Below, piece by piece: positions 1-64,000 of a stretch of DNA of 64,000 bases. This DNA comes from Lichenibacterium ramalinae (GTDB lineage: Bacteria > Pseudomonadota > Alphaproteobacteria > Rhizobiales > Beijerinckiaceae). Under the pieces are notes generated by a model. It had not been told where the DNA came from. It worked only from the letters and a program-made list of their open reading frames with translations, and ran no database searches. Location of the stretch: NCBI RefSeq assembly GCF_004137085.1, contig NZ_QYBC01000012.1:124001-188000 (forward strand), given 5' to 3'. Position numbers and translations under genes: made by a program. How positions within the stretch are numbered: position 1 is the stretch's first letter; every line of letters begins with the position of its first letter.

Positions 1-420
1 GAGGTCTACCGGGTCGCCGAGCGGCACGGCTGCAGGGTGTTCGTGGTGTCGAACAGCCCCATGATGGTGCCGCGCGACGCCTTCATCGAGCGCGTCGTGG
101 TGCCGAGCGGGCCCGATGTGGCGGACGACTGGATCGCCGAGCGCGCCACGGCCCGCGACGTGGTGGTGACGGCCGACATCCCGCTGGCCGACCGCTGCGT
201 CAAGGCCGGCGCCGCCGTGCTGGCGCCGAACGGCAAGAGCTTCACGGCGAGCTCCATCGGCATGGCGCTGGCGACCCGCAACCTCATGGACCAGCTGCGC
301 GGCTCCGGCGAGGTCACGGGCGGCCCCAGACCCTTCGGCCCGCGCGACCGTTCGGAGTTCCTCGGCGCCCTCGACCGGGCCATCAACCGCATCAAGCGCG
401 GGGTGGCGCCGGGGCGGTGA
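1..420 (+). CDS. UPF0178/YaiI family protein (5' end cut by window edge)
   Basis: The reading frame is open from base 1, so the start codon and the first residues (normally an Asp-rich motif) lie outside the window. The visible 139 residues contain the family's VVSNSP segment, a GPDVADDWI segment, a [13 protein letters not shown] block and a C-terminal [13 protein letters not shown] motif, all typical of the YaiI/YqxD (UPF0178) family. Members are thought to have a PIN-like fold, but their cellular role is not established. The next gene starts 82 bp downstream on the same strand. Confidence 0.85.
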
Positions 421-502
421 GCGAGCGTTCCGCCGGCGCCGCCGCGCACCCCGCCGCGACGCGATCCGTTGCGGTCCGGCACGGGACTGATAGACTTCGC
501 GC

Positions 503-1063
503 ATGCCGGACGCCTCGCTCTCCCCGATGACGGTCGACGAGTTCCTGGTCTGGGCCGAAGGCCGCCCCGGGCGCTACGAGCTCGACGCCGGACGGGTTCT
601 CGCCATGGGGCCCGAGCGGATCGGACACCTGCTGGCGAAAACCTCGGCCTTCGATGCGCTGTCGGCGGCGGTGGCGAGGTCGGGGCTGCCCTGCCGGGCG
701 CTGCCGGACGGTGCCGCGGTGAAGATCGATGCGACGACGCTGTACGAGCCCGATGCCCTGGTGTTCTGCGGCGCGATGCCACCGCGCGATGCCCTCGCCA
801 TCGTGGCGCCCGTCATCGTCGTCGAGGTGCTGTCTCCGACGACGGGGCGCCATGACCGGGGCGGCAAGCTCATCGGCTATTTCGCCATCCCCGGCCTGCA
901 TCACTACCTGATCGTCGACGCCGAGTGCCGCATCCTGGTCCATCATGCCCGCCGTGGCGACGAAATCGCCACGCGCATCCTCCGGAGCGGCAGCCTGGAC
1001 CTCGATCCGCCCGGCCTGGCCCTGACCGTGGAGGAATTTTTCGAGCCCATGCACGCAACTTGA
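503..1063 (+). CDS. Uma2-family (DUF820) putative restriction-like endonuclease
   Basis: This 186-residue protein matches the Uma2/DUF820 family, which has a PD-(D/E)XK nuclease fold and is often found in multiple genomic copies with unknown biological role. The N-terminal RYELDAGRVLAM segment, the YEPDALVF segment (core Asp), the VIVVEVLSPTTGRHDRGGK segment (core Glu and Lys) and the following GLHHYLIVD strand are in the expected order, so the active site looks complete. It stands alone between a UPF0178 gene and a leftward glucokinase. Nuclease activity is inferred from the fold only. Confidence 0.8.
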   Translation: MPDASLSPMTVDEFLVWAEGRPGRYELDAGRVLAMGPERIGHLLAKTSAFDALSAAVARSGLPCRALPDGAAVKIDATTLYEPDALVFCGAMPPRDALAIVAPVIVVEVLSPTTGRHDRGGKLIGYFAIPGLHHYLIVDAECRILVHHARRGDEIATRILRSGSLDLDPPGLALTVEEFFEPMHAT

Positions 1064-3681
<2,618 letters not shown>

Positions 3682-3731
3682 GACCGCCGCCCCCAGGCAA
3701 GCCGACCGGGGGCCATCCGCCTCCGGCCCAT

Positions 3732-3771
3732 CCCGCCCCGCCGAGACTTCGCGGTCCGGCGCGGGGCGGGG
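3732..3771 (+). other. GC-rich stem-loop in the mdh-sucC spacer
   Basis: The arms CCCGCCCCG and CGGGGCGGG pair perfectly, with a partial inner extension. No T-run follows, so it is more likely an mRNA-stabilising or processing hairpin, or a weak attenuator, than a classic terminator. Confidence 0.4.
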
Positions 3772-3822
3772 ACCCCTCGCGACCGGCGCGGATGCCGCCG
3801 GCAACGGTTTCAGGACAGTCCC

Positions 3823-5031
3823 ATGAACGTGCATGAATACCAGGCCAAGGCGCTCCTCAAGGAGTTCGGGGTCCCTGTGTCGCGTGGCGTGCCCATCATG
3901 GCGGCCTCCGAGGCCCGCAAGGCCGCCGAGGAACTGGGCGGCCCGCTCTGGGTCGTGAAGAGCCAGATCCACGCGGGCGGCCGCGGCAAGGGCAAGTTCA
4001 AGGAGGCCGCCGCCGGCGAGAAGGGCGGCGTGCGCCTGGCGAAGTCGGTCGACGAGGTCGAGCAGTTCTCGCGGGAGATGCTCGGCAACACGCTGGTGAC
4101 GATCCAGACCGGGCCGGCGGGCCGCGCCGTGAGCCGCCTCTACATCGAGGACGGCTCGGACATCGACCGCGAGCTCTACCTGTCGGTGCTGGTGGACCGC
4201 GCCACCTCGCGGGTGTCCTTCGTGGCCTCGACCGAGGGCGGCATGGACATCGAGACCGTGGCGCACGACACGCCCGAGCGCATCCACACGATCTCGATCG
4301 ACCCCGCCACGGGCGTCATGCCCCACCACGGCCGGGCCCTGGCCGAGGCGCTGAAGCTCAACGGCGACCTCGCCAAGAGCGCCGCCAAGCTGCTGACCCA
4401 GCTCTATGCGGCCTTCGTGTCCAAGGACATGGACCTGCTCGAGATCAACCCGCTGATCGTCACCAAGGACGGCCAGCTGAAGGCGCTCGACGCCAAGATG
4501 AGCTTCGACGGCAATTCCCTCTACCGCCACCCGGACGTGCAGGCCCTGCGCGACGAGAGCGAGGAGGACGCCAAGGAGATCGAGGCGTCGAAATACGACC
4601 TCAACTACATCACGCTCGACGGCACCATCGGCTGCATGGTCAACGGCGCCGGCCTCGCCATGGCGACGATGGACATCATCAAGCTCTACGGCGAGGCGCC
4701 GGCCAACTTCCTCGACGTCGGCGGCGGCGCCACGAAGGACAAGGTGACGGCCGCCTTCAAGATCATCACGGCCGATCCCAACGTGAAGGGCATCCTGGTC
4801 AACATCTTCGGCGGCATCATGCGCTGCGACGTCATCGCCGAGGGCGTCATCGCCGCCGTGAAGGATGTCGGTCTGACGGTGCCGCTGGTGGTGCGCCTCG
4901 AGGGCACCAACGTGCAGCTCGGCAAGGACATCATCTCGAAGTCGGGCCTGAACGTCATCCCGGCCGACGACCTCGACGATGCCGCCCAGAAGATCGTCAC
5001 CGCCGTGCGCGACGCCCGCGACAAGGGCTGA
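3823..5031 (+). CDS. sucC: Succinyl-CoA synthetase beta subunit (ADP-forming)
   Basis: Beta subunit of succinyl-CoA synthetase, which makes ATP while converting succinyl-CoA to succinate with SucD. The 402-residue protein opens with [17 protein letters not shown], typical of the N-terminal ATP-grasp domain. It has [15 protein letters not shown], the LLEINPL metal/nucleotide segment, and a C-terminal CoA-ligase-like domain with [12 protein letters not shown] and [10 protein letters not shown]. Length is about the family norm of 390-400. It is normally followed directly by sucD; here 693 bp carrying a decayed toxin-antitoxin module separates them. Confidence 0.97.
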
Positions 5032-5048
5032 ACGGTACGGAGCCGGCC

Positions 5049-5282
5049 ATGACAGCCCTCACGATCGACAACGACGACGGTCTGATCGACGCGCTGCGGG
5101 CAACCGCGGCGCGTCGCCAGGCGACGTCGCACGCCATCGTGGGGTCGGCCCGGTCGGCGATGGTCGACCGAGAAAGCGGCTCGACGACGTTCCGTGACCT
5201 CGCCAGCCTGCAGCCCCTGGGTTTCGAGACCGGCCGACGATGGGATCGGGAGGACACCCGTGACCGCGCGGTGCTTCGTTGA
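5049..5282 (+). pseudogene. Decayed VapB-like antitoxin remnant
   Basis: The 77-codon frame begins 17 bp after sucC. Its start ([10 protein letters not shown]) and the following short helix with ALRATAARR resemble the N-terminus of Rv0623-type VapB antitoxins, which help neutralise PIN toxins. After about residue 30 the similarity fades, with a later [14 protein letters not shown] segment reminiscent of the toxin-binding tail. It overlaps the start of the VapC-like remnant by 23 bp, the usual vapBC arrangement. Assignment is by pattern only; the gene could still encode a short peptide. Confidence 0.45.
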
Positions 5283-5685
5283 CACGGATGTCACCCTCGA
5301 CGCGGCTTCCGTCGATCCCGCCGAAGCCGCCGGGCATCGGCACTCGCCCCATCCGCTCGACAGCAGCGAGGCCGGCCTGTCGGCTCACGTCCCGCGGGAG
5401 TTTCCCCGTCGACGCCCTTTGGACGCCGTTCGCAAGGCTCGCGATCCGGCCCCCAGCATCGAGGCCGCGCGTGGAGCGACCGCCTGGCGACAGGCCCCAT
5501 CGTTCCCCCGGATGTGGCCTTCGTCGCGGCGGCGATCCGCAAGTTTCGGTTCGTCAAAGACGTCACGCTGGCGTGCCGCAATCCCCGCCGCCGCCGAATG
5601 CATCGGCGCCGGCAGCCTCTACACCGAAGACCGCAACCATGGGCAGCGCTACGGCACGGCGCTGGTCCACAACCCCTTCTTGTGA
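5260..5685 (+). pseudogene. Decayed VapC-like PIN-domain toxin remnant
   Basis: A GTG at 5260 opens [20 protein letters not shown], matching the first PIN strand (CFVDTNVLLYAxSxDP) with its catalytic Asp. Frame 1 ends with SLYTEDRNHGQRYGTALVHNPFL split over two recognisable blocks: the TEDxNxGQ acidic motif and the VxNPFL end of VapC. The middle of the domain lies in other frames: a +3 segment near 5390-5450, and a +2 segment FVAAAIRKFRFVKDV near 5515-5560. The gene therefore looks frameshifted at least twice and should not give an active RNase. It lies between sucC and sucD. Confidence 0.6.
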
Positions 5686-5724
5686 TCCCTGAGATCGCCG
5701 CGGCTCGGCCGCCGGAGTCCCCGC

Positions 5725-6609
5725 ATGTCCGTCCTGATCGATAGCAACACCAAGGTCCTCTGCCAGGGCTTCACCGGCAAGAACGGCACCTTCCATTCCG
5801 AGCAGGCGATGGCCTACGGCACCAGGATGGTCGGCGGCACGTCGCCCGGGAAGGGCGGCCAGACCCATCTCGGCCTGCCGGTGTTCGACACCGTCGCCCA
5901 GTGCCGGGACGCCACGGGCGCCGACGCGTCGGTCATCTACGTGCCGCCGCCGGGTGCCGCCGACGCCATCCTCGAAGCCGTCGCGGCCGAGATCCCGCTC
6001 ATCGTCTGCATCACCGAGGGCATCCCGGTCAGCGACATGATCAAGGTCAAGCGGGCCCTCGCGGGCTCCAAGTCGCGCCTCATCGGCCCGAACTGCCCCG
6101 GCGTCATGACGGCCGGCGAATGCAAGATCGGCATCATGCCGGGCAGCATCTTCAAGCCGGGCTCCGTCGGCGTCGTGTCGCGCTCCGGCACCCTGACCTA
6201 CGAGGCCGTGTTCCAGACCACCGCCGAGGGCCTCGGCCAGACCACCGCGGTCGGCATCGGCGGCGATCCCGTCAAGGGCACCGAGTTCATCGACGTGCTC
6301 GAACTCTTCCTCGCCGACCCCAAGACCACATCGATCATCATGATCGGCGAGATCGGCGGCTCGGCCGAGGAGGAAGCCGCGCAGTTCCTGGCCGACGAGG
6401 CCAAGCGCGGCCGCAAGAAGCCCACCGTGGGCTTCATCGCGGGCCGCACCGCCCCTCCCGGCCGCCGCATGGGCCATGCCGGCGCCATCATCTCGGGCGG
6501 CAAGGGCGACGCCGAGAGCAAGATCGCCGCCATGGAGGCGGCCGGCATCCGGGTCTCGCCCTCGCCGGCCCGCCTCGGAAAAACCCTTGTTGACGTCTTG
6601 AAGGGCTGA
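5725..6609 (+). CDS. sucD: Succinyl-CoA synthetase alpha subunit
   Basis: Alpha subunit of succinyl-CoA synthetase, carrying the phosphohistidine and the CoA-binding Rossmann domain. The 294-residue protein shows the [14 protein letters not shown] start, [10 protein letters not shown], the IGPNCPGVM segment, [18 protein letters not shown] and the active-site His251 in RMGHAGAI. Length and motifs are normal. It is cut off from sucC by a decayed vapBC module, so its expression may rely on read-through or on a promoter in the 5686-5724 gap. A hairpin follows in the spacer before sucA. Confidence 0.97.
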
Positions 6610-6623
6610 ACCAGGGCGGGTCC

Positions 6624-6655
6624 GGGGCGGCGCCGGGTTACAAAGCCGCCGCCCC
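6624..6655 (+). other. GC-rich stem-loop in the sucD-sucA spacer
   Basis: The arms GGGGCGGCG and CGCCGCCCC form a perfect 9-bp stem. No T-run follows. Like the hairpins after mdh and after sucA, it probably marks mRNA processing or differential stability within the operon. Confidence 0.4.
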
Positions 6656-6739
6656 ATGCCCACTTCAGATGCAAGCGCACGATAGCTGACGCGACCATCG
6701 GTGGCCGCCGCCGGCCCCCGATCAAGGAACCACACGCTC

Positions 6740-9700
6740 ATGTCACAGCGGGACGACCAAGCCCTCCTCGGTTCGAGTTTCCTGTCTGGCGTCAATGCCA
6801 GCTACCTCGAGCAGCTCCAGGCCCGGTACGAGGCCGACCCGGAGAGCGTGGATCCCGAGTGGCGCCGGTTCTTCGACGGGCTGGACGACAGCCGCGACGC
6901 CGTGGTGAAGAGCGCGGAAGGCGCGTCCTGGAAGCGGCCCAACTGGCCGGTCCTCGCCAATGGCGAGTTGACGGCGACGCTCGACGGCAATTGGGGCGTG
7001 GCCGAGGCCGCGCTGGCCGGCAAGATCAAGGCGCGGGCCGAAGGCAAGGCTCCCGACGCCAAGGCTCCCGACAGCAAGGCTCCGGCTCCCGACGCCAAGT
7101 CGGCCGGGGCCGCCCCCGCCGCCATCTCGGACGAGGACCTGCGCCGCGCCACGCGCGACAGCCTGCGCGCCCTCATGATGATCCGCGCCTTCCGCATGCG
7201 GGGCCATCTCCATGCCAACCTCGACCCGCTCGGCCTCGAGCCGGAGCGCGAGAAGCAGGAGATCACCCCCGAGGCCTACGGCTTCACCCAGGCCGATTAC
7301 GACCGGCCGATCTTCATCGACAACGTGCTGGGCCTCGAGACCGCGACGGTGCGCGAGATGCTCGACATCCTGCGCCGCACCTATTGCTCGACCATCGGCT
7401 TCGAGTTCATGCACGTCTCGGATCCGGACGAGAAGGCCTGGATGCAGCTGCGCATCGAGGGGCCGGACAAGTCCATCTCCTTCACGCGCGAGGGCAAGCG
7501 CGCCATCCTGCAGAAGCTCGTCGAGGCCGAAGGCTTCGAGAAGTTCCTGGACGTGCGCTACACCGGCACCAAGCGCTTCGGCCTCGACGGCGCCGAGGCC
7601 ATGATCCCGGCCCTGGAGCAGATCATCAAGCGCGGCGGCGCCCTCGGCGTTTCCGAGATCGTGCTCGGCATGGCCCATCGCGGCCGCCTCAACGTGCTGT
7701 CCCAGGTGATGGGCAAGCCGCACCGCGCCATCTTCAACGAGTTCAAGGGCGGCTCCGCCTCGCCCCAGGAGGTCGAGGGTTCGGGCGACGTCAAGTACCA
7801 CCTCGGCGCCTCGTCGGACCGCGAGTTCGACGGCAACAGGGTCCACCTGTCGCTGACCGCCAACCCGTCGCACCTCGAGATCGTCGACCCCGTGGTGCTG
7901 GGCAAGGTGCGGGCCAAGCAGGACCAGCTGAACGACCAGGTCGAGCGCGAGAAGGTCATGCCGCTGCTGCTGCACGGCGACGCCGCCTTTGCCGGCCAGG
8001 GCGTGATCGCGGAATGCTTCGGCCTGTCGGGGCTGAAGGGGCACCGCACCGGCGGCTCCCTCCACTTCATCATCAACAACCAGATCGGGTTCACCACCTA
8101 CCCGCGCTATTCGCGCTCCTCGCCCTATCCGTCCGACGTGGCGAAGATGATCGAGGCTCCGATCTTCCACGTGAACGGCGACGATCCCGAGGCCGTCACC
8201 TTCGCCGCCAAGGTCGCAGTGGAATTCCGGCAACGGTTCCACAAGCCCGTCGTCATCGACATGTTCTGCTACCGCCGCTTCGGCCACAACGAGGGCGACG
8301 AGCCGAGCTTCACCCAACCGCTGATGTACAAGACCATCCGCGGCCATCGCTCCACGCTGGAGCTTTATGCCGAGAAGCTGATCGGCGAGGGCGTCGTCTC
8401 GGCCGAGGAGGTCGAGGCCCAGAAGGCCGAGTTCCGCCAGAAGCTCGACGCCGAATTCGAGGCCGGAGCGAGCTACAAGCCCAACAAGGCGGATTGGTTC
8501 GACGGCCGCTGGGCCCATCTCAAGCCCGCCGGCACGCAGGACGACGACTGGCGCGGCCGCACCGGGGTCGAGATCAGCAAGCTGAAGGAGATCGGCGGGC
8601 GGCTCACCGCCGTGCCGGACGGCTTCCAGCTGCACAAGACGATCGGCCGCTTCCTCGACAACCGCCGCAAGATGATCGAGACGGGCGAGGGCATCGACTG
8701 GGCCACCGGCGAGGCCCTGGCCTTCGGTTCGCTGGTCGACGAGGGCCGGCCGGTGCGCCTGTCGGGACAGGACAGCGAGCGCGGCACCTTCTCGCAGCGC
8801 CATTCGGTGCTGATCGACCAGGAGACCGAGGCCCGATACATCCCGCTGAACAACATCCGGGACGGGCAGGCCAACTACGAGGTCATCAACTCGATGCTCT
8901 CGGAGGAGGCCGTGCTCGGCTTCGAATACGGCTACTCGCTGGCCGAACCCAACGCGCTGACCATGTGGGAAGCCCAGTTCGGCGACTTCGCCAACGGCGC
9001 CCAGGTGGTGTTCGACCAGTTCATCTCGGCGGGCGAACGCAAGTGGCTGCGCCTGTCGGGCCTCGTCTGCCTGCTGCCGCACGGCTACGAGGGGCAGGGT
9101 CCCGAGCATTCCTCGGCGCGCCTCGAGCGCTTCCTGCAGATGTGCGCGGAAGACAACATGCAGGTCGCCAACGTCACGACGCCGGCCAACTACTTCCACA
9201 TCCTGCGCCGGCAGCTCAAGCGCGACATCCGCAAGCCGCTGATCCTCATGACGCCGAAGTCGCTGCTGCGCCACAAGCGCGCGACCTCGACACTCGACGA
9301 GATGGCGGCGGGCTCGACCTTCCACCGCGTGCTGCGCGACGATGCCGAGCGCCTGAGCGAGGGGCCGCGCCTCGCCCCGGACGACAGGATCCGCCGCGTC
9401 GTGCTCTGCACCGGCAAGGTCTATTACGACCTCTTCGAGGAGCGCGAGAAGCGCGGCATCGACGACGTCTACGTCCTGCGCGTCGAGCAGCTCTACCCGT
9501 TCCCGCTGAAGACCCTGGTCAACGAGCTGTCACGGTTCCGCAATGCCGAGGTGGTCTGGTGCCAGGAGGAGCCCAAGAACATGGGGTCCTGGAACTTCGT
9601 CGATCCCTATCTCGAATGGGTGATGGACCAGGCCAAGATGGAGCGGAAGCGTCCCCGCTACGCCGGCCGCCCGGCGGCGGCCGCCACCGCCACGGGCCTG

Positions 9701-9757
9701 ATGTCCAAGCATCTGACGCAGCTGAAAGCCTTCATGGACGACGTCTTCGCGGGCTGA
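6740..9757 (+). CDS. sucA: 2-oxoglutarate dehydrogenase E1 component
   Basis: Thiamine-diphosphate E1 of the 2-oxoglutarate dehydrogenase complex, acting with SucB and a lipoamide dehydrogenase. The 1005-residue protein has an N-terminal [16 protein letters not shown]2-binding-type segment. An Ala/Pro/Lys linker with repeated KAPD units follows at about residues 100-120. The catalytic region has [13 protein letters not shown], the ThDP motif starting [45 protein letters not shown] split over its usual span, and [11 protein letters not shown] 6740, behind AAGGA, is preferred over an in-frame start at 6701 because it gives the family N-terminus. The linker repeats look like local DNA duplication. 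Confidence 0.97.
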
Positions 9758-9787
9758 GCGCCCCACGGACGACGGGCTCACGGATAC

Positions 9788-9805
9788 CCGCGCCGTTCGG
9801 CGCGG
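9788..9805 (+). terminator. Hairpin with short T-tract between sucA and sucB
   Basis: CCGCGCC-GTTC-GGCGCGG forms a 7-bp stem with a 4-base loop followed by TTTC. The T-tract is short, so partial termination or mRNA processing is more likely than full stop. Confidence 0.4.
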
Positions 9806-9860
9806 TTTCGATCACAGGACAGAGTGGCGCTGCGGCGTCGGCAATCGGGGCGACACTTCC

Positions 9861-11522
9861 ATGGCGACTGAGATTCGCGTTCCCACCCTCGGCGAATCGG
9901 TCAGCGAGGCCACGATCGGCCGCTGGTTCAAGAAGGCGGGCGACGCCGTGAAGGCGGACGAGCCGATCTGCGAACTCGAGACCGACAAGGTCACGCTGGA
10001 GGTCAACGCCCCCGCCGCCGGCGTCCTCAGCGAGATCGTCGTCAAGGACGGCGAGACCGTGACGCCCGGGGCCCTCCTGGGTCAGATCTCGGCCGGCGGC
10101 GCCGGTGCGGCGGCGCCGGCCGCCAAGGCCCCGTCGGCCAAGGCTCCGTCTGACAAGGGCGAGCCTGCCAAAGCCGAGACCGCCAAGGTAGAGCCTGCAA
10201 AGGCGACGGCATCCGCCGTCGAGGGCATCGAGACCGGCGCCGGCTACGGCAACCATGCCGATCCCGCCCCGGCCGCGCCCGCGGCAGGCGACACCGGCGG
10301 CGTCGGCACCGACATCAAGGTGCCGACGCTCGGCGAGTCGGTGAGCGAAGCCACCGTCGCCAAATGGTTCAAGAAGCCCGGCGACAGCGTGAAGGCGGAC
10401 GAGCCGCTGGTGGAACTCGAGACCGACAAGGTCACGCTCGAGGTCAATGCCCCGACGTCCGGCGTGCTGGCTTCGATCGGCGTCGAGACGGGGTCGACCG
10501 TCACGCCCGGCGCCGTGCTCGGCCAGATCTCGGCCTCGGCTGGCGGCGCTGCGTCCACCGCTTCGGCTCCGGCCACCAACGGCGCCGCGCCGCCCGCCCC
10601 GAAGGGCGCTGCCGGCACCATGCCGCCGGCGCCCTCCGCCGCCAGGATGGCGGCCGAGAAGGGGATCGACCTGTCGGGCGTCGAGGGCTCCGGCAAGCGG
10701 GGCCAGGTGCTGAAGGGCGATGTCATCGCGGCAGCCCGGGCTCCGGCGCCCGCCGCGGCGCGTCCCGCCCCGGCTCCGGCGCCCGCCCCGGCCCCCCGCC
10801 AGGCCCCGCCGCAGACCGATGCCGAGCGCGAAGAGCGCGTCCGCATGACGAAGCTGCGCCAAACCATCGCGCGCCGCCTCAAGGACGCCCAGAACACCGC
10901 CGCCATGCTGACCACCTTCAACGAGGTGGACATGTCGGGCGTGATGGCCCTGCGGGCCAAGTACAAGGACGTCTTCGAGAAGAAGCACGGCGCCAAGCTC
11001 GGCTTCATGGGCCTGTTCGTGAAGGCCGTCGTCGGGGCGCTGAAGGAGCTGCCGGCCGTCAATGCCGAGATCGACGGCACCGACATCGTCTTCAAGAACT
11101 ACTACCACATCGGCATCGCGGTCGGGACCGAGAAGGGCCTCGTCGTGCCGGTGGTGCGGGACGCCGACGGGCTCAGCCTGTCCGACATCGAGAAGACCAT
11201 CGCGGGCTACGGCAAGAAGGCGCGCGACGGCCAGCTCAAGATCGAGGACATGCAGGGCGGCACCTTCACCATCACCAACGGCGGCATCTACGGCTCGCTG
11301 ATGTCGACGCCGATCCTCAATGCCCCCCAGTCGGGCATCCTCGGCATGCACAAGATCCAGGATCGGCCGATCGTGGTCGGCGGCAAGGTGGAGGTGCGGC
11401 CCATGATGTACCTCGCCCTCTCCTACGACCACCGCATCGTCGACGGGCGCGAGGCCGTCACCTTCCTGGTGCGCGTCAAGGAGGCCCTGGAAGACCCCAC
11501 CCGGCTGATGCTCGACGTCTGA
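9861..11522 (+). CDS. sucB: 2-oxoglutarate dehydrogenase E2 (dihydrolipoyl succinyltransferase) with two lipoyl domains
   Basis: E2 core of the 2-oxoglutarate dehydrogenase complex. The 553 residues hold two lipoyl domains (about 2-77 and 150-224), each with the [12 protein letters not shown] lipoylation loop (Lys43 and Lys190). A peripheral-subunit-binding domain follows at about 257-292 and the acyltransferase domain at about 325-553, with catalytic His524 and Asp528 in DHRIVDG. Ala/Pro/Lys linkers separate the parts. Many SucB proteins have one lipoyl domain and about 400 residues. The two lipoyl domains are very similar in DNA too, suggesting duplication or gene conversion. No lpd follows; a 20-bp palindrome does. 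Confidence 0.96.
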
Positions 11523-11552
11523 GCCCGTCAGGCCGCTGCCGAAGCTTCGACC

Positions 11553-11572
11553 CGAACCTGCAGGCAGGTTCG
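11553..11572 (+). terminator. Palindrome downstream of sucB
   Basis: CGAACCTGC-AG-GCAGGTTCG is a 9-bp perfect inverted repeat 30 bp after the sucB stop. No T-run follows. It may end or process the sucCDAB transcript; an operator role cannot be excluded. Confidence 0.35.
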
Positions 11573-11741
11573 CGGTTCGGAGCCGGCGTGTGGCGGCGGC
11601 AGCACGGCACGCGTGCAAGGGCTCCGGCCCGGGTCCCGGCCGCGGTGGACAGGGGCCGGGGTCGCGCCGCGGAATCGTGACGCGACATTCATTTGACTCG
11701 CGCCCGGTTCCGCCGCTCTCATTCGGCTCAGGCCGGGACGA

Positions 11742-11756
11742 TGGCACGCCATTTGC
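11742..11756 (+). promoter_or_regulatory. Sigma-54 (RpoN) -24/-12 promoter candidate
   Basis: TGGCACG-CCAT-TTGC matches the -24/-12 consensus (TGGCACG-N4-TTGC), with exactly 10 bp between the invariant GG and GC pairs. It lies 85 bp upstream of the chosen ATG of the orphan peptide-binding protein and reads towards it, so nitrogen-type control by RpoN plus an enhancer-binding protein is inferred. The base after TTGC is C instead of the usual A/T. Confidence 0.5.
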
Positions 11757-11840
11757 CGCATTTCGGTTCGGTGGCCGGAGCGCCCTCGCCGGAGGTGGAT
11801 GCGTCCCGGAGCTGCCGCGACGAGTCCGGGACGGCAGCTC

Positions 11841-13457
11841 ATGGAAGATCCGCACAGCGACGCCCGCCAGGGGTCCTCCGGCAAGGGCCGTTCCGGCCAG
11901 GACGTCTCCGGCACAGGCCCGTCGCGTCGCGACCTCCTGACCGGCGGCCTGGCGCTCGGCGCCGCCGCCATGCCGGCCCTCATCCCGGGACGGGCCCGCG
12001 CCGACGAGGACCGGCCGACGCCGGGGGGCACGCTGCGGCTCGGCCTCGGAGGCGGCTCCACCACCGACAGCCTCGACCCGCGGGCCTGGGACGATTCGGT
12101 GATGATCGCCACGGCCTTCGGCCTCTACAACGGCCTCGTCGAGAACAGCGCCGAGAACCGGCCCGAGCCCGAGCTCGCCACCGGCTGGGAGCCGAGCGAC
12201 GGCGCCAGGACGTGGCTGTTCACGCTGCGCAGGGGCGTGCATTTCCACAACGGCAAGGAATTCGACGCCGACGACGCCATCTATTCGCTGAACCTCCATC
12301 GCGGCGACACGCCGTCGGGCGCGGCCGGCGTGATGAAGCCCGTCACGTCCGTCCGGAAGGTCGATCGCGCGACGATCGAGGTGCGGCTCGCCTCGGCCAA
12401 TGCCGATTTCGCCACCGTGCTCAGCGACTACCACATCGTGATGGTTCCGGCGGGCTTCACCGACTGGGCCAGGCCGGTCGGCACCGGCGCCTTCGCGGTC
12501 GAGCTCTTCGACCCCGGCGTGCGGATCTCGCTGAAGAAGGCCGGAGCCTATTGGAAGCCGGACCGCGGCCACCTCGACGCCGTGGAGATCACCGTCATCA
12601 ACGAGACCGCAGCGCGCATGAACGCGCTGATCCTGGGCCAGGTGGACGCCATCAACCGCGCCGACCCCCGGACGGTGTCGCGCGTGGAGCGGAGCCCGAC
12701 GCTGGGCATCGTGCGGGCGGCGGGCGGCTGGTACCCCGTCATGGCCATGATGGACGACCGCGACCCCTACAACAGCCTCGACCTGCGCCAGGCGCTGAAA
12801 CATGCGGTCGACCGCGACGCGATGGTCAAGACGCTGTTCTCGGGCTACGGCACGGTCGGCAACGACCACCCGATCCCCCGCAGCGATCCCTATTACAACG
12901 GCACGCTCCCGCAACTCGGATACGACCCCGACCGGGCGCGCTTCCACTTCGCCAAGGCGGGGCTGTCCAACCCCAAGATCGTGCTGCAGACCTCGGACGC
13001 GGCCTTCAACGGCGCGGTCGACATGGCGACCCTGTTCCAGGGCACGGCGGGCAAATGCGACATCCCGGTCGAAGTCCGCCGCGAGCCGGCCGACGGCTAC
13101 TTCTCCAACGTGTGGCTGAAGGGGGCCTTCGTGGCCAGCTACTGGGGCGGGCGCCCCTCGGCCACGCAGATGCTGGAGATCGCCTACCAGAGCCAAGCCC
13201 CCTGGAACGAGTCGCATTGGAGCGATCCGCTGTTCGACAGGCTGCTGGCCGAGGCCCAGGCCGAGGTGGACGACGTGAAGCGCCGCAACGCCATCTGGGA
13301 CATGCAGGCCATGCTGGCCGAGCGGAGCGGCACCCTCATCCCGTGCTTCCGCGACTGGCTCGATGCCCACAACCGCAAGGTCGGCGGGCACACGCCCCAT
13401 TCAGGCTTCGACATGGACAACGGCCGCATCGCCGAAAAGGCCTGGATCAAGACCTGA
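11841..13457 (+). CDS. ABC peptide-type substrate-binding protein (SBP family 5), Tat-exported
   Basis: Periplasmic binding protein of the oligopeptide/dipeptide class. The 538-residue product has a twin-arginine signal (SRRDLLTGG, then ALGAAAMPALIPGRARA). The mature part starts with TPGGTLRLGLGGGSTTDSLDP, the usual SBP_bac_5 entry, followed by LATGWEPSDGARTWLFTLR and FDADDAIYSL. ATG 11841 is chosen; an in-frame GTG-type start at 11799 would only add an unlikely extension. No permease or ATPase gene of this class is adjacent, so it is an orphan here and must borrow a transporter. A sigma-54-like promoter lies upstream. The substrate is unknown. Confidence 0.85.
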   Translation: MEDPHSDARQGSSGKGRSGQDVSGTGPSRRDLLTGGLALGAAAMPALIPGRARADEDRPTPGGTLRLGLGGGSTTDSLDPRAWDDSVMIATAFGLYNGLVENSAENRPEPELATGWEPSDGARTWLFTLRRGVHFHNGKEFDADDAIYSLNLHRGDTPSGAAGVMKPVTSVRKVDRATIEVRLASANADFATVLSDYHIVMVPAGFTDWARPVGTGAFAVELFDPGVRISLKKAGAYWKPDRGHLDAVEITVINETAARMNALILGQVDAINRADPRTVSRVERSPTLGIVRAAGGWYPVMAMMDDRDPYNSLDLRQALKHAVDRDAMVKTLFSGYGTVGNDHPIPRSDPYYNGTLPQLGYDPDRARFHFAKAGLSNPKIVLQTSDAAFNGAVDMATLFQGTAGKCDIPVEVRREPADGYFSNVWLKGAFVASYWGGRPSATQMLEIAYQSQAPWNESHWSDPLFDRLLAEAQAEVDDVKRRNAIWDMQAMLAERSGTLIPCFRDWLDAHNRKVGGHTPHSGFDMDNGRIAEKAWIKT

Positions 13458-13640
13458 TCGCCGACAGAGGGCGTGCGGCCCGCCCCCGCTTCTGTCGAGA
13501 GGCCGGCAACATAGGCCGACGCGACCGGCCGGCAAGACGTATGGGAAATTTGTAGGACATTACCCCCTGGCGCTCGCGGAATCCTGTGTTAGCCTGCACT
13601 GGGCCGACACAGAATCGGTCGAGATCTTCGGAGGAAACCC

Positions 13641-14582
13641 ATGCGAAGCGCGATCACCGCGGGCCTCGCCACGCTCCTGCTCTGCGGGGGCGCCCAGGCT
13701 GCCGGCACCAAGCCGCTCTATTTCGTCGTCAATGGCGCATCCGACTTCTGGAAGTCGGCCGAGGCCGGCCTCAAGAAGGCGCAGGCCGAGCTGCCGAACT
13801 ACAAGCTCCAGATCAAATATCCCGAACAATCCTCCGCCGCCATCCAGAACCGCCTGATGGACGATCTCGTGGCCTCGGGCGCCGCCGGCATCATGGTCAG
13901 CGCGGTCGATCCCAAGACCCAGACCGACGAGCTCGACAAGATCGGCGGCGCCGTCACGCTGTTCACGACCGACAGCGACGCCCCCAAGACCAAGCGCGTC
14001 GCCTATGTGGGCTCCAGCAACATCGACGCCGGCAAGCAGGCCGGCTCGCTGATGACCAAGGCGCTGCCGAACGGCGGCAAATGCATGGGCTTCGTGGGGC
14101 TGCCGGGCGCCGACAATGCCCGCGAGCGCGCCGACGGCATCCGCGACGCCATCAAGGGCTCGAAGGTCGAACTCGTCGACGTGCGGGCCGACGACATCGA
14201 CATGGCCCGCGCCAAGCGCAACGTCGAGGATACCCTGACGGCCCGCCCCGACATCAACTGCATGGTCGGCATCTATTCCTACAACACGCCGCAGATCTAC
14301 CAGGCCGTCAAGGAAGCCGGGAAGCTCGGGCAGATCACCATCGTGGGCTTCGACGAGGATCCCGTGACGCTGGGCGGCGTCAAGGAGGGCACGATCGTCG
14401 GCACGGTGGTGCAGCAGCCCTACGAGTGGGCCTACCAGGGCATGAAGCTCATGGCCAAGGCCATCGAGGGCGACAAGTCCGGCCTGCCGGCGAACGGCCT
14501 CATGATCATCCCGACCAAGATCATCGAGAAGGGCAATGTCGACGCCTTCGCGGCCGAACTGAAGCAGCGCACCGGCAAGTGA
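13641..14582 (+). CDS. Ribose-type sugar ABC transporter substrate-binding protein
   Basis: Periplasmic binding protein of the RbsB class (peripla_BP_4), delivering a sugar or polyol to the importer encoded downstream. The 313 residues begin with a Sec signal (MRSAITAGLATLLLCGGAQA). Then come KPLYFVVNGASDFWKSAEAG, the SAVDPKT hinge region and a NARERADGIRDAI helix. The C-terminal half has the VGFDEDPVTL and GTIVGTVVQQPYEWAYQG motifs. Shine-Dalgarno GGAGG sits 6 bp before the ATG. The last codons and the stop form the first unit of an 11-bp tandem repeat. ATPase and permease genes follow on the same strand. Confidence 0.88.
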   Translation: MRSAITAGLATLLLCGGAQAAGTKPLYFVVNGASDFWKSAEAGLKKAQAELPNYKLQIKYPEQSSAAIQNRLMDDLVASGAAGIMVSAVDPKTQTDELDKIGGAVTLFTTDSDAPKTKRVAYVGSSNIDAGKQAGSLMTKALPNGGKCMGFVGLPGADNARERADGIRDAIKGSKVELVDVRADDIDMARAKRNVEDTLTARPDINCMVGIYSYNTPQIYQAVKEAGKLGQITIVGFDEDPVTLGGVKEGTIVGTVVQQPYEWAYQGMKLMAKAIEGDKSGLPANGLMIIPTKIIEKGNVDAFAAELKQRTGK

Positions 14583-14636
14583 CCGGCAAGTGGCCGGCAA
14601 GTGACCGGCGCATGATCGGCACTTGACCGGCAAGCG
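14571..14636 (+). repeat. 11-bp tandem repeat after the sugar-binding protein gene
   Basis: About six units of ACCGGCAAGTG run head to tail. Units 1-3 are near identical (unit 3 has G for A at its first base), units 4 and 5 are diverged, and unit 6 ends in CG. The first unit codes for the last residues of the binding protein and holds the start of its stop codon, so the array extends the gene end into the spacer. Confidence 0.85.
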
Positions 14637-14732
14637 ACCGGTCGCGGCCGGGCGGGAGCGGTGCGGTCGGGTTTCCCGGGCGCGGCCCTCGCCCGATGCC
14701 GCATGCCACCCCCATCCCCGACCAGGCGCGCC

Positions 14733-16238
<1,506 letters not shown>

Positions 16239-16250
16239 GGACGACACGCG

Positions 16251-17258
16251 ATGCTCAAGAAGGACCTCGGGCTCTTCCTGCTGATCCTGCTGGTGGGGGC
16301 CGTCGTGGCGGTCCTGAACCCGCGGTTCATCTCGCCCATCAACATCTCCAACACCGCCAACCTGATCGGCCTCTACGGCCTGTTCTCCATCGGCGAGGGC
16401 TTCGTCATCATCACGGGCGGCATCGACCTGTCGATCGGCTCGGTCTTCGCGCTGCTCGGCGTGGTCTTCATCTCGCTGGTGACGAGTTTCGGCCTCAACT
16501 GGATGCTGGCGGTGCTGATCGTGGTGGCGGCCGGCGTCGGCATCGGGCTGCTGCACGGCTTCCTCATCACCCGCATGCGGCTGCAGCCCTTCGTGGTGAC
16601 GCTCTGCGGCCTGCTCATCTACCGGGGCGTCGCCCGCTACTACACGGACGACGGCACCGCGGGTTTCGACTTCGGCCAGAGCTTCCCGACGCTGGATTGG
16701 CTGACGACGGGGCGGACCTTCGGCGTGCCGATGAGCTTCGTCGTCTTCGTCGTCGCCGCCATCGTCATGGGCGTGCTGCTGCATCGCTCGGTCTTCGGCC
16801 GCTACCTGTTCGCCGTCGGCAAGAACGAGGAAGCGGCCCGTTATTCCGGCATCAACACCAGGGCGGTGATCGTCGCCTCCTACGTCATCTGCTCGGGCCT
16901 GGCGGGCATCTCCTCCATCTACTTCGCCATGTACACGCGCTCCATTTCGCCCGCCTCGCATGGGACGTTCTACGAGCTCTACGGCATCGCGGCAGCCGTG
17001 CTGGGCGGCTGCTCGCTGCGCGGCGGCGAGGGCTCGATCATCGGCATCGCGCTCGGCGCCGTGCTGCTGCAGATCCTGCAGAACCTCGTCAACCTGCTCG
17101 GCATCCCGTCGTCGCTCAACTTCGCCGTCATGGGCGGCGTCATCCTGGCGGGTGTCCTGATGGACGGCCAGTTGCAGCGCCTGCGCGCCCGCAAGGTCGG
17201 TCGCGGCGGCGGGGTCGGGGGCGCGGCGGCGGCGCCTGCCGTAGCGGCTCCCCGCTGA
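16251..17258 (+). CDS. Sugar ABC transporter permease (RbsC-type)
   Basis: Inner-membrane channel subunit of the sugar importer. The 335-residue protein is strongly hydrophobic with about eight to ten membrane segments. It has the GGIDLSIGSVFAL motif of BPD_transp_2 permeases and the GRYLFAVGKNEEAARYSGIN segment that contacts the ATPase. The tail, from about residue 315, is short, Gly/Ala-rich and poorly conserved. It starts 12 bp after the ATPase gene with GAGGA upstream, and completes a B-A-C operon. Confidence 0.92.
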   Translation: MLKKDLGLFLLILLVGAVVAVLNPRFISPINISNTANLIGLYGLFSIGEGFVIITGGIDLSIGSVFALLGVVFISLVTSFGLNWMLAVLIVVAAGVGIGLLHGFLITRMRLQPFVVTLCGLLIYRGVARYYTDDGTAGFDFGQSFPTLDWLTTGRTFGVPMSFVVFVVAAIVMGVLLHRSVFGRYLFAVGKNEEAARYSGINTRAVIVASYVICSGLAGISSIYFAMYTRSISPASHGTFYELYGIAAAVLGGCSLRGGEGSIIGIALGAVLLQILQNLVNLLGIPSSLNFAVMGGVILAGVLMDGQLQRLRARKVGRGGGVGGAAAAPAVAAPR

Positions 17259-17301
17259 AACAGGTTCGGGCCGGTCGCCAGCGCCTGGACGATTCCGGCT
17301 C

Positions 17302-17313
17302 CGCAACGTTGCG
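17302..17313. promoter_or_regulatory. 12-bp palindrome downstream of the sugar importer
   Basis: CGCAACGTTGCG is a perfect palindrome in the 202-bp gap before the ABM-like gene. Its half-site resembles that of the palindrome upstream of mdh (GCAACG/CGTTGC). A shared regulator is conceivable but unproven. Confidence 0.25.
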
Positions 17314-17460
17314 CGCTGCATGATGTGATGTAGGTCTCAGGTCTGCCGCAGAGTTTACGGTGGTCTTAATGCGCTGATCTCAATCGTCCTCTTTCCCAGG
17401 CGGTTCGGCCAACTTCCGGCTGCTACGACATGCGGACAAGATCGGACGTATGAGGCTGTC

Positions 17461-17940
17461 ATGGCTGCTGCAAGGGCGATTGGACACAACGACAACGTCG
17501 CCTTCGACGATGCCTGGCCGGCGCTGCCGCCGGTCGGGCGGGACTACCAGTCGACGCCGAAGCCCGACGAGATGCTGATCGTCGTGGTGGCGTGGAGCAT
17601 CGTCCACGGGCGGGAGCAGGAGTTCCTGACCTACTGGTCCGAACGGGAAGCCATCGACGACCGGGCGGGGCTGATCGGTGAGTTCCTGAACCGGGTGCGG
17701 GGCGACGACGAAATGCCCTGCGCGACGTGGCGCTGCAGCTCCGACTGCTCGACCTTCCTCAACGTCGGGATCTGGCGCAGCTGCGCGGCCTTCGAGCAGC
17801 AGCTCGGGGCGAAGATCCGCAACGGCAAGGGCCCGCAGCCCTTCGAATACGAGCCGCGGCGCCGGCTCTTCCTCGGCCCCGAGCGGTGGCGCCTCGGCGG
17901 CTCCCTGCTGCCCATCCGGGAACATGCGGCCGTGCGGTGA
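17461..17940 (+). CDS. Small protein with possible antibiotic-biosynthesis-monooxygenase (ABM)-like fold
   Basis: A 159-residue cytoplasmic protein that I do not recognise with certainty. The central part, MLIVVVAWSIVHGREQEFL, then GLIGEFLNRV and STFLNVGIWRSCAAFEQQLG, has the strand-helix rhythm and Trp-containing strand of ABM/EthD-like dimeric alpha-beta barrels. Such proteins include small monooxygenases and stress proteins. There is no signal peptide. ATG 17461 has a weak upstream Shine-Dalgarno. It stands alone between the sugar importer and sppA, so context gives no further hint. Confidence 0.6.
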   Translation: MAAARAIGHNDNVAFDDAWPALPPVGRDYQSTPKPDEMLIVVVAWSIVHGREQEFLTYWSEREAIDDRAGLIGEFLNRVRGDDEMPCATWRCSSDCSTFLNVGIWRSCAAFEQQLGAKIRNGKGPQPFEYEPRRRLFLGPERWRLGGSLLPIREHAAVR

Positions 17941-18096
17941 AGCGGGCCCCGGACGGGCTTGCGACGGCCCGCCTCGGGGCGGACGCCCGCCGCGTCAGGG
18001 CCCGCGGGGGCGATCGCCGCCCCTCGCTTGCGCGCGCTCCGGCACCCCTCTAAACCTCGGGGAGCCGACACGGTCCGGTGGGGAGCAGGGTCCATT

Positions 18097-19071
18097 ATGT
18101 CGATGTCCACGGGCGCTGCCGATTACCTCGTCGACCGGCGCCGGATCCGGCGCAAGCTCACCTTCTGGCGGGTCGTGGCGGGCGTGGTCGTGGTCCTGGC
18201 GATCGTGGCCCTGGCCGCCAAGGGACGCACGGGTTTCGCCGACCGCATCACGCCCCACATCGCCCGCGTCAAGATCGGCGGCCTCATCACGGGCGATGAC
18301 GAGACGCTGCGCCTGCTCCACGACGTCGAGACGTCGCAGAGCGCGGCCCTGATCCTGCAGATCGAGAGCCCCGGCGGCACCACCGTCGGCTCCGAACGCG
18401 TCTTCGACGCGATCCGCAAGGTGGCGGCGAAGAAGCCCGTCGTGGCCACCGTCGACACGCTCGCGGCCTCGGGTGCCTATATCGCGGCGCTCGGCGCCGA
18501 CCACATCGTGGCCTACGGCAATTCGCTCGTGGGCTCGATCGGCGTGCTGTTCCAGTTCCCCAACGTGTCGGGCCTGCTCGACAAGGTCGGCGTCAAGGTC
18601 GAGGAGGTCAAATCCGCGCCCCTCAAGGCCGCGCCCAACGGCTTCGAGCCCACGAGCGATGCGGCGCGGGCCGCGCTGGCGGCCCTGGTGTCCGACAGCT
18701 TCGACTGGTTCAAGGGGCTGGTGAAGGACCGCCGCAACATGACCGACGCCGAACTCGCCGCCGTCGACGACGGCCGCGTCTTCACCGGCCGGCAGGGCCT
18801 GCCCCTGAAGCTGGTCGACGAACTCGGCACCGAGGAGGATGCCGTGAAGTGGCTGGAGACGGTGCGTCACGTCGGCCGCGGGCTGCCGATCCGCGACTAC
18901 AAGCCCAAGGCCCGCACCGGGCTCTTCGGACTCCTGTCGGCGAGCGCCGGCGTCGCCGATGCCCTCGGCCTGCACGATGTCGGCCGGCTCGCCGCCGCCC
19001 TCGGAACGGCCGCCGACAGGCCTCGCCTTGACGGTCTCCTGGCCGTTTGGCAGGGTGCGGCGGGCGAGTGA
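18097..19071 (+). CDS. sppA: Signal peptide peptidase SppA (short form, S49)
   Basis: Membrane-anchored serine protease that digests cleaved signal peptides. The 324-residue protein has one membrane segment near residues 25-45 (VVAGVVVVLAIVALAA). The S49 core has ILQIESPGGTTVGSE, the nucleophile region DTLAASGAYIAALGAD, GSIGVLFQFP and the general-base Lys in VKSAPLKAAPN. This is the single-domain form, about half the length of E. coli SppA. ATG 18097 behind GGGGAGCAGG is chosen. It precedes ihfB and lapA, a common alphaproteobacterial order. Confidence 0.93.
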   Translation: MSMSTGAADYLVDRRRIRRKLTFWRVVAGVVVVLAIVALAAKGRTGFADRITPHIARVKIGGLITGDDETLRLLHDVETSQSAALILQIESPGGTTVGSERVFDAIRKVAAKKPVVATVDTLAASGAYIAALGADHIVAYGNSLVGSIGVLFQFPNVSGLLDKVGVKVEEVKSAPLKAAPNGFEPTSDAARAALAALVSDSFDWFKGLVKDRRNMTDAELAAVDDGRVFTGRQGLPLKLVDELGTEEDAVKWLETVRHVGRGLPIRDYKPKARTGLFGLLSASAGVADALGLHDVGRLAAALGTAADRPRLDGLLAVWQGAAGE

Positions 19072-19129
19072 AGGGTAACCGGGCCGGCTGGCCGGCACCC
19101 CGCACGGCGGCGCGGCGGTGGGGGCGCAG

Positions 19130-19468
19130 GTGATCAAGTCGGAACTGGTCCAGCGGATCGCCGAGAAGAATCCGCACCTCTACCAGCGCGACATCGAGAA
19201 GGTGGTCAACGCCGTGCTCAACGGCATCACCGACGCTCTCGTGCGGGGCGACCGGGTGGAACTGCGCGGCTTCGGCGCCTTTTCCGTGAAGCAGCGGGAC
19301 GCGCGCCTCGGCCGCAACCCGCGCACCGGCGACCATGTCGCGGTCGTCGAGAAGGCCGTCCCGTTCTTCAAGACCGGCAAGGAGATGCGCGAGCGGCTGA
19401 ACCCCGCCGACGCCGCGGAGGTGGCGGCTGCCGCCGAGCCGGCGCCGCGCAAGCGCCTGCGCGCCTGA
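19130..19468 (+). CDS. ihfB: Integration host factor beta subunit
   Basis: DNA-bending histone-like protein that pairs with IHF-alpha. The product (112 residues from GTG 19130) starts [20 protein letters not shown], the canonical IHF-beta N-terminus. It has [20 protein letters not shown] with the DNA-intercalating Pro in RNPRTG, and a [11 protein letters not shown] end. An Ala/Glu-rich tail of about 20 residues follows the core. A GTG at 19118 is an alternative start but adds residues foreign to the family. It lies 58 bp after sppA. A hairpin without T-run follows the stop. Confidence 0.95.
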
Positions 19469-19490
19469 CCGGCCCACAAGCCTGATGCGC

Positions 19491-19508
19491 CGCACGACGG
19501 ATCGTGCG
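19491..19508 (+). terminator. Hairpin downstream of ihfB
   Basis: CGCACGA-CGGA-TCGTGCG is a perfect 7-bp stem with a 4-base loop, 22 bp after the ihfB stop. No T-run follows, so termination would be weak or factor-dependent. Confidence 0.35.
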
Positions 19509-19568
19509 ACACCCGGCGCGCGTTGAGGCGACGGGCCCGCCCGGACGGCATCGGCAGAGGAGATGAAT

Positions 19569-19961
19569 GTGAAGACCTTCCAGAGGGCCGTCGGGCTGGT
19601 GCTGCTGGTGCCGATCGCCATCCTGGCGATCGCTTTCGCGGTCGCCAACCGGCAGGTCATCGCGATCTCCTTCGATCCCTTCTCGTCCGGCGAGCCCGTC
19701 TTCGTCCTGGCGGCGCCGCTCTTCCTCCTGGTCTTCTTGTTGCTGGCCGCCGGCGTCGTCATCGGCGGCGTGGCGAGCTGGCTGGGCCAGGCCCGCTATC
19801 GGACGGCGGCCCGCCGCTTCGGCGCCGAGGCACGCGAGGCCCAGGCCGAGAATGCCCGGCTGCGCACCGAACTCGACATCCTGTCCCGCCAGAACCGCGA
19901 GGAGGCGCGCCTCGCCGGCACGGCGCCCGCCCCGCTGCCGGCGCTCGAACTTCACCACTAG
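19569..19961 (+). CDS. lapA: LapA-domain (DUF1049) inner-membrane protein
   Basis: Small membrane protein of the LapA family, linked in E. coli to lipopolysaccharide assembly. It has two hydrophobic segments (VGLVLLVPIAILAIAFAVAN and a second one around APLFLLVFLLLAAGVVIGG), the ANRQVIAISFDPF segment between them, and a charged coiled-coil-like C-terminus. An ATG at 19563 lies right against GAGGAG; GTG 19569 is better spaced and is chosen (130 residues). The ihfB-lapA-trpF order is common in Hyphomicrobiales; here about 13.8 kb separates lapA from trpF. Confidence 0.85.
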   Translation: MKTFQRAVGLVLLVPIAILAIAFAVANRQVIAISFDPFSSGEPVFVLAAPLFLLVFLLLAAGVVIGGVASWLGQARYRTAARRFGAEAREAQAENARLRTELDILSRQNREEARLAGTAPAPLPALELHH

Positions 19962-19972
19962 GCGGCCCCGCC

Positions 19973-20926
19973 ATGCGGATCGTCGGCCCGGAGGACCTCG
20001 ACCGACATCTCGCCTTTCCGGCGCTGGTCGCGGCCCTGCGCGGCGCCTTCCTGGGCGGCTTCCACGCGCCCACGCGTCACCACCACCACGTCGGGACGGG
20101 TGACGGGCCCGGGCCCGTCCACCTCCTCATGCCCGCCTGGAGCGCGGACGCGCCGCGGCCCGGCGCCTATGTCGGCACCAAGATCGTCGACGTCTTCCCC
20201 GACAACGGACGCCTGGGCCTGCCGGCCGTGATGGGCGTCTACGTGCTGCAGTCGGGCGAGACCGGCGCGCCCCTGGCGGTGCTCGACGGCACCCGGCTCA
20301 CCCATTGGCGCACCGCGGCCGTGTCGGCGCTCGGCGCCGACCTCCTCGCCCGTCCCGGGGCCGCCCGGCTGCTGGTCGTCGGCGCCGGGGCGCTGGCGCC
20401 CTTCCTGGCCCGGGCCCATGCCGCCGTCCGCCCGCTCGCCCATGTCGCGGTCTGGAACCACCGTCCCGCCGGCGCCGAGCGCCTCGCCGCGGGGCTGCGC
20501 GACGCGGGGCTGCCGGCCGACGCCGTCACGGACCTCGAGGGCGCGGTGCGCGGCGCCGACATCGTCTGCTGCGCGACCCTGTCGACCGCGCCGCTGATCC
20601 GGGGCGCCTGGCTGCAGGCCGGCCAGCATCTCGACCTCGTCGGCGCCTTCACGATGGGCATGCGCGAGGCCGACGACGAGGCCTTGCGCCGCGCCCGCGT
20701 CGTGGTCGACACGGCGGCGGCGCTGACCGAGGGGGGCGATGTCGCCATCGCGATCCGCGACGGCGTTCTGCGCCCCGAGGCCGTCGTCGACCTCGGCGCC
20801 CTGTGCCGCGCCGAGGCGCCGGGGCGGGGCGGGCCAGACGACATCACGCTCTTCAAGCCGGTCGGCACGGCCGTGGCCGACCTCGCCACCGCCATCCTGG
20901 CCTGGGAGGCGGTTTCGGCCGCCTGA
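19973..20926 (+). CDS. Ornithine cyclodeaminase/mu-crystallin family protein
   Basis: NAD(P)-dependent enzyme family covering ornithine cyclodeaminase, alanine dehydrogenase (archaeal type), ketimine and pyrroline-2-carboxylate reductases. The 317-residue product has VGTKIVDVFPDN, LDGTRLTHWRTAAVSALGA with the substrate-binding Arg, the Rossmann motif LLVVGAGALAPF, DIVCCATLSTAPLI and HLDLVGAFTMGMREAD. The exact substrate cannot be told. ATG 19973 is 11 bp after the lapA stop; the frame is open upstream only as a shadow of lapA. A sulfite-oxidase-like gene follows. Confidence 0.87.
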   Translation: MRIVGPEDLDRHLAFPALVAALRGAFLGGFHAPTRHHHHVGTGDGPGPVHLLMPAWSADAPRPGAYVGTKIVDVFPDNGRLGLPAVMGVYVLQSGETGAPLAVLDGTRLTHWRTAAVSALGADLLARPGAARLLVVGAGALAPFLARAHAAVRPLAHVAVWNHRPAGAERLAAGLRDAGLPADAVTDLEGAVRGADIVCCATLSTAPLIRGAWLQAGQHLDLVGAFTMGMREADDEALRRARVVVDTAAALTEGGDVAIAIRDGVLRPEAVVDLGALCRAEAPGRGGPDDITLFKPVGTAVADLATAILAWEAVSAA

Positions 20927-20974
20927 AGCCGGCGCCGCGACGACCGGCGCTCTCCGCGAGAACGGGAGGACAGG

Positions 20975-21583
20975 ATGGTGACGCGCGGGTTCTCGGGACG
21001 CCCACCCTCGGCGGGGGACAGGGCGCGGCTGCCGCCGGGGCAGCACGAGGTTTCGGACTTCCCCGTCCTGCAGATCGGCCCGACGCCGCGCATCGACATG
21101 GCGCGGTGGCGCTTCGTGCTCTACGACCGGGCGCGGCCCGTGAAGAGCTGGAGCTGGGACCAGTTCGAGGCCCTGCCGAAGACGCGATGGCGCGGCGACA
21201 TCCACTGCGTCACCACATGGTCGAAGTTCGACACGCTGTGGGAAGGCGTGACGGTCGACGACCTGCTGGCGGACGCGACCCGCGGCGAGCCGCCGACGCC
21301 CTTCGCGCTGGCGGTCTCCTTCGACGACTATTCCACCAACGTCCCGGCGGCCGACCTCATCGGCGGCAAGGCCATGATCGCGACCCGCTACGCCGGCCAG
21401 CCCATCACGCCCGACCACGGCGGACCCGCCCGGCTCCTGGTGCCGCACCTCTACTTCTGGAAAAGCGCCAAGTGGCTGCGCGCCCTGCGCTTCACCGAAA
21501 AGGACGAGGCGGGCTTCTGGGAGCTCAACGGCTACCACATGCGGGGCGACCCCTGGCGCGAGGAACGTTTCCGCGGCGATTGA
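20975..21583 (+). CDS. Sulfite-oxidase-like molybdopterin-dependent oxidoreductase
   Basis: A 202-residue protein of the sulfite oxidase/YedY-like fold, probably binding the Mo-molybdopterin cofactor. Motifs include WSWDQFEALPKT, the DIHCVTTWSKFDT block with Cys78 as expected Mo ligand, VSFDDYSTNVP, and the DHGGPARLLVPHLYFWKSAKW region. It is about half the size of classical sulfite oxidases, lacks a haem domain and shows no signal peptide, matching the short cytosolic members. Shine-Dalgarno GGGAGGA sits 5 bp before the ATG. The physiological substrate is unknown. A terminator lies 137 bp downstream. Confidence 0.87.
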   Translation: MVTRGFSGRPPSAGDRARLPPGQHEVSDFPVLQIGPTPRIDMARWRFVLYDRARPVKSWSWDQFEALPKTRWRGDIHCVTTWSKFDTLWEGVTVDDLLADATRGEPPTPFALAVSFDDYSTNVPAADLIGGKAMIATRYAGQPITPDHGGPARLLVPHLYFWKSAKWLRALRFTEKDEAGFWELNGYHMRGDPWREERFRGD

Positions 21584-21891
21584 ACCGGGAGCCCGGCGGC
21601 CTCAAGGCCCTGTGGCGAGCTTCGGTGAGAGGCCCGGGCGACCGGGAATGTTCCTCTTTTGTTCTTGATCTTGGGCGGTTGATCGCCTAGACATAGTTTC
21701 ACTGCAGCATTGCGGTTTCGGCCCGGGGCACCTCGCTTCCGGGCCTTTTTCATGTCCGGCCGCCCTGACGGCTCCGACGCGCTTCCCCGCGTCCCTCCCG
21801 GCTCCGCCTCCGCGCCCGCCCCGCTCCTGCCGCTCGCCATGAGCCGCGGGCCGCCGCCGCGCGCCCTCATCCTCGATCAGCGAGCCTCCGC
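21584..21891. other. Spacer before the phage-like cluster
   Basis: This 308 bp gap contains one clear intrinsic terminator (21720-21750). Its first half is somewhat AT-richer, with a weak TTGATC-N18-TAGACA promoter-like pair at 21664-21693. I see no gene in it. Confidence 0.5.
21720..21750 (+). terminator. Intrinsic terminator upstream of the phage-like cluster
   Basis: GGCCCGG pairs with CCGGGCC across a 12-base loop and is followed directly by TTTTT. It ends rightward transcription 137 bp after the sulfite-oxidase-like gene and insulates the phage-like cluster. The stem resembles that of the terminator near 33677-33715 at the other end of the cluster. Confidence 0.75.
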
Positions 21892-22158
21892 ATGTCGTTT
21901 TCGTTCGGCGCGGAGACGCGCGACAGCCTGTCGAACCTGGCGGCCTCGCTCGGGGCCGGCAAGGACAAGGCGGCGGGCGACGCCTTCCAGGTCGTCGACC
22001 TGTCCCGCGCCCAGATCGATGCGATGTACCGCGGCGATTGGCTGGCCCGCAAGGTCGTCGACATCGTCCCCTTCGACACCGATTACCTCGAGGCCGACCT
22101 CGCCTTCTTCGAGGCCGGGCAGATCCCCAACATCCCGATCGTGGAGATCCGGCCGTGA
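21892..22158 (+). CDS. Fusion of a phage portal N-terminus (DUF1073) with a GTA gp12/DUF2460 C-terminus
   Basis: An 88-residue frame made of two unrelated phage parts. Residues 1-58 (RDSLSNLAASLGAGKDK, then QIDAMYRGDWLARKVVDI) look like the start of a DUF1073/HI1409-type portal protein. Residues about 60-88 (PFDTDYLEADLAFFEAGQIP, then NIPIVEIRP) look like the end of DUF2460 (gp12 of gene transfer agents). The junction is near 22060-22080, where both families have similar residues (DIxxFDT). An in-frame deletion that removed the head and tail genes between them is inferred. The stop overlaps the next start as GTGA. Function of the fused peptide, if any, is unknown. Confidence 0.6.
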   Translation: MSFSFGAETRDSLSNLAASLGAGKDKAAGDAFQVVDLSRAQIDAMYRGDWLARKVVDIVPFDTDYLEADLAFFEAGQIPNIPIVEIRP

Positions 22159-23054
22159 AGACGCTTTCCGCCGCCCTCCAGGCCCGCCTCGCCTCCGGCG
22201 TCACGACGCTCAGCCATTGCTGGCGCGTGACCCGGGCCGACGGCGCGGTGCTGGGCTTCACCGAGCACGACCGGGACCTGCACGCCGACGGCACGTCCTT
22301 CCGCGCCGGCACGGGCTTCTCGGCGTCGCGGCTCGAACAGTCGCTGGGCCTGTCGATCGACAATGTCGCGGCGGCCGGCGCCTTCTCGTCCGACGGCATC
22401 ACCGAGGCCGACATCCTGGCCGGGCGCTACGACGACGCGGCCGTCGACCTCCTGTGGGTCGACTGGACCGATCCCACGATCTTCGCGCTGCTCGCGTCGG
22501 GCAACCTCGGCGAGGTCAAGCGCGAGGGGCTCGCCTTCTCGGCCGAGCTGCGTTCGATGGCGCATCGGCTGAACCAGACGATCGGCGCGACCTATTCCCG
22601 GACCTGCGGGGCGCAACTCGGTGACGCGCGCTGCAAGGTGGACCTGACGCAGGCGACGCTGCGGGCCGGCTTCGCGGCCTCGGACGCGACGACGGCGCGG
22701 ACGATCGTGGCTACGGGCCTGTCGGGCTTCGTCTCAGACTGGTTCACGGGCGGGACCCTGACCTTCGCCTCCGGCGCCAATGCCGCCATCGCCGTGGAGG
22801 TCAAATTCCACCGACGCACCAGCGGCATCGACCAGCTGGAGCTGTGGCTGCCCTTGCCCTTCCCGATCGCGGCGGGCGATGCCGGCACGGTGCTGGCGGG
22901 CTGCCGCAAGACGCTGGCGGTCTGCGGCTCCAAATTCGCCAACACCGCCAACTTCCGCGGCTTCCCGCACATCCCGGGCGCCGACGCCGTGACGCGATAC
23001 GGCGTCCAGGGCGCGCTGGGCGCGACCGGCGGCTCGCTGTTCGGGAGCAGCTGA
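22155..23054 (+). CDS. GTA gp13-like/DUF2163 tail assembly protein (BR0599 family)
   Basis: Phage/GTA distal-tail hub protein. The 299-residue product begins KTLSAALQARLASGVTTLSH, then WRVTRADGAVLGFTEHDRDL. It contains CGAQLGDARCKVDL and ends with CRKTLAVCGSKFANTANFRG and FPHIPG, the Cys-containing C-terminus typical of this family. The GTG start at 22155 overlaps the fusion gene's stop; the in-frame extension upstream is a shadow. It is followed with a 1-bp overlap by the NlpC/P60 gene, the conserved gp13-gp14-gp15 order of alphaproteobacterial GTAs and related siphophages. Confidence 0.9.
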   Translation: MKTLSAALQARLASGVTTLSHCWRVTRADGAVLGFTEHDRDLHADGTSFRAGTGFSASRLEQSLGLSIDNVAAAGAFSSDGITEADILAGRYDDAAVDLLWVDWTDPTIFALLASGNLGEVKREGLAFSAELRSMAHRLNQTIGATYSRTCGAQLGDARCKVDLTQATLRAGFAASDATTARTIVATGLSGFVSDWFTGGTLTFASGANAAIAVEVKFHRRTSGIDQLELWLPLPFPIAAGDAGTVLAGCRKTLAVCGSKFANTANFRGFPHIPGADAVTRYGVQGALGATGGSLFGSS

Positions 23055-23482
23055 TGTCGACGCGGGACGACGTCGTGGCGTCGGCGCGGCGCTTTATCGG
23101 CACGCCCTACCACCACCAGGCCGCTCTGGCCGGGGCCGGCTGCGACTGCCTCGGCCTCGTGCGTGGCGTTTGGCGCGACCTCTACGGCGCCGAGCCCGAA
23201 GTGCCGCCCCCCTATACGCCGGATTGGGGCGAGGTGGGGGAAGCGGAGCCGATGCTCGAGGCCGCGCGGCGGCATCTGGTCCCGGTGGACCTCGCCGCGG
23301 CGGGCCCGGGCGACGTGGTGCTGTTCCGGCTGCGGCCGGGCTGCCCGGCGAAACATGCCGCCATCCTGAGCGACGGCGGCCGCATGATCCACGCCCAGTC
23401 GCGCGACCGCGTGCGCGAGGTGGCCGTGGGGACGTGGTGGTGGCGGCGCGCCGTGGCGGGGTTCGGGTGGCCGGAACGGTGA
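23054..23482 (+). CDS. Phage/GTA gp14-like NlpC/P60 cell-wall peptidase
   Basis: Tail-associated peptidoglycan peptidase that would help a particle breach the cell wall. The 142-residue protein has FIGTPYHHQAALAGAGCDCL with catalytic Cys32, AKHAAIL with His101 and MIHAQ with His113, so the NlpC/P60 triad looks intact. Its ATG overlaps the last base of the gp13 stop. The small size is normal for the family. Confidence 0.9.
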   Translation: MSTRDDVVASARRFIGTPYHHQAALAGAGCDCLGLVRGVWRDLYGAEPEVPPPYTPDWGEVGEAEPMLEAARRHLVPVDLAAAGPGDVVLFRLRPGCPAKHAAILSDGGRMIHAQSRDRVREVAVGTWWWRRAVAGFGWPER

Positions 23483-23549
23483 GGGCCCGCCGGCGACGCC
23501 GCCGGGGAGACCGCCGCCCGCGGGCTGGCGGGACGAGGCGCCGGCCTGC

Positions 23550-23777
23550 CTAAAGCAGGCCGGCGGTCGCGGCGTCCCGCTCAAGCCGCCAGCCCACCTT
23601 CACCAGCCCATACATGGTCCGCGTGCCCCGCCGCGCCTCGGCGATGATCGCTTCCTCGATGGCGCCGCGCTCGATCCCGGCTTCGCCGTGCCGAAGCTGC
23701 GCGCGGCGCACGGCTTCGGCGATGAGCATCATCTCGTTGTCGGTGAAGCCGGAGGCCGGCAGGTCTTCCTGACGCAT
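23550..23777 (-). CDS. Small unknown protein, antisense within the tail cluster
   Basis: A 75-residue protein transcribed leftward between the gp14-like and gp15-like genes. The start has a good Shine-Dalgarno (GAGGAG, 7 bp before ATG). The product is charged and helical (NEMMLIAEAVRRAQLRHG, then AIEEAIIAEARRG) with normal codon use. I recognise no family. A cargo or regulatory gene carried in a phage region is possible. Confidence 0.5.
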   Translation of the reverse strand: MRQEDLPASGFTDNEMMLIAEAVRRAQLRHGEAGIERGAIEEAIIAEARRGTRTMYGLVKVGWRLERDAATAGLL

Positions 23778-23937
23778 GGGACGCTCCTCGCCGATACCGC
23801 TGCGACGGTGGCTCGAGACACCGACACCCTGAACACTTCTGCGCTGGCGTCAACCCTGCCCCGCGCTCCCGTGCTGGCTGAACGTCCGATTTCCAGTCCG
23901 GGTTCGCCCGCCCCTATCCTCATAGCCGAGGTCCACC

Positions 23938-26900
23938 ATGGCCACGCTCGTCCTCCGTTCGGCCGGCACGGCCATCGGCACGGCCCTCGGCGGCCCGCTC
24001 GGCGGCATCGTCGGGGGGGCGCTCGGCGCCGTCGGCGGCGGCCTCGTCGACGGGCTGCTGGCCAACACGCTGGCGTCGCGGCGCAGCAAGGCCCCGCAGC
24101 TCGCCGAGATCGGCATCACCCATGCCGGCGAGGGCACGCCGGTGCGCAAGCTGTGGGGCCGCATGCGCCTCGGCGGCAACGTCATCTGGTGCACCAGGTT
24201 CCAGGCCGTGTCCAAGACCCAAAAGAGCACCAGTGCGTCCGGCAAGGGCTTCGGCGCCTCCACCAAGGTGACGAGCTTCGAGCTGTCCTTCGCGGTGGCC
24301 TTCTGCGAGGGCGGGGACTCCGTCACCCTCGGCCGCGTCTGGGCCGACGGCAACGAACTCGACCTCAGCCAGTACAGCACCCGCTTCTACGACGGCTCCG
24401 AGGGCCAGATGCCCGATGCCTCGATCGAGGCCGCCGAGGGCGTCGGCGCCGTGCCGGCCTATCGCGGGATCTGCTACCTCGTCTTCGACCTCATGCCGCT
24501 CGGCGACTTCGGCAACCGCATGCCGCAGATCACCGCCGAGATCCTGCGCCGCCCGCCCATCCCCGACCCCGACGACGTCACCAACACGCTGCGCGCCGTC
24601 TGCCTGCTGCCCGGCGCCGGCGAGTTCGTGCTCGGCACGCAGGTCTACCAGTCGAGCGACGGCTTCGGCGCCTGGTTTCCCGAGAACGTCCACACGCCGG
24701 ACGGCATCCCGGACCTCTACTCCGCCCTCGACCAGCTCGACGCCACCCTGCCGGGTCGGGGCGCCGTGTCGCTGGTGGTGAGCTGGTTCGGCACCGACCT
24801 GCGGGCCGGCACCTGCCGGATCGTCCCCAAGGTCGAGACCCCATACAAGACGGTGCGGCCTGCCGACTGGGCCGTGGCGGGCTTCACCCGCGCCACCGCG
24901 GACGTCGTATCGCAGATCGACCCCGCGACCCTCGACCCGACCGGCCTCGCCGGGGCCGCCCCCGCGATCGGCGGCCTCGTGCCGGCCTTCGGCGGCACGC
25001 CCTCCGACGACACGGTGGTGCAGGCCATCGGCGCCATGAACGCCCGCGGGCTCAGGGTGCAGTTCTATCCCTTCGTGATGATGGACGTGCCGCCCGGCAA
25101 CGCCCTGCCGGACCCGTACGGCGGGGCCGCCCAGGCGCCCTATCCGTGGCGCGGCCGCGTGACCTGCCATCCCGGCCCGGGCCAGCCCGGCACGGCCGAC
25201 CGGACCCCCGCGGTGGCCGACCAGGTCGCCGCCTTCTTCGCCGCCTACACGCCGATGGTGCTGCACTACGCCCAGCTCGCCGTGCAGGCGGGCGGCGTCG
25301 ACAGCTTCGTCGTCGGCTCCGAGCTGGTCGGCCTGACGCGGCTCCGGACCGGGCCGGGCGACGCGCCCTATCCGGCGGTGGCGGCGTTGAAAGCGCTGGC
25401 GGCGGCCGTCAAGGCGATCGTGGGCCCGGGCTGCAAGGTCGGCTACGCGGCCGACTGGACCGAGTACCATTCGCACCGGCCGGCCGACGGCACGGGCGAT
25501 GTCCTCTTCAACATGGACCCGCTGTGGTCCGATCCGAACATCGACTTCGTCGGCATCGACAACTACCTGCCGCTCTCCGACTGGCGCGACGGCGCGCCCA
25601 ACATCGATGCCGACCCCGTCGCCGGCCCCACCACGATCTACGACAAGGCCTACCTGCAGGCCAATATCGAGGGCGGCGAGGACTACGCCTGGTACTATGC
25701 CTCGGACGCCGACCGCGTCGCGCAGCGCCGCACGCCGATCGTCGACACCGCCGCGGGCCAGCATTGGGTGTTCCGGCAGAAGGACATCCGCAGCTGGTGG
25801 CTGAACGCCCACCGCGGCCGGCCCGGCGGCGTCGAGGCCGCGGCCGCCACCGCCTGGGTGCCGCAGTCCAAGCCCATCCGGTTCACCGAGTTCGGCTGCC
25901 CGGCGGTCGACAAGGGGCCGAACCAGCCCAACGTCTTCTACGACCCGAAGTCCTCCGAAAGCTTCCTGCCGTATTTCTCCACCGGCTCGAAGGACGACCC
26001 CGTGCAGCGTGCCTATCTCGAGGCGACGCTGTCCTATTGGCGCGACCACGCCCCGGTGTCGACCGTCTACGGCGGCCCCATGCTGTCGACGGCCGACATG
26101 TATGCCTGGGCCTGGGACGCCCGGCCGTTCCCGGACTTCCCGGGCCGCACGGCGGTGTGGCACGACACGCCCAACTACGAACTCGGCCATTGGCTCACCG
26201 GCCGCCTCGGCGAGGTGCCGCTGAAATGGATCATCGCCGAACTCTGCGCCGCCGCCGGGGTCACGGCCTTCGACACCTCCGCGCTGATGAGCGCCTCCAC
26301 CCTGGTGCTCGGCTACGCCACCGACGCCCTGATGTCGCCGCGCGACATCCTGGCGGGGCTGATGGACGCCCACCAGTTCGACGCGCGCGAGTCGGACGGC
26401 ACGCTCGCATTCTTCGCGCGGGGCAACGTGCGGGTGACGGCGCTCGACGTCGCGGGCCTCGCCGTCGAGGGTGCGGCCGATCCCGGCTACGCGGTGACCC
26501 GGGCCGGCGAAACCGACCTGCCGGGGGCGCTGCGCCTCACGTTCGCCGATCCCTACCTGGGCTACGCGTCCTGCGCGGTGGAGGCACGGCGCAACACCGG
26601 CACCAGCCAAAGCGTCGCCAGCGTGGCGACGGCGGCCGTGCTCGATCCCGCCTACGCGGCCGACACGGCCGCGAGCCTGCTGCAGCAGGCCTGGGCAGGG
26701 CGCGAGACCGGAACCGTCAAGCTGCCGCCCTCGCGCCTCGCCCTCGACCCGGGCGACGCCGTCACGCTCGGCTTCGACGGCCTCACGATGCCGTTCCGCA
26801 TCACGGCGGTCGAGACATCGACGTACCGGACGGCGACGCTGGTCGGCTTCGACCCCTCGCTGCTCAAGGTGTCGTCGCCGCCCCAGCCCCGGGCGGGGTG

Positions 26901-27876
26901 GCCGAAGGTCGGCAGCTATGGGCCGCCCCTCATCGCCTTCGTGCCGCTGCCGCCCGTCACCGGTGCCGAGCCGCAGCTCTGGGCGCCGCGCGTCGCCGCC
27001 TTCGCCAACCCGTGGTGCGGCGTCGACGTCTACCGCGGCAACGGCGGCGGGGGCTGGGACTATGCCGTCACGGTGGAGACGCCCTCGGTGATGGGCGTGC
27101 TCACCGCGCCGCTCTTCCCCGGGCCGGTGAACCGGTGGGACCTCGGCAACGTCCTGGCGCTGCGCCTCGCCGGCGGCGGCCAGCTCCTGTCCCTCGCCGA
27201 AACCCAGGCCCTCGCCGGCGCCGGCGCCCTGGCGGTCGAGAACGCCGCCGCCGGCGCCTGGGAGGTGGTGCAGTACCAGACCGCGCAGCTCACCGGCCTC
27301 GGCCGCTACACGCTGACCCGGCTGCTGCGCGGCCAGCTCGGCACCGAGGGCGCCATGGGCGACCCCGTGCCGGCCGGCGCCCGCGTCGTCGTGCTCGACG
27401 CCAACGCCCTCGCCGTCCTGCCCCTGAGCCTCGACCAGGTCGGGCTCGTGCAGCGCCTGCGCTACGGCCCGAGCCTCGTCGGCCCCGCCGACCCCACCTA
27501 CACCGAGGTCGACATCGCCTTCCCGGCCACCGGCCTGCGCCCGCTGTCCGTCAGCCAGATCGCCGGCCGGCGCGTGCCGCCGAGCCTCGACGTCGCCTTC
27601 ACCTGGGTGCGCCGCACCCGCTTCGGCGGCGACGGCTGGGACGTCGACGCCGTACCGCTGAACGAGGAGGCGGAGCTCTACGACCTCGAGGTCACCGACG
27701 GCGCCGGCCGCGTGCTGCGCGGCGTCGCCGGCCTGACGGCCCCGGCCTGGACCTACCCCGCCGCCCTGCAGGCCGCCGACTTCGGCGCCCCGCAGCCCGC
27801 CTATACCGTCAACCTGTACCAGGTCTCGGCCGTGGTCGGCCGCGGCCAGGTCGCGACCGCCAAGGTGTTCCCGTGA
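23938..27876 (+). CDS. GTA gp15-like host-specificity/tail-tip protein (TIM-barrel plus phage-tail domain)
   Basis: A 1312-residue tail-tip (baseplate hub/receptor-recognition) protein like RcGTA gp15. The N-terminus is a Gly-rich hydrophobic stretch (TALGGPLGGIVGGALGAVGG). The GTA TIM-barrel-like domain covers roughly residues 430-740, with VDSFVVGSELVGLTRLR, KVGYAADWTEYHSHRPADG and DFVGIDNYLPLSDW. A phage-tail_3-type domain follows at about 800-970, then a repeat-rich C-terminus. Length is typical of the family, and the frame is uninterrupted, which argues against long-standing decay. Its stop overlaps the next GTG start (GTGA). Confidence 0.92.
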   Translation: MATLVLRSAGTAIGTALGGPLGGIVGGALGAVGGGLVDGLLANTLASRRSKAPQLAEIGITHAGEGTPVRKLWGRMRLGGNVIWCTRFQAVSKTQKSTSASGKGFGASTKVTSFELSFAVAFCEGGDSVTLGRVWADGNELDLSQYSTRFYDGSEGQMPDASIEAAEGVGAVPAYRGICYLVFDLMPLGDFGNRMPQITAEILRRPPIPDPDDVTNTLRAVCLLPGAGEFVLGTQVYQSSDGFGAWFPENVHTPDGIPDLYSALDQLDATLPGRGAVSLVVSWFGTDLRAGTCRIVPKVETPYKTVRPADWAVAGFTRATADVVSQIDPATLDPTGLAGAAPAIGGLVPAFGGTPSDDTVVQAIGAMNARGLRVQFYPFVMMDVPPGNALPDPYGGAAQAPYPWRGRVTCHPGPGQPGTADRTPAVADQVAAFFAAYTPMVLHYAQLAVQAGGVDSFVVGSELVGLTRLRTGPGDAPYPAVAALKALAAAVKAIVGPGCKVGYAADWTEYHSHRPADGTGDVLFNMDPLWSDPNIDFVGIDNYLPLSDWRDGAPNIDADPVAGPTTIYDKAYLQANIEGGEDYAWYYASDADRVAQRRTPIVDTAAGQHWVFRQKDIRSWWLNAHRGRPGGVEAAAATAWVPQSKPIRFTEFGCPAVDKGPNQPNVFYDPKSSESFLPYFSTGSKDDPVQRAYLEATLSYWRDHAPVSTVYGGPMLSTADMYAWAWDARPFPDFPGRTAVWHDTPNYELGHWLTGRLGEVPLKWIIAELCAAAGVTAFDTSALMSASTLVLGYATDALMSPRDILAGLMDAHQFDARESDGTLAFFARGNVRVTALDVAGLAVEGAADPGYAVTRAGETDLPGALRLTFADPYLGYASCAVEARRNTGTSQSVASVATAAVLDPAYAADTAASLLQQAWAGRETGTVKLPPSRLALDPGDAVTLGFDGLTMPFRITAVETSTYRTATLVGFDPSLLKVSSPPQPRAGWPKVGSYGPPLIAFVPLPPVTGAEPQLWAPRVAAFANPWCGVDVYRGNGGGGWDYAVTVETPSVMGVLTAPLFPGPVNRWDLGNVLALRLAGGGQLLSLAETQALAGAGALAVENAAAGAWEVVQYQTAQLTGLGRYTLTRLLRGQLGTEGAMGDPVPAGARVVVLDANALAVLPLSLDQVGLVQRLRYGPSLVGPADPTYTEVDIAFPATGLRPLSVSQIAGRRVPPSLDVAFTWVRRTRFGGDGWDVDAVPLNEEAELYDLEVTDGAGRVLRGVAGLTAPAWTYPAALQAADFGAPQPAYTVNLYQVSAVVGRGQVATAKVFP

Positions 27877-29342
27877 GCGCTTCGCCCAACCTCCAGCTCC
27901 CCTATCTCGACGCCAACCAGAACCAGAAGAGCGTCACCCACAATGCCGCCCTGCGCAGGCTCGACGCCCTGGTGCAGGTCGGCGTCGGGTCGAGCGCCCT
28001 GCAGGCCCCCCCGGCCGCCCCGGCCGACGGGCAGCGCTGGATCGTGGCCCCGGGCGGCACCGGCGCCTGGGCCGGCAGGGATCTCGCCATCGCCGCCTGG
28101 CAGGATGGGGCCTGGAGCTTCTACCCGCCCGGCCCCGGCACCCTGGCCTTCGACGCCGCCCGGGGGGCAGTGGTGTGCTGGTCCGGCACGGTCTGGCGCG
28201 CCGTCGACGGCGATCCGCTCGCCGCCGCCGGCCTGCCGCCCGCGCTCGACTATCGCCTGACGGAGCCGGACTGCCTGCCCCCGGGCCAGTTCGCGCGCCT
28301 CTCCACAGGGTGTGTGACCGGCGCCGCCGGCCTGCTGGTGCCGGTCGCGGCCGGTGCCCTGCGCATCGAGCACGACCCGTTCACCGGGGCGCCGCTCGGC
28401 GCGCTGATGGAGGAGCAGCGCACCAACCTGCTGCTCTGGTCTCGGGCCGTCGACAATGCGGTGTGGAGCAAGAACGCCCTCACGATCGCGGCCGACACGG
28501 TCCTGGCGCCCGACGGCACCGGCACGGCCGACCGTCTGACGTCGACCGGCGCCGACGGCTATATCGGGCAAGCCATCGTCCTGCCGGCCGGCCCGTTCAC
28601 GGCGTCGATCTGGGCCAAGTCGCCCGACGCCGGCCGCACCATGAACTTCGTCGTCGGAGCCGGGGGCGCGCGCCTCGCCGCCGCGCACTACCCGATCGCC
28701 ACGACCTGGCAGAGATACGCCGTGTCGGGCAACAACCCGAGCAGCCAGGTCATCAGCATCTACCTCGGCGGCGACGCCACCCTGCCCAACGGCGCGGTGC
28801 TCGACCTGTGGGGCGCCCAGATCGAAACCGGCTCCTTCCCGACCTCCACCATCCCGACCACCGCCGCGCAGGCGACCCGGGCGGCCGACAGCCTCGCGGT
28901 GCCGGCGACGTCGGATTGGTTCAACCCGAACGAGGGGACGTTCTTCGTCGAGGGCATCTGCCCGCCGAGCGACAAGGCGCGGGTGTTCTTCGAGGCGAGC
29001 GACAACGCCAACGCCATCGACCGCATCTTTTTCCGCAACGACGCCGGGGCCTACGTGGCCTACGTCGGCATCGCCTCGTCGACCTATCTGGGGCTCGCCA
29101 TGGGAGCCGCCGTGCCCGGCGCCAGGGTGCGGGCGGCGGTGTCCTACTCGGCCGCCGCGCTGGCGGGATCGGTCAACGGGGCCGCAGCCGTCAGCGTGCG
29201 GGTCAGCGGCACGCTCCCGACCATCACGGTGCTGCGGGCGGGCTGTTCGATCATCGACGCCGCGCTGACGGCGCCGTTGAACCGGCTCTCCTATTTTCCC
29301 CGCGCCCTGACCGCGGCCCAACTGCAGGCGATGACGGCATGA
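27873..29342 (+). CDS. DUF2793 N-terminal domain protein with a putative lectin-like (LamG) tail
   Basis: A 489-residue phage structural protein, probably a tail fibre or appendage. Residues 8-100 are DUF2793: LQLPYLDANQNQKSVTHNAA, then LRRLDALVQVGV, QRWIVAPGGTGAWAG and WSFYPPGPG. The rest (PFTGAPLGALMEEQRTNLLL, FTASIWAKSPDAG, LDLWGAQIE, then LNRLSYFPRALTAAQLQAMT) resembles a concanavalin/LamG-like jelly-roll found in phage tail proteins. GTG 27873 overlaps the gp15 stop; the longer open frame upstream is a shadow. The usual DUF2793 C-terminal domain is missing here but is found in the gene at 29650. Confidence 0.8.
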   Translation: MSASPNLQLPYLDANQNQKSVTHNAALRRLDALVQVGVGSSALQAPPAAPADGQRWIVAPGGTGAWAGRDLAIAAWQDGAWSFYPPGPGTLAFDAARGAVVCWSGTVWRAVDGDPLAAAGLPPALDYRLTEPDCLPPGQFARLSTGCVTGAAGLLVPVAAGALRIEHDPFTGAPLGALMEEQRTNLLLWSRAVDNAVWSKNALTIAADTVLAPDGTGTADRLTSTGADGYIGQAIVLPAGPFTASIWAKSPDAGRTMNFVVGAGGARLAAAHYPIATTWQRYAVSGNNPSSQVISIYLGGDATLPNGAVLDLWGAQIETGSFPTSTIPTTAAQATRAADSLAVPATSDWFNPNEGTFFVEGICPPSDKARVFFEASDNANAIDRIFFRNDAGAYVAYVGIASSTYLGLAMGAAVPGARVRAAVSYSAAALAGSVNGAAAVSVRVSGTLPTITVLRAGCSIIDAALTAPLNRLSYFPRALTAAQLQAMTA

Positions 29343-29653
29343 TCGACCTCTTCCTTCAGGCGGCCGACGAGGCCGCGCTCGCTGCCGCCTTTCCCATGCT
29401 GCGCGGGGTAGGCCACGACGGGGTCGCGGTGTGGACGGCGGGCCCGCACCACGCGGTCGACGCCGGGGTGCCGATCGTCACCCGTCCGGCCGTCCTCGAC
29501 GCCGGCGGCGCCGTGACGACCCCGGCCGTGCTCGACCCGCGCTTCAGCCTCAACCTGCGCCTCGACCCCGCCCACCCCGCCGTCGACGTCATCGTGGCCG
29601 CGGCGCGGCCCTTCGCGGTCGACCCGCTGCACCCCCGGAGGGTCTTCGCATGA
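29339..29653 (+). CDS. Small phage-cluster protein of unknown function
   Basis: A 104-residue protein (MIDLFLQAADEAALAAAFPM, then LRGVGHDGVAVWTAGPHHAV) that I do not recognise. It overlaps both neighbours by 4 bp (ATGA), so it is translationally coupled within the tail-fibre genes. A chaperone or minor tail role is plausible from context only. Confidence 0.7.
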   Translation: MIDLFLQAADEAALAAAFPMLRGVGHDGVAVWTAGPHHAVDAGVPIVTRPAVLDAGGAVTTPAVLDPRFSLNLRLDPAHPAVDVIVAAARPFAVDPLHPRRVFA

Positions 29654-30129
29654 CGGCCGCCATCCCGCTCGCCACCGCGACCCGCGCCGGCCTCATGTCG
29701 CCGGGCGACAAGGCCCTGCTGCAGGCGGCGGGGCGTGCCCCCACGCCCGCCGCCCTCGCCACGCTCGCCCAGGGGGCGGCCGGGTCGCAGACGCAGTTCG
29801 GCATCCTGGAAGACCTCGTCACGCTGGCGGGGGCCTCCTGCGTGTCGACCGTGCAGATCCCCGCCCGCGCCATCGTGTTCTGCGTGTCGTCCCGGACCGT
29901 GACGGCGGTGGCGGGGGCGCCCTCCTACGGGGTGGGCGTGTCGGGCGACCCGACGCAGTTCGGCGGCAGCCTCGGCGCCGCCGCGGGCTCGACCAACGCC
30001 GGCGTCGTCGGCCCGGCGCCCTTCTACGGCGCGACGCCGGTCCTCGTCACCGCCACCAGCGGCAGCTTCACCGGCGGGGCGGTGCGGATTGCCATCCACT
30101 ACGCGCTGTTCGGCGCCCCCACCGCCTGA
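29650..30129 (+). CDS. Protein carrying the C-terminal domain usual in DUF2793 tail proteins
   Basis: A 159-residue product. The N-terminus (PLATATRAGLMSPGDKALL) is a phage tail-fibre-type segment. The C-terminal 85 residues (STVQIPARAIVFCVSSRTVT, then GVGVSGDPTQFGGSLGAAAG, STNAGVVGP, TPVLVTATSGSFTGGAVRIA) match the all-beta end found in many DUF2793 proteins. The N-terminal DUF2793 domain is encoded separately at 27873. It overlaps the preceding gene by 4 bp. A role in a tail fibre or spike is inferred. Confidence 0.7.
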   Translation: MTAAIPLATATRAGLMSPGDKALLQAAGRAPTPAALATLAQGAAGSQTQFGILEDLVTLAGASCVSTVQIPARAIVFCVSSRTVTAVAGAPSYGVGVSGDPTQFGGSLGAAAGSTNAGVVGPAPFYGATPVLVTATSGSFTGGAVRIAIHYALFGAPTA

Positions 30130-30239
30130 CGCCCGCCGTCTGACGCTCCCCTCTCGGCCGGCGCCCTCCGGCGCCGATCCCCCATCGCCCTCGCGCGCGC
30201 CGGCCGCGCGGGGACGCATCCGCACGCCTGCACGAGGAC

Positions 30240-30605
30240 ATGACCGTGACCCCCACCGAACTCCTGCGCGAGGCCGAGACCGACCTCGCCGCCCTGGCGG
30301 GCCTGCCGGGCGAGATCCGCGCCAAGGTCAAGGCCGGCGTCGCCGAGCTGAGCCGCATCCGCGACGCCATCGACGCGACCATCGCGGGCCTCACCGGCAG
30401 CGCCGGCGCCACCCTCACGTCGCTGCAGGCGCTCGCCGCCGACAGCCAGGCGGGCGAGGGCGACAGGGCCGTGCCCACCGGCACGGCCGAGGGCGACAGG
30501 GCCGTCCCCACCGGAACGGCCGAGGGCGACAGGCCCGTGCCCACCGGCACGGCCGAGGGCGACAGGCCCGTGCCCACCGGCACGGGCGCGTCCTTCGGCG
30601 GCTGA
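30240..30605 (+). CDS. Small helical phage-cluster protein with an 11-residue repeat tail
   Basis: A 121-residue protein. The first 70 residues are a charged helical segment (ELLREAETDLAALAGLPGEI, then RAKVKAGVAELSRIRDAIDA). The tail is four units of the (A)EGDRxVPTGT type encoded by 33-bp repeats. ATG 30240 is very close to GAGGA; the GTG at 30246 is a better-spaced alternative. No family was recognised. It precedes the lysozyme gene. Confidence 0.65.
   Translation: MTVTPTELLREAETDLAALAGLPGEIRAKVKAGVAELSRIRDAIDATIAGLTGSAGATLTSLQALAADSQAGEGDRAVPTGTAEGDRAVPTGTAEGDRPVPTGTAEGDRPVPTGTGASFGG
30453..30584 (+). repeat. Four 33-bp in-frame tandem repeats
   Basis: Units at 30453, 30486, 30519 and 30552 each encode 11 residues (EGDRxVPTGT plus a linking Ala or Gly). 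Units differ by a few substitutions (Ala/Pro at x), so the array is recent and could vary in copy number between strains. Confidence 0.9.
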
Positions 30606-30681
30606 ACGCGCCCGGGGCCGATCGCCCCGCGTCGGCGGCCGGGGCGCCGCCGACGATCCTTCGAACGCCAAAGGACCCACC

Positions 30682-31227
30682 ATGACCAGGACCGTTTCCC
30701 CGGCCGGCCGCGCCGCGCTCACGGCGCGCGAGGGCTGCCTGCTCCACGCCTACCGCGACACCACCGGCGTCCCCACGATCGGCGTCGGCCACACGGGCCG
30801 GGCCGCGCCGCCCGCCGTGACGGTGGGCATGACCATCACGGCGGCCGAGGCCGACAGCATCCTCGCCGCCGACCTCGCGCCGATCGAGGCCGCGGTCGCC
30901 GGGGCCGTGCCGGCCGACATCGGCCAGAACGAGTTCGACGCCCTGGTGAGCCTCGCCTTCAACATCGGCGCCAAGGGCTTCGTGGGCTCGACGGTGGTGC
31001 ACAAGCTCGCCACCGGCGACCGCGCCGGCGCCGCCGACGCCTTCCTGATGTGGGTCCATCCCCCGGAACTCGCGAGCCGGCGCCGGGCCGAGCGCATGCA
31101 GTTCCTGCGGCCGGATGCGCCGCTGCCCGTGCCGCCGCCCCTCGCCGGGCCGCACCTCCTGCCGCGGCCGCAGCCGGGCCTCTGGGCCCGGATCGTCGCC
31201 GCGCTCACCACCCGAAAGGCCGCCTGA
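30682..31227 (+). CDS. Phage-type lysozyme (GH24 endolysin)
   Basis: A 181-residue muramidase of the T4-lysozyme type. The catalytic residues fit the E-8x-D-5x-T pattern: Glu17 in REGCLL, Asp26 in YRDTTG and Thr32 in PTIGVGHT. NEFDALVSLAFNIG follows, the usual GH24 core helix, and the C-terminus is Pro-rich. No Sec signal or anchor is obvious, so export would need the holin encoded next. Shine-Dalgarno AAGGA is 7 bp before the ATG. The holin gene starts 1 bp after the stop. Confidence 0.92.
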   Translation: MTRTVSPAGRAALTAREGCLLHAYRDTTGVPTIGVGHTGRAAPPAVTVGMTITAAEADSILAADLAPIEAAVAGAVPADIGQNEFDALVSLAFNIGAKGFVGSTVVHKLATGDRAGAADAFLMWVHPPELASRRRAERMQFLRPDAPLPVPPPLAGPHLLPRPQPGLWARIVAALTTRKAA

Positions 31228-31228
31228 C

Positions 31229-31792
31229 ATGCCCGCGCTCCTGCTGTCGCTTCTCCCGCTGCTCGGCCGGATCGCGCCCGAGATCCTCGGTCTCGCCTTC
31301 GGCGGCGCGGCGGAGCCCGTCGCCAGCCGCGTCGAGGCCGCCCTCCACGACATCTTCGGCACGGCGGATCCCGCCGCCGTCGCGGCCGCCGCCGAAGCCG
31401 AGCCCGGCAAGGCGGAGGCCCTCAAGGCGAGGCTCTCAGCCGAGACGGCCGACCTCAAGGCCGAGCTCGACGACGTCGCCGATGCGCGCGCCGCCACGCG
31501 CGGCCTCGCCCAGGCGGGCAGCCCCATCGCCTGGGGCTCGCCGGTGATCTCGACCGTGGTGGTCCTGGCCTTCGCGATCGTCGCCGTGGTGGTCTTCGCC
31601 CGCTACGGTGTCGAATCGGCCGTGGGGCAGCTCATCGCCGGCGCGCTCATCGCCAAGTTCGGCACGGTCGTCGACTATTGGCTCGGGACCTCGCACGGAA
31701 CCGTGGAGCGGGCCGACCAGATCACCGCCATGCTGCACGAGGCCATCGGGGGGCCGGCCGCCCGGCCGCCGTCCGGTCGGGTGCGGGCATGA
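31229..31792 (+). CDS. Holin (GTA-type three-TM holin family)
   Basis: A 187-residue membrane protein. It starts with an amphipathic segment (LLLSLLPLLGRIAPEILGLA), continues with an Ala/Glu-rich helical middle, then has hydrophobic segments (PVISTVVVLAFAIVAVVVFA and QLIAGALIAKFGTVVDYWLG) and ends with SHGTVERADQITAMLHE. This resembles the 3TM holin family that releases gene transfer agents. Together with the lysozyme just upstream it forms a lysis cassette. Its stop overlaps the next ATG. Confidence 0.78.
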   Translation: MPALLLSLLPLLGRIAPEILGLAFGGAAEPVASRVEAALHDIFGTADPAAVAAAAEAEPGKAEALKARLSAETADLKAELDDVADARAATRGLAQAGSPIAWGSPVISTVVVLAFAIVAVVVFARYGVESAVGQLIAGALIAKFGTVVDYWLGTSHGTVERADQITAMLHEAIGGPAARPPSGRVRA

Positions 31793-32247
31793 GCGGCGAA
31801 GCGGCAGCCCCGCCGCCGCGACCCGCCGTCGGCCGCACGGGCGCCGGGGGTGGACGCGACACGGAATGGCTTTCGGCCTTCCTCATGTGCGCCTTCGCGT
31901 TGGTGCTGTCCCTGCCGGGCGACAGCCTGGCGGGACCGGCCTTCTCGTTCTTCCATCGCCTGGGTCTCAACGAGACCGTCTGGGCCTTCGCCTTCGGGGC
32001 GACCGGCAGCCTGCGGGTCGCCGCCCTCTACATCAACGGGCGCTCGCCCCGAACCCCGTATGCCCGGATGCTCGGCGCCTTCCTGGGATTCCTCGGCTGG
32101 GGCGAGGTCGGCGTCCTGGTCCAGCAGGGCACGGCCGCGGCTTTCGGCGTCGCCGCACCCGATGCCGCGATCTACGGCCTCCTGGCCGCCATGGAGCTGC
32201 GGTCCCTCTATCGCGCGAGCTACGATGCCCGATATGTCGCCCACTGA
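31789..32247 (+). CDS. Membrane protein of the lysis cassette, unknown function
   Basis: A 152-residue protein with a Gly/Pro-rich soluble N-terminus and about three or four hydrophobic segments (FLMCAFALVLSLPGDSLAG, VWAFAFGATGSLRVAALYI, MLGAFLGFLGWGEVGVLVQ). It overlaps the holin gene by 4 bp. Position after lysozyme and holin suggests a lysis accessory such as an antiholin, but no family was recognised. Confidence 0.7.
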   Translation: MSGEAAAPPPRPAVGRTGAGGGRDTEWLSAFLMCAFALVLSLPGDSLAGPAFSFFHRLGLNETVWAFAFGATGSLRVAALYINGRSPRTPYARMLGAFLGFLGWGEVGVLVQQGTAAAFGVAAPDAAIYGLLAAMELRSLYRASYDARYVAH

Positions 32248-32572
32248 CCTCGCCGCCCTCGCCGGCACTTTCCTGGCCGCCGTGATCAGCGGCCTCGGCC
32301 TGCGCCGCGGCGCGGTCGAGCGGCGCGGCTCGCCCGCCGGCGGCCGGAACCCGCCATCGGAGGGCGACGAGCGGGACTCGCTCCGGGCGATCCTGGGCGG
32401 ACTGCACGCCATCCATGCCGACCTTTCGGCCTGGCGCCGCCAGGACGAGATGGAGCGCCGGGCCGACCTCGACCGCAGCACCGAGGAGCGGTTCGACCAG
32501 ATCGAGACCAACCAGTCCCGCATCCTCGACCTGTTGCGCAGGCCCGAGGGCGATGCGCGCGGACCGCCGTGA
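32234..32572 (+). CDS. Small N-terminally anchored coiled-coil protein (possible spanin-like)
   Basis: A 112-residue protein overlapping the previous gene by 14 bp. A short hydrophobic N-terminus (LAALAGTFLAAVISGLGL) is followed by a polar segment and a charged coiled coil (RRQDEMERRADLDRSTEERF, then DQIETNQSRILDLLRR). The layout of one membrane anchor and a periplasmic or cytoplasmic coiled coil after a holin recalls i-spanins, but there is no sequence proof. An ATG at 32225 is an equal alternative start. Confidence 0.65.
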   Translation: MSPTDLAALAGTFLAAVISGLGLRRGAVERRGSPAGGRNPPSEGDERDSLRAILGGLHAIHADLSAWRRQDEMERRADLDRSTEERFDQIETNQSRILDLLRRPEGDARGPP

Positions 32573-32679
32573 CACTGGCGCGCCACTGTCGAATCTGCCG
32601 GGTTGCGGAGATCCCGGGTGGCCCCCATGCTGGCGTCCTCGCATCGCCGCGGCGGCGACGCGTCGTCTCGGGGAACATC

Positions 32680-32895
32680 GTGGCGGACGATCGGGCAAAC
32701 CAGTTGCGAGCCTTGGAGCTCATGATCGGATCGTGCCGGGCCAAGGCCACGGCCTTCGGCGTGCCGGCACTGATCCCCATCCTCAACCGTGCCGAATTGT
32801 CGCTGTCGGACCATGCCGCCCGCGCCGGAGACGCGCCGCGGATCCCCCGGGGAAAGGCCCTGTCGGTCCCTCGCACGCGCCCGGTCCGGCACTGA
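32680..32895 (+). CDS. Possible small protein at the end of the phage-like operon
   Basis: From GTG 32680 (behind GGGGA) the frame gives 71 residues with a plausible helix (ANQLRALELMIGSCRAKATA, then FGVPALIPILNRAELSL). A longer start at 32569 would overlap the previous stop as GTGA, like other genes of this cluster, but its first 37 residues are Arg/Pro-rich and less protein-like. No family was recognised. Confidence 0.35.
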   Translation: MADDRANQLRALELMIGSCRAKATAFGVPALIPILNRAELSLSDHAARAGDAPRIPRGKALSVPRTRPVRH

Positions 32896-32946
32896 CGGGC
32901 GGCGGAGTGGGCTCCGTCGCCGACGGCGGACAGGCGATCCTCGGCG

Positions 32947-33198
32947 TCAGCCGGCGCGGTAGCTCCACACCACCTCGGCATCGTCGATGTCGCCCGCCGC
33001 CCCCGCTTCGCGCAGGGCCGAGACGGCGAGGCGGCGCAGGCGGCCACGCTCCTCCGACTGCTTGTGGCGGGCCGGGATGGAGGTGGGGGGCTTGACCAGA
33101 TATTGCAGCGGCGAGCCGACCGCCGCCAGCGTGAGGACGCTGCCGTCATAGGCCGCGTCGATCCAGGCGCCCTTGAGGCTGAGGCGGGCTGTCGTCAT
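32947..33198 (-). CDS. Small unknown protein, leftward
   Basis: An 83-residue protein (MTTARLSLKGAWIDAAYDGS, then VLTLAAVGSPLQYLVKPPTS, then RRLAVSALREAGAAGDIDDA). The frame is open further upstream to 33336, but that part is Cys/Arg-rich and unlikely; ATG 33198 with GGAGA about 10 bp upstream is preferred. It is opposite to the phage operon. No family was recognised. Confidence 0.55.
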   Translation of the reverse strand: MTTARLSLKGAWIDAAYDGSVLTLAAVGSPLQYLVKPPTSIPARHKQSEERGRLRRLAVSALREAGAAGDIDDAEVVWSYRAG

Positions 33199-33346
33199 GC
33201 CGGGTCGGTCTCCGTGTGGCGGCCCGGCCGTCCGGGACGGCATCCTTTGGCCCGAGCCGCGACATCGTCGCAAGGCAGCCTTGCGGGTTCGGCACCGAAA
33301 CCTTCGGCACTTTCGGGCATTGTAGCCTCGACTCAACGACGACTTG

Positions 33347-33377
33347 GCCCGCCGGTCTCCAGCCGGCGGGCTTTTTT
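33347..33377 (+). terminator. Strong intrinsic terminator (rightward)
   Basis: GCCCGCCGG-TCTCCAG-CCGGCGGGC is a perfect 9-bp stem followed by TTTTTT. It reads rightward although the genes on both sides (32947-33198 and 33392-33586) are leftward, so it ends a rightward transcript with no obvious coding sequence, or the phage-like operon. Confidence 0.85.
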
Positions 33378-33391
33378 GCGTCCGCGCGCCG

Positions 33392-33586
33392 TCAGAACAC
33401 GGCGGGCGTCACCGGCACTTCCGGGGGGGCGCCGGGCGGGATGCCGGCGGGGCCGCCCACGCCGGGATCGATGATGTCGGGGCCGGGCTGCGGGATGCCC
33501 ACCGGTTCGGTCGGCGGCTGTTCGGGCGGGACCGGCGACTCGGCCGGATTCGGGAAGGGGTCGCCGGGCATGGGGTCCGTCGGCAT
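33392..33586 (-). CDS. Small proline-rich protein
   Basis: A 64-residue peptide, about one third proline (PMPGDPFPNPAESPVPPEQP and similar), with GGAGG 8 bp before the ATG. Such a composition suggests an unstructured protein. No family was recognised. It lies between two rightward terminators. Confidence 0.5.
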   Translation of the reverse strand: MPTDPMPGDPFPNPAESPVPPEQPPTEPVGIPQPGPDIIDPGVGGPAGIPPGAPPEVPVTPAVF

Positions 33587-33676
33587 GGTGTGGTCCTCCG
33601 TGCGGGGGCTGTCGGCGCCCCGTCGACCAGGTCAACGCCCGAGCCGCGCCGAAGTCCCGTCCCTTCCGTGATATCC

Positions 33677-33715
33677 GGCCCGGCGCCGCCTTCGGGCGGT
33701 GCCGGGCCTTTTTTT
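33677..33715 (+). terminator. Strong intrinsic terminator upstream of trpF
   Basis: GGCCCGGC pairs with GCCGGGCC, with an inner GCCGCC-TTCG-GGCGG stem, followed by seven T residues. It is rightward and lies 66 bp before trpF, separating it from the phage-like region. No Trp-rich leader peptide precedes it, so trp attenuation is not supported. Confidence 0.85.
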
Positions 33716-33781
33716 GTGCCCGATCCTGCGCCATAAGCCGCGGGCCGGACGGCATGCCGCCGCCGACACGAGGATCCTCGC

Positions 33782-34420
33782 GTGGCCCCCCTGGTCAAGA
33801 TCTGCGGCCTGTCGACCGAGGCGACGCTCGACGCGACGCTCGAAGCCGGGGCGGAGCGCGTCGGCTTCGTCTTCTTCGCGCGCTCGCCCCGCCACCTGAC
33901 GCTGGAGCGCGCCGCCGTGCTGGCCCGCCGGGCCCGGGGCCGCGCCGCAGTCGTGGCCCTCACGGTCGACGCCGAGGATGCGGCGCTCGACGCCATCGTG
34001 GGCGCCGTCGCGCCCGACATGGTGCAGCTTCACGGGCGCGAGACGCCGGAGCGCGTCGCGGCGCTGCGCGCGCGGCTCGGCCGCCCGATGGTCAAGGCGC
34101 TGGGCATCGCGTGTGCCGCGGACCTCGATGCCGTGCCGGCCTATGCCGCCGTGGCCGACGAGATCATGTTCGATGCCAAGCCGCCGAAAGGCGCCGCCCT
34201 GCCGGGCGGGAATGGGGTCGCCTTCGACTGGCGTCTCCTCGCCGCGCTTGACCTCCCCGTCCCCTTCATGCTTTCCGGGGGACTCGGGCCCCGAAACGTG
34301 GGCGAGGCGCTCCGCGTGACGCGGGCCCCGGCGGTCGACGTGTCGTCGGGGGTCGAGAGCGCCCCGGGCGTGAAGGATCCCGATCTCATCGCGGCCTTCA
34401 TCCGGGCCGCCAAGTCATAG
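33782..34420 (+). CDS. trpF: Phosphoribosylanthranilate isomerase
   Basis: Tryptophan biosynthesis enzyme converting phosphoribosylanthranilate to CdRP. The 212-residue TIM barrel begins [14 protein letters not shown] with general base Cys8. It has [24 protein letters not shown], the catalytic Asp131 in MFDAKPPKG and the phosphate-binding [10 protein letters not shown] plus [14 protein letters not shown] end. GTG 33782 is the start. It leads the trpF-trpB-trpA-accD-folC run. A 16-bp-spaced direct repeat of CATAGGGCGCC surrounds its stop. Confidence 0.96.
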
Positions 34421-34441
34421 GGCGCCAAACCATAGGGCGCC
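34416..34441 (+). repeat. Short direct repeat at the trpF stop
   Basis: CATAGGGCGCC occurs twice, at 34416-34426 and 34431-34441, the first copy holding the trpF stop codon. It looks like a small duplication of a gene end, as also seen after the sugar-binding protein gene. Confidence 0.6.
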
Positions 34442-34502
34442 GAGTTTCCGGCCGCCGAGTGCCCGACCGGCCAGGGCGGGACGCCCCAGAAGGACTGACG
34501 CC

Positions 34503-35720
<1,218 letters not shown>

Positions 35721-35751
35721 CCCCCGTGATCGAACAGCGAGGACGCCCCGC

Positions 35752-36606
35752 GTGACCGCCCGGATGAAAGCCCGCTTCGCCGACCTCAAGCGGCAGAACC
35801 GCGCCGGGCTCGTCACCTTCATCACGGCCGGGGACCCGGACGACGCCACCTCGGCGGCGGTGCTGCGCGCGCTGCCCGGGGCCGGGGCCGACGTGATCGA
35901 ACTCGGCATGCCCTTCACCGACCCGATGGCGGACGGGCCCACCATCCAGGCGGCGGCGCTCCGGGCCCTCAAGGCCGGCCACCGCCTGTCGAAGACCCTC
36001 GCCATGGTGCGGGACTTCCGCCGCGACGACGACGCCACGCCGATCGTGCTGATGGGCTATTACAACCCCATCTACGTCTACGGCGTCGACCGCTTCCTCG
36101 CCGACGCGAAGGAGGCCGGCGTCGACGGGCTCATCGTCGTCGACCTGCCGCCCGAGGAGGACCGCGAACTCTGCGTGCCGGCGCTGGCGGCGGGGCTCAA
36201 CTTCATCCGCCTCGCCACCCCGACGACGGACGACGCGCGCCTGCCGGCGGTGCTGAAGAACACCAGCGGCTTCGTCTACTACGTGTCGGTCAACGGCATC
36301 ACGGGCTCGGCCATCCCCGATTACAGCCGCGTGGCGAGTTCGGTGCAGCGCATCAAGCGCCACACCGACCTGCCGGTGGCGGTGGGCTTCGGCGTGAAGA
36401 CGCCCGAGGGCGCCGCCGAAGTGGCGGCCCATGCCGATGCCGTCGTGGTGGGCACCGCGCTGATCGACGTCCTGGCCCGCTCGCTCGACGGCGGCCGGGC
36501 CACCCCCACCACGGTCGATGCCGTGCGGGGCTTCGTCGAGGGCCTGGCCCGGGGCGTCCGCTCGGCCAAGCGCCCGGCCCCCGCGGCGCAGGAGGACCGG
36601 CCGTGA
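35752..36606 (+). CDS. trpA: Tryptophan synthase alpha subunit
   Basis: TIM-barrel enzyme splitting indole-3-glycerol phosphate. The 284-residue product has TFITAGDPD, catalytic Glu50 in [16 protein letters not shown], with Asp61 in the same motif, [10 protein letters not shown], and the phosphate loop [12 protein letters not shown] 35752 is the annotated start; a Met at codon 5 is the alternative. The stop overlaps the accD start as GTGA. Confidence 0.97.
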
Positions 36607-37490
36607 GCTGGATCAACAACGTCGTCCCGCCCAAGATCCGCTCCTTCCTGATCACCAAGAAGGACACGCCCGAGAACCTGTGGGTGAAATGCCCGGACTC
36701 GGGCCAGCTCGTGTTCCACAAGGACCTCGAGAACAACCTCTTCGTGGTGCCGGGCTCGGACTTCCACATGAAGATGGACGCCCGCACCCGCCTCGCCACC
36801 ACCTTCGACGAGGGGCGGTGGGACGAGATCGCGGTCGGCGAGGTCCTGTCCGACCCGCTGCGCTTCCGCGACGAGAAGCGCTACGTCGACAAGCTGAAGG
36901 AGGCCCGCACCAAGACCGGCCTCAACGACGCCGTGAAGCTCGGCTCCGGCCACATCGACGGCCGCGACGCCGTGGTGGCGGTGCAGACCTTCGACTTCAT
37001 GGGCGGCTCGCTCGGCATGGCGGCCGGCGAGGCCATCGTGACGGGGGCCGAACACGCGCTGAAGCTGAAGGCCCCCTTCATCCTGTTCGCGGCCTCGGGC
37101 GGAGCCCGCATGCACGAGGGCATGTTCTCCCTCATGCAGATGCCCCGCACAACCGTGGCGGTGAATCGGCTGAAGCGCGCCGGCCTGCCCTACATCGTGG
37201 TGCTCACCAACCCGACGACCGGCGGCGTCACCGCCTCATATGCCATGCTGGGCGACATCCACATCGCCGAGCCCGGCGCCCTCATCGGCTTCGCGGGTCC
37301 CCGCGTCATCGAGCAGACGGTGCGGGAGAAGCTGCCGGAAGGGTTCCAGCGGGCCGAGTACCTGCAGGAGCACGGCATGGTCGACATGGTGGTGCACCGC
37401 CGCGACATGCGCGCCACGCTGGCGCGTCTGTGCGGGCTGCTGATGGATCGCCGGCCCGTGGCGGCCCAGCTCCCCGCCGCCGCGGAATAG
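36603..37490 (+). CDS. accD: Acetyl-CoA carboxylase carboxyltransferase beta subunit
   Basis: Beta subunit of the carboxyltransferase that makes malonyl-CoA for fatty-acid synthesis. The 295-residue product has the crotonase-like core [57 protein letters not shown] and [17 protein letters not shown]. Of the four zinc-finger cysteines of E. coli AccD only Cys30 remains (Ser33, Val49 and Ser52 at the others), a state also known in other Hyphomicrobiales. GTG 36603 overlaps the trpA stop. folC follows 12 bp later. Confidence 0.96.
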
Positions 37491-37502
37491 GGCAGGGTGC
37501 CG

Positions 37503-38843
37503 ATGAGCGCCATGGCGGGAGGGCCCGCCGGCAAGGCCGACGAACTGATCGCCCGCTTCCTGCCGCTGCATCCGAAGCGGATCGACCTGTCGCTCGGGCG
37601 CATCCAGCGGCTTCTCGCCGACCTCGGCCACCCCGAGCTTCGCCTGCCGCCCGTGATCCACGTTGCCGGCACCAACGGCAAGGGCTCCACGGTCGCGTTC
37701 ATGCGAGCCGTGCTCGAAGCGGCCGGCCGCAGCGTCCATGTCTATACCTCGCCCCATCTCGTGCGCTTTCACGAGCGCATCCGCCTCGGCCATCCCGGGG
37801 GCGGCCGCCTCGTCGCCGACGACGTGCTGGCCGACGCCTTCGCGCGCTGCGAGGCGGTGAATGCCGGCCAGGGCATCAGCGTCTTCGAGATCACCACGGC
37901 GGCGGCCCTGCTGCTCTTCGCCGAGCATCCCGCCGACGTCCTCCTGCTCGAGGTGGGCCTCGGCGGGCGCTACGACGCCACCAACGTGGTGCCGGCCCCG
38001 GTCGCCACCGTGGTCACGCCCGTGTCGATGGACCACCCGGAGTTCCTCGGCTCCACCGTCGCCGCCATCGCGGGCGAGAAGGCCGGCATTTTGAAGCGCG
38101 GCGTGCCCGCCATCCTGGCCGAGCAGGGCGACGAGGCCCGGGCCGTGCTGGAGCGCGAAGCCGCGCGCGTCGGCGCGCCGGCGCTCTTCGGGGGGCAGGA
38201 TTTCTCGGCCCAGGAGGAGCGTTCGCGCCTCGTCTACCAGGACGAGCGCGGCCTCATGGACCTGCCGTTGCCCCGCCTCGCCGGCCGTCACCAGCACGGC
38301 AATGCCGCCACCGCCATCGCGGCGCTGCGCACGGCCTTCCCCGACCTTCCCGCCGCCGCCTACGAGGCCGGCATCGCGCGGGCCGACTGGCCGGCCCGGC
38401 TCCAGCCCCTGAAGCGCGGACGCCTCCCGGCGCTGCTGCCCGACGGCGCCGAGCTTTGGCTCGACGGCGGCCACAATGCCGAGGGCGGCCGCATCCTCGC
38501 CGAAGCCCTGGCCGAGATGGAGGAGCGCCATGCCCGGCCGCTGGCGCTCGTCTGCGGCATGCTCGCCACCAAGGACCCCAAGGCCTTCCTGAAGCCCTTC
38601 GCGGGCCTGGCCCAGGAACTCATCGCGGTGCCGATCTCGGGGGAAGGCGCCGCCCACGATCCCGAAACGATCCTCGGGGCGGCGGCGGGCGCCGGCATCC
38701 CGGCGGCCCGCTGCCCCGGCGTCGGCGCGGCGCTGCGCTTCCTCGCCGCCCGCCACTGGCCCGTGCCGCCGCGCGTGCTGGTGGCGGGCTCGCTCCACCT
38801 CGCCGGCGAGGTACTGGCGCTGAACGGCACCCCGCCCGAATAG
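37503..38843 (+). CDS. folC: Folylpolyglutamate synthase/dihydrofolate synthase
   Basis: Adds glutamates to folates (and glycine-like ligation of dihydropteroate). The 446-residue Mur-ligase-type product has the P-loop VAGTNGKGSTVAFM, YTSPHLVRFHERI, LLEVGLGGRYDATNV, the TPVSMDHPEFLG metal site and the C-terminal LDGGHNAEGG motif. ATG 37503 is taken; a GTG at 37497 is in frame. It is convergent with the IclR gene. Confidence 0.95.
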   Translation: MSAMAGGPAGKADELIARFLPLHPKRIDLSLGRIQRLLADLGHPELRLPPVIHVAGTNGKGSTVAFMRAVLEAAGRSVHVYTSPHLVRFHERIRLGHPGGGRLVADDVLADAFARCEAVNAGQGISVFEITTAAALLLFAEHPADVLLLEVGLGGRYDATNVVPAPVATVVTPVSMDHPEFLGSTVAAIAGEKAGILKRGVPAILAEQGDEARAVLEREAARVGAPALFGGQDFSAQEERSRLVYQDERGLMDLPLPRLAGRHQHGNAATAIAALRTAFPDLPAAAYEAGIARADWPARLQPLKRGRLPALLPDGAELWLDGGHNAEGGRILAEALAEMEERHARPLALVCGMLATKDPKAFLKPFAGLAQELIAVPISGEGAAHDPETILGAAAGAGIPAARCPGVGAALRFLAARHWPVPPRVLVAGSLHLAGEVLALNGTPPE

Positions 38844-38855
38844 GGACGGCGACGC

Positions 38856-38877
38856 GGCCTGAAGCGCGGGTCAGGCC
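38856..38877. terminator. Bidirectional hairpin between folC and the IclR gene
   Basis: GGCCTGA-N8-TCAGGCC is a perfect 7-bp stem that includes the stop codon of the leftward IclR gene. It lies between convergent genes, but T-runs are absent, so it is a weak terminator candidate. Confidence 0.4.
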
Positions 38878-39650
38878 GGGTCGGAGAGCGCGTCCGCCGC
38901 CGCCCTGAGCCGGTCGAGCAGCCCGCGTCGCTCGCCCTCGTCCCGGTCGACCGGCACGACGAAGCAGAGCGTCGCCGCCGTCCGCCCGCGCGCGTCGCGG
39001 ACCGGCGCGGCGAGGCAGCAGGTGAACCGGTCCGACAGGCCGAGCGTGACGCAGTGGCCGTCCTCCCGCGCCCGGGCGACATCCGCCAGGAAGCTCTCGG
39101 GCGCCAGCGTCCGCCCGTCCGGCAGGCGATAGTCCTCGGGCGGGATCAGCGCCGTGATGTCGCCGGGCGACAGGTGGCCCAGCAGCAGCCGGCCCGAGGC
39201 CGTCCAGGGCAGGGGCACCGGCACGCCGACGTCGGCGGTGATGCGGAACAGGCCGCGCCCGTTGCGGCTGTCGAGGACGACGTATTTGTTGCCCCGCAGG
39301 GCGCAGAGCTGCGCCGTCGCATCGGTCTCGGCGGCGAGCCGGTCCAGCGCCTCGCCGGCCCGGCGCTGCAGCGGGTTCGTCTGCGCGTAGGCGGCCCCGT
39401 AGAGCTGGATGGCGCGGCCGAAGAACACGGCGCCGTCCTCGTCGGTCGTCTCCAGGAGGTCGGCGGCGACCAGCCGGTTGACGAGGTTGTAGAGCGTCGA
39501 GCGCGGTGCGCCGAGGCGCCGCGCGAGCTCGCCGACCCGCACCGGCGCGCGGCTGCGCAGCAGTTCCTCGAAGATGTCGACGACGCGGTCGACGCCGCTC
39601 TGGCGCTCGGAGGCGGGCGGTGCCTCCGCCTTGGTCACGGCCTTGCTCAA
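38871..39650 (-). CDS. IclR-family transcriptional regulator
   Basis: A 259-residue regulator. Residues about 16-75 form the IclR winged helix (SGVDRVVDIFEELLRSRAPV, then VGELARRLGAPRSTLYNLVN), and the effector domain covers about 85-255 (AAETDATAQLCALRGNKYVV, WTASGRLLLGHL, FTCCLAAPVRDARGRTAAT). TTG 39650 behind AAGG is preferred; a TTG one codon upstream is equally possible. It is divergent from an amino-acid ABC operon, and an inverted repeat in the 135-bp spacer is a likely shared operator. The effector is unknown, perhaps an amino acid. Confidence 0.88.
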   Translation of the reverse strand: MSKAVTKAEAPPASERQSGVDRVVDIFEELLRSRAPVRVGELARRLGAPRSTLYNLVNRLVAADLLETTDEDGAVFFGRAIQLYGAAYAQTNPLQRRAGEALDRLAAETDATAQLCALRGNKYVVLDSRNGRGLFRITADVGVPVPLPWTASGRLLLGHLSPGDITALIPPEDYRLPDGRTLAPESFLADVARAREDGHCVTLGLSDRFTCCLAAPVRDARGRTAATLCFVVPVDRDEGERRGLLDRLRAAADALSDPA

Positions 39651-39712
39651 CAATGCACCTTCACGCGCGACATTCCCGCTTGACCCCCCGCGGCCGGGAG
39701 ACGTAGATTCGG

Positions 39713-39734
39713 CATGTCCAATATATAAGACATG
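39713..39734. promoter_or_regulatory. Candidate IclR operator in the divergent promoter region
   Basis: CATGTC-N10-GACATG is a perfect inverted repeat with an AT-rich centre (AATATATAA) between the divergent regulator and transporter genes. The centre could also serve as a -10 box for either direction. Autoregulation plus control of the operon is inferred from position. Confidence 0.45.
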
Positions 39735-39785
39735 TGTCCCGCCCACAAGACAGGCCTGGACGCTGCGTCCGGAGGGAGTCGATCG

Positions 39786-40622
39786 ATGCCCGCAATCTCC
39801 AAGGTCCTGTCCACGGGCGCGGCGGTCGTCGCCCTGTCCCTGGCCTTCATCGCCACCGCCGAAGCCGATGGCAAGCTGCAGGAGGTGCTGGCGCGGGGCA
39901 AGCTCATCGTCGGCACGGGCAGCACCAACCCGCCCTGGGGCTTCCAGGACAAGGGCGGCAAGCTCGTCGGCTTCGACATCGACCTCGCCCACATCATCGC
40001 CAAGGGCCTGTTCAACGACCCCGCCAAGGTCGAGTTCGTGACCCAGTCCTCCGACGCCCGCATCCCCAACATCACCACCGGCCAGGTCGACATGACCTGC
40101 CAGGCCATGACGGTGACGGCGCCGCGCGCCCAGCAGGTCGCCTTCACCATCCCCTACTACCGCGAAGGCGTTGCCCTGCTGCTGAAGAAGGGCGGCAAAT
40201 ACGCCGATCACGCCGCCCTGAAGGCGGCCGGTGCCGGCGTCACGGTGTCGGTGCTGCAGAACGTCTATGCCGAGGACATGGTCCACCAGGCGCTGCCGGA
40301 CGCCAAGGTCGACCAGTTCGACAACGTCGGCCTCATGTACCAGGCGCTGAACTCCGGCCGCGCCGATGCCGCCGCCACCGATGCCTCGTCGCTGCGCTGG
40401 TTCATGAAGCAGAACCCCGACCGATACGTCGATGCCGGCTACGGCTGGAACCCGCAGAACTATGCCTGCGCGGTGAAGCAGGGCGACGCCGACTGGCTGA
40501 ACTTCGTCAACACCGCCATCGAGCAGGCCCTCACCGGCGTCGACTACGGCGACTACAAGACCGCCTACGAGACCTGGTTCGGCGTGACGCCGCCGGCGCC
40601 CGCGATCGGCTTCCCGCGGTAG
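39786..40622 (+). CDS. Polar amino-acid ABC transporter substrate-binding protein
   Basis: Periplasmic SBP family 3 protein. The 278-residue product has a Sec signal (up to about residue 27, ending FIATAEA). The mature part has LIVGTGSTNPPWGFQDKGGK, LVGFDIDLAHIIAKGLF, NITTGQVDMTCQAMTVTAPR and a YADHAALKAAGAGVTVSVLQ region. Start ATG 39786 has GGAGGGAG upstream. It heads a complete importer with two permeases and an ATPase. The amino acid is unknown; the downstream genes suggest D-amino acids. Confidence 0.92.
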   Translation: MPAISKVLSTGAAVVALSLAFIATAEADGKLQEVLARGKLIVGTGSTNPPWGFQDKGGKLVGFDIDLAHIIAKGLFNDPAKVEFVTQSSDARIPNITTGQVDMTCQAMTVTAPRAQQVAFTIPYYREGVALLLKKGGKYADHAALKAAGAGVTVSVLQNVYAEDMVHQALPDAKVDQFDNVGLMYQALNSGRADAAATDASSLRWFMKQNPDRYVDAGYGWNPQNYACAVKQGDADWLNFVNTAIEQALTGVDYGDYKTAYETWFGVTPPAPAIGFPR

Positions 40623-40646
40623 GCCGCGGGGACGGCGGGGCGCCCC

Positions 40647-41306
40647 GTGGGCTACACGCTCAACTTCGCGGTCGTCTGGGCCAACCTGCCGAAGCTGCTC
40701 GGCGGGCTTCTGCTCGGCCTCGAACTCGCCGCCGCCTCGCTCGCCCTCGGCACGCTGATCGGCCTCGCCGGCGGCTTCCTCAGCGTCGGGGCGTCGCGCC
40801 CGGGCCGCGCCCTCGCCGCCACCTATGTGGCGGTGGTGCGCAACACGCCGATCCTGGTGATCGTGCTGATGCTGTATTTCGCCCTGCCCGACCTCGGCGT
40901 GCAGCTCGCCAAGGGCCCGAGCTTCATCGCGGCCCTGTCGCTCTATTCGGGCGCCTACCTCACGGAAGTGTTCCGGGCCGGGCTCGTGGCGGTGCCGCCC
41001 GGCCTCGTCGAGGCCGGCAAGGCCATCGGCCTGACGCGCTTCGGCGTCGCCCTCCACGTCGTCGGCCCGGTGATGCTGCGCAACGTGCTGCCGGCGCTCG
41101 GCAGCACCTTCATCTCGCTGTTCAAGGACACGTCCATCGCCGCCGCCATCGCGGTGCCGGAGCTCACCTTCCAGGCGCGGCGCATCAACGTCGAGAGCTT
41201 CCGGGTGGTCGAGGCCTGGACGGCGGCGAGCGCCCTCTACATCGCCACCTGCTTCCTGATCGCGGCCGCCCTGCGCGGCCTCGAACGCCGCTTCCCCAAA
41301 TTCTGA
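40647..41306 (+). CDS. Amino-acid ABC transporter permease 1
   Basis: Inner-membrane HisM/GlnP-type permease of 219 residues with about five membrane segments. It carries the ATPase-coupling EAA region (GLVEAGKAIGLTRFGVALHV) and FKDTSIAAAIAVPEL. It starts with GTG 24 bp after the binding-protein gene. Confidence 0.92.
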   Translation: MGYTLNFAVVWANLPKLLGGLLLGLELAAASLALGTLIGLAGGFLSVGASRPGRALAATYVAVVRNTPILVIVLMLYFALPDLGVQLAKGPSFIAALSLYSGAYLTEVFRAGLVAVPPGLVEAGKAIGLTRFGVALHVVGPVMLRNVLPALGSTFISLFKDTSIAAAIAVPELTFQARRINVESFRVVEAWTAASALYIATCFLIAAALRGLERRFPKF

Positions 41307-41314
41307 CGGCTGCC

Positions 41315-41968
41315 ATGGACGACCTCATCACCGAGGCCTGGGATGCCCGCGACGTCATCCTCGGGGGTCTCCTGCAGACGCTGTCGATCTCGGCCCTGGC
41401 CATCGTGCTGGGGACGCTGCTCGGCGTGCTGGTCGGCGTCGCCCTGGTCTACGGCGCCTGGCCGCTGCGCCTCGCGGCCCGGGCCTATGCCGACGTGATG
41501 CGCGGCACGCCCGTGCTGGTGCTGGTGCTGGCGGCCTTCTACATGCCCGCCGTGCTGGGGCTGCACCTCCAGCCCTTCGCCGCCGGCGTGCTGGCGCTGA
41601 CGCTGTTCTGCGGCGCCCATATCGGCGAGCTGATCCGCGGCGCCCTCGGGTCGATCCCCCGCGGCCAGACCGAGGCCGCCAAGGCCGTCGGCCTCACCTT
41701 CTTCGGCGTGCTGGCCCACGTGCTGCTGCCCCAGGCGCTGCGCAGCCTGCTGCCGCCCTGGATCAACACCTGCGTCGAGATGGTCAAGGCGTCGACGCTG
41801 CTGTCCGTCATCGGCGTCGGCGAGCTGCTGCTGCGCACGCAGGAGATCATCGGCCGCAACTTCATGACCCTGCAGTTCTACCTCCTCGTCGGCGCGCTCT
41901 ACCTGGTGGTCAATTTCGCCATCGAGCAGGCCGGCAAAGCCCTGGAGCGCCGCGTTGCCTTCCGCTGA
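41315..41968 (+). CDS. Amino-acid ABC transporter permease 2
   Basis: Second HisQ/HisM-type permease (217 residues), with YADVMRGTPVLVLVLAAFY, the EAA region GQTEAAKAVGLTFFGVLAHV and VKASTLLSVIGVGELL. It forms a heterodimeric channel with permease 1. The frame is open far upstream only as a shadow of the genes before it. Its end overlaps the ATPase gene by 14 bp. Confidence 0.92.
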   Translation: MDDLITEAWDARDVILGGLLQTLSISALAIVLGTLLGVLVGVALVYGAWPLRLAARAYADVMRGTPVLVLVLAAFYMPAVLGLHLQPFAAGVLALTLFCGAHIGELIRGALGSIPRGQTEAAKAVGLTFFGVLAHVLLPQALRSLLPPWINTCVEMVKASTLLSVIGVGELLLRTQEIIGRNFMTLQFYLLVGALYLVVNFAIEQAGKALERRVAFR

Positions 41969-42749
41969 GACCTCGGCCCCCGCCCGGCCCCTCCTCGCCA
42001 TCCGGGGCCTGCGCAAGAGCTTCGGCGCCACCGAGATCCTGAAGGGCGTCGACCTCGACGTCCGACAGGGCGAGGTCGTGTCCATCATCGGCTCCAGCGG
42101 ATCGGGCAAGACGACGCTGCTGCGCTGCGTGAACCTGCTCGAGGAGTTCCAGGGCGGCGAGGTGCTGCTCGACGGCGAGCCGGTCGGCTACCGCGAGCAG
42201 GCCGGCCGGCGGCTGCGCCTGAAGGACCGCGACCTCGCCCGCCAGCGCGCCCAGACCGGCATGGTGTTCCAAAGCTTCAACCTGTTCCCGCACCTGTCGG
42301 CGGCCGGCAACGTCATGCTGGGCCTGCGCAAGGTGAAGGGCATGGGCAAGGCCGAGGCCCGCGCCGTCGCCGAGCGCTGGCTCGCCCGCGTGGGCCTCGC
42401 CGAGCGGGCCGACCACGCGCCGAGCCAGCTGTCCGGCGGCCAGCAGCAGCGCGTCGCCATCGCCCGGGCCCTCGCCATGGAGCCCAAGCTCGTGCTGCTC
42501 GACGAGATCACCTCGGCGCTCGACCCCGAACTCGTCGGCGAGGTGCTGGCGACCGTCAAGGCCCTCGCCGGCGAAGGCGCGACCCTGCTGCTCGTGACCC
42601 ACGAGATGCGCTTCGCCCGCGACGTGTCGAACACGGTCGTCTTCATGGAGAAGGGCCTCGTGGCCGAACGGGGGCCGCCGGGCGACCTGTTCGGCAACCC
42701 CCGCCACCCGCGCCTGATCGAGTTCCTGCGCGGGACGCGGGACCATTGA
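41955..42749 (+). CDS. Amino-acid ABC transporter ATP-binding protein
   Basis: HisP/GlnQ-type ATPase of 264 residues: Walker A GSSGSGKTTLL, Q-loop MVFQSFNLFPHL, signature LSGGQQQRVAIARAL, Walker B LVLLDEITSALDPELVGEV and H-loop LVTHEMRFARD. A TTG at 41955 overlaps the upstream gene; the first 12 residues are variable, so a slightly later start is possible. A small hairpin with T-run follows the stop. Confidence 0.94.
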   Translation: MPSAETSAPARPLLAIRGLRKSFGATEILKGVDLDVRQGEVVSIIGSSGSGKTTLLRCVNLLEEFQGGEVLLDGEPVGYREQAGRRLRLKDRDLARQRAQTGMVFQSFNLFPHLSAAGNVMLGLRKVKGMGKAEARAVAERWLARVGLAERADHAPSQLSGGQQQRVAIARALAMEPKLVLLDEITSALDPELVGEVLATVKALAGEGATLLLVTHEMRFARDVSNTVVFMEKGLVAERGPPGDLFGNPRHPRLIEFLRGTRDH

Positions 42750-42750
42750 A

Positions 42751-42772
42751 GCCTGTGAACAGGCACATTTTT
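42751..42772 (+). terminator. Weak intrinsic terminator after the amino-acid ABC operon
   Basis: GCCTG-TGAA-CAGGC (5-bp stem) is followed by ACA and TTTTT. It starts 2 bp after the ATPase stop and may end this operon before the ridA unit. Confidence 0.5.
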
Positions 42773-42779
42773 AGAGATG

Positions 42780-42808
42780 GCGTGTGTCGGCGACGGCATG
42801 ACACACGC
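42780..42808. promoter_or_regulatory. Perfect 9-bp inverted repeat upstream of ridA
   Basis: GCGTGTGTC-N11-GACACACGC lies 57 bp before the ridA start and just after the terminator. It is a candidate operator for the ridA/peptide-transport operon, or a second hairpin of the terminator; no T-run follows. Confidence 0.4.
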
Positions 42809-42864
42809 TCGAACCGCCGGCCGGACGCGGTCCGGGCCGTGCCAAGCGAGAGTGAGATTGCGAG

Positions 42865-43212
42865 ATGATGATCCAGCGTTACCAGGCGGGCAGCCGCATG
42901 TCGCAGGCGGTGTCGGCCAACGGCTTCGTCTTCGTGGCCGGCCAGGTCGCCGACGACCGCAAGGCCGGCATCGCCGGCCAGACCCGCGACGTGCTGGCCG
43001 CCATCGACGCGCTGCTGGCCGAGGCCGGCACGTCCAAGGACAAGCTCGTGGCCGTCAACGTGTTCCTGCCGCACATCGCCGACTTCGACGCCATGAACGA
43101 GGTCTACGACGCGTGGATCGACCCCGCCAACCCACCGGCCCGCGCCTGCGTCGAGGCCCGCCTCGCCGACCCGGACCTCCGGGTCGAGATGACGGCCGTG
43201 GCGGTCGTCTGA
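42865..43212 (+). CDS. RidA-family (YjgF/UK114) protein
   Basis: Cytoplasmic enamine/imine deaminase family that removes reactive 2-aminoacrylate-type intermediates made by PLP enzymes. The 115-residue product has SANGFVFVAGQVADD, the helix TRDVLAAIDALLAEAG, VNVFLPHIADFDAMNEVYDA and PPARACVEARLADP with the conserved Arg. A fit with the PLP enzyme at 49079 and D-amino acid breakdown is inferred. A strong hairpin follows. Confidence 0.9.
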   Translation: MMIQRYQAGSRMSQAVSANGFVFVAGQVADDRKAGIAGQTRDVLAAIDALLAEAGTSKDKLVAVNVFLPHIADFDAMNEVYDAWIDPANPPARACVEARLADPDLRVEMTAVAVV

Positions 43213-43229
43213 CGGATCCAGCACGGCAC

Positions 43230-43260
43230 CGGGCGACGGGGCTTCCGGCCCCGCCGCCCG
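43230..43260 (+). terminator. Strong hairpin between ridA and the peptide-binding protein gene
   Basis: Two 6-bp GC stems (CGGGCG/CGCCCG and CGGGGC/GCCCCG) separated by one A/C mismatch, loop TTCCG, then TTTC. It could act as an attenuator or protect the upstream mRNA end. Confidence 0.55.
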
Positions 43261-43292
43261 TTTCGACGCCATCGCATTCCGGGAAAGCCAGC

Positions 43293-44846
43293 ATGACGAC
43301 GACCTCACGTGACATCTCGCGGCGCGCCTTCGGCACCGGGCTCGCCGGGGCCGCGGCCCTCGCGGCCGTCGGCCCGGCGTGGGCTCAGGCGGACGGCGTC
43401 ATCACGGTGGCGACGATCGGCGAGCCCGGGCCGCTCGACCCGACGGTCGCGACCTCCGACCTCGTCAGCATCATCACCCAGCACGTCTTCGAGACGCTCT
43501 TCTGCTTCGACGGCGCCTGGCAGATCCGCCCGCTGCTGGCGGACGGGCTGCCGGCCGTCTCGCCCGACGGCAAGAGCTACGCGGTGAAGCTCCGCCCGGG
43601 CGTCGTCTTCCACGACGGCAGCCCGATGACGGCCGAGGACGCCGTCGCCTCGCTCCAGCGCTGGCTCAAGCTGTCGCCGCGCGGCAAGCAGGCGGCGCCC
43701 TCCGTGGCCGAGGTCGCCGCCGAGGGGCCGCTGGCGCTGCGCATCGTCCTCAGCCGGCCCTATGCGCCGCTGCTCGCCCTCCTGGCCATGAACAACGGCG
43801 CCGCCGCCATCCTGCCGAAGGCCGTGGCCACCGCCACGACGCCCATGGGCGACCCCGTCGGCACCGGCCCCTACCGCTTCGTCGAGCACAAGCCCGACCA
43901 GTACATCCGCCTGGCGCGGTTCGACCGCTACGCTTCGCCGGCGGGCCGGCCCGACGGTTACGCGGGCGAGCGCAAGGCGCTGGCGGGCGAGATCCGCTTC
44001 GTGCCGGTGCCGAACCCGACGACGCGCGTCGACGGCATGCTGTCGGGCCAGTACCTCTTCGCCGATTCCCTCCCCGCCGAGCTGCTGCCGCGCCTCAAGG
44101 GCCAGGCCGGGGTCGAGCCCATCACGGTGAAGCCCTTCGGCTTCCCGCTGATGATCTTCAACGAGAAGGCCGGCCCCATGGCGAACCCGCTGGTGCGCCG
44201 CGCCGCGCAGGCGGCGCTGTCCTGCTCCGACATGCTGGCGGCGGCCTTCGGCGACCCCGCCTTCTTCGACGCCGAGGGCTCGATCTACCCGAAGGGCACG
44301 CCCTATCACGACGAGGCCGGCGTCACGGCCTACAACCTGAACGATCCGGCCAAGGCCGGCGACCTCCTGAAGCAGGCGGGCTACGGCAAGCAGCCCATCC
44401 GCATCATGACGTCCCAGCAATACGACTTCCTCTACAAGATGAGTCTCGTGGCCCAGCAGAACCTGCAGGACGCGGGGTTCGAGGTCGACCTCCAGGTGCT
44501 CGACTGGGCGACCCTGCTCAGCCGGCGCGGCGACGAGAAGGGCTGGGACGCCTTCTTCACCTACCACACCTTCGTGCCCGAGCCCTCGCTCATCACGGTG
44601 CTGAACCCGAGCTATCCCGGCTGGTGGGACACGCCCGCCAAACACGCCGCCCTCGACGCCTTCAACGCCGAAACCGACCCCGCCAAGCGCATCGCCGACT
44701 GGAAGGTCCTCCAGGCGCTCGTCTACGCCGAGGCACCCTCCATCAAGGTGGGCGACTTCTACAACCTCGCGGCACGCTCGAAGCGCATCGCCGGCTACAC
44801 CGTCGTGCCCTGGCCGTTCTTCTGGAACGTCGGCGTGACGGGCTGA
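43293..44846 (+). CDS. Dipeptide/oligopeptide-type ABC substrate-binding protein, Tat-exported
   Basis: A 517-residue SBP family 5 protein with a twin-arginine signal (SRRAFGTGLAGAAALAAVGP, ending AWA). The mature part has VATIGEPGPLDPTVATSDLV, FCFDGAWQIRPLLADGLPAV, the SPDGKSYAVKLRPGVVFHDG block and a late WPFFWNVGV end. It heads the genes for two DppB/DppC permeases and an N-acyl-D-amino-acid deacylase, so N-acylated or D-residue-containing peptides are a likely cargo. Confidence 0.9.
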   Translation: MTTTSRDISRRAFGTGLAGAAALAAVGPAWAQADGVITVATIGEPGPLDPTVATSDLVSIITQHVFETLFCFDGAWQIRPLLADGLPAVSPDGKSYAVKLRPGVVFHDGSPMTAEDAVASLQRWLKLSPRGKQAAPSVAEVAAEGPLALRIVLSRPYAPLLALLAMNNGAAAILPKAVATATTPMGDPVGTGPYRFVEHKPDQYIRLARFDRYASPAGRPDGYAGERKALAGEIRFVPVPNPTTRVDGMLSGQYLFADSLPAELLPRLKGQAGVEPITVKPFGFPLMIFNEKAGPMANPLVRRAAQAALSCSDMLAAAFGDPAFFDAEGSIYPKGTPYHDEAGVTAYNLNDPAKAGDLLKQAGYGKQPIRIMTSQQYDFLYKMSLVAQQNLQDAGFEVDLQVLDWATLLSRRGDEKGWDAFFTYHTFVPEPSLITVLNPSYPGWWDTPAKHAALDAFNAETDPAKRIADWKVLQALVYAEAPSIKVGDFYNLAARSKRIAGYTVVPWPFFWNVGVTG

Positions 44847-44864
44847 CGGGCCCCGGCGCGCCGC

Positions 44865-45812
44865 ATGGGCCCGCTCACCTTCCTCCTCCGCCGCGTCGCC
44901 GGCCTCGGCATCGTCATGGTGCTGGTGGCGCTCATCGTCTTCGTCATCGTCCGGATCGTGCCGGGCGACCCCGCGGCCGTGATGCTGGGCGCCTCGGCGA
45001 CGCCCGACGACGTCGCGGCCCTGCAGGCGCGGCTCGGCCTCGACCGGCCGCTGCCGGTGCAGTTCGCCATCTACCTGAAGGAGATCGCCACGCTCGACCT
45101 CGGCCGGTCGATCTTCCTCGACCGGCCCGTGGCCCAGGCCATCGCCGAACGGGCGCAGCTGACGGGGCTGCTCACCGCCCTGGCGGCCACGATCGCGGTG
45201 CTGATCGGCGTGCCGGTCGGCATCCTGTCGGCGGTGCGGCGCGGCCGGGCCTCGGACCACCTCGCCACCGCCGGCGCCATGGTCTTCGCCTCGCTGCCGA
45301 GCTTCTGGGTGGGGCTGACGCTGATCGAGTGGCTGGCGGTGCGGCACGCCTGGTTCCCGGTCGCCGGCTGGGGCGACCCCGGCGACGGGCTCCTCGCCCA
45401 CCTCCACCACCTCGTGCTGCCCGCGGTGGCGCTGGGCCTGCCGAACTCGGCGCTGATCATCCGCTTCACCCGCACCAGCATGCTCGACGTGCTCGGCGAG
45501 GACTACATCCGCACGGCCCGGGCCAAGGGGGTGCGGCCCTGGAGCGTCGTGATGCGGCACGCCCTGCGCAACGCCCTGATCCCCATCGTGACGGTCATCG
45601 GCCTCACGGTGGCGACGCTGATCGGCGGCGCCATCGTGACCGAGACGGTCTTCGGCCTCCCCGGCGTCGGCAACCTCATCGTTTCGGCCGTGCTGCGGCG
45701 CGACTACCCCGTGATCCAGGGCACCCTGCTGGTGATCTCCGGCCTCTACGTGCTGATCAACCTCGCCGTCGACCTGCTCTACGCGGCCGTCGACCCGCGC
45801 CTGCGCGGCTGA
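44865..45812 (+). CDS. Dipeptide-type ABC permease (DppB-like)
   Basis: A 315-residue inner-membrane protein with six membrane segments, FVIVRIVPGDPAAVMLG near the N-terminus, the periplasmic loop before LATAGAMVFASLPSFWVGLT, and the coupling region DYIRTARAKGVRPWSVVMRH. It starts 18 bp after the binding-protein gene and precedes the DppC-like gene by 5 bp. Confidence 0.94.
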   Translation: MGPLTFLLRRVAGLGIVMVLVALIVFVIVRIVPGDPAAVMLGASATPDDVAALQARLGLDRPLPVQFAIYLKEIATLDLGRSIFLDRPVAQAIAERAQLTGLLTALAATIAVLIGVPVGILSAVRRGRASDHLATAGAMVFASLPSFWVGLTLIEWLAVRHAWFPVAGWGDPGDGLLAHLHHLVLPAVALGLPNSALIIRFTRTSMLDVLGEDYIRTARAKGVRPWSVVMRHALRNALIPIVTVIGLTVATLIGGAIVTETVFGLPGVGNLIVSAVLRRDYPVIQGTLLVISGLYVLINLAVDLLYAAVDPRLRG

Positions 45813-45817
45813 CCGCC

Positions 45818-46708
45818 ATGGGCCCGGCAACCGCCCCCGACACCCCCGCCGACCCGCGCCCGCCCGCCTCGCCCGGCCGGATGCTGGCGGGGCGGCTCCT
45901 GCGCCGTCCCACCGCGCTCGCCGCCCTCGTCGTGCTGCTGCTCGTCGTGCTGGCGGCGGTCCTCGCCCCGAGCCTCGCCCCCGTGCTGCCGAACCGGATG
46001 GACATCGCCCACCGCCTCGCCCCGCCGGGCGGGCACCACCCGCTCGGCTCGGACGATTTCGGCCGCGACGTGCTGAGCCGGCTGCTCTACGGCGCCCGGC
46101 TGTCGCTCGGCGTCGGGGCGCTGACGGTGGCGCTGGCGACCTCGCTCGGCCTCGCGCTCGGGCTGGTGGCGGGCTATGTGAAGCGGCTCGACGCCGCGCT
46201 GATGCGCTTCACCGACGCGCTGATGGCTTTTCCCGACATCCTCCTCGCCATCGCCCTCATGGCGGGGCTCGGCCCCTCGATGCTCAACGTCGTGCTGGCG
46301 CTCGGCATCGTCTACACGCCGCGCGTCGCCCGCGTGGTGCGGGGTGCCACGCTGGTGCTGCGCGAGTTGCCCTTCGTCGAGGCGGCCCGCGCCATGGGGG
46401 CTTCGGACCTGCGCATCATGGCGGCGCACCTGCTGCCGAACCTCGTCTCGGCGCTCATCGTGCAGGGCACCTTCATCTTCGGTTCCGCCATCCTCACCGA
46501 GGCGGCCCTGTCCTTCCTGGGCACCGGCGTGCCGCCCACGACGCCCACCTGGGGCAACATGATGGCGGGCGCCCAGCAGTACATGGGCCAGGCCGATTGG
46601 CTGATCCTGGCGCCGGGCCTCGCCATCGTGCTCGTGGTGCTGTCGCTGCAGATGCTCGGCGACGGGCTGCGCGACGCCCTCGACCCCAAGCTCCAGAGGC
46701 TGATGTGA
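45818..46708 (+). CDS. Dipeptide-type ABC permease (DppC-like)
   Basis: A 296-residue partner permease. After a Pro-rich start it has HHPLGSDDFGRDVLSRLLYG, the family's entry motif, and the EAA loop FVEAARAMGASDLRIMAAHL, then ILTEAALSFLGTGVPPTTPT. No DppD/DppF ATPase follows; the stop overlaps the deacylase start as GTGA, so ATPases must come from elsewhere in the genome. Confidence 0.94.
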   Translation: MGPATAPDTPADPRPPASPGRMLAGRLLRRPTALAALVVLLLVVLAAVLAPSLAPVLPNRMDIAHRLAPPGGHHPLGSDDFGRDVLSRLLYGARLSLGVGALTVALATSLGLALGLVAGYVKRLDAALMRFTDALMAFPDILLAIALMAGLGPSMLNVVLALGIVYTPRVARVVRGATLVLRELPFVEAARAMGASDLRIMAAHLLPNLVSALIVQGTFIFGSAILTEAALSFLGTGVPPTTPTWGNMMAGAQQYMGQADWLILAPGLAIVLVVLSLQMLGDGLRDALDPKLQRLM

Positions 46709-48348
46709 CGGCTCGAACCCTGATCCGCGGCGCCCGCGTCGTCGACGGCACCGGCGCCCCCTGGTTCCGCGCCGACGTGCTCGTGGCGGGCAGCCGCATC
46801 GCCGCCGTCGGCCCGGCGCTGGCGGCGCCGGGCGCCCGCGTCGTCGAGGCCCGGGACCGCTACCTCGCGCCCGGCTTCATCGACGCCCATTGCCACGACG
46901 ATCTCGTGTTCCTGCGGGAGCCGACCCGCCCCGAGAAGGTGCTGCAGGGCGTCACCAGCATCGTGGTGGGGAACTGCTCCTTCTCGCTCTACCCGACGCG
47001 GCCCGCCTCCGCCGAAGCGCTGCGCCTGCACTTCTCCGGGCTGCTCGGCGAGACGGCGCCGCACGAGGTCTTCGACGGGCTCGACGGCTACCGGGCGGCG
47101 CTGCACGGGCGCGGCATCGGGCCGAACCTCGTCTCGCTCGTCGGCCACGCCGCCCTGCGCCTCGCCGTGATGGGGTACCAGGACCGTCCCGCCACGCCCG
47201 ACGAGGTCGCCGCCATGGCGGACCTCCTCGACGTCCAGCTGGCGGCGGGCGCCGCCGGCCTTTCGCTGGGCCTCGTCTACCCGCCGAGCGCCTATGCCGA
47301 CGCGCCCGAGATGGCGGCCCTCGCCGCCACCGTGCGCCGCCACGGCCGCGTGCTGGCCGCCCATGTGCGCTCCTACGAGGCGGGGCTCGTCGCCGCCGTC
47401 GACGAGTTCCTGAACCTGCTGCGCGCTTCGGGCGCCGCCGGCCTCCTCAGCCACCTGCAGGCGGCCGGCCGGCCCAACTGGGGCGGCGTGCCCAAGGCCA
47501 TCGCGCGGCTCGAGGCGGCCCGGGCCGAGGGGATCGACGTCGCCTTCGACATGTATCCCTATCCGGCGGGCAGCTCCTACATGCTCCAGCTGCTGCCGCC
47601 CGAGGCGCAGGCCGGCGGGCTCGACCGCCTGGTCGCCCGCCTGCAGGACCCGGCCGGGCGGGCCGCCTTGCGGGACTGGGTCGAGCGCGGCCCGGCGGAT
47701 CCGCATGCACCGCAGTCCAAGATCTCGCTCATCGGCTGGCACAACGTGCTCCTGTCGGGCATCGGGGCGCCGGCGCTGAAGCGCTTCGAGGGGCTGCGCA
47801 TGGACGCGGCGGCGGCCGAGGCCGGGCTCGACCCGTTCGACCTCCTGGTGCGCTGCGTGATCGAGGATGCCGGCCAGACCGCCATCGTGATGTTCCAGCT
47901 CGACGAGGCCGACCTCCGCGCCGCCTGCACGCATTGCCTGCACATGTTCGGCTCCGACGGGCTGCCGCGCCCCGGCACGCGTCCGCACCCGCGCGCCTAC
48001 GGCACCTTCCCGCGCGTCATCGGCAAGCTCGCCCGTGCCGACGGCTGGTTCGGGATCGAGGATGGCGTGCGCCGCATGACCTCGGCGCCGGCCCAGCGCT
48101 TCGGGCTCGGGGACCGCGGCGTCCTGCGCCCCGGCCTCGTCGCCGACCTCGTGCTCTTCGCCGCCGACACGGTCGACCGCGCCAGCTTCGCCGATCCCGT
48201 GCAGATGCCGCACGGCATCTGCGACGTCTGGGTCGCCGGCGAGGCCGTGGTGGCGGACGGCGCCGTCACGGGCCGACTGCCGGGCCGCGTGCTGGGCGGC
48301 GATCCTCTTGACACCGATGTTGTCAAATTCGACAACATGCAACGATGA
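46705..48348 (+). CDS. N-acyl-D-amino-acid deacylase (D-aminoacylase, amidohydrolase superfamily)
   Basis: Metal-dependent hydrolase releasing D-amino acids from N-acyl forms. The 547-residue product has LIRGARVVDGTGAPWFRADV, the metal motif APGFIDAHCHDDLVF, VGNCSFSLYP, the HVRSYEAGLVAAVDEFL strand, and MTSAPAQRFGLGDRGVLRPG near the end. The last residues (DTDVVKFDNMQR) are encoded by the higBA promoter/operator and do not look native, so the TA insertion probably replaced the original C-terminus. GTG 46705 overlaps dppC; the stop overlaps the toxin ATG. Confidence 0.9.
   Translation: MTARTLIRGARVVDGTGAPWFRADVLVAGSRIAAVGPALAAPGARVVEARDRYLAPGFIDAHCHDDLVFLREPTRPEKVLQGVTSIVVGNCSFSLYPTRPASAEALRLHFSGLLGETAPHEVFDGLDGYRAALHGRGIGPNLVSLVGHAALRLAVMGYQDRPATPDEVAAMADLLDVQLAAGAAGLSLGLVYPPSAYADAPEMAALAATVRRHGRVLAAHVRSYEAGLVAAVDEFLNLLRASGAAGLLSHLQAAGRPNWGGVPKAIARLEAARAEGIDVAFDMYPYPAGSSYMLQLLPPEAQAGGLDRLVARLQDPAGRAALRDWVERGPADPHAPQSKISLIGWHNVLLSGIGAPALKRFEGLRMDAAAAEAGLDPFDLLVRCVIEDAGQTAIVMFQLDEADLRAACTHCLHMFGSDGLPRPGTRPHPRAYGTFPRVIGKLARADGWFGIEDGVRRMTSAPAQRFGLGDRGVLRPGLVADLVLFAADTVDRASFADPVQMPHGICDVWVAGEAVVADGAVTGRLPGRVLGGDPLDTDVVKFDNMQR
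48308..48336 (+). promoter_or_regulatory. higBA promoter and operator inside the deacylase 3' end
   Basis: A consensus -35 box TTGACA lies at 48308-48313; a weak -10 (GACAAC) falls 17 bp later. A perfect inverted repeat GTTGTC-N6-GACAAC (48319-48336) overlaps it, the expected place for autorepression by HigA. A start of transcription about 7 bp after the -10 would fall at the toxin ATG, giving a leaderless or near-leaderless mRNA. Confidence 0.5.
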
Positions 48349-48692
48349 CCCGGACGACCCGCCCGATATCGTGGATCAAGGCAGCCCGTCGCGATTTCGA
48401 GGCTTTTCCGGAGGACGCGAAACGGCGCATGGCACAGGCGCTCACAATCGTGGCGGACGGGGGTTATCCGGACATCGCGAAGCCCATGATGGGCTTGGGC
48501 TCCGGAATCCTGGAGCTGGCCTTGAAACACCGCGGCGACGCCTATCGCATCGTCTATGCCCTGCAGATCGGCGATGACGTCTGGGTGCTCCACGCGTTTC
48601 AAAAGAAGTCGAACAGTGGGACGGCGACACCGAAGATCGAGATCGATCTCATCCGCGAGCGTCTGAAACGTCTGAGGGACATCCTGGCATGA
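48345..48692 (+). CDS. HigB-type toxin (phage Gp49-like, RelE superfamily)
   Basis: A 115-residue mRNA-interferase-type toxin. Key segments are WIKAARRDFEAFPEDAKRRM, PMMGLGSGILELALKHRGDA, YRIVYALQIGDDVWVLHAFQ and the basic KKSNSGT loop followed by EIDLIRERLKRLRDI, all characteristic of Gp49-like HigB toxins. There is no Shine-Dalgarno before ATG 48345. The stop overlaps the antitoxin start by 4 bp, toxin first, as in higBA modules. Confidence 0.88.
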   Translation: MTRTTRPISWIKAARRDFEAFPEDAKRRMAQALTIVADGGYPDIAKPMMGLGSGILELALKHRGDAYRIVYALQIGDDVWVLHAFQKKSNSGTATPKIEIDLIRERLKRLRDILA

Positions 48693-49015
48693 GCGACGAC
48701 ATCGAACTCGTGCGTGGCAGCGGCCATCTCTTCAGGGACCTGGACCTGCCGAACCCGGACCTCGAACAACTCCGGGCGCTGTTGGCGGCCGAAATCATCA
48801 AGGCCCTGGACGACAGGGCGCTCACCACCCGCAAGGCGGAGGAGCTGACCGGCATCGCCGCGGCCGATTTCTCCCGCATCCGCCGGGTCAAGCTGGATCG
48901 CTTCACCGTGGACCGGCTGATGATCATTCTCGGGCGCCTCAACCGCCGCGTCGACGTCAGCGTCAGCGTCCACCCTCGCCCGGTTCCGCCGGCCTCGATC
49001 AACGCTCACGCGTGA
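48689..49015 (+). CDS. HigA-type antitoxin (XRE family)
   Basis: A 108-residue helix-turn-helix antitoxin. LFRDLDLPNPDLEQLRALLA opens the protein, then the HTH core ALDDRALTTRKAEELTGIAA, with ADFSRIRRVKLDRFTVDRLM as recognition and following helices. The type pairs with Gp49-like toxins and represses its own promoter, presumably at the repeat at 48319-48336. It is followed 63 bp later by the PLP enzyme gene. Confidence 0.88.
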   Translation: MSDDIELVRGSGHLFRDLDLPNPDLEQLRALLAAEIIKALDDRALTTRKAEELTGIAAADFSRIRRVKLDRFTVDRLMIILGRLNRRVDVSVSVHPRPVPPASINAHA

Positions 49016-49078
49016 CGTGAACGCCGCGCAGGCGCCCTCCCGCCGTGGAAGCGCCCTGCCACAACAACGGACCCGACG

Positions 49079-50137
49079 ATGCTCATCGACGATCTCGAAA
49101 CCCCCGTGCCGGTGGTCGATGCCGACCGGGTGGAGCGCAACTTCCGCACCATGCAGGACTATTGCGACCGGCACGGGCTGAAGCTGCGGCCCCACATCAA
49201 GACCCACAAGCTGCCGCATCTGGCCCGGCGCCAGGTCGAGCTCGGGGCCGTGGGCATCACCTGCCAGAAGCTCGGCGAGGCCGAGGTGATGGCCGATGCG
49301 GGGCTCGACGACATCCTGATCTCCTACCCGCTGATCGGGCCCGCCAAGGCCCTGCGCCTCGCCGCCCTGGCCCGGCGGGTGCGGATGAGCGTCGCGGTCG
49401 ACAATGCGCTGGCGCTCGACACCGCCGCCGCCGCGGCCGCCGCCTCCGGGGCCGAGATCGGCGTGCTCGTCGAGTTCGAGAGCGGCGCCGGCCGGGTCGG
49501 GGTCGGGACGGTCGCGGAAGCGCTGGCGTTGGCCGGGCGCATCGTCGGCACGCCCGGGCTGCGCTTCGAGGGCCTCATGACCTATCCGCTCGGGCCGGCG
49601 GCGGCGGCCTTCATCGCCGAGGCGCGGGACCGGTTCGCCGCCGCCGGCATCGCCATCCCCACGGTGTCGGGCGGCGGCACGCCGGCCGCCTGGAGTGCCC
49701 ATACGGTCCCGGGCGTCACCGAACTCAGGGTCGGCACCTACGCCTATCACGACCGCGCCACGGTGGCGGCCGGCGCCGCCACGCTCGACGATTGCGCGCT
49801 CCACGTCGTCGCCACCGTGGTGAGCCGCCCGACGCCCGACCGGGCGGTGATCGATGCCGGGTCGAAGACCCTGTCGAGCGACCTCGTGGCGCCGGAAGCC
49901 GGGCGCGGCTACGGCCTGCTCCTCGACTATCCCGAGGCCGTCATCACCCGGCTCAACGAGGAGCACGGCACGGTCGACCTGTCGGCCTGCGCCCGCCGGC
50001 CGGACCTCGGCGAGCGGCTGCGGGTGTTGCCGAACCACGTCTGCGTCGTGTCGAACCTGCACGACGCCGTCGTCATGGTGCGCGACGGCCGCGTCGCCGG
50101 CACCGTCCCGGTGGCGGCGCGGGGCCGCACGACCTGA
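49079..50137 (+). CDS. D-threonine aldolase/D-serine dehydratase-like PLP enzyme
   Basis: A 352-residue fold-III (alanine racemase-like) enzyme. It begins DDLETPVPVVDADRVERNFR, has the PLP Lys in RPHIKTHKLP, VGITCQKLGEAEVMADAGL, DDILISYPLIGP and a C-terminal metal site with LPNHVCVVSNLHD (His-x-Cys). These are hallmarks of the D-TA/DSD1 family, which cleaves beta-hydroxy-D-amino acids or dehydrates D-serine. Together with the deacylase upstream it would let D-amino acids feed carbon and nitrogen metabolism. Confidence 0.88.
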   Translation: MLIDDLETPVPVVDADRVERNFRTMQDYCDRHGLKLRPHIKTHKLPHLARRQVELGAVGITCQKLGEAEVMADAGLDDILISYPLIGPAKALRLAALARRVRMSVAVDNALALDTAAAAAAASGAEIGVLVEFESGAGRVGVGTVAEALALAGRIVGTPGLRFEGLMTYPLGPAAAAFIAEARDRFAAAGIAIPTVSGGGTPAAWSAHTVPGVTELRVGTYAYHDRATVAAGAATLDDCALHVVATVVSRPTPDRAVIDAGSKTLSSDLVAPEAGRGYGLLLDYPEAVITRLNEEHGTVDLSACARRPDLGERLRVLPNHVCVVSNLHDAVVMVRDGRVAGTVPVAARGRTT

Positions 50138-50216
50138 GCCGCCGCCCCGCCGGCGCCGCGCCGACGCGGAACGGAACCGGCCCGAGCGCGGTTAATGGCC
50201 GAATGAGGGGGCTGTC

Positions 50217-50582
50217 ATGCCGGGGAAAACCATCGTCGTCGTCGAGGACGATCCGCTGCTGCGAACCCATGCGGTATCGTTGCTGGGCGCCGCCGGCCTC
50301 GCCGTCGTCGATTTCGAGACGGCCGACGAGGCGGTGGTGTTCCTCGAGGAGCGGGACGGCGACGTCGCGGCCGTCCTGACGGACGTGCGGATGCCCGGGC
50401 GCCTCGACGGCTTCGACCTCGCCGTCAAGATCTCGATGAAGTGGCCGGACGTCACCGTCCTGCTCACCTCGGGGCTCGACCGGCCGACCAGCCTGCTGAT
50501 CCCCTCGGTCGCCTTCCTGCCCAAGCCCTGGATGCCCCACGACGTGTTGAGCGCCCTAGAAGACGCGACAGGTCGCGGATGA
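50217..50582 (+). CDS. Single-domain response regulator
   Basis: A 121-residue receiver domain without an output domain: acidic pair Glu10/Asp11/Asp12 in VVVEDDPLLR, phosphorylation site Asp56 in LTDVRMPG, switch Thr84/Ser85 in LLTSG and Lys103 in LPKPW. Such proteins pass phosphate between kinases or bind a target protein. No histidine kinase is adjacent. Confidence 0.93.
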   Translation: MPGKTIVVVEDDPLLRTHAVSLLGAAGLAVVDFETADEAVVFLEERDGDVAAVLTDVRMPGRLDGFDLAVKISMKWPDVTVLLTSGLDRPTSLLIPSVAFLPKPWMPHDVLSALEDATGRG

Positions 50583-50742
50583 CCACCCGGGCTGCGGCCC
50601 GCTTTCAGCCTATTCACGTCAAATACGACGGGTCTTCGTTCGACGGCCTTAGCGGGTCACCCCCTTTATGGCGCCCTTGGGAAGCGGTTCTCTTGCAGGA
50701 TGTTCCGCTCCCCTCCGACATGCGGGGCAGGAGGGATCGCTC

Positions 50743-51141
50743 GTGAGCGTGCAAATCTACGGCAATGCGCCGGAAGCCATCGCGGCGCCGCTGGCGGGTG
50801 CCACGGCCTTCTTCTACCGCTACGAGGTCGTCGGGAGCGCATTGAAGCGCCGCAAGGTCGCCGACACCCGCCCCAAGCTCGCCGGCGAGGCGCGGCTCGT
50901 CGACGTGCTGGTGACGGAGGACGCGGAAGGCCGCCAGATCCGGGTCATGCGCGGCATCCTGGTGCCCGAACGCGACCTCGCCCGCATCGGGACCCCGGCG
51001 GGGGAGCCCGCGTGGCGCGAGTTCGAGGTGGGGCTCGACGTCCGGTTGGCCATCGGCCGGGATCTCGGCGTCATCGTCCCGCGCGCCCGCCCGCGGATCC
51101 GGCTCGCGACGCTCGACGGCCGGCCCGTCGCCGAAAGCTGA
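50743..51141 (+). CDS. Conserved-looking protein of unknown function
   Basis: A 132-residue cytoplasmic protein starting at GTG 50743 with GGAGG upstream; the frame is also open from 50668. It appears beta-rich (GATAFFYRYEVVGSALKRRK, then RLVDVLVTEDAEGRQIRVMR, then WREFEVGLDVRLAIGRDLGV). I recognise no family. It lies between a response regulator and a long non-coding gap before the MucR gene. Confidence 0.65.
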   Translation: MSVQIYGNAPEAIAAPLAGATAFFYRYEVVGSALKRRKVADTRPKLAGEARLVDVLVTEDAEGRQIRVMRGILVPERDLARIGTPAGEPAWREFEVGLDVRLAIGRDLGVIVPRARPRIRLATLDGRPVAES

Positions 51142-51312
51142 CGCCCGGCGCCCGGCGCGGGGGCTTCCGTCCGCCGCACGTTCGGTGGGTTCGCGTCCCG
51201 ACCGGGCACCCGGGTGAACTCTTGGATGAGCTGCAGATCCAGCCGATGATGCCCCAGGGTTGCCGTAACAGCGTCGCCCAGAGAGTGCCCATGTCGGTAA
51301 AGGAGGCACTCA

Positions 51313-51357
51313 ATGTGTCGCAAACGCGGTAGATTCTCGCAGTCTTGGTGCGAATGA
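51313..51357 (+). CDS. Possible 14-codon small ORF or leader peptide
   Basis: ATG 51313 follows AAGGAGG with 7-bp spacing, the best Shine-Dalgarno in the neighbourhood, and the frame runs MCRKRGRFSQSWCE then stops. It could be a leader peptide or chance. A 13-codon frame in another phase (51291-51332) overlaps it. Confidence 0.25.
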   Translation: MCRKRGRFSQSWCE

Positions 51358-51480
51358 CAGCGTGGCGCCGTTCCGGCTATCCGTGCTGATTCGCGCGTCA
51401 AGAGGCGCAGGTTGTTGGGTGGTTTTTCGCGCAGACTGTTGAAAATCCGCACTGGACGTGCTTCACACGCACGACTGCCG

Positions 51481-51509
51481 TTGCTGTGGGGTAAAACCCG
51501 CACCATACA
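51481..51509 (+). promoter_or_regulatory. Possible mucR promoter
   Basis: TTGCTG and CATACA are separated by 17 bp and lie 55 bp upstream of the MucR start. The -10 match is weak, and the assignment rests mainly on spacing and position. Confidence 0.3.
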
Positions 51510-51563
51510 GTTGGAAGGCCCGTCGTCGAAACGTGGCCGCCGCGTTGCGGATGAGAGGGCAAG

Positions 51564-52082
51564 ATGACTGAAGACACCGACAACCTGAACCCACACATCG
51601 AAATGACGGCCGAAATCGTCGCCGCTTATGTCTCGCGGAACTCGGTTCCCGCCGGCGAACTGCCGAACCTCATCCGCAGCATTCACCAGACCGTGTCGAC
51701 GCTCGGTGCCCCGCCGGTCGCCGAGGTGGCCCTCGAGCCGCTGAAGCCCGCCGTGCCGGTCAAGCGCTCCATCACGGACGAGTACATCATCAGCCTCGAG
51801 GACGGCCGCAAGCTGAAGTCGATGAAGCGCTACCTCGCCGGCCTCGGCATGACGCCCGCGCAGTATCGGGAGAAGTGGGGCCTGCCGCACGACTATCCGA
51901 TGGTGGCGCCCTCCTACGCGGCGCACCGCTCCGCCCTGGCCAAGACCCTGGGCCTCGGCCGCCGGGCCTCGCAGGAAGCCGCCGAAGCGGCGCCCGAGGC
52001 CGAGCCCGAGGTCGACGAGGCCCCCGCCGCCGAGGCCGAAGGGTCCAAGAAGCCCCGCCGCCGCGGCGCCAAGGCGGCCTGA
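51564..52082 (+). CDS. MucR/Ros-family transcriptional regulator lacking zinc ligands
   Basis: A 172-residue regulator of the family that controls exopolysaccharide, motility and cell-cycle genes in Hyphomicrobiales. The N-terminal oligomerisation part (EIVAAYVSRNSVPAGELPNL) and the core ITDEYIISLEDGRKLKSMKR, YREKWGLPHDYPMVAPSYAA are clear. The zinc-finger Cys position is Ser78 and the first His position is Tyr90; the second His region reads LAGLG, so zinc binding is unlikely. Zinc-less Ros homologues are known in Mesorhizobium. The tail from about residue 135 is acidic, then Lys/Arg-rich. Confidence 0.92.
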   Translation: MTEDTDNLNPHIEMTAEIVAAYVSRNSVPAGELPNLIRSIHQTVSTLGAPPVAEVALEPLKPAVPVKRSITDEYIISLEDGRKLKSMKRYLAGLGMTPAQYREKWGLPHDYPMVAPSYAAHRSALAKTLGLGRRASQEAAEAAPEAEPEVDEAPAAEAEGSKKPRRRGAKAA

Positions 52083-52113
52083 GCCGCCCGCCCGCTCAGG
52101 GCCTCGGGTCGCG

Positions 52114-53202
52114 TCAGGCCGCCGCGGCCCGCACGGCGCGGGGCGCGAGCCGCAGGCCGGTCTCGGCGTCGAAGAGGTGGATGGCGGACGGGGCGATCTG
52201 CAGCGGCAGCGGGCCGCGGCCGTGCCGGGTGCCCGCCGCGGTCTGGACGACGACGTCGGCGCCCCCCAACCGTCCGCGCAGCAGGCGCAGGGCGCCGAGG
52301 TCCTCGACGAGGTCGATGGCCGCCACGGGGCCGTCCGGCGCGGCCTGTGCCGTCGGCACCGCGTCTTCGGGGCGGAAGCCGACGGCGAGGCGAGCCCCCC
52401 GCTCCAGGCCGTGGGGCGGCACCGTGAGCTGGAGGCCGCCGAACGTCACCGTGTCGGGCCCCGCGGCCGTGGCGTCGACGACGTTCATGGGCGGCGAGCC
52501 CACGAAGCCGGCGACGAAGCGCGAAGCCGGCCGATGGTACACCTCCTCGGGCGTCCCCACCTGCTCGACGCGTCCGGCGTTGAGCACGACGAGCCTGTCG
52601 GCCAGCGTCATGGCCTCGGTCTGGTCGTGGGTGACGAAGACCGAGGTGACGCCCTGGCGGTCGTGCAGGCGGCGGATCTCGATCCGCATCTGCACCCGCA
52701 GCGTGGCGTCCAGGTTCGACAGCGGCTCGTCGAAGAGGAAGACCTTGGGCTCGCGGATGATGGCGCGGCCCATGGCGACGCGCTGGCGCTGGCCGCCCGA
52801 CAGTTGCGCGGGGCGCCGGTCGAGCAGCCCGTCGAGCCCGATGGAGCGGCCGACCTCGGCGATGCGCCGCAGCCGCTCGGCCTTGGGCACGCCCGCCACC
52901 TTCAGGGCGTAGCCGATGTTCTCCGCCACCGTCATGTGCGGGTAGAGGGCGTAGTTCTGGAACACCATGGCGCAGCCGCGCTCGCGCGGCTCGAGCCGGT
53001 TGACCACCCGCCCGCCGATGGCGATCTCGCCCGCCGTGATGCTTTCGAGGCCGGCGATCATGCGCAGCAGCGTGGACTTGCCGCAACCCGACGGCCCGAG
53101 GATGACCACGAACTCGCCCGCCCCGAAGGCGAGGTCGAGGCCGTGCACGGTCTCGATCCTGCCGTAGGACTTGCGCACGCCCCGGATGGCGATGTCGCTC
53201 AT
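52114..53202 (-). CDS. ugpC: Ugp/Mal-type ABC transporter ATP-binding protein
   Basis: A 362-residue ATPase of the MalK/UgpC class: Walker [13 protein letters not shown]-loop [10 protein letters not shown], signature [15 protein letters not shown], Walker [14 protein letters not shown]-loop [10 protein letters not shown], and a C-terminal TOBE/regulatory domain (about 240-355). ATG 53202 lies behind AAGGAG. It is the last gene of the leftward B-A-E-C importer operon. The symbol follows gene order and class; substrate is not proven. Confidence 0.88.
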
Positions 53203-53213
53203 GGTGCTCTCCT

Positions 53214-54104
53214 TCACTTCTCGACCGCGACGAGGCCGCGCACGAACCAGCGCTGCAGCACCACCACCACGGCGAGGGGCGGCGCCATGACGATGAGCGT
53301 GCCCGCCATGGCGGTGTTCCAGACCGGCGCCTCGCCATAGGCGCTGGGCACGAGGCGGCCGAGCTCCATCGAGGCCGTCGCGTAGTTCTGGTCGGTCACC
53401 ACCAGCAGGGGCCACAGGTACTGGTTCCAGGCATAGACGAACATGATGGTGCCGAGCGCCGCCATGTTGGTGACGGACAGCGGCAGGATCACGTCCTTGA
53501 AGAAGCGGAAGGCGCCCGCGCCGTCCATCTTGGCGGCCTCGGCGAGCTCGTCCGGGATCGTCATGAAGAATTGGCGGTAGAGGAAGGTGCCGGTGGCGGT
53601 GGCGACCAGCGGCAGCACGAGGCCCGAATAGGAGTTGAGCAGGTTCCAGCGCGGCAGCGTGACGGAGAGGCCCGACAGGTCGAAGAGCGCCTGGAAGGGT
53701 TCGAGCGCATTGGCCGCCACCGCATAGGTCGGCACGATCCGCACCTCGAGCGGCAGCATCAGGGTGGCGAAGATGATCCAGAAGAACACCATCCGCAGCC
53801 GGTAGTCGAAATACACGATGGAATAGGCCGAGATGGCGGACAGCCCGACCTTGCCCGCCGCCACGAGGCCCGCGACGATCACCGACGTCAGCATGACATT
53901 GCGGAAGTTGCCCTTCTGCCAGGCGACGGCGAGGTTCTCCCACAGGTGGTGACCGGGGAGCAGCGGCATCGGCACCTGGTTGACGGCGACGAGATCGTGG
54001 CTCGCCGCCACCACCACCACGTAGACGGGCAGCAGCAGCACCAGGAGCCCGCCCACCAGCACGAGGTGGGTGAGCAGGTTGACGAGCGGGGTGCGTTCGA
54101 TCAT
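53214..54104 (-). CDS. ugpE: Ugp-type ABC permease (UgpE-like)
   Basis: A 296-residue inner-membrane permease with about six segments ([20 protein letters not shown] first), an [20 protein letters not shown]-like loop and the EAA motif [20 protein letters not shown]. It starts 10 bp after the UgpA-like gene and ends 11 bp before the ATPase start. Confidence 0.88.
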
Positions 54105-54114
54105 GGGGCGCTCC

Positions 54115-55002
54115 TCACCGGTAGTGCACGCGCCGCTCGACGACGCGGAACTGGATCACGGTGAGGCCGATGATCAGCGCCATCAGCACCATGCTCTGGG
54201 CGGCGGCGAGCGAGTAATCCTTCGATTCGAAGCCGTCGAGGTAGATCTTGTATACCATCAGCATGGTGGCGCGGGCCGGGCCGCCGTGGGTCGTGACGTC
54301 GATGAGGGCGAAGCTGTCGACGAAGCTGTCGGTGATGTTGACCATCAGCAGGAAGAACAGGGTCGGCGTCAGCAGCGGCACCTGCAGGTCCCACATGCGG
54401 CGCAGCACGCCGGCGCCGTCCATGGCGGCGGCCTCGATGGTGGTGCGCGGCAGGTTCTGCAGGGCGGCGAGCAGGAAGACGAAGTTGTAGCCGATCATCT
54501 TCCAGCTCTGCCCGAGCAGCACCAGCACGAAGGCGTCGTTGCCGTCGAGGGCGGGGTTCCACAGGCCGGGGACCACGTGGTTGATGCCCGCCAGCAGGCC
54601 GGCATCGGGCGAGAAGATGAAGCGGAAGGTGAGGCCCACGGCGGCGGCCGGCACCGCATAGGGCAGGAAGAAGGTGAAGCGGTAGAGCCGGTGGCCCCTG
54701 AGGCCCCGGTCGGCGAAGAGCGCCAGCACCAGGGCGGCGCCGACGGCCACCGCCGTGCAGCCGACGGCGAAGAGCAGGGAGGCGCCGACCGACGCCCAGT
54801 AATTGGCATCGGCGAAGACGGCGCGGAAGTTCTCGAGCCCGACGAACTGGTTGCCGCCCCCGAAGGCCGGCTCCAGCGTCACCGCCCAATAGGCGGCCTG
54901 GGCGGTCGGCCAGTAGAAGAACACGAAGACCAGCAGCAGTTGCGGCGCGATGAAGGCCGAGGCGAGCCACAGGTTTCGGAACGTCGCTCGCTTCTGCATC
55001 AC
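54115..55002 (-). CDS. ugpA: Ugp-type ABC permease (UgpA-like)
   Basis: A 295-residue permease (ASAFIAPQLLLVFVFFYWPT at the N-terminus) with PAFGGGNQFVGLENFRAVFA, and the EAA region TIEAAAMDGAGVLRRMWDLQ, followed by PTLFFLLMVNITDSFVDSFA. It pairs with the UgpE-like permease. A 16-bp tandem duplication lies just upstream of its start. Confidence 0.88.
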   Translation of the reverse strand: MMQKRATFRNLWLASAFIAPQLLLVFVFFYWPTAQAAYWAVTLEPAFGGGNQFVGLENFRAVFADANYWASVGASLLFAVGCTAVAVGAALVLALFADRGLRGHRLYRFTFFLPYAVPAAAVGLTFRFIFSPDAGLLAGINHVVPGLWNPALDGNDAFVLVLLGQSWKMIGYNFVFLLAALQNLPRTTIEAAAMDGAGVLRRMWDLQVPLLTPTLFFLLMVNITDSFVDSFALIDVTTHGGPARATMLMVYKIYLDGFESKDYSLAAAQSMVLMALIIGLTVIQFRVVERRVHYR

Positions 55003-55003
55003 G

Positions 55004-55035
55004 GGGTCTGCGTTGGGGCGGGTCTGCGTTGGGGC
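55004..55035. repeat. 16-bp tandem duplication between ugpB and ugpA
   Basis: GGGTCTGCGTTGGGGC occurs twice in a row in the 70-bp spacer, directly upstream of the ugpA start. It lengthens the ribosome-binding region. Confidence 0.85.
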
Positions 55036-55072
55036 GGCCCGGGCCGAAGCGGCCCGGGAGCGGGCGGCGCCA

Positions 55073-56410
55073 TCAGGGCAGGGTCTTGCCCCGCATGGTC
55101 TGGGCGTAGCGGGACAGCACCTCGTTGCCCTGGGCGACGGCGTCGTCCATGGCGGCCTGCATGTCCTTCTTGCCCGTGAAGGCGGCTTCGAGCTCCGAGC
55201 GCACGATGGCGCGGATGCTGGTGTAGTTGCCGAGGCGGATGCCGTGGGTCAGTGGGCCGACCGGCGAGGCGGTCAGCGACGCGATGGCGACCTCGCGGCC
55301 GGCGTGTTTCGGGTCCTTGTAGAAGCCGTTGTCCTCGACGAGCTTCTGCCCGGCGGTCGTCACCGGGATGTAGCCGGTGTTGTCGACGATGTATTCTTCG
55401 CCCGTCCTGGGCGCCGTGACGTATTTCAGGAAGGCCGCGGCGGCCTCGTATTCGGCCGGCGACTTGCCCGCCATGACCCAGAGCGAGGCGCCGCCGATGG
55501 TGGAGTTGTGCCGTTCCTGGCCCTTGTACACCGGCAGCATGGCGACGCCGAAGTTGAGGTCGGGCTTGGCGACCGCCTTGATGGCGGAATAATCCGCGAT
55601 GGAGTTGAGGTGGGACGCGCAGACGCCGTTGGCGAAGGCGTCGCGCTTGTTGACGCCGCTCGACAGGGTGACGAGCTTGGCCTCGCCCCGGTCGACCCAG
55701 CCCTTCACGTCCTTCATGAAGTCGACGAAGATCGTGTGGTTGAAGGTGAGCTTGGCGTCGAGGCCCTTGAAGCCGTTCTCCTCCGTCGCGACCGGCACGG
55801 CATTGATGGCCGAGAACTGCTCGAGGATCGGCCAGGGATCGAAGTCATGCGCGAAGGGGCACTCGACGCCGGCCTTCTTCAGCGCCGCCAGGTCCTCGCC
55901 GAATTCCTCCCAGGTTTTGGGCGCCGCCGTCTTGCCGATCTTGGCCCAGGCATCCTTGTTCCAATAGAGCACGGCCGTCGAGGAATTATACGGGAAGGAC
56001 CACATCGTGCCCTGCGACGTGCCGTAGAAATCGCGGATGGCCGGGTAGTAGCTCTTCCAGTCGATGCCGAGCTTGAAGTCCTGGTCGAACTTGTCGGCCG
56101 GGTAGACGGCGCCCGACAGGAGGAAGTTGACGGTGCCGGCGTCGTAGACCTGCACGATCGTGGGCTGCTGGTGGGAGCGGTAGGCGGCGATCGTGTTCTG
56201 CTCGGCCTTGTCGTAGCCGCCCTGGCCGACGCAGACGGCCTCGTACTTGTCCTGCGCATCGTTGAACAGCTTGCACTGGTTCTGCACCACGTCGCCGAGC
56301 TGCCCGGTGAGGCCGTACCAGAATTCGAACTTCTGCCGCCCCTCCGCCTGGGCGGCGGGCGTGCCGAGGATCAGAAGCGTGGCGGCGGAAGCGAGGAGGG
56401 CGCGGCGCAT
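55073..56410 (-). CDS. ugpB: Ugp-type extracellular substrate-binding protein (UgpB-like)
   Basis: A 445-residue periplasmic protein of SBP family 1 with a Sec signal (MRRALLASAATLLILGTPAA, cleavage near AQA). The mature start EGRQKFEFWYGLTGQLGDVV, NQCKLFNDAQDKYEAVCVGQ, the QPTIVQVYDAGT segment and the AFANGVCA and ASLWVMAGKS segments match glycerol-3-phosphate (UgpB) binding proteins. It leads a B-A-E-C operon as in classical ugp. No convincing Pho box was found upstream. Confidence 0.88.
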   Translation of the reverse strand: MRRALLASAATLLILGTPAAQAEGRQKFEFWYGLTGQLGDVVQNQCKLFNDAQDKYEAVCVGQGGYDKAEQNTIAAYRSHQQPTIVQVYDAGTVNFLLSGAVYPADKFDQDFKLGIDWKSYYPAIRDFYGTSQGTMWSFPYNSSTAVLYWNKDAWAKIGKTAAPKTWEEFGEDLAALKKAGVECPFAHDFDPWPILEQFSAINAVPVATEENGFKGLDAKLTFNHTIFVDFMKDVKGWVDRGEAKLVTLSSGVNKRDAFANGVCASHLNSIADYSAIKAVAKPDLNFGVAMLPVYKGQERHNSTIGGASLWVMAGKSPAEYEAAAAFLKYVTAPRTGEEYIVDNTGYIPVTTAGQKLVEDNGFYKDPKHAGREVAIASLTASPVGPLTHGIRLGNYTSIRAIVRSELEAAFTGKKDMQAAMDDAVAQGNEVLSRYAQTMRGKTLP

Positions 56411-56592
56411 GGGCGAAGTCCTGACGGCTGTGGTTTCGGCGGCTCGGCCCTGCGGTTAGCGGCTCCCCATGACGGTCCGCCGAAGATGATGTGACGATCG
56501 GGTGAAACCGGGCGGCGGGCCGGGGCCTGGACAGGGCCGTCCCGCTCCGACAAGGGGTGGCGGACCGCAGGCTCCGCCGATTCGGGAACCCC

Positions 56593-57624
56593 ATGCCGCC
56601 CACCGTCGACGCCATGCTGCGGAGCCTCGCCCCGCTCGACCCCGACCTTCACGCCGAGGCCCTGTCGGGACCGCCCGATCCCGCCCGGCACGACGCGCTC
56701 GCCGCGCGGGTGCCGGCGCTGGCCGGGCTCGTCTCCTCGCAGGCAGCCGACCCGCCGGCGGTGCCCTCCGTGCTGCGGGTCGCCGCCTGGAACGCCGAGC
56801 GGCTGAAGCACCTCGCGGCCTCGGCGGCCCTGCTCGACCGGGCGGGCGCCGACATCGCGCTCCTCAGCGAGGTCGACCTCGGCATGGCGCGCTCGGGCAA
56901 CCGCGACACGGCCGCGGTTCTCGCCGCCCTGCTCGGCATGGACCACGTCTACGGCGTCGAATTCGTCGAGCTCGGCCTCGGCGACGCCCGCGAAACGCGC
57001 TGGCACGCGGGGGAGCGCAACGCGGCGGGGTTCCACGGCAACGCCATCCTGTCGCGCTTCCGCCTGGCCGACGCCTTCATGGTGCGGCTCGACGACGGCG
57101 GTGCCTGGTTCGGCGCGGCGGCGAGCGCCGCGCAGCGCCGTCTCGGCAGCCGCATGGCGCTGGCGGCGCGCCTCGCCGACGCGCCCCGGCCCCTGTGGGT
57201 CGTCGAGGTCCACCTCGAAAGCCGCAGCACGCCCGAGCTGCGCGCCGCGCAGATGCGCCGCCTGCTCGCCGCCCTTTCGGAGCGGATCGGCGACGCGCCC
57301 TGCGTGATCGGCGGGGACCTCAACACGCTGGCGCTGCCGCGCGGCGACGCCCTGCCCGAGGCGGCGCTGCGCGATCCCTCGGTGCTGGAGCCGCTCTTCG
57401 CGGCCGCGGCGGCGGCGGGCTTCGCCTGGGCCGGGAGCAACACGGCCGACGTCACCAGCCGCACGCGGCCCGACGGCGCGCCGCTGCCGCCCTTCACCCG
57501 GATCGACTGGCTTCTGGTGCGCGGCGTTTCCGCCCGGGCTCCCGCCACCGTGCCGGCGCTCGGGCCGGACGGGCTCGCGATCTCGGACCACGACCTCGTG
57601 GCCGTGACCATCGCGGCGCCATGA
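56593..57624 (+). CDS. Endonuclease/exonuclease/phosphatase (EEP) family protein
   Basis: A 343-residue EEP-fold hydrolase. Motifs in order: RVAAWNAERL, LLSEVDLGMARSG, ERNAAGFHGNAILSRF, VVEVHLESRS, CVIGGDLNTLALP and AISDHDLVAV, so all metal and catalytic positions look present. Substrate could be a phosphodiester, DNA or a phospholipid. ATG 56593 is preferred to 56557. It is divergent from the ugp operon, which raises the possibility of phosphodiester metabolism, but this is inference only. Confidence 0.85.
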   Translation: MPPTVDAMLRSLAPLDPDLHAEALSGPPDPARHDALAARVPALAGLVSSQAADPPAVPSVLRVAAWNAERLKHLAASAALLDRAGADIALLSEVDLGMARSGNRDTAAVLAALLGMDHVYGVEFVELGLGDARETRWHAGERNAAGFHGNAILSRFRLADAFMVRLDDGGAWFGAAASAAQRRLGSRMALAARLADAPRPLWVVEVHLESRSTPELRAAQMRRLLAALSERIGDAPCVIGGDLNTLALPRGDALPEAALRDPSVLEPLFAAAAAAGFAWAGSNTADVTSRTRPDGAPLPPFTRIDWLLVRGVSARAPATVPALGPDGLAISDHDLVAVTIAAP

Positions 57625-57664
57625 AAGCGCCGGGACGCCTCGCGACACTGTGCGGCCTCCCGTG

Positions 57665-58726
57665 ATGGAACCCATGCCGCAGCCGACATCATCCCTGCCC
57701 GCCCTCGCCCTCGCCGCCGCACTCCTCGGCCCGGCGATCCCCGCCCGGGCGGCGGAGCGGGTCGACGTGCCGGTGCACCTGACGGTGCTGCCGGACGGCG
57801 ACCCGCGCTATTCCGTGCCCGTCACGGTCGGCGGCGGCCCGCCGGTCGAGGCCGAGCTCGACACCGGCTCCTTCGGGCTGCGGGTGCTGAAGGGCGCCCT
57901 GGAGCCCGGCCGGTACCAGGCCACGACGCAGCACCGCAGCTACGCCTTCGGCGGCGGCGCCAAGTTCGACGGCGTCCTGGCCCGCGCCGTGGTGGGCATC
58001 GGGCCGGCGCTGACGGGCGCGCCGGTGCTGTTCCACCTCGTCGAGCGCGTCGCCTGCGCCGAGGGCAGGCCCGAATGCGCGGCCGCCAAGGTCAAGCCCG
58101 AGGACTACCGCATCGCCGGCGACGGCATCCCGGGGCAGGGCTTCCAGGCCATCCTGGGCCTGTCGCTGCGCCGGGCGGCCAGCGACGACAGCGCCCAGAA
58201 CCCGCTGACCGCCGCCGGCCCCCGCAGCTGGATCCTGACGCTCCCGCGGCCGGGCAGCGCGGAGCCGGGCCACCTCATCATCGACCCCGACGAGACCGAC
58301 CGCGCCGGCTTCGCCCTCGTCAAGCTGAGCCCCCAGGCCGACCTGTCGAGCCACCTCGCCGGCTGGGCCGATGCCGCGCTGGCGGGCTGCCTCGTCGAGG
58401 ACGGGGGCGAGCGCTTCTGCGGCCGCACCCTGCTCGACAGCGGCGCGCCCGGCCTGTCGGTCGCCACCGACACGGTCGGGGGCCCGAAGCCCTGGGGCGC
58501 GGGGCGCAAGGCCAGGATCGAGATCGGCGGCGCCGACGGTCCGCTGAGCGTGCCCTTCACGTCGGGCGCCGATTACGCCAGCCGCGTGCTGCTGCACCCG
58601 CGGCGCGGGCCGGAGGGGAGCGCCGAGATCAGCGTCGGATCGCTGCCCTACCTGTCCTACGCGGTGCTCTACGACGCCGAAGCCGGCACGATGGGCTTCA
58701 AGCGGCGTGACCCCGCGGGGCCGTGA
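57665..58726 (+). CDS. Exported pepsin-like (bilobed aspartic protease-like) protein
   Basis: A 353-residue protein with a Sec-type signal (LPALALAAALLGPAIPARAA). Two aspartic-protease motifs are visible: AELDTGSFGLRV with Asp66 and TLLDSGAPGLSV with Asp258. Between them, GFQAILGLSL matches the pepsin GILGLG element. The arrangement of two lobes in one chain is that of pepsin-family A1, which is uncommon in bacteria. Four cysteines (131, 138, 242, 252) could form disulfides. Activity is not proven. ATG 57665 is chosen; ATG 57674 is possible. Confidence 0.75.
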   Translation: MEPMPQPTSSLPALALAAALLGPAIPARAAERVDVPVHLTVLPDGDPRYSVPVTVGGGPPVEAELDTGSFGLRVLKGALEPGRYQATTQHRSYAFGGGAKFDGVLARAVVGIGPALTGAPVLFHLVERVACAEGRPECAAAKVKPEDYRIAGDGIPGQGFQAILGLSLRRAASDDSAQNPLTAAGPRSWILTLPRPGSAEPGHLIIDPDETDRAGFALVKLSPQADLSSHLAGWADAALAGCLVEDGGERFCGRTLLDSGAPGLSVATDTVGGPKPWGAGRKARIEIGGADGPLSVPFTSGADYASRVLLHPRRGPEGSAEISVGSLPYLSYAVLYDAEAGTMGFKRRDPAGP

Positions 58727-58786
58727 GCCGGGGCTCCGAATTCCCGCCCGCGACCCTGTCCGAGTGGATCCCGCGCGCCCCGCCCC

Positions 58787-59251
58787 TTAATGGGCGTGGA
58801 AGCGGTCGAGTTCGGCCTGGGCCAGGGCGCGGTTGGTGCGCTCCAGGCGGAAGGCCAGGACGCGCATCATGGCGATGCCCATGTCGGGGAAGCTCTTCAG
58901 CAGCCCCATGAGCTGGGTCTTGCCGATGACCAGCGTTTCGCAGGACGTCGCCGCCGTGACGGTGGCGGAGCGGGGCCGGTCGCACAGGATGGCCATGTCG
59001 CCGATGAAGTCGTTGCGGCCCACGGTGGCGACCTTCACCTCCGTGTCGCCCGCCTTGACGAAGACGTCGGCCGATCCCTTGACGATGACGAAGGCGCGGT
59101 CGCCGACTTCGCCCTCGTTGCAGAGCACCTGCCCGGCGTCGAACTTCAGGCGCTGGGACGCGAAGGCGAGGAGCTTCAGCTTCGACGGGTCGACGGAGGC
59201 GAAGATCGGGACCTCGCGCAGAACCTCGACGTCTTCCTTCAACAGGCTCAC
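58787..59251 (-). CDS. Small cyclic-nucleotide-binding domain protein (Crp-like sensor without HTH)
   Basis: A 154-residue single cNMP-binding domain: LREVPIFASVDPSKLKLLAF, DAGQVLCNEGEVGDRAFVIV, then the phosphate-binding cassette FIGDMAILCDRPRSATVTA with Gly84, Asp85 and Arg94, then a C-terminal helix (IAMMRVLAFRLERTNRALAQ). No DNA-binding domain follows, so it must act on a partner. It is encoded 67 bp downstream of the ABC-like protein and shares its direction, making that protein the likely target. GTG 59251 behind GGGGGAA is the start. Confidence 0.88.
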   Translation of the reverse strand: MSLLKEDVEVLREVPIFASVDPSKLKLLAFASQRLKFDAGQVLCNEGEVGDRAFVIVKGSADVFVKAGDTEVKVATVGRNDFIGDMAILCDRPRSATVTAATSCETLVIGKTQLMGLLKSFPDMGIAMMRVLAFRLERTNRALAQAELDRFHAH

Positions 59252-59318
59252 GGCTCGTTCCCCCTGACCTTTCGAGAGCCCGCGGTGAGGCTCGCATCTC
59301 GGACCCGGCGCGCGTCGG

Positions 59319-62030
59319 TCACGCGGAAGCGCGCATCGGCTCTCGCTCGTCCTGGCGGGGGACGCCCTCGGCGTCGCCTTGGGCCGAGTCCGACGCGACC
59401 CTGCCGTTCTCCATCTGGACCACGCGATCGAAGTGGTGTGCCAAGCCCTCGTTTTCCAGGTTCCACAGGATGCCGAAGCCCGGCCGGTCCGCCGCATCCC
59501 CCCGGCTCGCCGCCACGATGCGGCCCACGATGGCGTCCTGGCTGGCGGGGTCGAGCTGCATCAGCCCGCGGTGCACCAGCAGCAGGTCGGGCCGGCGCAG
59601 CAGCGCCCGCGCCATGGCGAGCTTCTGGCGCTGGGCGGCGCCCAGGCGCTTGCCGCCCGAGCCGATGTTGAAGGACAGGCCGGTGTGGAACACGATGGGG
59701 CGCAGGCCGAGTTCGTCGATCGTGGCCCGCACGGCGGCCGCCACCCGCGACTCGGCCTCGGCGATGCCGAAGGCGACGCGGCCCATGAGGACGTTGTCCT
59801 TCACGCTGGCGGCCTCGTTGTAGAGGTCGGGGTGGTAGAAGGCGATGGATTGCTGGTCCTCGCCGAGCGCGTCGTAGAAGGCGCGGCGGGCGTCGAGCAG
59901 GCTCAGTTCGAGGTCGCCGGTGAGCAGGCCCAGGCGGTCGCGCGGCTCGATGTAGCCGAAGGCGAGGTCGAGGAACACGGCCTGGTCGCCCGAGGCCGCC
60001 TTGGCGAAGCCGCGCGAGCCGACGCGCTTCAGCGCCGCCTGGTAGTCGGCGAACTGGTCGGGCGCCATGAGGCTCAGCTGCTCGAACAGCGGGCTGTCCG
60101 CTTCGAGCCCGTCGAAGACTTCGAGGATCGTCGAGGCGATGTCCTTGCCCATGGCGAAGAGCGCGGCGTCGAGCTGGTGCTCGGCCAGGACCTGGCGGAC
60201 GATCGGGTTCGAGCCGAGCTGGCGAAGGCTGAACGTGTCGTCGAGCGGGGTGCCGAAGATCAGGTTCTCGCCGATCGTCGACTGCGAATTGTAGTGTTCG
60301 GGGTCGAAGGGCTCGACGAGCCCCGTCATGCCGGCGGCGTCGAGCTTCTCGCGCAGGATGCCGCGCGCCTCGACGAAGCGCTCGGCCGCCTCGTCCCACA
60401 TCTCGGAGATGCGGCGGTTCAGGCCGAAGGCCAGGATGTCGTGTTCGAGGTCGACCATCACCAGCGCGTCGCGCATGCGCTCGCCGAGGTCCTCGAGCCC
60501 GGTGGCGCCGGCGGCCTCGTAGTCGATCCAATCGGCCGCGACGTCGAGGTTGTTGCCGCGCGACTTGATGATGTCGTAGCGGCCCGGGGCGCCGGGCGGG
60601 CGCCGCGTGTGGCGGATGCCGAACAGCATGGCCTCCTCGATCGTCCCCTGCGGGAAGAAGGTGTCGACCCCGGCGAAGGAGATGCGCCGGCCCGTCAGGG
60701 CGACGGGCAGGTCTTTCAGGTCCGTCTCGCCGATGGTGACGCGGCCGCCGTCGAGGACCTGCAGCCGGGCCAGGACCTCGACGATCGTCTCGGAGCCGCT
60801 GCTCGTCCCGCCCTCGAGCGCCACCACGTCGCCCACGCCCATGCGGAAGGTGGCGTTGTCGAGCAGCCGCGTGCCGTTGCTGTCCGCCACCGTGGCGTTG
60901 GACAGCGCCACCTCGCCGGCGAGATGGGGCAGGGGCTCGTCGGCATCCGGCGGAGGCAGCAGCTCCACCGCCGGATCGACCGAGAACTGCTCGATGATCT
61001 GCTCGTATTTCACCTCGACGTCGAGCCGCTGCTGGTCCCAGTCGATGAGGTCCTTCACCGGCGACGGCAGGTCCTTGTAGGCCGAGATCACCGCCACGAG
61101 CTGGCCGATGTTCAGCGTCCCCATGATGGCGAGGAACCCCCCCACCATGTAGAACAGGAAGGGCGTGATCTGCGCCAGCAGGTTGTTCAGGAACTTGACG
61201 AAGAACTTGCGCTGGTAGAGCTCGAACCGGATGCCGAAGATCTTGACGAGCCGGCTGGCGAGGTCGGCCCGCTGGAAGTCCGAGGCGTCGTTGGTGTGCA
61301 CCGCCGTGATGCCGTCGACGATCTCCCCGACGACGCCGGCGAGGGCGCGCGATTCCAGCTGGCGCTGGCGGCCGAGGATCAGCTGCCGGCGCCGGAGCCG
61401 CGGGATGACGAGGCCCTGCACGACCAGAAGCGTGATGGCGATGAGCCCGAGGAACGGGTTCTGCACCAGGATGAAGACGATGGCGGTGGCGATCTGGCCG
61501 AGGAGGAACACGGGCTGCACGATGGCGTCGCCGATGAAGCCGCCGAGCGGTTCCACCTCGTCGCGGATCATGGTGGCGACCTCGGCGCCCTTGACGCGCC
61601 GGAACTCGCTCAAGGGAAAGCGCAGCACCCGGTCCATCAGCTCGTAGCGGAACTGCCCGAGCATGCGCTCGCCGAGCCGCCCCTTGTAGAAATTGATGTA
61701 GTACTTGAACAGCCCGTTGATGATGACCAGCAGTAGGAAGGCCCCGGACAGCATCACCAGCGACCAGATCCGGTCGAGGTCGAAGCCGTGCAGCACCTCG
61801 ACGAAGCCTTCGCGCTTCAACGCGGCGGGGACCGGGATCTTCAGCTGGAAATAATGCTGGGTGGCGCCTGCGGTCTCGAAGCCCTTGGCCTGGATGGGGC
61901 CGTTGACGATGTATTTCGGGAGGTCCAGCATGAGGAAGCTGAACGGCATCGAGGCCAGGATGATGAACAGGATCCAGATCTGCTCACGCCGGGTCTCGTT
62001 CCAGATATAGCGGAAGAGGCTGGCCTCCAT
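59319..62030 (-). CDS. Degenerate ABC-exporter-like protein (pseudo-ATPase) with a large NBD insert
   Basis: A 903-residue membrane protein. Residues about 15-330 form a type-1 ABC exporter membrane domain (six segments). The nucleotide-binding domain starts near 370, but Walker A is altered (GGTSSGSET, residues 408-415; no Lys), Walker B reads LLLVHRG (His and Arg replace Asp and Glu), and the switch His region reads ILWNLEN. A signature-like SGGKRLGAAQRQKLAMARAL is at about 791-810. Between Q-loop and signature lies about 320 residues of extra sequence with repeated motifs. ATG 62030 is preferred to 62057. ATP hydrolysis is unlikely; a regulatory or scaffold role is inferred. Confidence 0.85.
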   Translation of the reverse strand: MEASLFRYIWNETRREQIWILFIILASMPFSFLMLDLPKYIVNGPIQAKGFETAGATQHYFQLKIPVPAALKREGFVEVLHGFDLDRIWSLVMLSGAFLLLVIINGLFKYYINFYKGRLGERMLGQFRYELMDRVLRFPLSEFRRVKGAEVATMIRDEVEPLGGFIGDAIVQPVFLLGQIATAIVFILVQNPFLGLIAITLLVVQGLVIPRLRRRQLILGRQRQLESRALAGVVGEIVDGITAVHTNDASDFQRADLASRLVKIFGIRFELYQRKFFVKFLNNLLAQITPFLFYMVGGFLAIMGTLNIGQLVAVISAYKDLPSPVKDLIDWDQQRLDVEVKYEQIIEQFSVDPAVELLPPPDADEPLPHLAGEVALSNATVADSNGTRLLDNATFRMGVGDVVALEGGTSSGSETIVEVLARLQVLDGGRVTIGETDLKDLPVALTGRRISFAGVDTFFPQGTIEEAMLFGIRHTRRPPGAPGRYDIIKSRGNNLDVAADWIDYEAAGATGLEDLGERMRDALVMVDLEHDILAFGLNRRISEMWDEAAERFVEARGILREKLDAAGMTGLVEPFDPEHYNSQSTIGENLIFGTPLDDTFSLRQLGSNPIVRQVLAEHQLDAALFAMGKDIASTILEVFDGLEADSPLFEQLSLMAPDQFADYQAALKRVGSRGFAKAASGDQAVFLDLAFGYIEPRDRLGLLTGDLELSLLDARRAFYDALGEDQQSIAFYHPDLYNEAASVKDNVLMGRVAFGIAEAESRVAAAVRATIDELGLRPIVFHTGLSFNIGSGGKRLGAAQRQKLAMARALLRRPDLLLVHRGLMQLDPASQDAIVGRIVAASRGDAADRPGFGILWNLENEGLAHHFDRVVQMENGRVASDSAQGDAEGVPRQDEREPMRASA

Positions 62031-62187
62031 GCCGTGCTTCGCTCCGGCCCGGCGCATCGTGCCGGGAAACAGGTGTGGGCCGGCATGAGCCGAACCCTGC
62101 CATCATCGGCCCAAGTGCCGTCCAGGGCAAGCGCCGTGTGGGCGGGGTTCGGCTCCGAACTCGGGTTGGCGTGGAACCGTCGGAGCG

Positions 62188-62339
62188 CCCTTCTCCCGCT
62201 GGCGGGAGAAGGTGGCGCCGCGCAGCGGCGTCGGATGAGGGTGGGGAGCCCCGCCCATCGTCGGTGCATTGACGCTTCGTGGCGTTCAGCACCCCTCATC
62301 CGGCGCTTCGCGCCACCTTCTCCCCACAGGGGAGAAGGG
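62188..62339. repeat. Convergent pair of REP-like palindromic elements
   Basis: Left copy 62188-62246 contains CCCTTCTCCC-GCTGGC-GGGAGAAGG, then GTGGCGC and GGATGAGGG. The right copy 62292-62339 is the same element inverted (CCCTCATCC ... CCACCTTCTCCCC-ACA-GGGGAGAAGGG). Such dispersed elements are common in Hyphomicrobiales intergenic DNA. They fill most of the 389 bp gap between the ABC-like gene and the glycosyltransferase gene; nothing else was seen there. Confidence 0.85.
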
Positions 62340-62419
62340 CGAAGCGGCGCCGTTGACCTGAATTCGGAGCCTTGGGGCGGGAGGGCCGGTTCGGCCCGAC
62401 CCCGTCGACCCGATCCTCG

Positions 62420-63565
62420 TCAACCCATGCCGAGCCGGCGCTCCACGGCGAGCCGCGTGAAGGTCGCGCCGTCGAGCGACGGCCCCGCTTCGGGCGGTGG
62501 CATGTCGAGCGCCCGGTCGACCGCCCGGGCGAGCCCGGCGGGGTCGAGCGCCGCCTCGTCCACCACCACGGCGAGGCCGCGGGCTTCCAGCAGCGCCGCC
62601 CGCCGCGCCTGCTCGGTCTCGCCACCCTCGGCATAGGGCACCAGGACGGCGCGGCAGCGCGCCGCCACGAGGTCCGCCACCGTGTTGTAGCCGGCCTGGG
62701 AGATGGACACCTGCGCCCGGGCCAGCCGCGCGGCGAGGTCCGGGACGAAGGCCCGCACCGTGACGCCGCCGTCGCGGTCCGGCGGCGCGGGCAGGTCCGC
62801 CGCATTGGGGCCGGCGAGCACCAGCCAGCGCGCCCCGGCCAGGCGCGTGAGCGGGCGGGCCGCCAGCGCGGCCGCGAGCAGCCTCGCCCCGACCGCGCCC
62901 CCGCCGACCGACACCACGACGTCGAAGACCTCGTCGTCGGGCGGCGGCACGGGGCCGTGCAGCAGCCCCTCGTGGCGGGGCCCCACCAGCCCCGTATAGG
63001 CGATGAGGTCGGCGATCTCGGCGGCCTCGGGAAAGGACGCGGAAAGCGGGGCGAGGCGCGGGTCGCCGTGGACCAGCACGAGGCCGATGTAGCGGCGGAT
63101 CAGGTCCAACGTTTCCGCGCGGCGCTCGGGCCGGGCCTCCTGCAGGATGTCGCGCACCGAGCAGGCGATGAGCGGGCGATGGGCGGCCGCGACGGCGCGC
63201 TCCAGCAGCGGGATCAGTTCGAAGCGCATGGCCCGCCGGCCGAACGGGAAGGCTTCGACCAGCACCACCTCGGGCACGAACGCGTCGAAGCAGCCCAGCA
63301 GCAGGTCGCGGCGCTCCGCCTTGTCCTGCGGCCCGAAGGGGCGCCCGTCGGGGTGGACGAGCGACGAGAAGCCTGCCGGCCCCGCCTTCACCGGCGGCAG
63401 CACGAAGAGGCTGATGCCGTCGGGCAGGAGCCCGGGCGGCAGTTCGCCCCCCACCACGAGCAGCACCTCGAAGCTGTCCGCCAGGGCGGCGGCGATGCGG
63501 CCCGCCCGGACGAGGTGGCCGATGCCGAGCAGGTGCTGGACGTAGAACAGGACGCGGGTCTGCAT
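62420..63565 (-). CDS. MurG-like glycosyltransferase (GT28-type)
   Basis: A 381-residue GT-B fold enzyme. The N-terminus VLFYVQHLLGIGHLVRAGRI has the Gly-rich entry loop and His of GT28/MurG-like proteins, and the C-terminal domain has VVVSVGGGAVGARLL and the acceptor/donor loop SISQAGYNTVADLVAARCRA, with VPYAEGGETEQARRAALLEA binding the nucleotide sugar. It is probably not MurG itself, as the sequence around the signatures differs. It is followed on the same strand (upstream in map order) by a second glycosyltransferase, suggesting a surface-polysaccharide locus. Confidence 0.85.
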   Translation of the reverse strand: MQTRVLFYVQHLLGIGHLVRAGRIAAALADSFEVLLVVGGELPPGLLPDGISLFVLPPVKAGPAGFSSLVHPDGRPFGPQDKAERRDLLLGCFDAFVPEVVLVEAFPFGRRAMRFELIPLLERAVAAAHRPLIACSVRDILQEARPERRAETLDLIRRYIGLVLVHGDPRLAPLSASFPEAAEIADLIAYTGLVGPRHEGLLHGPVPPPDDEVFDVVVSVGGGAVGARLLAAALAARPLTRLAGARWLVLAGPNAADLPAPPDRDGGVTVRAFVPDLAARLARAQVSISQAGYNTVADLVAARCRAVLVPYAEGGETEQARRAALLEARGLAVVVDEAALDPAGLARAVDRALDMPPPEAGPSLDGATFTRLAVERRLGMG

Positions 63566-63572
63566 CGGCGGG

Positions 63573-64000
63573 CTATTCGGCCGCGGCCGGCGCGGCGTCC
63601 CGGGCCGGGACCTCGCCGAAATAGCCCGCCAGCGTGTCGAGGCTGGCGGCGGAATCGAAGTCGCGTGCGACGCGCGCCTGCCCGGCCCGCCCCAGGGCGC
63701 GGCGCCGGTCGGGATCGCCGATCAGCGCCAGGAGGGCCCCCGCCAGGGCTTCGGGATCGTCGGGGGGCACGAGGCGGCCGTTGACGCCGTCGCCGATCAG
63801 CTCGGGCACGCCGCCGACCGCGGTCGACACGCAGGCGAGGCCCTGGCTCTGGGCTTCCACCAGCACGTTGGGCAGGCCGTCGCGATCGCCGTCGCCCGCC
63901 ACCCGGCAGGGCAGGGCGAAGAGGTCGGCGGCCCGGTATTCGGCGAGGACGGCGGCCTGGTCGCGCGGGCCCAGCCAGGCGATCCGGCCGGCGATGCCGT
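63573..64000 (-). CDS. Glycosyltransferase family 1/4 (5' end cut by window edge)
   Basis: The visible 141 residues are the C-terminal part of a GT-B enzyme: GRIAWLGPRDQAAVLAEYRA, ADLFALPCRVAGDGDRDGLP, then NVLVEAQSQGLACVSTAVGG, VPELIGDGVNGRLVPPDDPE. The E-x7-E-type motif (DGLPNVLVEAQ) is intact. The gene continues beyond base 64000, so its start and acceptor domain are not seen. It lies 7 bp upstream of the MurG-like gene in the same operon. Confidence 0.88.
   Translation of the reverse strand, partial: GIAGRIAWLGPRDQAAVLAEYRAADLFALPCRVAGDGDRDGLPNVLVEAQSQGLACVSTAVGGVPELIGDGVNGRLVPPDDPEALAGALLALIGDPDRRRALGRAGQARVARDFDSAASLDTLAGYFGEVPARDAAPAAAE

Follow-up and report, generated by a model that had tools for sequence, protein, structure and literature searches.

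The type IV ABC exporters MsbA, PglK, PCAT1, TmrAB, and P-glycoprotein share their transmembrane domain (TMD) fold and overall layout with the membrane protein described here. Not all ABC exporters act as classical pumps: CFTR and the sulfonylurea receptors (SUR) have other outputs and a degenerate ATP site, both still bind ATP, and neither is known to have a cyclic-nucleotide-binding (CNB) partner. A link between CNB proteins and export is implied by the name of NCBIfam family TIGR03896 (cyc_nuc_ocin), which refers to association with an export operon; this family contains a CNB domain, is cyanobacterial in distribution, and accompanies an active NHLP exporter as its ABC protein. HetC of Nostoc joins the two kinds of domain in one exporter-type ABC protein: its N-terminal CNB-type domain is required for function, as is its catalytic Glu, and it also carries a peptidase domain. 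In the reported tests its CNB domain bound ppGpp, not cAMP, so that a CNB domain need not mean cyclic-nucleotide binding (PMC10986499).

Here we describe a gene pair from the window, that is, the whole 64,000-nucleotide stretch of DNA that was analyzed. It likewise combines an exporter-type ABC protein, termed pseudo-ABC below, with a CNB-type domain, but its CNB domain is a separate downstream protein, Pfam gave no peptidase in the pseudo-ABC at E<=10, and the catalytic Glu that is essential in HetC (PMC10986499) is an Arg. Searches of an open-access paper library (PMC) gave no account of the unit, and the available portions of PMC6180224, PMC10945364, and PMC5498481 held nothing on it.

An exporter-like gene and its stand-alone CNB partner

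The genes of the locus are as follows.

59319 to 62030, minus strand: pseudo-ABC exporter gene, about 903 amino acids from the family-supported start; reading frame open from 62057
58787 to 59251, minus strand: stand-alone CNB protein, 154 amino acids, GTG start, CNB fold and long C-helix, no helix-turn-helix (HTH)
62420 to 63565, minus strand: GT28-like glycosyltransferase (Glyco_tran_28_C), upstream of the pseudo-ABC gene on the same strand and a member of the conserved cassette
63573 to 64000, minus strand: GT4-type glycosyltransferase, continuing beyond the window edge

Both open reading frames, 59319 to 62057 and 58787 to 59251 (minus strand), lie where a preliminary description of this DNA had placed them; for the first, a start at 62030 is backed by the family consensus MExxLFRYIW in the homologue alignment. 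Residue numbers of the pseudo-ABC follow the reading frame, counted from the ATG at 62057. A promoter and terminator consensus scan of 58700 to 62450 returned no sites. Further along the contig, the GT4-type gene is followed by another GT28-like gene.

That the membrane half is exporter-like, as had been described, is borne out by Pfam (ABC_membrane, 2.3e-15, with a weak, split ABC_tran match) and by the PDB profile matches and the 50 Foldseek matches listed, all type IV exporters or ABCC relatives. The top NCBIfam profile was MsbA at 122.7 bits against a 602-bit cut-off, and the protein scored far under the cut-off for all 25 NCBIfam families among the matches listed. It also differs from type IV exporters by its eroded ATP-site motifs (Walker A, Walker B, signature, and H-switch), by an insertion of about 290 amino acids with two extra Q-loop modules, and by a nearly constant CNB partner.

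Erosion of the ATP site is a family trait

The pseudo-ABC carries the following features.

60984 to 62024, minus strand: type IV (MsbA/ABCB-like) TMD, residues 12 to 358
60789 to 60812, minus strand: eroded Walker A, GGTSSGSE, residues 416 to 423 (K to S, S/T to E)
60588 to 60695, minus strand: first Q-loop module, residues 455 to 490, Q position without Gln
59715 to 60593, minus strand: insertion of about 290 amino acids relative to solved ABC exporters, residues 489 to 781
60138 to 60380, minus strand: second Q-loop/helical module, FDPEHYNSQSTIGENLIFG, residues 560 to 640
59658 to 59903, minus strand: third Q-loop/helical module, YHPDLYNEAASVKDNVLMG, residues 719 to 800
59625 to 59645, minus strand: half-kept signature, LGAAQRQ, residues 805 to 811
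59550 to 59585, minus strand: eroded Walker B, LLLVHRGLMQLD, residues 825 to 836, D-loop LD retained
59451 to 59471, minus strand: H-switch region, ILWNLEN, without His, residues 863 to 869

The preliminary description had reported loss of the Walker A Lys, of the Walker B Asp and Glu, and of the switch His, and each loss holds: Walker A reads GGTSSGSE, Walker B reads LLLVHRG (D to H, catalytic E to R), and the H-switch stretch reads WNLENE. Its claim that a signature-like segment survives is right by half, since LSGGQ reads LGAAQ here. Because the signature too is only half kept, the composite ATP site is eroded on both faces.

The same erosion runs through the family. We compared 246 aligned rows, derived from 305 by removing identical 120-amino-acid centers and dropping fragments and weak matches; the alignment is biased to Hyphomicrobiales and incompletely dereplicated, with one gene present as rows L216, L079, and L089. 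None of five catalytic residues was retained in 125/246 rows, the window copy included. The Walker A K survives in 54 rows, the H-switch H in 25, and the Walker B D and E in 59 and 47, respectively. Complete motifs were found as follows: GxxxxGK[ST] in 8/246, a Walker B DE in 9/246, and L[ST]GGQ in 7/246. Intact homologues, which the preliminary description had named as counterevidence, are very rare, with a single row (L289) retaining all five residues and one further gene, that of rows L216, L079, and L089, having intact Walker A and Walker B motifs without the His.

These exceptions bear on a reading in which ATP still matters, whether through binding without hydrolysis, through slow or unconventional hydrolysis, or through an unlinked intact half-transporter, the CNB protein merely modulating an ATP-driven glycolipid flippase. 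Some family members may indeed still bind or hydrolyze ATP, because a family minority keeps the Walker A Lys and the Walker B Glu, in some branches as a K..E pattern (15 rows), 26/246 keep the Walker A S/T and the Walker B D with neither K nor E, and L289 exists; the D-loop Asp is kept in 180/246 rows, and HetC carries a CNB domain on an exporter with an essential ATPase residue (PMC10986499). Against such a role stand the 125 rows with none of the five residues and the scarcity of complete motifs. As for an intact partner, no second, intact exporter gene was found near loci L119 to L318: the search gave two weak TMD matches, one a fragment of a gene of the same family, and a heterodimer with a neighboring intact exporter was rejected on this result; an unlinked partner may exist. 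On balance, we consider a continuing role for ATP unlikely, though a serious alternative.

The insertion within the nucleotide-binding domain (NBD) had been overlooked in the preliminary description. Among the 60 solved chains listed, the best-matching stretches fell in residues 87 to 488 or 751 to 911, and none ran across residues 489 to 750. Modules within this enlarged half are repeats of one another, a claim that rests on hhalign matches between the second and third modules (probability 99%, E ~1e-18) and between the first and third (probability 92%, E 7.5e-7); the match of the first to the second module segment spanned only 21 columns, which both segments contain by construction.

The pair is conserved in order and orientation

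Co-occurrence was surveyed in 200 loci: 80 from a contig collection, the best 80 of at least 544 by score, and 120 from whole genomes, hand-chosen for spread among the search positives and including the window itself (L199); the sets overlap by four loci, leaving 196 distinct. A CNB gene lay directly downstream in 183/200 loci and was fused to the pseudo-ABC C terminus in a further 15 (L216 and L283, for example). In these fusions, which are spread over several branches of the tree, the CNB domain immediately follows the pseudo-NBD. Counting fusions together with same-strand downstream genes, a CNB partner was present in 198/200 (79/80 and 119/120; 194/196 distinct). One of the two loci without it is a contig end; at L303, the ABC gene is present and a CNB gene was not found nearby. 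Recurrence in 198/200 loci places the pairing far beyond chance, and the two-gene unit proposed from this single locus is a conserved one.

Many alphaproteobacteria carry the unit, Sinorhizobium meliloti 2011 among them. Of 297 genomes, 94 had the ABC gene, 83 had a CNB match scoring 190 bits or more, and 79 had both. Of the 15 ABC-positive genomes in this order sample that lacked a 190-bit CNB match, 12 had a weaker one (122 to 169 bits), and three (G046, G279, and G287) had none at E<=1e-25; seven genomes had the CNB gene without a full-length ABC gene of the first subfamily. Viral contigs yielded four pattern matches and no relative.

The pseudo-ABC gene evolves under purifying selection, with whole-gene dN/dS of 0.23 to 0.36 in five congeneric comparisons; by region, values were 0.18 to 0.25 for the TMD and 0.26 to 0.63 for the Walker A half. 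The absence of all five catalytic residues from the window copy is what decay would leave, in which case a dead exporter copy would stand by accident of annotation beside an unrelated CRP-like fragment. The dN/dS values, the residue census with its 125 equally eroded rows, and the co-occurrence with its 15 fusions refute this, and we regard it as extremely improbable. With the pairing conserved and intact homologues very rare, the window copy is no decayed representative of an otherwise active family.

The CNB protein keeps its pocket and lacks an HTH

The preliminary description had the second protein as a cNMP-binding domain alone, and Pfam (cNMP_binding, 6.1e-20, no other domain, and so no HTH), the length of 154 amino acids, and the predicted structure agree. 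The model (pLDDT 91.6) has CRP, PKA, and PKG as structural neighbors, and the chain stops after the C-helix, where CRP/FNR proteins continue into a C-terminal HTH. The window protein has the fold and phosphate-binding cassette of CRP/Clr, SthK, MloK1, and the PKA/PKG regulatory subunits, but no HTH, channel, or kinase domain: it stands alone and is paired with an ABC-fold protein. To TIGR03896 it matched at 46.6 bits of a 161.05-bit cut-off, with 154 amino acids against a 317-position model, and the active NHLP exporter of that system is a further difference.

58958 to 59008, minus strand: phosphate-binding cassette, FIGDMAILCDRPRSATV, CNB residues 82 to 98

The cassette had been called intact; it is complete except that the usual Glu is an Asp in the window. 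Among 184 unfused CNB rows, the cassette Gly is present in all 184 and the Arg in 182, with Glu in 170 and Asp in 12 (either in 182/184). By these residue counts, the cyclic-nucleotide pocket of the partner family is kept. The residue after the cassette Arg is Thr in 164/184 unfused rows and Ser in the window; a Thr at this position occurs in cGMP-type sites and does not by itself fix the ligand. Fused CNB domains are less well preserved than separate ones, with the cassette Arg in 13/15. Profile scores across genomes place the CNB proteins of the unit in a separate, high-scoring group; this and the natural fusions ruled out a stray CRP fragment.

Glycosyltransferase and cyclase neighbors

Both glycosyltransferase types, GT28-like and GT4, occurred within 6 kb in 140/200 loci (54/80 and 86/120; 136/196 distinct); in 171/200, the available sequence extended 6 kb to either side. 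This recurring neighborhood would also suit a membrane signaling scaffold that transports nothing, its exporter fold sensing a lipid or a signal from the envelope and acting together with the CNB protein to position or switch the neighboring glycosyltransferases; ABC proteins that serve as regulators exist, as the sulfonylurea receptors attest. Yet in 49/200 loci no glycosyltransferase of either type was found out to 10 kb or the end of the available flank, against 2/200 that miss the CNB, and the TMD looks as a translocation path should: in the family alignment, residues 91 to 360 are the most highly conserved of the whole protein and the TMD holds many invariant charged and polar residues. 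We judge a pure scaffold improbable.

Cyclase genes are enriched near the unit. A class III cyclase, in some cases ferredoxin-type, lay within 6 kb in 64/200 loci (28/80 and 36/120; 62/196 distinct) and was not found within that distance in 136/200; the window copy has none within the 20 kb examined around it. For the 32 loci with known genome cyclase counts, 20 cyclase neighbors were observed against 0.96 expected, with neighbors found by a home-made profile and the genome background by Pfam; eight neighbors rechecked against Pfam were all above its cut-off. Class III cyclases numbered 2 to 37 per genome (51 genomes).

A possible messenger-gated ABC protein

Together, the near-constant CNB pairing, the worn ATP site, and the glycan-gene setting suggest a messenger-controlled, not ATP-driven, surface-glycan device. 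From such sequence evidence, we would give about even chances that the state of a membrane protein handling glycans or glycolipids is set by a cyclic nucleotide and not by ATP hydrolysis. In this mechanism, both gene products would belong to a single membrane device. The pseudo-ABC, type IV ABC exporter-shaped and probably homodimeric, would have an NBD half that is no longer an ordinary ATPase and is enlarged by the two extra Q-loop/helical modules. The CNB protein would bind cAMP or cGMP, made by nearby class III cyclases, and dock where the pseudo-NBD ends at its C terminus, the place at which the natural fusions hold it covalently. The messenger, on binding or leaving, would shift the pseudo-NBD, and the coupling helices would pass the change on to the TMD, so that the second messenger would set the open or closed state in place of ATP hydrolysis. 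The cargo or client would most likely be a glycan or glycolipid from the neighboring GT28-like and GT4 glycosyltransferases, and the device itself may be a channel, scramblase, flippase, or scaffold.

The fuller claim, that of a cyclic-nucleotide-gated ABC-type protein in which an exporter gave up ATP and a pseudo-NBD enlarged by module repeats became a CNB-driven lever for a surface glycan or glycolipid path, is advanced tentatively. If true, a second messenger would have taken over the control input of an ABC-type protein, and cargo movement and ATP burning would be separated in a natural ABC family across a bacterial class. With the neighboring cyclases, the unit would form a full circuit leading from the second messenger straight to a translocator and bypassing transcription. 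The numerous class III cyclases found in rhizobia and their relatives would also gain a direct, nontranscriptional target. Members of the family range from near-intact ATP sites (L289 and L216) to fully eroded ones, an evolutionary series in which to ask how a pump changes role. In the predicted structure of the pseudo-ABC, TM1 and TM2 are in addition separated by a small insertion of beta strands, which is probably periplasmic.

Pairing and distribution of the two genes

The pseudo-ABC exporter gene and the cyclic-nucleotide-binding (CNB) gene of the window form a real, widespread module, and one undescribed as far as we searched: no account of a CNB/pseudo-ABC unit was found in searches of an open-access paper library. 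At the window locus, the genes, in transcription order, were as follows:

extending beyond the window edge, minus strand, GT4-type glycosyltransferase
62420-63565, minus strand, GT28-like glycosyltransferase
59319-62057 (family-supported start 62030), minus strand, ABC-exporter-like gene
58787-59251, minus strand, CNB gene (154 amino acids)

The ABC gene was single copy in this genome (remaining matches were partial, at 20-39% identity and ≤48.5 bits), and its homologue in Lichenibacterium minor was 87% identical at the protein level. The proposal that the two genes belong together held in order and orientation, as a CNB was found at 194 of 196 distinct loci, drawn from two sets with four loci in common. 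Among the 80 best-scoring loci from genome contigs (of at least 544), a CNB gene on the same strand, ending ≤1.2 kb from the ABC end, lay downstream in 79; the sole miss (L179) was truncated by a contig end. Of 120 whole-genome loci chosen for spread, the window's included, 104 had the CNB as an adjacent gene and 15 as a fusion, placed directly after the pseudo-NBD and almost without linker. The one true miss (L303, genome G403) had no CNB by relaxed search or among its downstream genes; there, the gene after the ABC gene resembled, by eye, a glycerophosphodiester phosphodiesterase.

Across 297 genomes of the order, the ABC gene occurred in 94, a CNB scoring ≥190 bits in 83, and the two together in 79 (hypergeometric P ~5e-51, ignoring relatedness). 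Fifteen ABC-positive genomes lacked a CNB at that score. Twelve of them held lower-scoring, in some cases fused, versions; the other three (G046, G279, and G287) had none at E≤1e-25, G287 showing a weak match (41.8 bits) beside its ABC gene. At E≤1e-30, the ABC gene occurred in 98 of 289 genomes of a class-level sample and in 26 of 299 of a phylum-level sample, where the single out-of-class match (G675) was partial. It was also found in 263 plasmid records, mostly of Rhizobium and Sinorhizobium, including an ortholog on pSymB (841723-844435) of the genetically tractable strain S. meliloti 1021. One paper names SMb20813 as the msbA homologue of S. meliloti (PMC10945364), a gene that may or may not be this ortholog.

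Architecture of the ABC protein

Only the general Pfam models ABC_membrane (2.3e-15) and ABC_tran (weak and split) exceeded cut-offs for the window ABC protein, and the best 25 of 122 NCBIfam families for the window proteins all scored below theirs. The AlphaFold model (mean pLDDT 81.6; NBD mostly 85-95, TMD lower) retained the exporter layout, and the 50 Foldseek matches listed were ABC exporters throughout, PCAT1 first. When a profile built from 50 relatives was searched against solved exporters, the best stretches fell within residues 87-488 or 751-911 (counted from the ATG at 62057) among the 60 chains listed; an insertion of about 290 residues thus separates the first Q-loop region from the signature. 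In profile-profile comparisons, segment 560-640 matched ~719-800 (probability 99%, E ~1e-18), which in turn matched the first Q-loop module (probability 92%, E 7.5e-7), while the first and second segments showed nothing beyond their common overlap. On the second-third and first-third matches, the NBD holds three copies of a Q-loop/helical module, an arrangement of which we know no other example.

Loss of ATP-site residues and retention of the cyclic-nucleotide site

The pseudo-ATPase state noted in the preliminary description extends across the family. In an incompletely dereplicated alignment of 246 rows, scored for five catalytic residues (K, S/T, D, E, and H), the Walker A Lys was retained in 54 rows, the Walker B Asp in 59, the catalytic Glu in 47, and the H-switch His in 25. 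None of the five remained in 125 rows, and in the second commonest state (26 rows) S/T and D were retained with K and E lost. A complete Walker A with Walker B DE was confined to four rows representing two genes, all five residues to one row (L289), and an L[ST]GGQ signature to seven. On a TMD-based, midpoint-rooted tree with several weak nodes, members keeping K or E were scattered over several branches, and 111 of 141 rows in the large clade with the window had none of the five; the simplest reading of this tree would be repeated erosion of the ATP site.

That the window gene is merely a decayed allele is contradicted both by the rarity of intact homologues (one row of 246 with all five residues) and by whole-gene dN/dS against five congeners (0.23, 0.25, 0.25, 0.26, and 0.36), values that argue against a dying gene. 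By region, dN/dS was lowest for the TMD in three of five comparisons and highest for the Walker A half in four of five.

The CNB protein was modeled (pLDDT 91.6) as a CNB fold with a long C-helix and, as first described, no HTH; its nearest folds were CRP/GlxR, PKA, PKG, and MloK1. Its phosphate-binding cassette is intact apart from an Asp in place of the usual Glu. Among unfused partners, the Gly was present in 184/184 rows, the Arg in 182/184, Glu or Asp in 182/184, and a Thr directly after the Arg in 164/184. Fused domains kept Gly in 15/15, Arg in 13/15, and Glu or Asp in 14/15, their cassettes being otherwise looser. Since these residues are near-constant, the cyclic-nucleotide site has been kept while the ATP site was lost.

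Proposed mechanism and known relatives

A cyclic nucleotide would bind the CNB protein, which would dock at the end of the pseudo-NBD, its fusion site in relatives; the pseudo-NBD would relay the change to the TMD, which may handle a glycan or glycolipid made by the products of adjacent genes. The strongest argument for this scheme is the combination of a kept messenger site, a lost ATP site, and a most conserved TMD; the strongest against it is that some members retain much of the ATP site, so that a portion of the family may still bind ATP. Of the original idea of a cyclic-nucleotide-controlled unit, then, pairing and degeneracy stand, and the control remains inferred. Of the exporters already described with a CNB-type domain, the nearest we found was HetC, which differs in keeping an essential ATPase Glu, and whose CNB bound ppGpp, not cAMP (PMC10986499).

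Genomic neighborhood

GT28-like and GT4 glycosyltransferases, in the same operon or divergent, lay within 6 kb at 54/80 and 86/120 loci of the two sets. A cyclase lay within 6 kb at 28/80 and 36/120, against an expected share of ~3% (from Guanylate_cyc gene counts in 51 genomes); where the genome's own cyclase count was available (32 loci), a cyclase was present at 20 versus 0.96 expected. Within 10 kb, 97 cyclase ORFs occurred at 76 of 200 loci, 80 of them on the same strand and 30 with a ferredoxin domain. Examples of the latter (2Fe-2S) beside the module were as follows:

L129, 13275-14942
L162, 7891-9579
L168, 6584-8296
L192, 15930-17627

These cyclases suggest a redox or respiratory input to the module. 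PMC4821796 reports, from alpha- and betaproteobacteria, class IIIb cyclases that are ferredoxin-linked and have a six-helix anchor resembling cytochrome b.

An MBL-fold gene lay within 10 kb at 42/80 and 29/120 loci, after the CNB gene in many (e.g., 11204-12055 in L040 and relatives). A representative scored 74 bits against RNase Z models and a weak 37.5 of 400 bits against a cyclic-nucleotide phosphodiesterase model; as all were below cut-off, involvement in breaking down the messenger is no more than a lead. Three further neighbors recurred: an ABC importer of the oligopeptide type, whose substrate-binding gene lay within 10 kb at 50/80 and 27/120 loci; UDP-glucose dehydrogenase, at 17 loci; and DUF3095 genes, at 15.

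Within the family to which the window belongs, 36 genomes carried a second pseudo-ABC subfamily (manual row count), with 34 matches spanning only about residues 515-910 and two (G218 and G998) spanning more. The four ORFs examined (L081, L082, L083, and L085) had the same repeated Q-loop modules and a TMD that was much diverged; their ~1.3-1.5-kb flanks contained no CNB gene. All 36 genomes encoded a CNB gene at E≤1e-45. Seven (G117, G174, G196, G272, G958, G972, and G985) did so without a full-length first-subfamily ABC, the match in G985 being partial only, and in G117, the one checked, no ABC gene lay in the 6 kb around the CNB gene. These genomes fit, without proving, a CNB protein able to serve a pseudo-ABC encoded elsewhere.

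At the window locus itself the glycosyltransferases were present, and no cyclase was found across the 20 kb covered, only ~4 kb of which lay upstream of the ABC gene. A convergent neighbor (57650-58726, plus strand) gave weak, below-cut-off matches to PE-PGRS C-terminal aspartyl-peptidase-like and DUF3443 models. Between the GT28-like and ABC genes (62170-62350) lies a ~180-bp interspersed palindromic repeat, with six further near-full copies, one long partial copy, and many short ones elsewhere in the genome (63 matches), which we take to resemble Rhizobiales RIME-type elements.
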